DNA of 36,153 bases from Treponema sp. (GTDB lineage Bacteria > Spirochaetota > Spirochaetia > Treponematales > Breznakiellaceae). The position numbers were made by a program, and so were the translations under genes. The notes under the pieces were generated by a model. It was not told where the DNA came from, ran no database searches, and saw nothing but the letters and a program-made list of their open reading frames with translations. The stretch covers positions 1 through 36,153 of the forward strand of contig JAITBG010000192.1 of NCBI GenBank assembly GCA_031283725.1, in the 5' to 3' direction. Shown here one piece after another: positions 1-36,153 of this stretch (position 1 is the first letter of the stretch; every line of letters starts with the position of its first letter).

Positions 1-107
1 CAGGACCCCATACCCCGTTCCCGTGCGTTCCCGAAAACCCAACAAGGGTCCATAGGGGGGTTCTTTTTTACGTTCTGTGATAGTATTATTCAATCCAGGA
101 GTATCTT

Positions 108-1304
108 ATGGAACAGACCCTCTCGTATGTATTGGTAACTCCCTATACCATCGCCAAAAGCAGAACCGGAGGCGTACTGTCCCGGCTTATTTCCCGGGCG
201 GAACTGGAACTGGTGGGCTGCCAAATGATAACTTTCAACGAAGCCTTTACCGGGGAATTCGCGGGCCACCTGCGTAAACAGAACCTGACCAACGACATCA
301 CCCTCCTGGCGGATTATGTGGAACAAAACCTGGGGCCTTCCGGCGGGAGGGAACACCGCAGCCTCCTGCTCCTGTTTCGGGGGGAGGACCCGTGCGGTAA
401 GCTTGCCGCCATTTGCGGGCACCTGTATCCGGAACACCGGGAAGTGGATGATGTTACCGGGGAAACCATTCGGGGTACCTATGCGGATCTCATCACGGAT
501 CCCAAGGACCCTAAAAAGGTTACCTACTTTGAGCCCGCGGTAATAACATCCCGGAACCAGGACTGGGCGGATAAGGATTTAGCCCTCTTTGCCCGTTTTT
601 TGAAGGGCAGGGAGAATATCGTCAATAATCTCCAGCACCCGGACCCTTCAAAGGTAGAACAGACTCTGGTCATCCTAAAGCCCGATAACTGGCAGTACGC
701 GTCCTCTAAACCGGGTATCATTATCGATATGTTTTCCCGGACCGGCCTGCGGATTGTGGGGATCAAAATACACCGTTTTTCCCTGGCCCAAACCCTGGAT
801 TTTTACGGCCCGGTGGAAGTGGCGCTGCGGGAAAAGCTGGCCCCCGTCTTCGGGAAAAAAGCCCGGGAGCTCCTTGAAACGGAATTTGGCATCGTCCTTG
901 ATGACCATATTGAAAAAGCCCTGAGCGATAGTTTTGGCGTCCGGTATTCGAGGGATCAATTTGATCAGATTATCGAGTTTATGTCCGGAACCCGGACGGG
1001 TAAGTGCCCGCCGGAAGAAATCAGCCAGCCCGGGACCGTCAAGTGCATGATTCTCCTTTACGAAGGGGAGAACGCGGTTAAAAAGATACGGGATGTCCTG
1101 GGGCCCACGGATCCCCTGAAAGCGCCGGGAGGAACGGTACGCCGGGAATTCGGCAGCAACGTGATGATCAACACCGCCCACGCGTCGGATTCCGCCGCCA
1201 GCGCGGAACGGGAAAAGGGCATAGTTAAGATAAACGAAAATTCCCTGGGTAGTATCATTGACGCCTATCTGGCGGTACGGAAGCAGGGAATCTACGGAGC
1301 ATAA
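108..1304 (+). CDS. Tandem nucleoside-diphosphate-kinase-like protein (two NDPK-fold halves)
   Basis: ORF 398 aa. N-terminal half 'VLVTPYTIAKSRTGGVLSRLI' and C-terminal half 'TLVILKPDNWQ..GENAVKKIRDVLGPTDP..PGGTVRREFG..NTAHASDSAASAEREKGIV' both match the NDPK pattern. Confidence 0.8.
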   Translation: MEQTLSYVLVTPYTIAKSRTGGVLSRLISRAELELVGCQMITFNEAFTGEFAGHLRKQNLTNDITLLADYVEQNLGPSGGREHRSLLLLFRGEDPCGKLAAICGHLYPEHREVDDVTGETIRGTYADLITDPKDPKKVTYFEPAVITSRNQDWADKDLALFARFLKGRENIVNNLQHPDPSKVEQTLVILKPDNWQYASSKPGIIIDMFSRTGLRIVGIKIHRFSLAQTLDFYGPVEVALREKLAPVFGKKARELLETEFGIVLDDHIEKALSDSFGVRYSRDQFDQIIEFMSGTRTGKCPPEEISQPGTVKCMILLYEGENAVKKIRDVLGPTDPLKAPGGTVRREFGSNVMINTAHASDSAASAEREKGIVKINENSLGSIIDAYLAVRKQGIYGA

Positions 1305-2917
1305 TGAACACGAAAAACGAAAACCCCCATTCCGCCGCGGCTCACTGGGCTGATGAAACGGCGGCAAAGATACTACGGGAAAAGGGCGAAAAGGAACAGT
1401 ATACCTGCGCTTCGGGGATCACTCCCTCAGGGACGGTACACATCGGCAATTTCCGGGAGATAATTTCCGTGGATTTGGTAGCCCGGGCTTTGCGGGATCT
1501 GGGAAAAAAGGTGCGGTTCATTTATTCCTGGGACGATTACGATGTGTTCCGCAAGGTGCCCAAAAATATGCCTAAACAGGATGAGCTCCTCAAGTACCTC
1601 CGCTTCCCCATCACCATGGTACCCGATCCCTGGGACCGGGACGCAAGTTATGCCCGTCACCACGAGGTGGATGTGGAAACCATGCTGCCGGAAGTGGGTA
1701 TCCATCCCGAATACCTCTACCAAGCGGAACGGTACCGCGCTTCCCGCTATGCCGAAGGGATACGCAAGGCCCTGGAACACCGGGATATTCTTAAAGGCAT
1801 ACTGGATAAATTCCGGGACGAGGACCATAAGATACAGGGTGAATGGTGGCCCGTAAGCGTTTTCTGCGATACATGCAACAAGGACGATACGGACATAGAC
1901 GACTGGGACGGGGACTGGAACCTGAGCTACCACTGCAATTCCTGCGGCCACAGGAGCACTGTGGATATCCGCAGGGCGGCGGGGGTGAAGCTCGGCTGGC
2001 GGGTGGACTGGCCCATGCGCTGGGCCTACGAGCAGGTCGATTTTGAACCCGCCGGGAAGGACCACCACACTCAGGGGGGCTCCTTTGAAACGGGCCGTCA
2101 TGTATGTAAGGAAGTTTACGGTCATGACGCCCCGGTAAGCTTCCGCTACGACTTTATCGGCACCAAGGGTGTGGCCGGCAAAATGTCCAGTTCCTCCGGC
2201 CAGGTGATAAACCTCAAGGATGTGCTGCAGGTCTACACCCCCGAGCTAACCCGCTACCTCTTTGCGGGTACCCGGCCTAACACGGAATTTACCATCTCCT
2301 TCGATCTGGACGTGATAAAGATTTACGAGGACTATGACCGGCTGGAGCGTATCGCCTGGAAGGCCGAAGAAGCCAAGGATGAGATTGCCTACCGGAAAGC
2401 CCGCCGGATCTACGAGCTTTCCCAGGTGGATGCGGCCCCCGATATAATGCCCTACCAGATACCCTTCCGCCACCTCTGCAACCTCATACAGATCGCCGAC
2501 GGGAACATAGACCAGGCCCTGGCCGGCCTGGAAACCGGCGGCGGCCCCAAACCGGAGCAGATCCTAGGCCTCCAAGCCCGGGCGGAGCGGGCCAAGTATT
2601 GGGCGGAAAACTGCGCCCCCGAAGAGTTCCGGTTCCGGCTCCGGCCCGCGGGGGAAAAGGCGGCGCTCAGCGATACCGAATCCGCGGCCATACGGGACCT
2701 CCGGAACAGGGTTATTGCCGGTATTGAACAATACGCCGACGACAAGCCCTGCGCCGAAGCTATCTACAAAATCGCGGCGGACCACGGCATGGACGGCAAA
2801 GTCCTCTTCCGGGCGGCGTACCAGGCCCTGATCGGCAAAGACCAGGGGCCCAGGCTGGCGAACTTTCTGCGGTCTATTAACCGGGAGCGGTTGTTAGAGA
2901 TACTAAGCAATTACTAA
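1304..2917 (+). CDS. lysS: Class I (archaeal-type) lysyl-tRNA synthetase
   Basis: 'ASGITPSGTVHIGNFREI' (HIGH motif) and 'KMSSSSG' (KMSKS motif). The start overlaps the upstream stop (TAATG). Class I LysRS is typical of spirochaetes. Confidence 0.93.
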   Translation: MNTKNENPHSAAAHWADETAAKILREKGEKEQYTCASGITPSGTVHIGNFREIISVDLVARALRDLGKKVRFIYSWDDYDVFRKVPKNMPKQDELLKYLRFPITMVPDPWDRDASYARHHEVDVETMLPEVGIHPEYLYQAERYRASRYAEGIRKALEHRDILKGILDKFRDEDHKIQGEWWPVSVFCDTCNKDDTDIDDWDGDWNLSYHCNSCGHRSTVDIRRAAGVKLGWRVDWPMRWAYEQVDFEPAGKDHHTQGGSFETGRHVCKEVYGHDAPVSFRYDFIGTKGVAGKMSSSSGQVINLKDVLQVYTPELTRYLFAGTRPNTEFTISFDLDVIKIYEDYDRLERIAWKAEEAKDEIAYRKARRIYELSQVDAAPDIMPYQIPFRHLCNLIQIADGNIDQALAGLETGGGPKPEQILGLQARAERAKYWAENCAPEEFRFRLRPAGEKAALSDTESAAIRDLRNRVIAGIEQYADDKPCAEAIYKIAADHGMDGKVLFRAAYQALIGKDQGPRLANFLRSINRERLLEILSNY

Positions 2918-2927
2918 AGGAGTTTAT

Positions 2928-3788
2928 GTGAAAACAAATATTCTCGGCGGGATTATTCTTAGCGCCATGACGGTAAACAGTTTTGCTGCGGACAAACCGT
3001 ATTTTAGTTATCCGGTGGGACGGATCGAAGTACATATGCTGGTGGAAACCCAGGGTCCCGGGAACCCTTCCATTCTGATAAACCCCGACCGGGCGGCGAT
3101 TGATCGGTATATCCCCGGGGGGACCTATACTTCGGCGGTCAACACCTTTCTTATTAAGACCCCGGACCGGATCATCGTGGTGGATACCGGCTTTGGCGGC
3201 GCCATCTTTAGTTCCATGAAAGCCCTGGGCTTTGATCCCGCACAGGTGGACGCGGTACTCATCACCCACATGCACGGGGACCATATCAACGGCCTTCAGA
3301 AAGACGGGCAAGCCCTGTTCCCCAAAGCACGGGTGTACCTGGCCCAACAGGAAAAAGATTTCTGGATTAAACCCGGCGCTTCTACGGCGGGTAATTCCGC
3401 CGCCGCGGCCCTGGCCCCTTACGGAAACCGGGTGGAGACTTTCCGCCCCGGCGAACTGGGGACCGTTATCGCCGATCTGATCCCGGGGATAAAACCCATC
3501 GCCGCCTTTGGCCACACGCCGGGCCATACCGCGTTTATGGTGGAGTCCGAAGGCAAGAAGCTCCTCATCTGGGGCGACTTAATGCACGTCCAGCTCATCC
3601 AGTTTCCCGTGCCGGGCCAGTCCGTGAGCTTCGACACGGAACCTGTGGCTGCCGCGGCAATCCGCCGGCAGATACTGGAATACGCCGCTCAAAACAAAAT
3701 CCCCATCGCGGGGATGCATCTGGTGTATCCCGCCATAGGAACCGTCGCGGCGGATGGGAGCGGGTACCGTTTTACCCCGGCGGAGTAG
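2928..3788 (+). CDS. Exported MBL-fold metallo-hydrolase
   Basis: GTG start after AAAGGAG; N-terminal signal peptide; 'THMHGDH' metal-binding motif. Confidence 0.85.
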   Translation: MKTNILGGIILSAMTVNSFAADKPYFSYPVGRIEVHMLVETQGPGNPSILINPDRAAIDRYIPGGTYTSAVNTFLIKTPDRIIVVDTGFGGAIFSSMKALGFDPAQVDAVLITHMHGDHINGLQKDGQALFPKARVYLAQQEKDFWIKPGASTAGNSAAAALAPYGNRVETFRPGELGTVIADLIPGIKPIAAFGHTPGHTAFMVESEGKKLLIWGDLMHVQLIQFPVPGQSVSFDTEPVAAAAIRRQILEYAAQNKIPIAGMHLVYPAIGTVAADGSGYRFTPAE

Positions 3789-4692
3789 GCTGCCCCAGTA
3801 TCTCCAGCAGCCTATCCAAATCTTCCATTGAGTAATACTCAATACTGATGCTGCCCTTTTTCATGTCCCCGTGGATAGCTACCTTGGTTCCCAGGCGCTC
3901 CCTGAAACGGTCTTCCATGGAGACCAGTTCGGGGTCCAGCTTGGCCGCCGGCGGTTTAGCTTTGACCGTTTCCGGCTTCGGGCTGTTCAGGGCCGCCGCC
4001 CGGGTCTCCGCTTCCCGCACCGAAAGCCCCTGCCGGATGATTTCCCCCAGGAGCCGCTCCTGGGCCGCCTCGCTGTTTACCGCAAGGATTGCACGGCCGT
4101 GGCCGGAGCTGAGCTCACCCCGTTCAAGGCAGTCCCGGACCGCTCCGGGCAGCTTGAGGAGCCGCAGGGCATTGGCTACGGTGGAACGGTTCTTCCCGAC
4201 TTTGGCCGCCACTTCATCCTGGGAAAGCCCGGCGAGCGCCATAAGCTCCCTGTAGGCGGCGGCTTCTTCTATGGGGTTAAGGTCTGAGCGCTGGACGTTT
4301 TCAATAAGCGCTACTTCCAGGCGTTTCTCGTCGGAATAGTTTCGTATAAGGACCGGGACTTCCGTAAGCCCGGCCAGGCGGGCTGCCCGGCTGCGTCGTT
4401 CACCGGCAACGATAATCCAGGTCCCGTCCCCGGCGTCCTCCACAATCAGGGGCTGGATGATCCCCTGCTCTCTGATAGAATCCGCCAGTTCCTTGAGGCT
4501 CTCCTCATCAAAATGTTTGCGGGGCTGGCCGGGGTTGGCCGTGAGCTTTTCCAGAGGAATCATCAATACTTGAGAGTCTGTCTTCGTTCCCGCAACGGTA
4601 CCGCCCGGCACGCCGCCCAGCCCTATGGGCAGATCGTCATCTTCCGGAAGCAGGGCGTCCAGGCCTTTACCCAGGCGGTTCTTAGGCCCCAC
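3772..4692 (-). CDS. parB: Chromosome partitioning protein ParB
   Basis: 'GLGKGLDALLPE', 'IPLEKLTANPGQPRKHFDEESLKELADSIREQGIIQPLIV', 'GERRSRAARLAG', 'ENVQRSDLNPIEEA'. Confidence 0.95.
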   Translation of the reverse strand: MGPKNRLGKGLDALLPEDDDLPIGLGGVPGGTVAGTKTDSQVLMIPLEKLTANPGQPRKHFDEESLKELADSIREQGIIQPLIVEDAGDGTWIIVAGERRSRAARLAGLTEVPVLIRNYSDEKRLEVALIENVQRSDLNPIEEAAAYRELMALAGLSQDEVAAKVGKNRSTVANALRLLKLPGAVRDCLERGELSSGHGRAILAVNSEAAQERLLGEIIRQGLSVREAETRAAALNSPKPETVKAKPPAAKLDPELVSMEDRFRERLGTKVAIHGDMKKGSISIEYYSMEDLDRLLEILGQPTPPG

Positions 4693-5440
4693 GGCGGACT
4701 ACCTCCTCGGCAAGGCTCTTGTAGGCTCTGCCGCCGGAACTCTGGGGGTCGTAGCGGGAAATTGGCTGGCCGTGGGATGGAGCCTCGGAAAGCCGGACGT
4801 TACGGGGGACTATGGTTGTAAAAACCTTCTGCTTAAAATAGGCGCTCACCTGGCTTACCACCTCCTGGGCTAATCGGGTCCGTGAATCATACATGGTAAA
4901 GAAGAGCCCCCCTATTTCTAAGCTGGGGTTAAGTCTCTTCTGTATCCGCTTAATGGTCTGGAGCAACAGGCTAAGCCCCTCCAGAGCGAAGTATTCGCAC
5001 TGCATGGGGATCAGTACCGCATCGGCGGAAACCAGGCCGTTTATGGTGAGCACCCCCAAAGAAGGGGGACAGTCGATCAGGATAAAATCATAGCTGTTCC
5101 GGACCGGTTCCAGGGCTCTTTTCAGGAAGTAATCACGATCATCCTGCTCGATAAGTTCCACCGCGGCGCCGGAAAGATCAATGCTGGCGGGGATCACCGA
5201 AAGGTTGGGAATCTCCGTGGACCGGATAACTTCGTTAACGGAGACGGTACCGGAAATAAGCTCGTACACCCCGGGTTTGACCGAGGCGGCTCCCACACCG
5301 CTGGTAAGGTTCGCCTGGGAATCAAAATCCACCAAGAGCACCGACTTCCCCGCTTCCGCAAGATAGGCCCCGAGACTGATGGCGGAGGTGGTTTTTCCAA
5401 CCCCTCCTTTTTGGTTTACAAAAACATATACTCTACCCAT
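4682..5440 (-). CDS. parA: Chromosome partitioning ATPase ParA/Soj
   Basis: Deviant Walker A 'NQKGGVGKTTSAISLG', 'VDFDSQANLTSG'; overlaps parB start. Confidence 0.95.
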   Translation of the reverse strand: MGRVYVFVNQKGGVGKTTSAISLGAYLAEAGKSVLLVDFDSQANLTSGVGAASVKPGVYELISGTVSVNEVIRSTEIPNLSVIPASIDLSGAAVELIEQDDRDYFLKRALEPVRNSYDFILIDCPPSLGVLTINGLVSADAVLIPMQCEYFALEGLSLLLQTIKRIQKRLNPSLEIGGLFFTMYDSRTRLAQEVVSQVSAYFKQKVFTTIVPRNVRLSEAPSHGQPISRYDPQSSGGRAYKSLAEEVVRRGA

Positions 5441-5531
5441 TTTTCCAACCAGCGCTTACAAAACTAGTATATTCTATATTATTATGTTATGCTTATTCAA
5501 TGCTGCTCAACGGAAGAACATAGGAGTATAA

Positions 5532-6371
5532 ATGACATTCATACAAATGCTTGCCATTGATCTAGATGATACCCTTTTACGGTCGGATCTGACTATTTCC
5601 TTTCGTACCAGGAACGCTATACGAAAAGCGGAGACTCTGGGATGCGTGGTGGTCCTGGCTTCGGGTCGTGTTCTCTCGGCTATGGAACACTTTGCCCGGC
5701 TTTTGGGGCTCCACAAACGGCCCGGGTATCTGATCTGCAATAACGGCACCATGATCCAGGAAAGCCATACGGGGAAACTCATTTATGAAGCCAAAATTCC
5801 CGCGAAGGTTGCCCTGGTGGCCTACGATCTGGCGGCGGCGGAGGGTTTTCCGGTGCAGCTTTACGAAGATGATATAATGTATATCTCCCGGCCCAATGAA
5901 TTTGCCGATTATGACCAAAAATTGACCGGGCTTAGGCAGGTGGTGGTGGAGAATTTTCGGGCTATGGTGGGCAACGGCTGCTATAAACTGATAATCCCCG
6001 GGGATCCTATGATCCTGAAGCCCCTGGAAAATATCTTGAAAACCTATATAGGCGACGAATTGACGATATTTGCCAGCAAACCCTACTTTCTGGAGATACT
6101 TCCCCACAATGTTGATAAGGGGACAAGCCTGGCAAAAGTGGCGGAAGTCCTGGGCATCCCCCGGAGTTCGGTACTTGCTATCGGCGACTCCATGAACGAC
6201 GAGACCATGCTGCGTTGGGCCGGCATCGGGGTAGCCATGGCTAACGGCGATGACCGGATCAAGGGTATGGCCGCCATGATTACCGATAAAACCAACGATG
6301 ATGACGGCGTGGCGGACCTGATCGAGCGGTACATTCTGGGAAAAGAAACCCTTCCAAACCCCGCCGGATAA
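5532..6371 (+). CDS. Cof-type HAD-IIB family hydrolase
   Basis: 'AIDLDDTLLRSD', 'VLASGR', 'AIGDSMNDETML'. Confidence 0.92.
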   Translation: MTFIQMLAIDLDDTLLRSDLTISFRTRNAIRKAETLGCVVVLASGRVLSAMEHFARLLGLHKRPGYLICNNGTMIQESHTGKLIYEAKIPAKVALVAYDLAAAEGFPVQLYEDDIMYISRPNEFADYDQKLTGLRQVVVENFRAMVGNGCYKLIIPGDPMILKPLENILKTYIGDELTIFASKPYFLEILPHNVDKGTSLAKVAEVLGIPRSSVLAIGDSMNDETMLRWAGIGVAMANGDDRIKGMAAMITDKTNDDDGVADLIERYILGKETLPNPAG

Positions 6372-6442
6372 TCCCTCCGGGTACCGATAGGTTAAAATAA
6401 TAATCTATTAGCATTCCGGCATACTCTGCCGATAATCAGATT

Positions 6443-7351
6443 ATGAAACAGTTAAACCGGATTTTTGTAGTATTCTTTATTTTGGCCGCGTTTTGTACGC
6501 TCCAAGCCCAGGATATCACTGATTTGACCGTAGACCCCTTCCGCGGGGCCGATGGTTATGCCGGAAATACCAACCTTTCCGGCATCGGCGATTACGATTT
6601 AAGCGTTACTTCCACCGGGACCACTCCGGCGGGTATTCCCCCGGAATCTGTTCCGGCGCCTCAAAGCGGTCTCGGGAGCGCTGCCTTCCGCCAGGAAGGT
6701 ATTGCCTCCTGGTACGGTACGGAGTTCGAGGGTCATCCCACCGCATCGGGGGAACTTTTCAACCCGGCCCAGTTGACCGCCGCCCACCCTAGTCTACCTT
6801 TCGGTACCATGCTGAAGGTAACAAATGTCCAGAATAACCGTCAGGTTACCGTCCGGGTTAACGATAGGGGACCCTTTGTAAACACCCGGATCATCGATGT
6901 TTCCCGGGCGGCTGCGGAAGTTCTGGATATACTCGGTACCGGAACCGCCCCGGTGGTTGTGGAGCTGGCCGAAGAAGCGGCTATAGCCACTCCCCCCCAG
7001 GCATCGCCCATATTACCCGAACCATGGATAGCCCCGATTCCCGCCCCTGCCCAACCCTCTGTGGCGGTACAACCATCGGCGGCGGACCCCAGTGCCGCGG
7101 TGGTAAAACCGGGGATTCCCCCCTTTGGGACGAACAAACGGTACCGTGTCCAAGTAGGAGCCTATAAGGTTACTAGGAACGCCGTGGACACCTTTGACCG
7201 CATAAAAAGCCTGGGTATCGAGCCATCCTATGAACGGCATGAAAATTTTTACCGGGTAGTAATCGCCGGTATACGGGCAGAGGACATTCAAACCCTGGCA
7301 GGAAGGCTCGGTTCGGCGGGATTTAGTGAAATTCTCGTTCGGGAAGAATAA
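6443..7351 (+). CDS. RlpA-like double-psi beta-barrel protein with C-terminal SPOR domain
   Basis: Signal peptide; 'GIASWYGTEFEGHPTASGELFNP..LTAAHPSLPFGTMLKVTN..NDRGPFV..RIIDVSRAAAE'; C-terminal SPOR-like repeat. Confidence 0.9.
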   Translation: MKQLNRIFVVFFILAAFCTLQAQDITDLTVDPFRGADGYAGNTNLSGIGDYDLSVTSTGTTPAGIPPESVPAPQSGLGSAAFRQEGIASWYGTEFEGHPTASGELFNPAQLTAAHPSLPFGTMLKVTNVQNNRQVTVRVNDRGPFVNTRIIDVSRAAAEVLDILGTGTAPVVVELAEEAAIATPPQASPILPEPWIAPIPAPAQPSVAVQPSAADPSAAVVKPGIPPFGTNKRYRVQVGAYKVTRNAVDTFDRIKSLGIEPSYERHENFYRVVIAGIRAEDIQTLAGRLGSAGFSEILVREE

Positions 7352-7355
7352 TTTC

Positions 7356-7385
7356 TTGACCCTAACTATGAATTTTTTGTATATT
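7356..7385 (+). promoter_or_regulatory. Putative sigma70-type promoter of groES
   Basis: TTGACC (7356-7361), 18-nt spacer, TATATT (7380-7385), upstream of an AT-rich leader and GGAGG. Confidence 0.5.
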
Positions 7386-7434
7386 CTATTTATTAGAACA
7401 CTTTATACTTATCACTAATTGAATGGAGGACCAT

Positions 7435-7701
7435 ATGAAAGTAAAACCCTTGGCCGACAGGGTCATGGTTAAGCTGGAAAAGAACGAAGCAAAAACCGCC
7501 GGAGGGATTATCATTCCCGATACCGCCCAGGAAAAGACCCAGACCGGGGCTGTGGTAGCAGTGGGGGATGACAAAGAGGTGATCAAGGTTAAGGTTGGGG
7601 ATAAGGTCATGTATGACAAGTACGCCGGAACCCAGGTCAAGATCGACGGAACCGAACACCTTATCCTTAAAATGGCCGATATTATCGCCGTCATTGAATA
7701 A
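7435..7701 (+). CDS. groES: Co-chaperonin GroES
   Basis: 'MKVKPLADRVMVKLEKNEAKTAGGIIIPDTAQEK..' 88 aa. Start chosen at 7435 (ATGGAGGACCATATG). Confidence 0.95.
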   Translation: MKVKPLADRVMVKLEKNEAKTAGGIIIPDTAQEKTQTGAVVAVGDDKEVIKVKVGDKVMYDKYAGTQVKIDGTEHLILKMADIIAVIE

Positions 7702-7733
7702 GCGGTTCTTCGTTTACTGCAAAATCTATCGGA

Positions 7734-7762
7734 AAGCCCGGTGTGCAAAGCCGGGTTTTTTT
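7734..7762 (+). terminator. Intrinsic terminator after groES
   Basis: AAGCCCGG-loop-CCGGGTTT stem (one G-T wobble) followed by a T run. Confidence 0.7.
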
Positions 7763-7961
7763 ATTTCCCGATGGTACGCAATGAATCCGGGGTTGTCCAA
7801 GAAGGTTTTCTAGAGGCCCTTTGCTTTTGCCGAGGAAGTAGAGATTTTTTGAAATACTAGAGTCGTAGATGGGAATAGGCGCCTTATTTTAGCCGTTTAT
7901 CCAGTACACATCCGCTTTATATCGTACCCGAGGTAATAATCCCCACTCGGTGTAAACCCCG

Positions 7962-9173
7962 TCAAAAGATAATCCCCAGCCAATGGGCAGGATCGCTCAT
8001 GTTTTGTGCGATACGCCCCAGGGATACCGAGGCGGTGGTCTCCGCCACCAGCCACCGTTTGCCCGCCCAATCAAACCGGGCGCCGGGTCCCGGGGTATCA
8101 ATCAAACCCATGGCGTGGCCGTAGTCCGATGAAACCATAATCGCCGCGGGGATATTCGCCTGCTCAATAATGATAGCCCAGAGCATGGCGCGGCTGTCGC
8201 AGTCCCCCCGGCCTTCAATGGCGGCGGTGACCAGATTTACAAAATCGCTGCCCAAGAGATCCCGCTCGTAGTTAAAGGTTTGTACCCATCTCAAAGCCTT
8301 TTCCGCTATATCCGGCGGGGCTTGATCCCTGCCGCTGCCGGCAGTGGGTGCAGATAGGGGGTAGAGGCCGGGCGCCCAGTGGCGTTCCAGGGCAAAGGCG
8401 ATGCCACTGAGGCGGCTGAAGGAGTCCCGGTAGATGACCCGGTAAAAACGGGTCCAGGCTTCTTTCCAATAGGGCTTACCGGCGGAATATTGAAGCACCT
8501 CGAATTCCCGATCCACCAGGGCCTGGGCTCCCAGGGAATCATACTCACAGGCAAAGGCTTCCAGTTGTAATCCGAAAGGGCATACCCGTACCCGGTTTCC
8601 CCGGGGGTAGGTGAATTCTGTTATGGGACCGGGGAAACGCTGATCTCCCTCCGCGGGAGAGAGGGAGTCCAGGGCGGAAAGGGAGAGGTTCTGCAGTTCG
8701 GCCTTTCCCGCATCACCGTAGGCCAGGGCCGCGATCAGGGGTGTACCGGCTGCCTGGGATTCCAGTTTCATACAAAGCCCCCAACCGGAAAGGCGGACAT
8801 TCTGAGCCCGGTTTTCCGTTGACGGAGCCGCGGAAATTGAGAAATCCAGCCGCAAAAGAACCGCCTTTTTGTTCCGGTACTCAAAAACGGTAGTTTCCCC
8901 GCTGCTGTTAAGGCGCCTTTTAAGATCCGCAGCGAGGGTTTCGGCTGAAGGGTATGCGGCCTGTCTTGCCGGTGGGTATACCACCAGTTCAAAATTTGCC
9001 CCGCCGGGAGTCCGGAAGCTGAACCGGTCCCTATTATCCCCGGAAACATATTTATACTCTTCGGGGAGATCCATGCGGAAACCCCAGGACGGGGACTTCA
9101 ATGGTTCCGCGTACGGTATTGCTACACAAAGTACCGCGAACAGTACCGGGGCCAGAATGTTTCGTTTATTCAT
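7962..9173 (-). CDS. Exported transglutaminase-like protein of unknown function
   Basis: Signal peptide; C-terminal 'GRGDCDSRAMLWAIIIEQANIPAAIMVSSDYGHAMGLIDT', a transglutaminase-like Cys/His arrangement. Confidence 0.65.
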   Translation of the reverse strand: MNKRNILAPVLFAVLCVAIPYAEPLKSPSWGFRMDLPEEYKYVSGDNRDRFSFRTPGGANFELVVYPPARQAAYPSAETLAADLKRRLNSSGETTVFEYRNKKAVLLRLDFSISAAPSTENRAQNVRLSGWGLCMKLESQAAGTPLIAALAYGDAGKAELQNLSLSALDSLSPAEGDQRFPGPITEFTYPRGNRVRVCPFGLQLEAFACEYDSLGAQALVDREFEVLQYSAGKPYWKEAWTRFYRVIYRDSFSRLSGIAFALERHWAPGLYPLSAPTAGSGRDQAPPDIAEKALRWVQTFNYERDLLGSDFVNLVTAAIEGRGDCDSRAMLWAIIIEQANIPAAIMVSSDYGHAMGLIDTPGPGARFDWAGKRWLVAETTASVSLGRIAQNMSDPAHWLGIIF

Positions 9174-9208
9174 GATACTATAATAATCGGTATAATAGGG
9201 AATTTAGC

Positions 9209-9862
9209 GTGAAGAATATTGCGGTACTCTTTGAGAATGCCCAATGTATAGTCCTGAATAAGCCCGCCGGTCTTGCGGTACAGGGCGGGGAAAGGGTGGG
9301 GACATCCCTGGATTCCCTCCTGGCCGCTGAATATTCTCCTCGGCCTCTGCTGGTACACCGCCTGGACAAGGACACATCCGGCATCATCCTGGTGGCCAAA
9401 AACAAAGCCGCCGCAGCCCTTTTTTCCGGCATCTTTACCCGCCGGGAAAACGCCGCTCCGGCCTTACATGTCCGGAAACAGTACATGGTCCTCTGCGCAG
9501 GCTGCCCTGAACCGCCAAGTGGAACCATAGAAACGGATCTTGAAATCCGCGGGACTAAGCGGAAGGCCCGCACCGGCTACCGTTGTGTCAGAGCCGGAGA
9601 ATTTTCCTGCCTGGAGTTGGAACTCGGTACCGGCCGCATGCACCAAATTCGCCGTCACCTGGCTTCCGAGGGTCACCCTATCCTTGGCGACGATAAGTAC
9701 GGCGACTTCGTCCTGAACAGGAAGCTCCGCAAAGAACGGGACTTAAAAAAACTGCTGCTCCACTCCAGCCGACTGGTCATTCCGGAAGAGCTTTGCGGCT
9801 TTCCGCTGGATGTCAGCGCGTCTTTGCCGGAATACTTCCAGCCGTTTCTGACGGCGTTTTAG
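9209..9862 (+). CDS. RluA-family pseudouridine synthase
   Basis: 'VLNKPAGLAVQGG', 'LVHRLDKDTSGIILVAKN', 'GRMHQIRRHLASEGHPILGDDKYG'. Confidence 0.93.
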   Translation: MKNIAVLFENAQCIVLNKPAGLAVQGGERVGTSLDSLLAAEYSPRPLLVHRLDKDTSGIILVAKNKAAAALFSGIFTRRENAAPALHVRKQYMVLCAGCPEPPSGTIETDLEIRGTKRKARTGYRCVRAGEFSCLELELGTGRMHQIRRHLASEGHPILGDDKYGDFVLNRKLRKERDLKKLLLHSSRLVIPEELCGFPLDVSASLPEYFQPFLTAF

Positions 9863-10056
9863 CAGCTTGTTTGGACTAAGTTGGTATGTATAGCGTAAAA
9901 GGAGTTAGCAGTGAAGTATGCGAATCAGATATTTGACAAAAGCAAATGTTTAAGATACAACAAATAGCAGAAATTTTGCATATAGTTTGACAGGGTATAT
10001 CAATATCTGATACTCTAAAATATGAATTTGTTCCGATATTAGTATGGGGGTGTACA

Positions 10057-11097
10057 TTGGCATCGGTTCACGAGTATAAGCGATTTGAGAACAACCTGGT
10101 TCAAAGGGCGAAAAATCTGGTCCTTATGATTGGTAAGGGGTTTATCTCCTTCCTCCGGGCTGTGGTCAGAGTCTTAAGTTGCCGCTATACCGTTGTTTTG
10201 GTCCCCCATTCAGAAAAAAGGGTCTATAACCTCCATGTAACTGTTTTATCCATGGCCTGTGTGGCCCTTATTTTAGCGGGGATTGTGGCGGTCTTTTTTT
10301 GGTACGGAGCATCCTACAGTAATACTAAGAACATTGCGGCGGAGAAAGACGGCCGCTTAAAGAACACCCAGGCAAGCCTGGATCAGCTGCGGGATGAAAC
10401 TTCCCGGCTTTTACGGACCGCCCGGGGTTTTGAAGCGGCCCTTTCAAACACCCTTTCCGCTCTTGGGGTGGATACTCCGTCGAATAGAGCTGCCTCCCCG
10501 TCCCTATCGGGGGACCTTTCCTCCTTATTCGATATCAAAGAAACCGCTGAAGGCACCCTTCAGGAAGTGAACGATGTGCGCCGCTTATCGGAGTATTTGG
10601 CCTCTGCGGTGGAACCGGTTAAAGAAATCGGCACCCTGCTGGATTCTCAGAGCGCACTGCTCACGGAAATCCCCAGCGTCTGGCCCATCAAGGGCGGGAT
10701 CGGTCATATTTCAATGTTCTTTGGGCAAAACGAAAACCCCTTCACGGGACAGTATTACATTCATAAGGGGATTGATTTGTCCACCTATCGTCAGGGGGAC
10801 GCCATTGTGGCTACCGCGGACGGACAGGTGGTTACCGTGGATTACGATGCCACGGGCTTTGGAAATTACATTATAATTAAGCATAAACACGGGTTTTATA
10901 CCCGGTACGGTCATATGCAACAGTTCCGGGTAACCACGGGGCAGCGGGTACAACAGGGTGAAACCATCGGCTATATCGGAAATACCGGACTTTCCACGGG
11001 TCCCCATTTACACTACGAAGTCCATATCGGCTCCGACGTGGTAGACCCCTTCAAGTACCTCAATATGCGTTCCAGCATCGCAAAAAACGCGCGGTAA
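10057..11097 (+). CDS. M23-family metallopeptidase (membrane-anchored, LytM-like)
   Basis: TTG start after GGGGGTG; transmembrane segment; 'HKGIDLSTYRQGDAIVATADGQVV..YIIIKHKHGFYTRYGHM..GYIGNTGLSTGPHLHYEVHI'. Confidence 0.9.
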   Translation: MASVHEYKRFENNLVQRAKNLVLMIGKGFISFLRAVVRVLSCRYTVVLVPHSEKRVYNLHVTVLSMACVALILAGIVAVFFWYGASYSNTKNIAAEKDGRLKNTQASLDQLRDETSRLLRTARGFEAALSNTLSALGVDTPSNRAASPSLSGDLSSLFDIKETAEGTLQEVNDVRRLSEYLASAVEPVKEIGTLLDSQSALLTEIPSVWPIKGGIGHISMFFGQNENPFTGQYYIHKGIDLSTYRQGDAIVATADGQVVTVDYDATGFGNYIIIKHKHGFYTRYGHMQQFRVTTGQRVQQGETIGYIGNTGLSTGPHLHYEVHIGSDVVDPFKYLNMRSSIAKNAR

Positions 11098-11124
11098 ACC
11101 CGGGGCGGCTGCAGGGGGGGGGGC

Positions 11125-11580
11125 GTGTCCAACGGCAGACTTGAAGATTTTTCCATAAACACTATTGTGGGTCCCGGCGCCTCAATTAACGGCGATATCG
11201 AATCCGGCGGTTTTACCCGTATAGACGGCAGTATATGGGGCAACCTGAGCACGAAAGGCCGGATCGTGGTGGGAGAAAAGGCCCGGATGAAGAGCAACAT
11301 CAGCGGAACCACCGTAACCGTGGGCGGAGTGGTTTACGGTAATATCTTTGCCAGTGAGCGGATCATCATCCTCAACACCGGGCTGGTCCTGGGAGATATC
11401 ATCACCCGGCGTATCCAGGCGGATGATGGATGCCTCATTCACGGCAAGGTAACGGTTTGTCAGAGTGAGGAAGCCTGGGATAAGGCCATAGCCGAATACC
11501 GGGACGCCCAGGGGGTAAAGTCCGCCCTTTCCGGGTTCTCCTTTTTGCGGGAAACTGCGATGGAGAAAACTAATGGATAA
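11125..11580 (+). CDS. Bactofilin (polymer-forming cytoskeletal protein)
   Basis: 'TIVGPGASINGDIESGGFTRIDGSIWGNLSTKGRIVVGEKARMKSNISGTTVTVGGVVYGNI' beta-helical repeats; GTG start. Confidence 0.9.
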   Translation: MSNGRLEDFSINTIVGPGASINGDIESGGFTRIDGSIWGNLSTKGRIVVGEKARMKSNISGTTVTVGGVVYGNIFASERIIILNTGLVLGDIITRRIQADDGCLIHGKVTVCQSEEAWDKAIAEYRDAQGVKSALSGFSFLRETAMEKTNG

Positions 11581-12076
11581 GATAGACATCCCCGGCGGCG
11601 GCGCGCCTATTTTTAACGCCTATACCGTGGCCCGGGGAGGATCTCAGAAGTCCAAGGAAAAAGGGGCTGTCAAAAAGACTCCCTTTTCCCGGCTGTTTGA
11701 GGAAAAAAACATCCGGGAAGGCGGGCTGCCCGAAGTTCTCCCCGATTATCCGCCGTCGGAGGGGATCCTCCAGGAATTGCTGGACGATGTTCACAGCGCC
11801 GGAGACGCCCTGAAGCAGCGGCCCCTGGCGGAAGAGATAAAACAATACAAACGGGCGGTACGGCATTTTTTGCATTATGTGGTGGAGAACGGGTATTCGG
11901 TAAAGACAGAAAATTACCTGTTTAACCACGAGAAACGCCGTAAAGTTCAGATTGAGGTGGTGGATCAAAAGCTGGAGCAGTTGGCATCGGGCATCCTGTC
12001 AGGTCAGCTTAAGCAGGTTGAATTATTGGCCCGGCTTGATGAGATCACCGGTCTCCTGGTAGATTTATTACAATAA
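11573..12076 (+). CDS. YaaR/DUF327-family protein
   Basis: Pattern 'FSRLFEEKN..LDDVHSAGDALKQRPLAEEIKQYKRAVRHFLHYVVENGY' and adjacency to YaaT; overlaps the bactofilin stop by 8 bp. Confidence 0.75.
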   Translation: MDKIDIPGGGAPIFNAYTVARGGSQKSKEKGAVKKTPFSRLFEEKNIREGGLPEVLPDYPPSEGILQELLDDVHSAGDALKQRPLAEEIKQYKRAVRHFLHYVVENGYSVKTENYLFNHEKRRKVQIEVVDQKLEQLASGILSGQLKQVELLARLDEITGLLVDLLQ

Positions 12077-12087
12077 AAGGATAGAAC

Positions 12088-13038
12088 ATGGCTCAATCCG
12101 GTGATTATGATGATATAAACGAGGGCGAAGATATTTCCGGCCTTGAGGATAGACCCTCCGAAACCGACTTAGAGAAAACCGATGTAATCGTTGTAGCCGG
12201 AGAGGAAGCCCTGTCCCCGGACACCCCGGTGTACAGGCTCCGGCTCTCCTATTCCAACGAAACTTTTCTTGCCGCTTTCAAAGATGTTCTGGGCAAAGGA
12301 AGCTGGGTCCTGGTTCCTACCCGCTACGGCAGGGATCTGGCCCAGATAATCGGCCCGGTTCAGCTCAAAAATTCCGCCGCCCTTTCCGAGGTTACCCGGA
12401 TTGAACGGCCCGCCTCCAAGGAAGACCTGGAAAAATCCGCCTATAACCGGAAGCAGGAAAAAGAAGCCTTCCGTATCTGTAAAGAAAAGATCGGGAACCA
12501 CCGGTTGGAAATGAAACTGGTTTCGGCCCATTATCTCCTGGAAGAATCCAAGATTCTGTTCTTTTTTACCGCGGAAAACCGGGTGGACTTCCGGGAACTG
12601 GTAAAGGATCTGGTGGGTGTCTTTAAAACCCGGATAGAACTCCGGCAGATAGGGGTTCGGGATGAATCCCGGGTGGTGGGCGGCCTTGGGGTCTGCGGCC
12701 GTGCTTACTGTTGTCACGCGGTTTCGGACAAATTAAAGCCGGTCTCCATAAAAATGGCCAAGGATCAGAACCTCTCGCTCAACTCTGTGAAAATCTCCGG
12801 CCCCTGCGGCCGTCTCCTTTGCTGTCTCGCCTACGAACACAACTTCTACAATGAGCAACTCCGCATCATCCCCCAGGAGGGCTGCAAGATCAGCTACGAC
12901 GAATCCCTTTGGAAAGTGATTGAGGTCAACGTAGTAGCCGGCACCGTAAAACTAAGCGCCGAAGAGGGGCGGCAGATCACCTTGCCTTCCACTCGGTTTG
13001 AAAAAATCGACGGGCGATGGCAGATAAAGAGACATTAG
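12088..13038 (+). CDS. PSP1-domain protein (YaaT family)
   Basis: 'GVCGRAYCCHAV', 'KISGPCGRLLCCLAYEHNFY' Cys-rich signature. Confidence 0.88.
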   Translation: MAQSGDYDDINEGEDISGLEDRPSETDLEKTDVIVVAGEEALSPDTPVYRLRLSYSNETFLAAFKDVLGKGSWVLVPTRYGRDLAQIIGPVQLKNSAALSEVTRIERPASKEDLEKSAYNRKQEKEAFRICKEKIGNHRLEMKLVSAHYLLEESKILFFFTAENRVDFRELVKDLVGVFKTRIELRQIGVRDESRVVGGLGVCGRAYCCHAVSDKLKPVSIKMAKDQNLSLNSVKISGPCGRLLCCLAYEHNFYNEQLRIIPQEGCKISYDESLWKVIEVNVVAGTVKLSAEEGRQITLPSTRFEKIDGRWQIKRH

Positions 13039-13076
13039 AACAGGGAAACTTTCACGAAAAAACAAAAGCCTAGGTG

Positions 13077-14291
13077 TTATAACTCCAACTCCAGCGCCCC
13101 GCTTTTCCCGTCCCGCCGCTCAGGTTTTTTCATCGCAAGCCTTAGCTGAGCCCCGGATTCCAGCGCTTCAATACCGTCTTTCTTTCCGCTTACCAGTACC
13201 AGTCCCCGGGCGGAACATCCGTAGCGCCCATGAAGCGCCGCATGCCCCGGGCGCTTCTCCTTACCGGTCAGGGGAAAGGCGTCGGAGACGACCCGTACCG
13301 TAAGGAGGCTCGCAGGATCAGATTCCGGAGCCGGGGCGTTTACCGGTCCTGAGAGAAGGAAACTCAAAACAGCCCGTTCCTTGGGAAGCCCCGCGGTCTC
13401 TGAGAGACGGCGCAGGGCCGCCGGGGCGTCGGCGGTAGTAAAGGCAAAGTGACACCACTTGGAATCCCCCTTGTCTGAACGGGAAGCGGAAGTACCCGGC
13501 AGCGGACAGGGATCGGCGTGGGTGCAAGGGGCAAGGGGCAGGCGGCCCTGGGCGATCAAGGCATCCCTAAGAAGGCTAATGAATTCGCCGCAGCGGGGAA
13601 CACCGGGTTCAAGCACCAGAATGGAGCCTGATTCCAGGGACAGGGCCGAAAGGAGACGCGCCTGTTTTTCCGCAAAGATCGAAAGGGCCCTCTGGGGTGA
13701 GCGGCCCGTCCGGGGGAGTTCCCCGAAAAGTTCGTTAAACAGATTAACCGCGGTAACCAGATTGGCCTTTGGGAAACGGACCGGATCGCCCAGAGAAGCC
13801 CTGACAGTTTTGATGGTCCAGGCGGCAGCCGCATCGTCTTTAGTATCGCCGCTAATGAGGGCTGCGAATATTTTTTTCCCTGCATCCAAAACCGCGGCGG
13901 TACGGTCCATGCACCGGAACTCCAGGGGGATACTCCGCAAATCGGGCCGGGAAATCCAGAGAGCAATAGGCAGGGTGAGGGGACCGGAACCCAGGTCGGT
14001 AATGACGCCGGCGTTCAGGGAGAGGGGCAAGGCCGGAAGCAGCCGGATTAAGCGGTAGACGTTCCAGGGGAGGAAGTAACGCAGGTAGGCTGAAAGAAGG
14101 GGAGCCTCACTCATGTAGGAGCCGTTCCGTTCACCCCGGCCGCTGGTAAGCAGGCGGGAGAGTTCCGCCACATCCCGGGGCAGGCCGGAGCGGAAACGTT
14201 TTGGTATAGGGAGGACCTGATCTACCAGTTCGGGAATTGCATCTAAGCGCCGCTGCATTTTCACAGGCAGCGGGGGAAAGATACTTTTCAT
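13077..14291 (-). CDS. Rsm22/METTL17-like SAM-dependent methyltransferase-fold protein with Cys cluster
   Basis: 'VITDLGSGPLTLPIALWI' SAM-binding-like motif; 'RCGEF..PCTHADPCPL..KWCHF' resembles the Rsm22 Cys motif. Confidence 0.7.
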   Translation of the reverse strand: MKSIFPPLPVKMQRRLDAIPELVDQVLPIPKRFRSGLPRDVAELSRLLTSGRGERNGSYMSEAPLLSAYLRYFLPWNVYRLIRLLPALPLSLNAGVITDLGSGPLTLPIALWISRPDLRSIPLEFRCMDRTAAVLDAGKKIFAALISGDTKDDAAAAWTIKTVRASLGDPVRFPKANLVTAVNLFNELFGELPRTGRSPQRALSIFAEKQARLLSALSLESGSILVLEPGVPRCGEFISLLRDALIAQGRLPLAPCTHADPCPLPGTSASRSDKGDSKWCHFAFTTADAPAALRRLSETAGLPKERAVLSFLLSGPVNAPAPESDPASLLTVRVVSDAFPLTGKEKRPGHAALHGRYGCSARGLVLVSGKKDGIEALESGAQLRLAMKKPERRDGKSGALELEL

Positions 14292-14710
14292 CAGAGGGGG
14301 TCCTGGTCTTCTCCGGTTCGTTTTGCCGGGGAGGCCGGATCGTGGACTAAAAAATACAGATCCAGCAGCTCCGAGCGGAGAGCTTCAATATGGGCTTTGA
14401 GGTTTTGCGCGGGTAACTGTGTTGAAGACGGCTTTTCCGCCCCGGCGGCAGCAACACTATCACCGCCGGCATCATCTCTGCCGGTAATTTCCCGAAAGAG
14501 CTGATCCCTGGCGCCTTCGATAGTAAAACGGCGATCGTAGAGAAGGTACTTCAGCCGAAAGAAGATCAGCAGATCCCGCTTGGCGTAGACCCGCCTGCCC
14601 GAAAGATCCTTTCGGGATTGAATCAGGGGGATTTCCTTTTCCCAGTAGCGGATTACATGAGCCTTAACCCCCAGGAGTTTTTCCAGATTCCCAATCCCGT
14701 AGCAGGTCAT
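14291..14710 (-). CDS. MerR-family transcriptional regulator
   Basis: 'YGIGNLEKLLGVKAHVIRYWEKEIPLIQSRKDLSGRRVYAKRDL'; stop overlaps the downstream start. Confidence 0.88.
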   Translation of the reverse strand: MTCYGIGNLEKLLGVKAHVIRYWEKEIPLIQSRKDLSGRRVYAKRDLLIFFRLKYLLYDRRFTIEGARDQLFREITGRDDAGGDSVAAAGAEKPSSTQLPAQNLKAHIEALRSELLDLYFLVHDPASPAKRTGEDQDPL

Positions 14711-14713
14711 GGT

Positions 14714-16114
14714 TCAACGCCCTGCCTTCCGGTCCGGTCCCTTCTTAGCGGAGCCGCGGATCTCTATACCCAGAGGGATGAGGGAATAACCCAGGTCCCG
14801 GCGGATTTTGTTTCTAAGATAACTAATATATGATTCCCCCACCGCCTTGGGACGGGAAGCAAAGAAAATAAACCGTATGGGGTTATCCGAAACCTGGACG
14901 GCGTATTTCAGTTTGAACCTGGTTCTGACTCCCCCAGGGGGCGGAAAATCCAGAAGCCAGCGCTCCAAGGCCTGGTTCAGAGCCCCCGTATCGGTATGGC
15001 GATTAAGCTGGGAGTACATCCGGATAGTAATGTTGAGCAGCTCATCGAGGCCCGTACCGTCCCGGGCGCTGACCGGCATAATGGGAGCGTACTCCATCTG
15101 GCCGAAGAGGAAATGGATACGATCCTGAACCGCAGTAAAGGTGTTTTTTACATCCGGCATGGTATCCCACTTATTGAGGACCATGACAAGTCCCCGGCCC
15201 CGTTCGTCCGCCAGGGCGGCGATTTTCTTATCTTGATCCGAAAGGCCATCCAGGGCATCGATCATCAGAAATACGATATCTGCGTCGTCCATGGATTTGA
15301 TAGCCCGGTTCACCGAATAGTATTCGATATTTTCCGTAACTTTGCTTTTTCGGCGTATCCCCGCAGTGTCCAGAACCTGGAAATCCCGGTTCTTGTAGGA
15401 AAAGGTTCCTTCTACCACATCCCGGGTAGTCCCCGGTACCCCGCTCACAATGGATGCCGCCGAGGCGGTGAGGCGGTTCGACAGCGTGGATTTTCCCGTA
15501 TTGGGCTTCCCCACAATAGCTATTCTGATAGGCCGTTCATCCGAATCATCAAGTTCAACTTTGGAAAAATCAAGCCGGGCGGTGACGGCATTTTCCAGGT
15601 CTCCCACATTGTCCCCATGCTCGGCGGAAACCATCAAAACCTGATCGAAGCCATAGGAGAGGATGTTCCAGGATTCGTTTTCCCGGCGGCCCCCCTCGGT
15701 CTTGTTTACCACCGCCAAAAGCTTGTTTTGGTAAGGCCGCAAGAGGCCGATAAATTCCTCGTCCTCAGCTTTTAACTCCCCCGCTTCCAGGATGAGGAGG
15801 ATCAGATCCGCCCTTTCAAGGGACCCCAGGGTCCTCTCCAGCACCAGATCGTCCAGGGTATCATCGGGGACATCCCTGCCGCCGTCAGCTTTGCGGTCCA
15901 GCTTAAAGCCGCCGGTATCCATGAGCCGCAAGGGTCTCCCATTGATAAAGGTGTCCATGACCACGGGATCCCGGGTTACCCCCGGGGTTGGATCGGTAAT
16001 GGCGCGCCGCTTGTGAAGAAGCCGGTTGAAAAGGGTGGATTTGCCAACATTGGGACGGCCCACTAAAACTACCGTGGGAAGCTTCCGGTATTTATTTTGG
16101 GGATCAAATTCCAT
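14714..16114 (-). CDS. der: Ribosome biogenesis GTPase Der (EngA)
   Basis: Two GTPase domains: 'GRPNVGKSTLFNRL' and 'GKPNTGKSTLSNRL', plus 'NKWD' and a KH-like C-terminus. Confidence 0.96.
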   Translation of the reverse strand: MEFDPQNKYRKLPTVVLVGRPNVGKSTLFNRLLHKRRAITDPTPGVTRDPVVMDTFINGRPLRLMDTGGFKLDRKADGGRDVPDDTLDDLVLERTLGSLERADLILLILEAGELKAEDEEFIGLLRPYQNKLLAVVNKTEGGRRENESWNILSYGFDQVLMVSAEHGDNVGDLENAVTARLDFSKVELDDSDERPIRIAIVGKPNTGKSTLSNRLTASAASIVSGVPGTTRDVVEGTFSYKNRDFQVLDTAGIRRKSKVTENIEYYSVNRAIKSMDDADIVFLMIDALDGLSDQDKKIAALADERGRGLVMVLNKWDTMPDVKNTFTAVQDRIHFLFGQMEYAPIMPVSARDGTGLDELLNITIRMYSQLNRHTDTGALNQALERWLLDFPPPGGVRTRFKLKYAVQVSDNPIRFIFFASRPKAVGESYISYLRNKIRRDLGYSLIPLGIEIRGSAKKGPDRKAGR

Positions 16115-16126
16115 TACAGCCGGCCT

Positions 16127-17866
16127 TCAGTTATTGGGGAAATGTTCGGCCATCCATGCGTTGACCAGGGCATCGATCTGCTTGTAGGAGGTACTGACCA
16201 TGGCCTTCTCTGCAAGGATACGGCAATCCTCGATGGTGGTTCCCCGTATGATCTGTTTAACCATGGGGATAGCGGCGGCGGTCATACTGAATTCGTCCAG
16301 CCCTAGACCCAGCAGTATGGGGGTTACCAGGGTGACCCCTGCCAATTCCCCACACATGGCGGCTTTAATCCCCCTGGCATGGGCGGCGTCAATGGTCAGC
16401 TTGAGTATCCTGAGCACCGCCGGATGAAAGGGCTGGGCAAGGTAGCTCACCTTTTCATTTCCCCGGTCAACCGCCAGGGTATATTGGAGGAGATCGTTGG
16501 TCCCCAGGGAAAAAAAGTCCGATTTACAGGCAAGAACATCAGCGGTAAGCGCCGCGGAGGGGATTTCGATCATGGTCCCCACTTCTATCTTTTTGGAAAA
16601 ACGCTGCTTTTTCTGCAGACATTCGGCCTTGGCCTCCTCCAATAAGAGCAGCACTTGCTCCAGCTCCTCAACCCCGGAGATCATGGGGAACATGATTTTA
16701 ACATTTCCGTGGACACTGGCCCGGAGTATGGCCCTCAGCTGGGTCTTAAAAAGATCCGGCATGGCAAGGCACATACGGATAGCCCTCCAGCCCAGGAGCG
16801 GGTTTTTATCATCCGAACTCGGAATATTGGGCGACACCTTATCTCCCCCGACATCCAGGGTCCGGATAGTCACCGGCAGGTTCCCCATGGCTTTCAACAC
16901 CGTACTATAGGCATGGTACTGCCGCTCTTCTTCCGCAGCCTGACCGGGGGTAAGGTAGAGGAACTCAGAACGGTAGAGGCCGATACCCTCGGCGCCATAC
17001 CGTAAAACCTGTTCAGCTTCCTCGGGTATTTCGATATTCGCCTTAAGGCTCACCAGGTGGCCGTCCTTGGTTTCAGCCGGAAAATCCACCGTCGAAAGAA
17101 GTTTATCCCGTTTCCGCTGGTACTGCTTTATGGCGTCCTGGTATTTAACCAGGGTGTTTTTATTGGGGTTGATGATCACCTGGCCGGCGTTTCCATCCAC
17201 CACCAGGATATCTCCGGCGTTGGTCTCCCTGGTAACGACAGAAAGCCCCAATACCGCCGGGATTCCAAAAGCCCTGGTCAGGATAGCGGCATGGGAAGTC
17301 GGGCCGCCCATATCCATCAAAATACCCTTGACCCTGTCCTTATTCATGGTCAACACTTCCGACGGCAGAAGGTCATGGGCAACCAGGATAACATCCTCGG
17401 TCAGATCCGCAAGAGAAAATTCCTTTATCCCCAAGAGTTTATGTATAATCCGGTGGGATACATCGGCGATATCCACCGCCCGTTCCCGGAGATAGGCGTC
17501 CGGGGAAGACTGCATCTTTGAAACAATCTCACGGGAGATGTCCCAAACAATCCACTCGATATTTTCACGATCCGCTTCCAGCCGTTCCTTAATCTGATTC
17601 TGAAATTCCGTATCCTCCAGCATCATCAGGTGGGCCTGAAAAATATCCGCCCTTTCCTTGCTTGTTTCAAGGACAGCCTTGTCATGCAGGGCTTGTACAT
17701 CCTCCGCGGCGGCCTCGATAGCGGTAAGAAAACGCCGCCACTCAGCATCAACCTGGGTCTTTCCCACGGCATACCGGGGAATATCATGAAATTCATTCCC
17801 CTGATAGAAGAAAAGCTTTCCGATAACAATCCCTGGAGACGTGGAAACTCCGTTCAACCTTTTCAT
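16127..17866 (-). CDS. ptsI: Phosphoenolpyruvate-protein phosphotransferase (enzyme I)
   Basis: 'GGPTSHAAILTRAFGIPAV' phospho-His site; 'EGIGLYRSEFLYL'; 'SLGTNDLLQYTLAVDRGNEKV'. Confidence 0.96.
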   Translation of the reverse strand: MKRLNGVSTSPGIVIGKLFFYQGNEFHDIPRYAVGKTQVDAEWRRFLTAIEAAAEDVQALHDKAVLETSKERADIFQAHLMMLEDTEFQNQIKERLEADRENIEWIVWDISREIVSKMQSSPDAYLRERAVDIADVSHRIIHKLLGIKEFSLADLTEDVILVAHDLLPSEVLTMNKDRVKGILMDMGGPTSHAAILTRAFGIPAVLGLSVVTRETNAGDILVVDGNAGQVIINPNKNTLVKYQDAIKQYQRKRDKLLSTVDFPAETKDGHLVSLKANIEIPEEAEQVLRYGAEGIGLYRSEFLYLTPGQAAEEERQYHAYSTVLKAMGNLPVTIRTLDVGGDKVSPNIPSSDDKNPLLGWRAIRMCLAMPDLFKTQLRAILRASVHGNVKIMFPMISGVEELEQVLLLLEEAKAECLQKKQRFSKKIEVGTMIEIPSAALTADVLACKSDFFSLGTNDLLQYTLAVDRGNEKVSYLAQPFHPAVLRILKLTIDAAHARGIKAAMCGELAGVTLVTPILLGLGLDEFSMTAAAIPMVKQIIRGTTIEDCRILAEKAMVSTSYKQIDALVNAWMAEHFPNN

Positions 17867-17987
17867 ACTATGTAGAATACCTCAAGAGCCGGGTGCTGTC
17901 AAATATCCGCGTTATCTCACGGTTTCATACGGAAACGGCCTGGGTACTGGACCTCTGTTCCGATTATTTGTATTATAATCACCATTG

Positions 17988-18005
17988 CAGCCGCGGCAGC
18001 GGCTG
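17988..18005. repeat. Perfect 7-bp hairpin CAGCCGC-GGCA-GCGGCTG
   Basis: Direct reading of inverted arms in the ptsI upstream region. Confidence 0.6.
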
Positions 18006-18355
18006 AAAGCCGCCTTAGATGCGGATTAGATAGTCAAGGAGGTGGGAATGAATCGTTCTAATTTCTTGTATTGCAAGCAATTACCCCCCCCCTCCCCTTG
18101 GTCTGGTTTAGGTGCCTATTCTGACCGATACGGCTCTTTTCCGGCTTTTTATCCCCCCCATTCCCTCCGGGAAAACACGCTCAATCCTTACCGGAGCCCG
18201 GTAAACCCGTACAAGATCCCTCTAAATCATTCAGAGAGTTCTCCAAACCCCCTGTAAAGATCTCTCCAAACCATCACGGGAACGCGCTCAATCATCAAAA
18301 GAAGGCTTACCCGAAGCCCTCCGGGGTTTCTAACGTATATTTCAGGAGGATAGGT

Positions 18356-18786
18356 ATGGCAACTGATTATCTCAACAAGAAGGACGCGGATTTCGAAACC
18401 TGGTTCAGCTTTAAGTACCAGTATGTGTCCCAAAAATGCGCCGGGCAGCCGCCCGTGTGGGCTCACATCCCCCAGGCCGCGCTCAGCAAACTGGGGGAAC
18501 TGCATGCCGCGTGGAAAACCGCCTACAGCGCCGTCATCGGCCCCCACACCAAGGTGGACACCGAGGCCAAGAACGACGCGAAAAAGGCGGCGAAGGCGGC
18601 CGTCAGACCGTTTGTGAACCAGTACCTGCGCTACTTCCCGGTAACGGACGAGGATCGTACGGCCATGGGTATTCCAAACCGCGACCCCCATCCCACACGT
18701 TTAAGGAGAGCGACCGGGGGAAGCGGGGTAAGGTCCAGGTGAAGAAAGGGAAATTCTCGGAGATTCTCAGCGCCCTCATTCCGTAA
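18356..18786 (+). pseudogene. Decayed copy of a Treponema-type multi-copy hypothetical family (N-domain then out-of-frame C-tail)
   Basis: Frame 1: 'MATDYLNKKDADFETWF...FVNQYLRYFPVTDEDRTAMGIPNRDPHPTR'. The following C-terminal tail 'ESDRGKRGKVQVKKGKFSEILSALIP*' is in a different frame. Good SD (AGGAGG) upstream. Confidence 0.55.
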
Positions 18787-18827
18787 CCAAAGAGGGAAGA
18801 GTGGGGAGGGAATTACAAAGAATTTTT

Positions 18828-18903
18828 AACCGCCAAGGCGCACAAAGGAAAGAAACAGGCGTTTTTCCCCTTCTTTCTTTTTCACTTGGTGTGCTTTGGG
18901 GTT
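18828..18903. repeat. Imperfect inverted pair of an 'AACCGCCAAGGCGCACAAAGGAAAGAAA'-type intergenic repeat
   Basis: Left AACCGCCAAGGCGCACAAAGGAAAGAAA; reverse complement of right arm AACCCCAAAGCACACCAAGTGAAAAAGAAAG. Confidence 0.5.
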
Positions 18904-19033
18904 TTTTACCTTCTGTTCGGGTGGTTCGGTATTTTACGCTGTTGTTAACGGCGATAAAAGAACCTGTCCGTTGGGCGGGGATATGTAAAGTATATGAGCC
19001 AAAGGTTCATATAGCCAAAATAAGGAGAAAAAG

Positions 19034-19546
19034 ATGGTAAAGAAATGTATTTTGTTTTTGGGGATTGTACTTTGTGCCGGACTCACCAGTTGTGCAACCT
19101 TGTTCACCCAGAAAGCGATTACGATTAAGACCAAAAGCGGCGGTGAAAGCGGTACGGTCAAAATTTATGAGGGGTCAAAAATTGCCGCTCTTACGGACGA
19201 TAAGGGAGCTATTGTGTATAACGGGGAACTTCCCGCCAGAGTTCCGGTAACCATCTCAGGCGGACAGTTTGTTGTTGAATACACCGACAAAGACGGGAAC
19301 CCGGCGACTAAAGTGATCGGGGCGGTCATTAACCCATTGCTTATTTTAGACGGCTCCTATATTGTAGGCCTCGTTGTCGATCTTATCACCGGCAATATCT
19401 TCAGCTATCATTTCTCGAACAAAAAAATCCCGGTGAGTTTTCAATATCAGGATGAAATCCGTTTGTTCGCATGGGTTGGTGAAGGTGTTCCACCGGGGAT
19501 ACCGCAGCAGCAGCTTGCCCTGATAGGAAAACTGAACGACAAATAA
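19034..19546 (+). CDS. Small lipoprotein of unknown function
   Basis: 'MVKKCILFLGIVLCAGLTSCATLF' lipobox; SD AAGGAG upstream. Confidence 0.75.
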   Translation: MVKKCILFLGIVLCAGLTSCATLFTQKAITIKTKSGGESGTVKIYEGSKIAALTDDKGAIVYNGELPARVPVTISGGQFVVEYTDKDGNPATKVIGAVINPLLILDGSYIVGLVVDLITGNIFSYHFSNKKIPVSFQYQDEIRLFAWVGEGVPPGIPQQQLALIGKLNDK

Positions 19547-19575
19547 TTAAAGGGAAGCGCAAAACACCTTCCGGC

Positions 19576-19615
19576 AGGGGCGATGGGCGGCATAGCCGCT
19601 CTCCGCCCCTTTTTT
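19576..19615 (+). terminator. Intrinsic terminator
   Basis: AGGGGCG...CGCCCCT stem with an inner GCGGC/GCCGC stem, followed by TTTTTT. Confidence 0.75.
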
Positions 19616-19934
19616 ATCGGCTGCGCCGTAGGCTCATGGGGGACAGTCTCTAGGGAACCTCTGGAAATCACCAAAACGCCTTGATTGTCCCCTGTATGCG
19701 GGTATACAAAGAGCTAATTTCAAAACCCGGCCGGCGTGAATCTGGGGCCCGATGCAGGGACTTTTGCAGAAATTATACATAAATTACAATTCTAGGAACA
19801 AATCCCCCCGGTTTTCGCGAAAAAATTTCCGAAAAACGGCCGAAAATGATGATTTTCTCATTTTTTATTCCTTGTTTTTCATTTGGGCTTGCATAAAACG
19901 CCATATACCGGATACCATGACGGCGGAGGCTGAA

Positions 19935-21071
19935 ATGAAAAAACAGGCCGGGTTTGCCGCACGAGCTAAGCTCGTCTTGGAGGATGGGTCGGAGTTCGCC
20001 GGGTGGTCCTTTGGGAAAGCCCGGTCCCAGGCAGGGGAAGTGGTTTTTACCACAGGGATGACCGGATATCCCCAATCTTTGACAGACCCTAGTTTCCGTG
20101 GACAGATCCTGGTGGCTACCTACCCTTTAATGGGAAACTACGGGGTGCCGGTAAAGCCCAAAACCGCGGAGCCCTTTTACGATGAACAGGGTATCCCCAA
20201 ACATTTTGAGTCTCCCCGTATCCAGGTTTCGGGCTTTGTGGTGGCCGAAGCCTGTGCGGAACCAAGCCATTTTGCCTCCGGCGTATCTCTTACGGCTTGG
20301 CTTGAAAAAAACAATGTCCCCGGTATCTGCGGTGTTGATACCCGATCCCTTACGGAGCGGCTCCGGGAACACGGGGTGATGCAGGGAAAGATTCTGGTAG
20401 AAGGGAGCCGGGACGTAACCATGGATTCAGGGATTGTAAGCCATCCGGTGGCGGATGTTTCCCCCCGGGAAATCAGGCGATATCGCTCGTTGGGGACCGC
20501 GGAAAACGAAAGGCTCCCCCGTATTGCCGTGGTGGACTGCGGGGCAAAGGCTAACATACTCCGCTGCTTCCTCACCCGGAAGGTGGAGCTTATCTGCGTA
20601 CCCTGGGATTCGGATCTCTCGGGTCTTGAATACGACGGCATCTTCCTGTCCAACGGCCCCGGTGATCCCAAGGCCTGTAGTAAAACTATCGCCACCCTCC
20701 GCCGGGCATTTGACCGGGAGAAACCGATCTTCGGCATCTGCCTGGGAAATCAGATCATGGCGCTGGCTGCCGGGGCGGACACCTACAAGCTTCCCTACGG
20801 CCACAGGGGACAGAACCAGCCCTGTATCGACACTGAAACTAAGCGCTGCTACATCACCAGCCAGAACCACGGCTATGCGGTTCGGGGAGAAACCATCCCA
20901 AAAGGCTGGGAGCCCTGGTTCATCAACGTCAACGACAACACCATTGAGGGCATCCGCTCCACTAAACACCCCTTCTCTGCGGTACAGTTCCACCCCGAAG
21001 GTTGTCCGGGCCCCCGGGACACGGAGTTTCTTATGGATCGCTTCGTGGAACAGGTAAAACAGGGACTATGA
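19935..21071 (+). CDS. carA: Carbamoyl-phosphate synthase small subunit
   Basis: 'KLVLEDGSEFAGWSFG', glutaminase 'IFGICLGNQIMALA'. Start chosen at 19935 (GGAGG upstream); the longer ORF from 19752 is probably leader. Confidence 0.92.
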   Translation: MKKQAGFAARAKLVLEDGSEFAGWSFGKARSQAGEVVFTTGMTGYPQSLTDPSFRGQILVATYPLMGNYGVPVKPKTAEPFYDEQGIPKHFESPRIQVSGFVVAEACAEPSHFASGVSLTAWLEKNNVPGICGVDTRSLTERLREHGVMQGKILVEGSRDVTMDSGIVSHPVADVSPREIRRYRSLGTAENERLPRIAVVDCGAKANILRCFLTRKVELICVPWDSDLSGLEYDGIFLSNGPGDPKACSKTIATLRRAFDREKPIFGICLGNQIMALAAGADTYKLPYGHRGQNQPCIDTETKRCYITSQNHGYAVRGETIPKGWEPWFINVNDNTIEGIRSTKHPFSAVQFHPEGCPGPRDTEFLMDRFVEQVKQGL

Positions 21072-24000
21072 GGAATGAAAGGAATAGTAAAATGAAAAAC
21101 GACAGGATTCATAAAGTATTGGTACTCGGGTCCGGGGGGTTGAAGATTGGGCAGGCCGGGGAGTTTGACTACTCCGGGTCCCAGGCGCTGAAAGCCCTGC
21201 GGGAAGAGGGGATCAGTACGGTGCTGATCAATCCCAATATTGCCACCATACAGACCAGTGAAGGTATGGCGGATTCCACCTATTTCCTGCCGGTAACCCC
21301 CGAATATGTCAGGCAGGTGATCGAAAAGGAACGGCCTAACGGAATACTCCTCTCCTTCGGGGGACAGACCGCACTGAATTGCGGGGTGGCACTAGACCGG
21401 GACGGGACTCTCTACAAATATGGGGTTAAAGTTCTGGGTACCTCCATTAAGACCATCGAGGATACCGAGGACCGGGAACGGTTTGTGGATCGGCTGGGCG
21501 AGATCGGCGCCTTGACGCCCCGCAGTATCGCTGTTACCGGCACCGATGAGGCGGTGGAGGCGGCGGAGAAGATCGGCTATCCCGTGATGGTACGCATCGC
21601 CTACGCCCTTGGGGGCTCCGGTTCGGGGATCTGCCGGAACGAAGGGGATATACGCCGCCGCTGTGACCGCGCATTCTCACATTCGCCCCAGGTGTTGGTG
21701 GAAGAATGGCTTGGAGGGTGGAAGGAAATTGAATATGAAGTGGTTCGGGATAAGAACGACAACTGTATTACTGTTTGTAATATGGAAAACTTCGACCCCT
21801 TGGGGATACACACAGGCGAAAGTATCGTTGTGGCCCCATCACAAACACTAACTGATTCAGAATACCATAAACTCCGGCGTATCGCCATAGAGGTGATCCG
21901 CCACCTAGGTATCGTGGGAGAATGTAACGTACAGTACGCCCTGGACCCGGAGTCTGAGGATTACCGCATTATCGAAGTGAACGCCCGGCTTTCCCGGAGC
22001 TCCGCCCTAGCTTCCAAGGCCACGGGCTACCCCCTAGCTTTTGTGGCGGCAAAACTCGCCCTGGGCTATTCTCTTGTGGAAATCGAAAACCGTATTACCA
22101 GGGTTACCAAGTCCTGTTTCGAGCCCGCTCTGGATTACTGTGTAGTAAAAGTGCCGCGCTGGGACCTCATGAAATTCAAGAACGTCGATGTCCGCATCGG
22201 TTCGGAGATGAAGTCCGTGGGGGAAGTGATGTCCATAGGCCGCAATTTCGAAGAAGCCATTCAAAAAGCGCTGCGCATGACCGGTATCGGCGCGCCGGGT
22301 CTGGCCGCTGATGATTCACTTTGCGGCAGCGGCCTGGGAAATATCAAGGACGCCCTGAAAAAGCCCACGGACCGGCGTATCTTTATCATCTACCGTGCGC
22401 TTCGGGAAGGCTGGACCGTGGATCGAATCTACCGGCTTACCAAAATAGATCGCTGGTTCCTCTACAAGATTGCGAATGCCCTGGAAACGGAGAAGGAGCT
22501 TCGGAAAATCGGAGGCACAGGAGAGAGAACATGGGAGAGTATAAAAAAGGAAAATTCCCCTCCCCCGCTGGATCGTGAGCTGCTTGCCCGGGCGAAAAGC
22601 CTTGGGTTTTCCGATGCGCGGATCGGGGAATTTGTCGGCAAAACGGAGACGCAGATCCGTACTATACGGGAAGGTTTCAGGCTGAGGCCTCAGGTTAAAC
22701 AGATCGATACCCTGGCGGCGGAGTATCCGGCTAAGACCAATTACCTTTACATGACCTACGGCAGTTCCGGTGCGGGGAGCGGGGCCGCCGACGATGTGAC
22801 GCCCTCAGGACGGGGGGTGATGGTCCTGGGCTCCGGAGCTTACCGGATCGGGAGCAGCGTGGAATTCGACTGGTGCTGTGTCAACGCCGCGGAAACCGCA
22901 CGAAAACTGGGGCGCTACTCCATCATGGTAAACTGCAACCCCGAGACGGTATCCACCGATTACGATATATGCGACCGTCTCTACTTTGAGGAGCTTTCCC
23001 TTGAACGGGTCCTGGATATCTACGAACGGGAACAGCCCGAGGGGGTGATCCTCTCTGTGGGCGGGCAGATACCCAACAATCTTGCTACCAAGCTCTACGA
23101 TTCCGGGGTTCTGATCTACGGAACCACTCCGGCTTCAATCGACATGGCGGAGGACAGGAATAAGTTTTCCGCTCTTCTGGACAGGCTGGAGATCGAACAG
23201 CCTGAGTGGAAGGAACTTACGGATCTCGCTTCCGCTAAAACCTTTGCCTCTGAGGTTGGCTTTCCGGTGCTGATCCGGCCAAGCTATGTGCTCTCCGGCG
23301 CGGCTATGAACGTGGCCTGGGATAACGAAAGCCTGGAAAAATTCCTGAGCCTTGCGGCGGACGTATCCGCGGAGCATCCGGTGGTGATATCCAAGTTTAT
23401 TGAAAATTCCAAGGAAATTGAAATAGACGCGGTTGCTAAACGGGGAGAAATACTATTCCACGCTATCACCGAGCATGTGGAAAATGCCGGGATTCATTCC
23501 GGGGATGCCACAGTGGTACTGCCCGCACAGCGTCTCTACCTTCAGACCGTCCGGAAAATCCGAAAAATAAGCTCTCAAATAGCGGAAGCCCTGGACATCA
23601 CCGGCCCTTTCAATATCCAATTCCTGGCCCAGCGCAACCGGGTTCGGGTAATCGAATGTAATCTTCGCGCAAGCAGGAGTTTCCCCTTCTGTTCCAAAGT
23701 CAGCCGTGTAAACATGATCGAAATGGCGGTCCGGGCCATGCTGGATGAACAGGCTCAGAGGGCTCCCACCTCGGCGCTGGACCTGGACTGGGTGGGGGTC
23801 AAGGCTGCGCAGTTCAGCTTTTCGCGGCTCCACGGAGCGGACCCGGTGAGCGGTGTGGAGATGGCCTCCACCGGCGAAGTTGGCTGCATCGGCACAGACC
23901 TGAACGACGCTTTCATGAAAGCCTTACTTTCCGTGGGCTACCGTGTCCCCAAAAAACGGATACTTCTTTCCACCGGCCCCATCGAAGACAAACTGGACTT

Positions 24001-24355
24001 CCTGGACTCCGCCAGGGCTCTGGTAAAAATGGGCTACGAACTCTACGCATCCCGGGGAACCGCCAAGTTCCTTGCCGCCAATGGCGTGGAGGCTCAGGCC
24101 CTGAACTGGCCCCTGGAATCCAAGGAACCCAACATTGCGGCCTTCATTAAAAACCGGGAAGTGGACATGATCATCAATATTCCCAAGAATAACCGGGAAA
24201 CGGAGTTGAAGAACGACTACATCATACGCCGCATGGCGGTGGACTTCGACATACCGCTGTTCACCAACATCAAGGTGGCCCGGCAGTTTATCGACGCCCT
24301 CGCCGAGTTCTGTGAAAAGGGACTGGAGATTAAGGCCTGGGAAGAGTATGTGTAA
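21068..24355 (+). CDS. carB: Carbamoyl-phosphate synthase large subunit
   Basis: 'KVLVLGSGGLKIGQAGEFDYSGSQA', two ATP-grasp halves, C-terminal MGS-like domain. Start is 21068 (ATGA overlap with carA) or 21092. Confidence 0.95.
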   Translation: MRNERNSKMKNDRIHKVLVLGSGGLKIGQAGEFDYSGSQALKALREEGISTVLINPNIATIQTSEGMADSTYFLPVTPEYVRQVIEKERPNGILLSFGGQTALNCGVALDRDGTLYKYGVKVLGTSIKTIEDTEDRERFVDRLGEIGALTPRSIAVTGTDEAVEAAEKIGYPVMVRIAYALGGSGSGICRNEGDIRRRCDRAFSHSPQVLVEEWLGGWKEIEYEVVRDKNDNCITVCNMENFDPLGIHTGESIVVAPSQTLTDSEYHKLRRIAIEVIRHLGIVGECNVQYALDPESEDYRIIEVNARLSRSSALASKATGYPLAFVAAKLALGYSLVEIENRITRVTKSCFEPALDYCVVKVPRWDLMKFKNVDVRIGSEMKSVGEVMSIGRNFEEAIQKALRMTGIGAPGLAADDSLCGSGLGNIKDALKKPTDRRIFIIYRALREGWTVDRIYRLTKIDRWFLYKIANALETEKELRKIGGTGERTWESIKKENSPPPLDRELLARAKSLGFSDARIGEFVGKTETQIRTIREGFRLRPQVKQIDTLAAEYPAKTNYLYMTYGSSGAGSGAADDVTPSGRGVMVLGSGAYRIGSSVEFDWCCVNAAETARKLGRYSIMVNCNPETVSTDYDICDRLYFEELSLERVLDIYEREQPEGVILSVGGQIPNNLATKLYDSGVLIYGTTPASIDMAEDRNKFSALLDRLEIEQPEWKELTDLASAKTFASEVGFPVLIRPSYVLSGAAMNVAWDNESLEKFLSLAADVSAEHPVVISKFIENSKEIEIDAVAKRGEILFHAITEHVENAGIHSGDATVVLPAQRLYLQTVRKIRKISSQIAEALDITGPFNIQFLAQRNRVRVIECNLRASRSFPFCSKVSRVNMIEMAVRAMLDEQAQRAPTSALDLDWVGVKAAQFSFSRLHGADPVSGVEMASTGEVGCIGTDLNDAFMKALLSVGYRVPKKRILLSTGPIEDKLDFLDSARALVKMGYELYASRGTAKFLAANGVEAQALNWPLESKEPNIAAFIKNREVDMIINIPKNNRETELKNDYIIRRMAVDFDIPLFTNIKVARQFIDALAEFCEKGLEIKAWEEYV

Positions 24356-24416
24356 AGAAGAAATTTTGTAACCGTTCACCAGGAACAGCAATTTTACAGT
24401 CAAAAAATGTGTTAAA

Positions 24417-24647
24417 ATGGGGCATGGGAAGGACCATGCAAGTGAGATATATGCGATTCTGAATCTGCCGGAATTTTTAATGCATGGGCTGATGCCGCTG
24501 GTAGAGGAGGACCTATCAGAAAATTTGGGCCTTATTGGGGAGGCGGGAGATGTTTTCGAGGTTCCGCGTTTTTCGTTCCGCCGCTTTCCGCATGAAAGCT
24601 GGGAAGGCTTCCTGATTTTCGTCCTCGGCGATGAACCGGAGGGGTAA
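24417..24647 (+). CDS. Possible small hypothetical protein
   Basis: 76-aa ORF in the carB downstream gap; no recognised family. Confidence 0.25.
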   Translation: MGHGKDHASEIYAILNLPEFLMHGLMPLVEEDLSENLGLIGEAGDVFEVPRFSFRRFPHESWEGFLIFVLGDEPEG

Positions 24648-24840
24648 ATGTAAAATTGTTGACTTTACTCGGACTACCCCTTGACATTTTCTGTGATGAT
24701 TTTACCGCCTTTATTCCTATTACACTCACTACTTACCGGCAACATATTTTCCACTGCCGATTATCTGAAGAAAAACCGCTACTGTCTGCGTCCTTCCACT
24801 ACAGATTCGATACCCTGGCATGTCGCGCCGGTACAATTCC

Positions 24841-25794
24841 TTACGCTTTTTTAGAAAAAATTCGAGCGGGGTTCTCCTTAAAAAACAAACTTATCTGCTC
24901 TTCCGGAAGTTCCTTCCTGCGCAGAAGGGGAATGAAATGCTCAATAATATAGGCTAGACCCGGATTACCACCGTAACTTTTTAGCCGGGTCCGGGTTGTA
25001 TCCAAGGACATCAACAGTTGTTTTTCGTATCCTGCTTTGAGCATTTCCAAAATGATCCGAACCTCCGCCTCATCGCTGTGGTACTTGGGGCGGCCTATAG
25101 TGTCGTATTCCAGGATGATTGACCTGGCGCAGGCTTCCCGGTGAATACCAATATCCGCTATCGCGCGGTCCAAGTGGCAAAAAATGATCCTGTTCGGCAC
25201 TACACCCTGTTTGTTTAAGAAATCCGCCAAGGCAATAGGATCAGAGCCTTTCTCAATATGGACCATCAAAACCCCTCCAGAAATCTTGGCGGCCTCAGCG
25301 GCGGCGGTAAAGACCTTCCGGTATTGGGAGGTAAATTCCCCTATGTCTAGAGCAGCTTTGATCTGCCCTGCTCTGGCGCTGATCTGTTTTACCGGATATC
25401 CGTTGTCACCGTCAATAAACATTCCACAGGTAAGTTCCGCCAAATATAAACGGGTCAAATTGTCGGTGCTAATCGAATAAATCCAGTGCCCCTCGGGGTA
25501 AAAGAACATTTTGTGGAACCCTGTAGACGCGATAATATGTACTCCGCTTTTTTTTGAAATATCCCGGAGCATCGCCGCATCTCTGCCGCAGCCAAGTCCC
25601 TGGGCGTCAACCACTGCTCCGCCTCCGAAGTGACGGTATAGTTTCAATTCCTGGCAACTCTTCTCCCAGTCATCAATACATTGATCCGACGACACCGAAG
25701 CGGGATATTCTCTGATAATACTAAGATGTTCGTGGCTCTGACAAAACCCCAAATCGGAAGGCGAAATATCCCCTGAAACTGTCGTTATCACCAT
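24841..25794 (-). CDS. Phosphotriesterase/lactonase-family metal-dependent hydrolase
   Basis: 'GFCQSHEHLSIIREYP', 'GLGCGRDAAMLRDISKKSGVHIIASTGFHKMFFYP', 'IIFCHLDRA', 'LLMSLDTTR' characteristic PTE/COG1735 spacing. Confidence 0.8.
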   Translation of the reverse strand: MVITTVSGDISPSDLGFCQSHEHLSIIREYPASVSSDQCIDDWEKSCQELKLYRHFGGGAVVDAQGLGCGRDAAMLRDISKKSGVHIIASTGFHKMFFYPEGHWIYSISTDNLTRLYLAELTCGMFIDGDNGYPVKQISARAGQIKAALDIGEFTSQYRKVFTAAAEAAKISGGVLMVHIEKGSDPIALADFLNKQGVVPNRIIFCHLDRAIADIGIHREACARSIILEYDTIGRPKYHSDEAEVRIILEMLKAGYEKQLLMSLDTTRTRLKSYGGNPGLAYIIEHFIPLLRRKELPEEQISLFFKENPARIFSKKA

Positions 25795-25806
25795 AACGGA
25801 GCCTCT

Positions 25807-26766
25807 TTATAGGATATAGGGACAGGATTTACCTGATAGAACCTGTATCAGGTTTTGTACCGCCATATTCGCCATATTCACGGTAGCCTCCGCAGTATGA
25901 GATGCTGTATGGGGAGTCAGTACCACGTTATCCAGCTCAAAAAGCGGCGATGTTCCAGGCGGTTCCTCCTCGTAAACGTCGAGTCCGAGACCGCCAATCT
26001 GCCCGGATTTCAAATGTTCGCAGACCGCCTTTTCGTCAATGAGACCACCCCGGGCAGTGTTGACTAAGATGACGCCTTTCTTCATGCGGCGTATTACCGC
26101 GTCGGATATGATATATTTGGTTTCTTCGGTCAAGGGCAGATGCAGGCAGATTACATCGGTGTTTCTGATAACTCCCTCAAAGTCGGAAACTTCTATATTG
26201 TTTTCCAAAGCATACTGTCGATTGATGAAGGGATCATAAGCCAGAACCCGCATAGAAAACCCCTGAGCCCGTTTGGCCACACCCCTACCAATGGCCCCCA
26301 GACCAAGTATACCTATTGTCTTTCCGTAGAGCTCAGTACCGTTGGAACGTATCCATTGCCCCTCTTTGGTTTTACGGTCTAGCATTGGGATCTTGCGGGC
26401 GACGCAGAGAATCAACGCCAGGGTCAAATCCGCTACCGCCTGAGCATTGGCACCGGGGGTATTGCAGACCGAAATGCCTTTTTTCTTTGCCGCAGTAAGA
26501 TCTACCCGGTCTACCCCGGCACCATAGCGGGAAATTACCTTGAGGAAAGTACAAGTGTCAATTACTTTTTCAGTCACAAAATCCAGTCCCGCGATATATC
26601 CTTCACAATCCTTTATCAGCGGGATGAGTTCGTCTTCTATCAGAGGTCTACCGGTAGAATTAAAAACAAGTTCACTGTTATGTTCTTTGACAAATTGCCG
26701 CAGCAAATCCATTCCAGGTCCGATACTGTCGGCTTTAAAAGAAGTGGGGGTAACTAATATTTTCAT
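25807..26766 (-). CDS. D-2-hydroxyacid / phosphoglycerate dehydrogenase-family protein
   Basis: 'GKTIGILGLGAIGRGVAKRAQGF', 'VNTARGGLIDEKAV', 'LTPHTASHT'. Confidence 0.9.
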   Translation of the reverse strand: MKILVTPTSFKADSIGPGMDLLRQFVKEHNSELVFNSTGRPLIEDELIPLIKDCEGYIAGLDFVTEKVIDTCTFLKVISRYGAGVDRVDLTAAKKKGISVCNTPGANAQAVADLTLALILCVARKIPMLDRKTKEGQWIRSNGTELYGKTIGILGLGAIGRGVAKRAQGFSMRVLAYDPFINRQYALENNIEVSDFEGVIRNTDVICLHLPLTEETKYIISDAVIRRMKKGVILVNTARGGLIDEKAVCEHLKSGQIGGLGLDVYEEEPPGTSPLFELDNVVLTPHTASHTAEATVNMANMAVQNLIQVLSGKSCPYIL

Positions 26767-26822
26767 AATCCAATCCTAATTACAGAAAACTTCACGCTCC
26801 AATTTTTCCTCCTGCCCTAAAT

Positions 26823-28378
26823 TCACCTCTTAACTCTATGGCGGTTAAATTCCGCAAGCCGGTGATACGTATCGATCAATGAATCGTAGGTTTGGTTAAA
26901 AATTTCAAACAGTTCTTCATAAATGGGCGCCAAAGCTTCATTGGGTACAATGGTTTTGACCGGTGTGTTAAATCGATGGATAACCGAAAAATCTTTGAAG
27001 GCGCCGATACCCACGCCGCCACAGATCGCCGCGCCGAGACTTGTCGCCTCTTCGATATAAGTAGGCACGGCAAGAGGTTTTTGCCATATATCGGCAAGTA
27101 TTTGCAGCCACGCAGAACCTTTTGCACCGCCCCCAATCATAATAATTTTACTGATGTCGTCTTTCGCGGTGCTTCCATGCTCAAGAACATCAAGGATGAG
27201 CTTGAGATTGAATCCGATTCCTTCAAGTACCGCCCGGGATATATCCTTCTTGGATGTGGTGATTGAAAGGCCGACAAACGCGCCTCGGGCTTCATGATTC
27301 CATCGGGGAGAACGTTCTCCCAAAAGATACGGCAAATAGAGTAACCCTCCGGCACCCGGAACCGCCTCGGATACTCCTTCATCAAGAAGCTGATAAGGAT
27401 TTTTTCCCTTTTTTGCGGCCGCCGTAATTTCATCCCCACAGAGGGTGTTTCTGTACCAATTGTAGGAATACCCTGCCGCCTGCATGGTACCGCAAGGGGT
27501 ATACAGCGCAGGATCGAGGTGTACCCAGTTAAATGTTCGTAAGTCCGGATCATAGACCGGAGCGGTACTTGCCAGAGATATCCATGAAGAAGACCCAAGT
27601 ACATTATAAGCATTGCCTTCGCTAACAACGCCGGCACCGACACAAGCGCAGCTTCCATCACCTCCGCCAATGATGACCGGAGTTCCTTCAAGCAGCCCCG
27701 TTTCCCGCGCGGCCTCTGGAGTAATGCCCCCGGCATTATCCGTTGACGGATGCGGTTCCGGCAGCAAATCCGGGGAAACACGCAGGGTCTCAAGAATATT
27801 CTTGTCCCAGGTCTTTTTTACCAAATCAAAAAGATTAGTTCCCGAAGCATCACTGTAGTTGGTAACAAATTTTCCTGTCAACTTGTAGATGATATAGTCT
27901 TTGGCATGCACCATTTTATAAGTCCGCCGATACACATCATATTCGTTGTCCCGTACCCACAATAATTTTGCTGCGGAATAGGAAGCACTGATCCGATGTC
28001 CCGTGGTCCGATATACATAATCCATTCCAAGTTTTTTTCCATTCCCGATTCTTGCAGACTCGCACGGGTATCTGCCCAGATAATCATTGGACGCAGGATC
28101 CTGCCTTCAGCGTCGACCAACAGACATCCCATCATTTGACCGCTGAAACATACTGCCGCAATATCAGCGGCGGATATTCCGGCCTTTTCCAGAAGCTGCC
28201 GGGTAGAAAGGCATACCGCTTTCCAGAAATCATCAGGGTTCTGTTCTACCTGGTTTTGCCCAGGATATTGAGTCGGGTATTCATACAGGCAGTTCGCACC
28301 AAGTTTTCCATCAAGAGAAAATAATGTAGCCTTATTACCGCTTGTACCGAGATCATGAGCAAGGATAAATTTTTCCAT
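26823..28378 (-). CDS. FGGY-family carbohydrate kinase (xylulokinase-like), interrupted by a -1 frame change
   Basis: N-part ORF 27878..28378 'LAHDLGTSGNKATLFSLDG'; C-part ORF 26823..28025 'GGGDGSCACVGAGV...MIGGGAKGSAWLQILADI'. They join at GAA AAA AAC TTG (28039-28028). Confidence 0.85.
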
Positions 28379-28401
28379 AGTTTCCAGAATCCAATATCAT
28401 A

Positions 28402-28418
28402 ATATATTGTCAATATAT
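28402..28418. promoter_or_regulatory. Perfect palindrome ATATATTG-T-CAATATAT, candidate operator
   Basis: 8-bp arms with a 1-nt centre, about 24 nt upstream of the kinase ATG. Confidence 0.4.
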
Positions 28419-28458
28419 CTCAAAAAACTTATCGAAGATTGAGAAACATCCCCTTTTA

Positions 28459-28520
28459 GGGCGCTGTTCTTTACCTGCGTCTACCCTCTCCGGTAGTACA
28501 GCATGTATAAATCAGCGCCC
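28459..28520 (-). repeat. Structured intercistronic element (outer GGGCGCTG/CAGCGCCC, inner CTACC/GGTAG)
   Basis: Perfect 8-bp outer arms and a 5-bp inner hairpin, just downstream of the SBP stop. Confidence 0.6.
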
Positions 28521-28533
28521 CATTCGCGGAACG

Positions 28534-29493
28534 TTATTCGTAAATAACGGCCTTCACTTCGGGACTGTCAATATTAGACTGATCAGACCAGACAAAACCG
28601 GAATCTACAACCTTCGGGACGCTTTCACCTTTGATTGCTTTCAGACAGAGGTTTACAGCTTCATATCCTATCTTGACGGGATTCTGTTGGATAGCGCCGT
28701 AAAGGATGCCGTTACGGATGGCATCAATCTGGGTCTTACCGGAATCAAAGCCGATACCGATTAGCTTGTCCTTCATGTTGAGTTCCGTCATAGCGTTAGC
28801 CAAGCCGATGGCGGAACCTTCGTTACAGGCATAATAACCTTTCAGATCGGGGTTGGCATTGATTACAGCCTTACAGACTTCTGTTGACTTCAGGGGATCA
28901 CCGTCGCCGTACTGAGGTTCAAGAATCTGAATGTTTGGGTATTTCGCCTTCATCAGGTTGATGAAACCATCACGGCGGAGAATCTGGGTAGAGTTGGTCT
29001 TGTCCGAAGCGATAACGGCAACTTTGCCACTCCCGCCGATGGCTGCGGCCATTTTTTCCGCCGCCGCAGCGCCGGCAGCCTCACTGTCGGTAGCGACAAA
29101 GGATGCGGGAATATCAGAATCCACAGTTGCATCAAAGGTCACCACCGGGATCCCTTTGGCCTTGGCCTGCTCAACCAACGTAACCTGGGCTTGCTTATCC
29201 AAAGCCGCAAAACAAATCCCCTGAGGGTTCCTACCCAGAGCGGTTACAAACATGTCGGTCTGCTTGTCGATCATAGTCTCACTTTCGGGACCTTCAAAGG
29301 TGATCCGGATGCCCAGTTCCTTGGCCGCTTTTTCAGCGCCTAGTGCAACATACTGCCAGAACTGATGTTGGTATCCCTTGGAAACCATGGCAATGTAAAC
29401 CTCCTTAGCCATTCCATCCTGTTGTCTGCCAGCGGCGAAGACACCAGTCAGTGCCATGCACAGACACAATAGAACCAATACTACTTTCTTCAT
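28534..29493 (-). CDS. Sugar ABC transporter substrate-binding protein (RbsB-like)
   Basis: Signal peptide; 'KEVYIAMVSKGYQHQFWQYVALGAEKAAKELGI', 'IPVVTFDATVDSD', 'YYACNEGSAIGLANAM'. Confidence 0.93.
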   Translation of the reverse strand: MKKVVLVLLCLCMALTGVFAAGRQQDGMAKEVYIAMVSKGYQHQFWQYVALGAEKAAKELGIRITFEGPESETMIDKQTDMFVTALGRNPQGICFAALDKQAQVTLVEQAKAKGIPVVTFDATVDSDIPASFVATDSEAAGAAAAEKMAAAIGGSGKVAVIASDKTNSTQILRRDGFINLMKAKYPNIQILEPQYGDGDPLKSTEVCKAVINANPDLKGYYACNEGSAIGLANAMTELNMKDKLIGIGFDSGKTQIDAIRNGILYGAIQQNPVKIGYEAVNLCLKAIKGESVPKVVDSGFVWSDQSNIDSPEVKAVIYE

Positions 29494-29559
29494 AACTTCC
29501 TCCTAGTAAAAAATATATTCTTATTCAGCAGCCCCAAGGCTACTGTTAGAAACCTATTG

Positions 29560-29595
29560 GACTTGTTCAAGAACCCTGTGGTTCTCTCACAAGTC
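29560..29595 (-). repeat. Hairpin 1 (GACTTGT..AGAACC-CTGT-GGTTCT..ACAAGTC)
   Basis: Nested perfect arms, 7 bp plus 6 bp with a 3x3 internal loop. Confidence 0.65.
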
Positions 29596-29597
29596 TC

Positions 29598-29618
29598 GCA
29601 AAATGTTCCACATTTTGC
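29598..29618 (-). repeat. Hairpin 2 (GCAAAATGT-TCC-ACATTTTGC)
   Basis: Perfect 9-bp arms, 3-nt loop. Confidence 0.7.
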
Positions 29619-29634
29619 TGTTTTTTATCGGTAT

Positions 29635-29662
29635 TTGTTTAAAAACTTCAGTTTTTAAACAA
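29635..29662 (-). repeat. Hairpin 3 (TTGTTTAAAAACT-TC-AGTTTTTAAACAA)
   Basis: Perfect 13-bp arms with a 2-nt centre, ending 2 nt from the permease stop codon. Confidence 0.7.
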
Positions 29663-29664
29663 CT

Positions 29665-30615
29665 CTATTTTACTTTCCGGCGAACTATATCAAGGTACAC
29701 CGCGCCGATGACGATAAGGCCGGTAATAACCATTTGCCATTCCTGAGGGACTGAAAGGATGCGCAGGCCGTTTGTCAGTACCGTGATAATGAAGGCGCCG
29801 ATTACTGTGCCTAGAATGCTTCCTTCGCCGCCGGCAAGAGAAGCGCCGCCGATAACCGTTGCTGAAATGGCGTCCATTTCGTAGCCTGCCCCAATGGAAG
29901 GCTGTGCTGAAGAGACCCGGCTCACCATAACGACGCCGGCAAGCCCGAAGAACGCGCCACTCATCGCGTAGATACCGATTTTCCATGCATCAGTGCTGAT
30001 GCCCGAAAGGCGTGTCGCTTCTTCGTTGGAACCGATGGCGTAGGTATAGCGACCGATAATGGTTTTTGACAGGATAAAGGTGGCGATCAGGGCGCAGGTA
30101 AAAAATATCAATACCCCTACAGGTACGCCAAAAAAAGGACGAGTGGCGAAAGTTGCAAATTTCTGAGCATTGGGGAAGTAAATGGGGCGCGCATTTGATA
30201 CAATCAGGTTAAGGCCTTTAGTCACGTTCATCATGCCCAAAGTGGCGATGAAGGGCGGTAACCCCAGTTTAGTAATGGTGACACCGTTCAGAAATCCGCA
30301 GAAGGCCCCCGCCAGAATACCCATGAGAATACCAACAACGATGGGTGCGCCGAGCTTTGAAATAAAGATCGCCGTTAACATGGAGCCAAAGGTCATTACC
30401 GTGCCGGCGGAAAGGTCGATACCGCCGGTAACGATGATAAAAGTAATCCCCACAGCAAGGATACCGTTTACCGCCGTCATCAGCAGAATTGTCGTGATAT
30501 TACTGGCTATAAGAAAATTCGGAGACGCAATGGTAAAGATAATGAGAAGCAGGACGAGACTGGAAAAGGCCAGTACTGTCTGCATCGCTTTTGAATTAAG
30601 TTTTATTCTCGTCAT
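29665..30615 (-). CDS. Sugar ABC transporter permease (RbsC-like)
   Basis: 'GGIDLSAGTVMTFGSML', 'AIGSNEEATRLSGI', 'SATVIGGASLAGGEGSILGTVIGA'. Start at 30615 (MTRIKLNS) preferred over the longer ORF. Confidence 0.93.
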   Translation of the reverse strand: MTRIKLNSKAMQTVLAFSSLVLLLIIFTIASPNFLIASNITTILLMTAVNGILAVGITFIIVTGGIDLSAGTVMTFGSMLTAIFISKLGAPIVVGILMGILAGAFCGFLNGVTITKLGLPPFIATLGMMNVTKGLNLIVSNARPIYFPNAQKFATFATRPFFGVPVGVLIFFTCALIATFILSKTIIGRYTYAIGSNEEATRLSGISTDAWKIGIYAMSGAFFGLAGVVMVSRVSSAQPSIGAGYEMDAISATVIGGASLAGGEGSILGTVIGAFIITVLTNGLRILSVPQEWQMVITGLIVIGAVYLDIVRRKVK

Positions 30616-30637
30616 GACCAATCCTTTTCTTTCTAAC

Positions 30638-32170
30638 TTAGTCTTTTGGCAAATCCAGCGGTACTGCGGAAATATCCCGCTGAGTAGCGTAGTACATAAT
30701 TTTTTCCTGGGTACTTTCGGCAACGCTCAGGGCAGCCGTAACTCGGCCTTCGCACATTACCATTACACGGTGGCTCATACGCAATATTTCAGGTAATTCT
30801 GAAGAAATCATAATGATTGACTTCCCTTGCTCTGCCAATTCGTTCAGCAATTTATAGATTTCACTCTTTGCCCCTACGTCGATACCTCTGGTAGGCTCGT
30901 CGAAGATCATTATATCACTGTCCTGGATCAACCATTTACCCATCACGACCTTCTGTTGATTACCCCCGGAAAGATTCCGTACAAGTTGATCAATACTTGG
31001 CGTCCTGGTATTGAGTTTTTTGATAAATTTTTCAGTAACTGCCTTCGACTTTACCTCATCAATAATGCCCAAAGGTCCGAGAAATCGTTGTAGTGAAACC
31101 ATCACGGTGTTCACCTTTACAGACATGCCCAAGGCCAGGCCGAAACGCTTGCGATCTTCCGAAAGATAACAGATGCCTTGCCGGACCGCATCCTTTGGCT
31201 GTTTTATGACAGCTTTCTTTCCCTTAATGAATATTTCTCCTGATTCCATGGGGTCTGCTCCAAATATAAGACGCATGGTCTCAGTACGGCCTGCTCCGAC
31301 AAGACCCGCAAAACCCAAAATCTCGCCTTTATGGAGCTGAAAGGACACATCCCGCACCACGTGACCGCGCTTGAGCTTCTTTACTTCCAGTACGATTTCA
31401 TTCTTCTCTGTGTCACCATGGAGGTGATGGCTTTCGTATATCTCGCGGCCCACCATCTGGGAAATTATCTGCTCTGTGGTAATATCCTTCATAATTGTGG
31501 TGACAATATGCCGACTGTCCCGCATTACGGTAACACGATCACAAATCCGGCGTAACTCATCCAGCCGGTGTGAAATATAAATAATGCCTTTACCTTTGCT
31601 CCGCAGATCGAGAATCACCTTGAAAAGCTCTTCGATTTCGTTCTCACTGAGTGAAGAGGAAGGCTCATCCATGATGAGTACATCGTTATTGAAAGAAAGG
31701 GCTTTGGCAATCTCTACCATCTGTTGCTGGGCTACGGTCAAATCGCCGACCTTAACCCTGGGGTCGATTTTCAGATCGATCAACCTGAAGAGTTCTACCG
31801 CCTTACGATTGATCTCTACATCGTTTACCAAGAAGGGTATCTTCTTATTCTGCTCACGTCCGATAAAAATGTTCTGCGCCGCTGTAAGGTGCTTCATCAT
31901 ATTTAGTTCCTGATGGATTATGCTTATCCCCAATTCTTGAGCTTCTCTGGTATTGTGTATATCCACCGGCTTCCCACGGATTTCTATAGTCCCCGAATCC
32001 TTTTGATAAACTCCTGCGAGGCACTTTACCAGCGTGGACTTGCCTGCACCGTTTTCGCCTATCAGCGCATGTACTTCACCGGCCAAAAGCTCAAAGCAGA
32101 CTTTATTCAGCGCATGAACACCCGGGAAGCTTTTTTCTATGTTTTCCATTCGAACAAGAACTTCGCTCAT
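30638..32170 (-). CDS. Sugar ABC transporter ATP-binding protein (RbsA-like, two NBDs)
   Basis: 'GENGAGKSTLVKCLAG', 'LSGGNQQKVVMGKWL', 'MIFDEPTRGIDVGAKSEIYKL'. Start is 32170 or 32185. Confidence 0.95.
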   Translation of the reverse strand: MSEVLVRMENIEKSFPGVHALNKVCFELLAGEVHALIGENGAGKSTLVKCLAGVYQKDSGTIEIRGKPVDIHNTREAQELGISIIHQELNMMKHLTAAQNIFIGREQNKKIPFLVNDVEINRKAVELFRLIDLKIDPRVKVGDLTVAQQQMVEIAKALSFNNDVLIMDEPSSSLSENEIEELFKVILDLRSKGKGIIYISHRLDELRRICDRVTVMRDSRHIVTTIMKDITTEQIISQMVGREIYESHHLHGDTEKNEIVLEVKKLKRGHVVRDVSFQLHKGEILGFAGLVGAGRTETMRLIFGADPMESGEIFIKGKKAVIKQPKDAVRQGICYLSEDRKRFGLALGMSVKVNTVMVSLQRFLGPLGIIDEVKSKAVTEKFIKKLNTRTPSIDQLVRNLSGGNQQKVVMGKWLIQDSDIMIFDEPTRGIDVGAKSEIYKLLNELAEQGKSIIMISSELPEILRMSHRVMVMCEGRVTAALSVAESTQEKIMYYATQRDISAVPLDLPKD

Positions 32171-32184
32171 CCTAAGCTCCCTCA

Positions 32185-33180
32185 TTATTTTCCATAATAA
32201 ATGTTTTGTGCGAATTGTTGTAAAATAACTTCGAGCTCCTTCACCGTCATGTCATCCAAATCCCATTCAACGCTTTTTACATTTTTTTGCAGTTGCTCCA
32301 CCGAGGAAGCGCCGCCGATGATGCTGGTGACTTCTGGTTTTCGGCGCAGCCAATTAAAAGCGATCTCGTTGATGGGCCGTCCGATCTTCTCTCCTACTTC
32401 TTCAATCCGCATTACTGCTCTGCGATATTTTTCGAATCCCTCTCCGGCTAATTTGGGATTAGCATTGCGAATGTCTTTCTTTGAAAAAGTGATTCCACTG
32501 TCGAATTTTCCTGCCAACAACCCCTGAAACAGCGGACTATAAGGCAAAAAAACCTGACCATACTTTTTTACTACTGGCAGTACATCAGCTTCCGTACGGT
32601 AATCCAAAGGGATACCGTGGTAACTCGTGGAATTGCGTTCAAACATATTATAAAGAGACTGCTGGCAGTGTACAGGAATATAATTCATCATCATTTCCAC
32701 ATCCCTCTGGGCAAAGTTAGACAGTCCCACATAGCGGATCTTCCCGGCCTTGCGGATTTCATCAAGTACCTGTGCGGTTTCCTGTAAAGGAGTAGTCGGA
32801 TCAGGCCAGTGCATCTGGTAAATATCAATATAATCGGTTTGCAACCGCTTTAGGCTTGCATCTATCTCTTTCAAAAGACTTGTTCTGGATAAATTGTTTT
32901 GCGTTTGGTAAGGCTTGTCCCACAGGAGTCCGCCTTTGGAAGCGATTAAAACTTTATTGCGTCTACCATCCTGTAAAGCGTTTCCGAGAATGGTTTCAGA
33001 TTGTCCCCAGCCGTAAACAGGGGCCACATCGAACAGGTTGATTCCCATTTCAATGGCTGCATGCACGATAGCAATGGATTTCCGCTTGTCCGATGAATCC
33101 CAATCGCCGCCAAAATTCCAGCACCCTAAGCCAATGACAGAAATTTTTTCTTCTATCATTTTGGTTTTTTTATAAACCAC
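32185..33180 (-). CDS. Aldo/keto reductase
   Basis: 'GINLFDVAPVYGWGQSETILGNAL', 'DYIDIYQMHWPD', 'VGLSNF', 'IIGGASSVEQLQKN'. Confidence 0.93.
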   Translation of the reverse strand: MVYKKTKMIEEKISVIGLGCWNFGGDWDSSDKRKSIAIVHAAIEMGINLFDVAPVYGWGQSETILGNALQDGRRNKVLIASKGGLLWDKPYQTQNNLSRTSLLKEIDASLKRLQTDYIDIYQMHWPDPTTPLQETAQVLDEIRKAGKIRYVGLSNFAQRDVEMMMNYIPVHCQQSLYNMFERNSTSYHGIPLDYRTEADVLPVVKKYGQVFLPYSPLFQGLLAGKFDSGITFSKKDIRNANPKLAGEGFEKYRRAVMRIEEVGEKIGRPINEIAFNWLRRKPEVTSIIGGASSVEQLQKNVKSVEWDLDDMTVKELEVILQQFAQNIYYGK

Positions 33181-33706
33181 ACCCGATCTTCCTTTGCTTT
33201 ATGCACCAGCTTTATATATTCGGTCCATCAATTTGTAATCATGTAAAGTCATTATAATATATTAAATTCTGCTTGTCAAGGATTTTGTTCTTTGTTTAGA
33301 AAAATTTATCCATGTGCAATAACATCGGAGGATCGCTAAAAATTTAGGTCTATACTATAAATTTATCGTGGCTCTGGATGTTTCATAATTCTTTATATAA
33401 CAATGATTTAAACAACAACACTCCGTGCCGGTGAAGCCGAGAGGTACCCAAAAACCATCCGGATTTTGAAACGGGCTTTTCTATATAATAACATTATGTC
33501 ATAGTAACTTTTTTACAATCCCGCTTTACTTTTTATTCTGGATGGTGTACTATTTCAGTATAGATATCAATATATAATGACATTAAATCATTTGAGAAAT
33601 GGGATTATCAAAGATACATCATATATAGTGTATATTAGAGCATATATGTACTGATGTTATGATTGCAGCGAATTTGCCACTCGCGAGAGATTACAAGGAG
33701 CTTTTT

Positions 33707-34650
33707 ATGCCGGATCTACAGCCAGCCCGATCCCCAACGTTTTACTTTATCGGTGTTACAACGGGCCAATCATCTATAATGAAGGTTTTTCCCAAATGGG
33801 CGAAGGTCCTTGGAATAGAGGCGAAAATAATGGGCCTGGATCTCCCCATACACGCCTCCCCTCAGGAATACCGGAATGTCGTCGAATTCCTCAAAACCGA
33901 CCCTCTGTCCCTGGGCGCTTTGGTAACTACCCACAAACTGGACCTCTTTAAAGCCTGCCGGGATATATTTGACTATATTGACCCTTTTGCGGAAGAACTC
34001 GAAGAAGTTTCCTGCCTTTCCAAGCGGAACGGGCTTTTCCGGGCCCACGCGAAGGATCCCGTTTCAAGTGGCATGGCCCTGGAATGTTTTGTACCTCAGA
34101 ATTTCTGGGCCGATCACGGCGGGGAAGTCCTGCTTTTGGGAGCCGGGGGTAGTTCCCTGGCCATGTCCCTGTATTTTTCGCAGGAAAAATTTGCCGGAAA
34201 TATGCCTTCCCGCATCACAATCGCGAATCGCAGCGAACCCCGGCTGGTTTCGGCCCGGGCGGTCCTGCAGAGGCTTAGCAAGGACATCGAGTTTCGTTTT
34301 TTCGTTTTGTCCATAATCCCCATAACGAGGACAACAACAGCCTTGTCGCCGCCCTGCCTCCCTATTCCCTGGTGGTCAACGCCACAGGTCTTGGTAAGGA
34401 CGCCCCGGGTTCCCCCACCGCCGACGGGGTATCCTATCCGCGAAACAGCCTGGTTTGGGAAATAAATTATCGGGGAGATATGCTCTTTAAACGCCAGGCC
34501 GAAGCACAGGCCCGAGAAAAGCGGCTCCATGTCGAGGATGGATGGAAATACTTTATCTTTGGCTGGATTCAGGTTATCACTGAAGTGTTTGATATTGATA
34601 TTTCGCCTTCTATGCTGGAAAAGCTCAGCGCTATTGCAAAAGAAACATAA
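33707..34650 (+). pseudogene. Shikimate-dehydrogenase-like protein, interrupted by a frame change
   Basis: SD CAAGGAG and ATG at 33707. N-part 'TFYFIGVTTGQSS..LGALVTTHK', 'VLLLGAGGSSLAMSLY'. C-part in the -1 frame: 'VHNPHNEDNNSLVAALPPYSLVVNATGLGKDAPGSP..NSLVWEINYRG'. Break at an 8-bp tandem repeat, 34293-34308. Confidence 0.8.
34293..34308 (+). repeat. Perfect 8-bp tandem duplication TTCGTTTT|TTCGTTTT
   Basis: Direct reading. Confidence 0.95.
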
Positions 34651-34672
34651 TAATATTGAGGAGTTATATACA

Positions 34673-35266
34673 ATGGCCGGACAGATACCATTAGACTGGA
34701 AGCGGGGTTTTACTCTGGATTTTGCGCTCTACGGGGGATATTCCAAAGGGGCAATCTCAACTAAACGAAGCTTGTCACAAATGAAGGGTATGTTTGCCGA
34801 TGCGGCGGCCTATGAACGGGCGCTACAGGCGGGGGATCCGCTGGTGTATGAATTCTACGAATTGGGGGCTCCCGAAACGTCAAACGATTTAGCCTTCGGT
34901 TCCTCTATTGTCTATCCCGGCAAGGTGGGTAATGAATATTATATGACCAAGGGACACTTCCACACGATCCTCGAAACCGCCGAAGTGTACTATACCCTTT
35001 CGGGGGAAGGGTTTATGCTACTGGAAAATCCCGAAGGGGACAACTCGTTGCAGCTTCTAAGCCCCGGAAACGCCGTATACGTCCCTCCCCGCTATGCCCA
35101 CCGCACCATCAATACCGGTACGGCTCCCCTGGTTACCTTTTTCGTATTCCGGGGAGACGCGGGACACAACTACGGAGCTATCGAAACCAAGGGATACAGA
35201 AAACTGGTGATAGAGGAGCCTGACGGAAAGTTCCAGACAGTCGATAATCCTAAATGGGGGAACTAA
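34673..35266 (+). CDS. Cupin-type glucose-6-phosphate isomerase family protein
   Basis: 'YYMTKGHFHTILETAEVYYTLSGEGFMLLE', 'VYVPPRYAHRTINTG' (cupin-type PGI pattern). Confidence 0.85.
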   Translation: MAGQIPLDWKRGFTLDFALYGGYSKGAISTKRSLSQMKGMFADAAAYERALQAGDPLVYEFYELGAPETSNDLAFGSSIVYPGKVGNEYYMTKGHFHTILETAEVYYTLSGEGFMLLENPEGDNSLQLLSPGNAVYVPPRYAHRTINTGTAPLVTFFVFRGDAGHNYGAIETKGYRKLVIEEPDGKFQTVDNPKWGN

Positions 35267-35910
35267 TGGAAAAAGCACAGGTACTTGAACGTATCGGCCA
35301 TACTTGCCTGATGCCGGTCGTGGTGATCGATAATGAGAACCAGGCGGCGGATACCGCCAAAGCTCTTGCTGCGGGTGGGGTTGATATAATGGAAATTACC
35401 CTGCGTACCGAGGCGGGACTTGTCGCTATCGAAAAGGCCGGCAGGGCCTGTCCCGATATGGTGATAGGCGCCGGGACGGTGCTGGGCCTTGAAAAGTGCA
35501 GGGAAGCCATTGCCAGGGGGGCGCAATTTATTGTATCCCCCGGTTATGATCCGGTCATTGTGGAATACTGCCTTAAAAACGGAATAGTGGTCTTTCCTGG
35601 TTGCGTTACACCTACGGAGATAACCACTGCTCTCAACACCGGACTGGACATAGTTAAATTTTTTCCCGCCAATGTATACGGCGGGGTCAAGGCAATTAAA
35701 GCCCTGGCGGGGCCTTTTCCCAAGCTTAAATTTATACCCACCGGTGGGGTTGATCTTTCCAATCTCGTCGAATTTATCGTCCCCCAGGTTCACGCTATAG
35801 GCGGGGGCTGGCTCTGCGACAGAAGAGCGATAAACGTGGGGGATTATGATGCAATTACCGGCGCCTGCATCCAATCACGGGATTTAATAAAAAAAATCAG
35901 GATATGGTAA
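35266..35910 (+). CDS. KDPG/KHG aldolase family protein
   Basis: 'GGVDIMEITLRTEAGLVAIEKA', 'IGAGTVL', 'FIVSPGYD', 'VVFPGCVTPTEI', 'VKFFPA', 'FIPTGGVDLSNL'. Confidence 0.92.
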   Translation: MEKAQVLERIGHTCLMPVVVIDNENQAADTAKALAAGGVDIMEITLRTEAGLVAIEKAGRACPDMVIGAGTVLGLEKCREAIARGAQFIVSPGYDPVIVEYCLKNGIVVFPGCVTPTEITTALNTGLDIVKFFPANVYGGVKAIKALAGPFPKLKFIPTGGVDLSNLVEFIVPQVHAIGGGWLCDRRAINVGDYDAITGACIQSRDLIKKIRIW

Positions 35911-35921
35911 AGCAAGAGGTG

Positions 35922-36153
35922 ATGGAAAACATTTATAATTCCATAAAACTCGATAAAAGTGTACCTATACCTTTGTACTATCAGCTTAAAAAGCAGGTGC
36001 TTTCTCTCATCGAAAATTCGGTTATTACAGAAGGGGATATGCTTCCTCCTGAAAATGAGCTCTGCGAACTTCTTAAGGTTTCTCGTCCTACTATACGTCA
36101 GGCCTTTAGTGAATTGGTCAATGAAGGCTACCTGGATCGTCACAAAGGAAAGG
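35922..36153 (+). CDS. GntR-family transcriptional regulator, truncated by the window end
   Basis: Own translation: 'MENIYNSIKLDKSVPIPLYYQLKKQVLSLIENSVITEGDMLPPENELCELLKVSRPTIRQAFSELVNEGYLDRHKGK'. Absent from the ORF track because no stop is reached. Start is 35922 or 35904. Confidence 0.9.
   Translation, partial: MENIYNSIKLDKSVPIPLYYQLKKQVLSLIENSVITEGDMLPPENELCELLKVSRPTIRQAFSELVNEGYLDRHKGK

Follow-up and report, generated by a model that had tools for sequence, protein, structure and literature searches.

The window analyzed here, i.e., the entire 36,153-nucleotide stretch of a Treponema sp. contig, contains a gene cluster in which an FGGY kinase is accompanied by an ABC sugar importer, a 2-hydroxyacid dehydrogenase, a PTE lactonase-like protein, an aldo/keto reductase, and a divergent AroE-like gene. 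Its features are as follows.

24841-25794, minus strand: phosphotriesterase-family (PTE, lactonase-like) protein, intact (domain search)
25807-26766, minus strand: D-isomer 2-hydroxyacid dehydrogenase, intact (domain search)
26823-28034, minus strand: C-terminal FGGY kinase part in the -1 frame, comprising the remaining FGGY_N and FGGY_C, without further stops
27878-28378, minus strand: 0-frame ORF of 166 aa, with the FGGY_N half in its first ~116 aa and out-of-frame sequence in its last ~50 aa
28031-28038, minus strand: A7C run with the in-phase heptamer A_AAA_AAC, the frame-break site (sequence reading and comparison of the site in orthologs)
28534-29493, minus strand: periplasmic sugar-binding protein (Peripla_BP_4), intact (domain search)
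29665-30723, minus strand: sugar ABC permease (BPD_transp_2), intact (domain search)
30638-32185, minus strand: sugar ABC ATPase with two ABC_tran domains, intact (domain search)
32185-33180, minus strand: aldo/keto reductase, intact (domain search)
33659-34644, plus strand: AroE-like dehydrogenase gene, frame-broken, with its N part at 33659-34300 and its C part at 34300-34644 in another frame
34293-34308, plus strand: exact 8-bp tandem duplication (TTCGTTTT twice) responsible for the frame break in the AroE-like gene

On the minus strand, the kinase sequence reads ATG GAA AAA AAC TTG, and the A7C run at 28038-28031 is the point at which the FGGY kinase frame breaks. A domain search revealed that the 0-frame ORF (28378 to 27878) matches positions 2-105 of FGGY_N, and that the -1 frame ORF (28025 to 26823, open from about 28034) matches positions 116-245 of the same domain together with the whole of FGGY_C. 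The sequence and the domain matches therefore confirm the claim of an initial annotation that an FGGY kinase is split on the minus strand at A7C, with its C-terminal part in the -1 frame. The presence of both FGGY_N and FGGY_C identifies the gene as a xylulokinase-like FGGY carbohydrate kinase, and its nearest NCBIfam families are xylulokinase, gluconokinase, and related FGGY kinases. Since the closest intact relative scores 378.1, below the NCBIfam XylB cut-off of 380.25, the substrate and subfamily are not fixed. We also looked for candidate compensating copies in the same genome, and the best other kinase match was only 35% identical. A separate C-terminal subunit translated from the internal ATG at 28025 was considered as well and is unlikely, given that FGGY_N would be split mid-domain.

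Kinase orthologs (58-79% identity) were found in 12 of the 199 other genomes of the family, which includes a termite-gut-type Treponema MAG, and two more were taken from MAGs outside the family. The site is included in 11 of the 12 family orthologs, all 11 of which form a single open frame of at least 515 aa; the twelfth (G152, 77%) is cut by a contig end. Alignment to close homologs, which the initial annotation had proposed as a check, thus returned unbroken orthologs, and A_AAA_AAC was present at the site in none of the 13 distinct orthologs read, including the termite-gut Treponema MAG and the two MAGs from outside the family. Indeed, the codons at this position are highly variable among the orthologs read, and no long A-run is found in them. 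Three intact xylulokinase-like orthologs from the same family (L021, L022, and L023; 74-79% identical) share the domain layout of the window kinase and differ from it in being one continuous frame. In addition, a Treponema MAG locus (L019), whose kinase is 70% identical, hosts much of the window's gene set (PTE, AroE-like gene, 2-hydroxyacid dehydrogenase, importer, and kinase). The conservation of frame transition and slippery site that marks programmed -1 frameshifting is therefore lacking among these homologs, and what is found, i.e., a frame-breaking lesion where the orthologs are intact and share no recoding site, agrees with a pseudogene produced by a recent indel. Within the genus, a kinase at the 58-79% level was absent from all five other genomes sampled, which indicates that the kinase is dispensable; one of them, G003, nevertheless has the transporter at 58-77%.

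The coding constraint on the kinase was assessed in both of its halves. The dN values are low in the N and C halves alike and about equal to those of intact orthologs; for each half, the window kinase and its closest ortholog have similar dN, and dS is close to saturation. Purifying selection is visible over the entire C part, and no disabling change was seen in the gene besides the frame break. Relaxed constraint and additional lesions, which are expected of older pseudogenes and not required of very recent ones, were thus not observed, and the gene also lacks the additional branch length that an older pseudogene would have accumulated. The low dN and the lack of any other disabling change together suggest that the break is young, and the gene, judged from its sequence, appears to have been under selection until very recently, or to be so still. 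This pattern fits a young indel, an error, and a rescue by recoding, and does not separate the three.

As in known programmed -1 frameshift genes, a heptamer of the X_XXY_YYZ type lies in phase at the overlap of the two frames. The initial annotation had stressed, as evidence, that the break falls exactly at a canonical slippery heptamer, an emphasis that does not hold up. If one A is lost from an A-run whose end coincides with a codon boundary, the 0 frame turns into xxA AAA AAC and the former frame into -1; since contraction in such a phase creates the heptamer automatically, its presence carries little independent weight. Moreover, we counted 62 in-phase copies of A_AAA_AAC across 457 of this genome's ORFs (525 kb), i.e., 2.5-fold the synonymous-shuffle expectation, and the AAAAAAAC string occurs 7 times in the window versus 3.1 expected. 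In-phase homopolymer heptamers are in fact over-represented relative to synonymous shuffles in this genome (L063-L111), in G003, and in G004, which is complete (4,059,867 bases) and from the same genus. For A_AAA_AAC, the observed and expected numbers are 62 versus 25, 51 versus 23, and 63 versus 38, respectively, and most homopolymer heptamers show a similar excess in all three. By comparison, in 121 kb of ORFs from E. coli, a small sample, copies were fewer than expected (1 versus 4.5).

A downstream stimulatory structure, which is usual and not obligatory at such sites, was not detected at the break by a pseudoknot-free fold model (z = +1.19 and +0.45). The fold energy downstream of the break ranked 47th among 56 in-phase heptamers and 412th among 457 random coding segments of this genome, i.e., weaker than most, in line with the earlier remark that no convincing stem was apparent. 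The heptamers that perform best at -1 shifting in E. coli have G as their last base (PMC4066793). The A6C motif of IS1 supports about 2% frameshifting in its own context, and its activity is described as very low when it stands by itself (PMC12428005). The kinase and the insA-insB' junction of IS1 have the A_AAA_AAC heptamer and its phase in common. In IS1, however, transposase production depends on the shift, each of the two products has a role, and a pseudoknot has been proposed downstream, whereas in the kinase the site is unconserved, no stem is present, and the 0 frame encodes half a domain.

The kinase is not the only damaged gene in the cluster. We surveyed 0.62 Mb of this genome against relatives for frame breaks in non-overlapping genes, and the AroE-like gene was found to be broken 6 kb from the kinase break by the 8-bp duplication, a lesion that involves no homopolymer and no slippery site. 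The duplication was absent from all eight rows read at the site (seven distinct relatives), and in 19 other genomes of the family the AroE-like frame is open over at least 313 aa. The same survey uncovered a few other genes broken at non-slippery sites elsewhere in the genome, so that frame-broken genes are not unique to the kinase cluster.

The main rival to a genuine mutation, which we consider unlikely without dismissing it, is that the A-run was given a wrong length during sequencing or consensus calling of a draft metagenome assembly, the true kinase gene being intact. The assembly is indeed fragmented (2.49 Mb in 231 contigs, 78.85% complete), the kinase gene shows no decay elsewhere, and an error at the A-run would look identical to a true deletion. 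Yet among the 83 A/T runs of at least 7 in homology-covered coding DNA (185 kb), only that of the kinase coincides with a frame break; homopolymer errors are therefore not rampant, and the idea of such errors throughout the assembly finds no support. The neighboring AroE-like break, being a duplication, is no homopolymer error either, and one relative, the MAG Lab288P1bin11, judging by its isolate name, apparently belongs to an Illumina HiSeq series from higher termites (PMC7024585). In the GeneTack scheme (PMC3711429), a singleton frame break validated by BLAST is classed as an error or a recent indel (hypothetical pseudogene/error class). The kinase resembles this class in having one member, a break validated by BLAST and Pfam, and no conserved frameshift site, and is by this scheme an indel mutation or an error, not a programmed frameshift. 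It departs from the class in that a second gene of its cluster is broken, which tilts the balance toward real mutation.

Some full-length kinase could in principle arise at A_AAA_AAC by -1 ribosomal frameshifting, whether leaky or programmed, or by transcript slippage, and the phase of the heptamer, the activity of the same motif in IS1, and the continued selection on the C part speak for it. We nevertheless regard this as very unlikely, as the site occurs in no ortholog, no downstream structure was found, intact genes of this genome contain the motif in abundance, and the half-domain encoded in the 0 frame would have no sensible role. Programmed frameshifting was accordingly rejected as the leading idea on account of the unconserved site, the missing stem, and the commonness of the heptamer. 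Reversible changes in A-run length that switch the kinase on and off are hardly probable either: homopolymers are enriched in the genus, and the neighboring 8-bp duplication could in principle revert too, but the A-run is short for a contingency tract, 18 A/T runs of 8-9 in homology-covered coding DNA are intact in other genes, and the orthologs have no long run at the site. Moreover, cytosolic sugar kinases are not typically among the proteins subject to phase variation. Also very unlikely, in our estimate, is a lineage-specific "corrective" process, in which low-level -1 frameshifting or slippage, in a spirochaete with genes rich in in-phase slippery heptamers, would allow the A7 allele still to give useful full-length kinase.

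We favor, with a probability of roughly 60%, a real and recent inactivating indel in the kinase gene, namely a one-base contraction of the A-run, because the site is not conserved and another gene of the cluster carries a lesion too. Under this reading, one A was lost recently and the frame was broken, most ribosomes would yield an N-terminal product of about 166 aa that is cut short and without function, and A_AAA_AAC would be a residue of the contraction rather than an evolved recoding signal. The lesion would then be present in the organism and not in the assembly alone. The purifying selection on the C part counts against this reading, since a full-length kinase may have been working until very recently, or may be working still. 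The break is probably ordinary and not a case of special decoding. Of the initial interpretation, the reality of the break and the view that frameshifting is unproven both stand, the weight given to the heptamer does not, and the second, non-slippery break favors gene loss. We postulate that the genes around the kinase form an accessory cluster for the import and catabolism of sugars or sugar acids and that this cluster has begun to decay in the lineage, with the AroE-like gene broken independently by the tandem duplication. The locus may thus mark a decaying sugar-utilisation cluster in this spirochaete lineage. It also cautions that a break at a slippery heptamer is weak evidence of recoding where an indel in an A-run makes the heptamer anyway and the genome is full of them.

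Two kinds of repeated sequence were observed in the course of this analysis. A hairpin-rich element of ~115 bp (29555-29671; fold z = -7.3) lies between the permease and binding-protein genes. It is MITE-like, with imperfect inverted ends (GAGTTGTT / AACAAGTC), and dispersed, with about 14 copies (70-97%) in the part of the genome read and one in G004 (78%); it has no Rfam match, and an Rfam search of the window returned none. In addition, poly-G tracts of 14-21 G, mostly intergenic and often of the form (GT)G(n)TAAAA..., occur at L063:4338 and 13801, L069:594, L083:622, L085:5718, L092:577, and L098:6529, as well as in L144 and L153 (G004). Two of them have near-identical flanks, and poly-G ends some contigs of this genome. 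These tracts recall the length-variable poly-G tracts of other treponemes.
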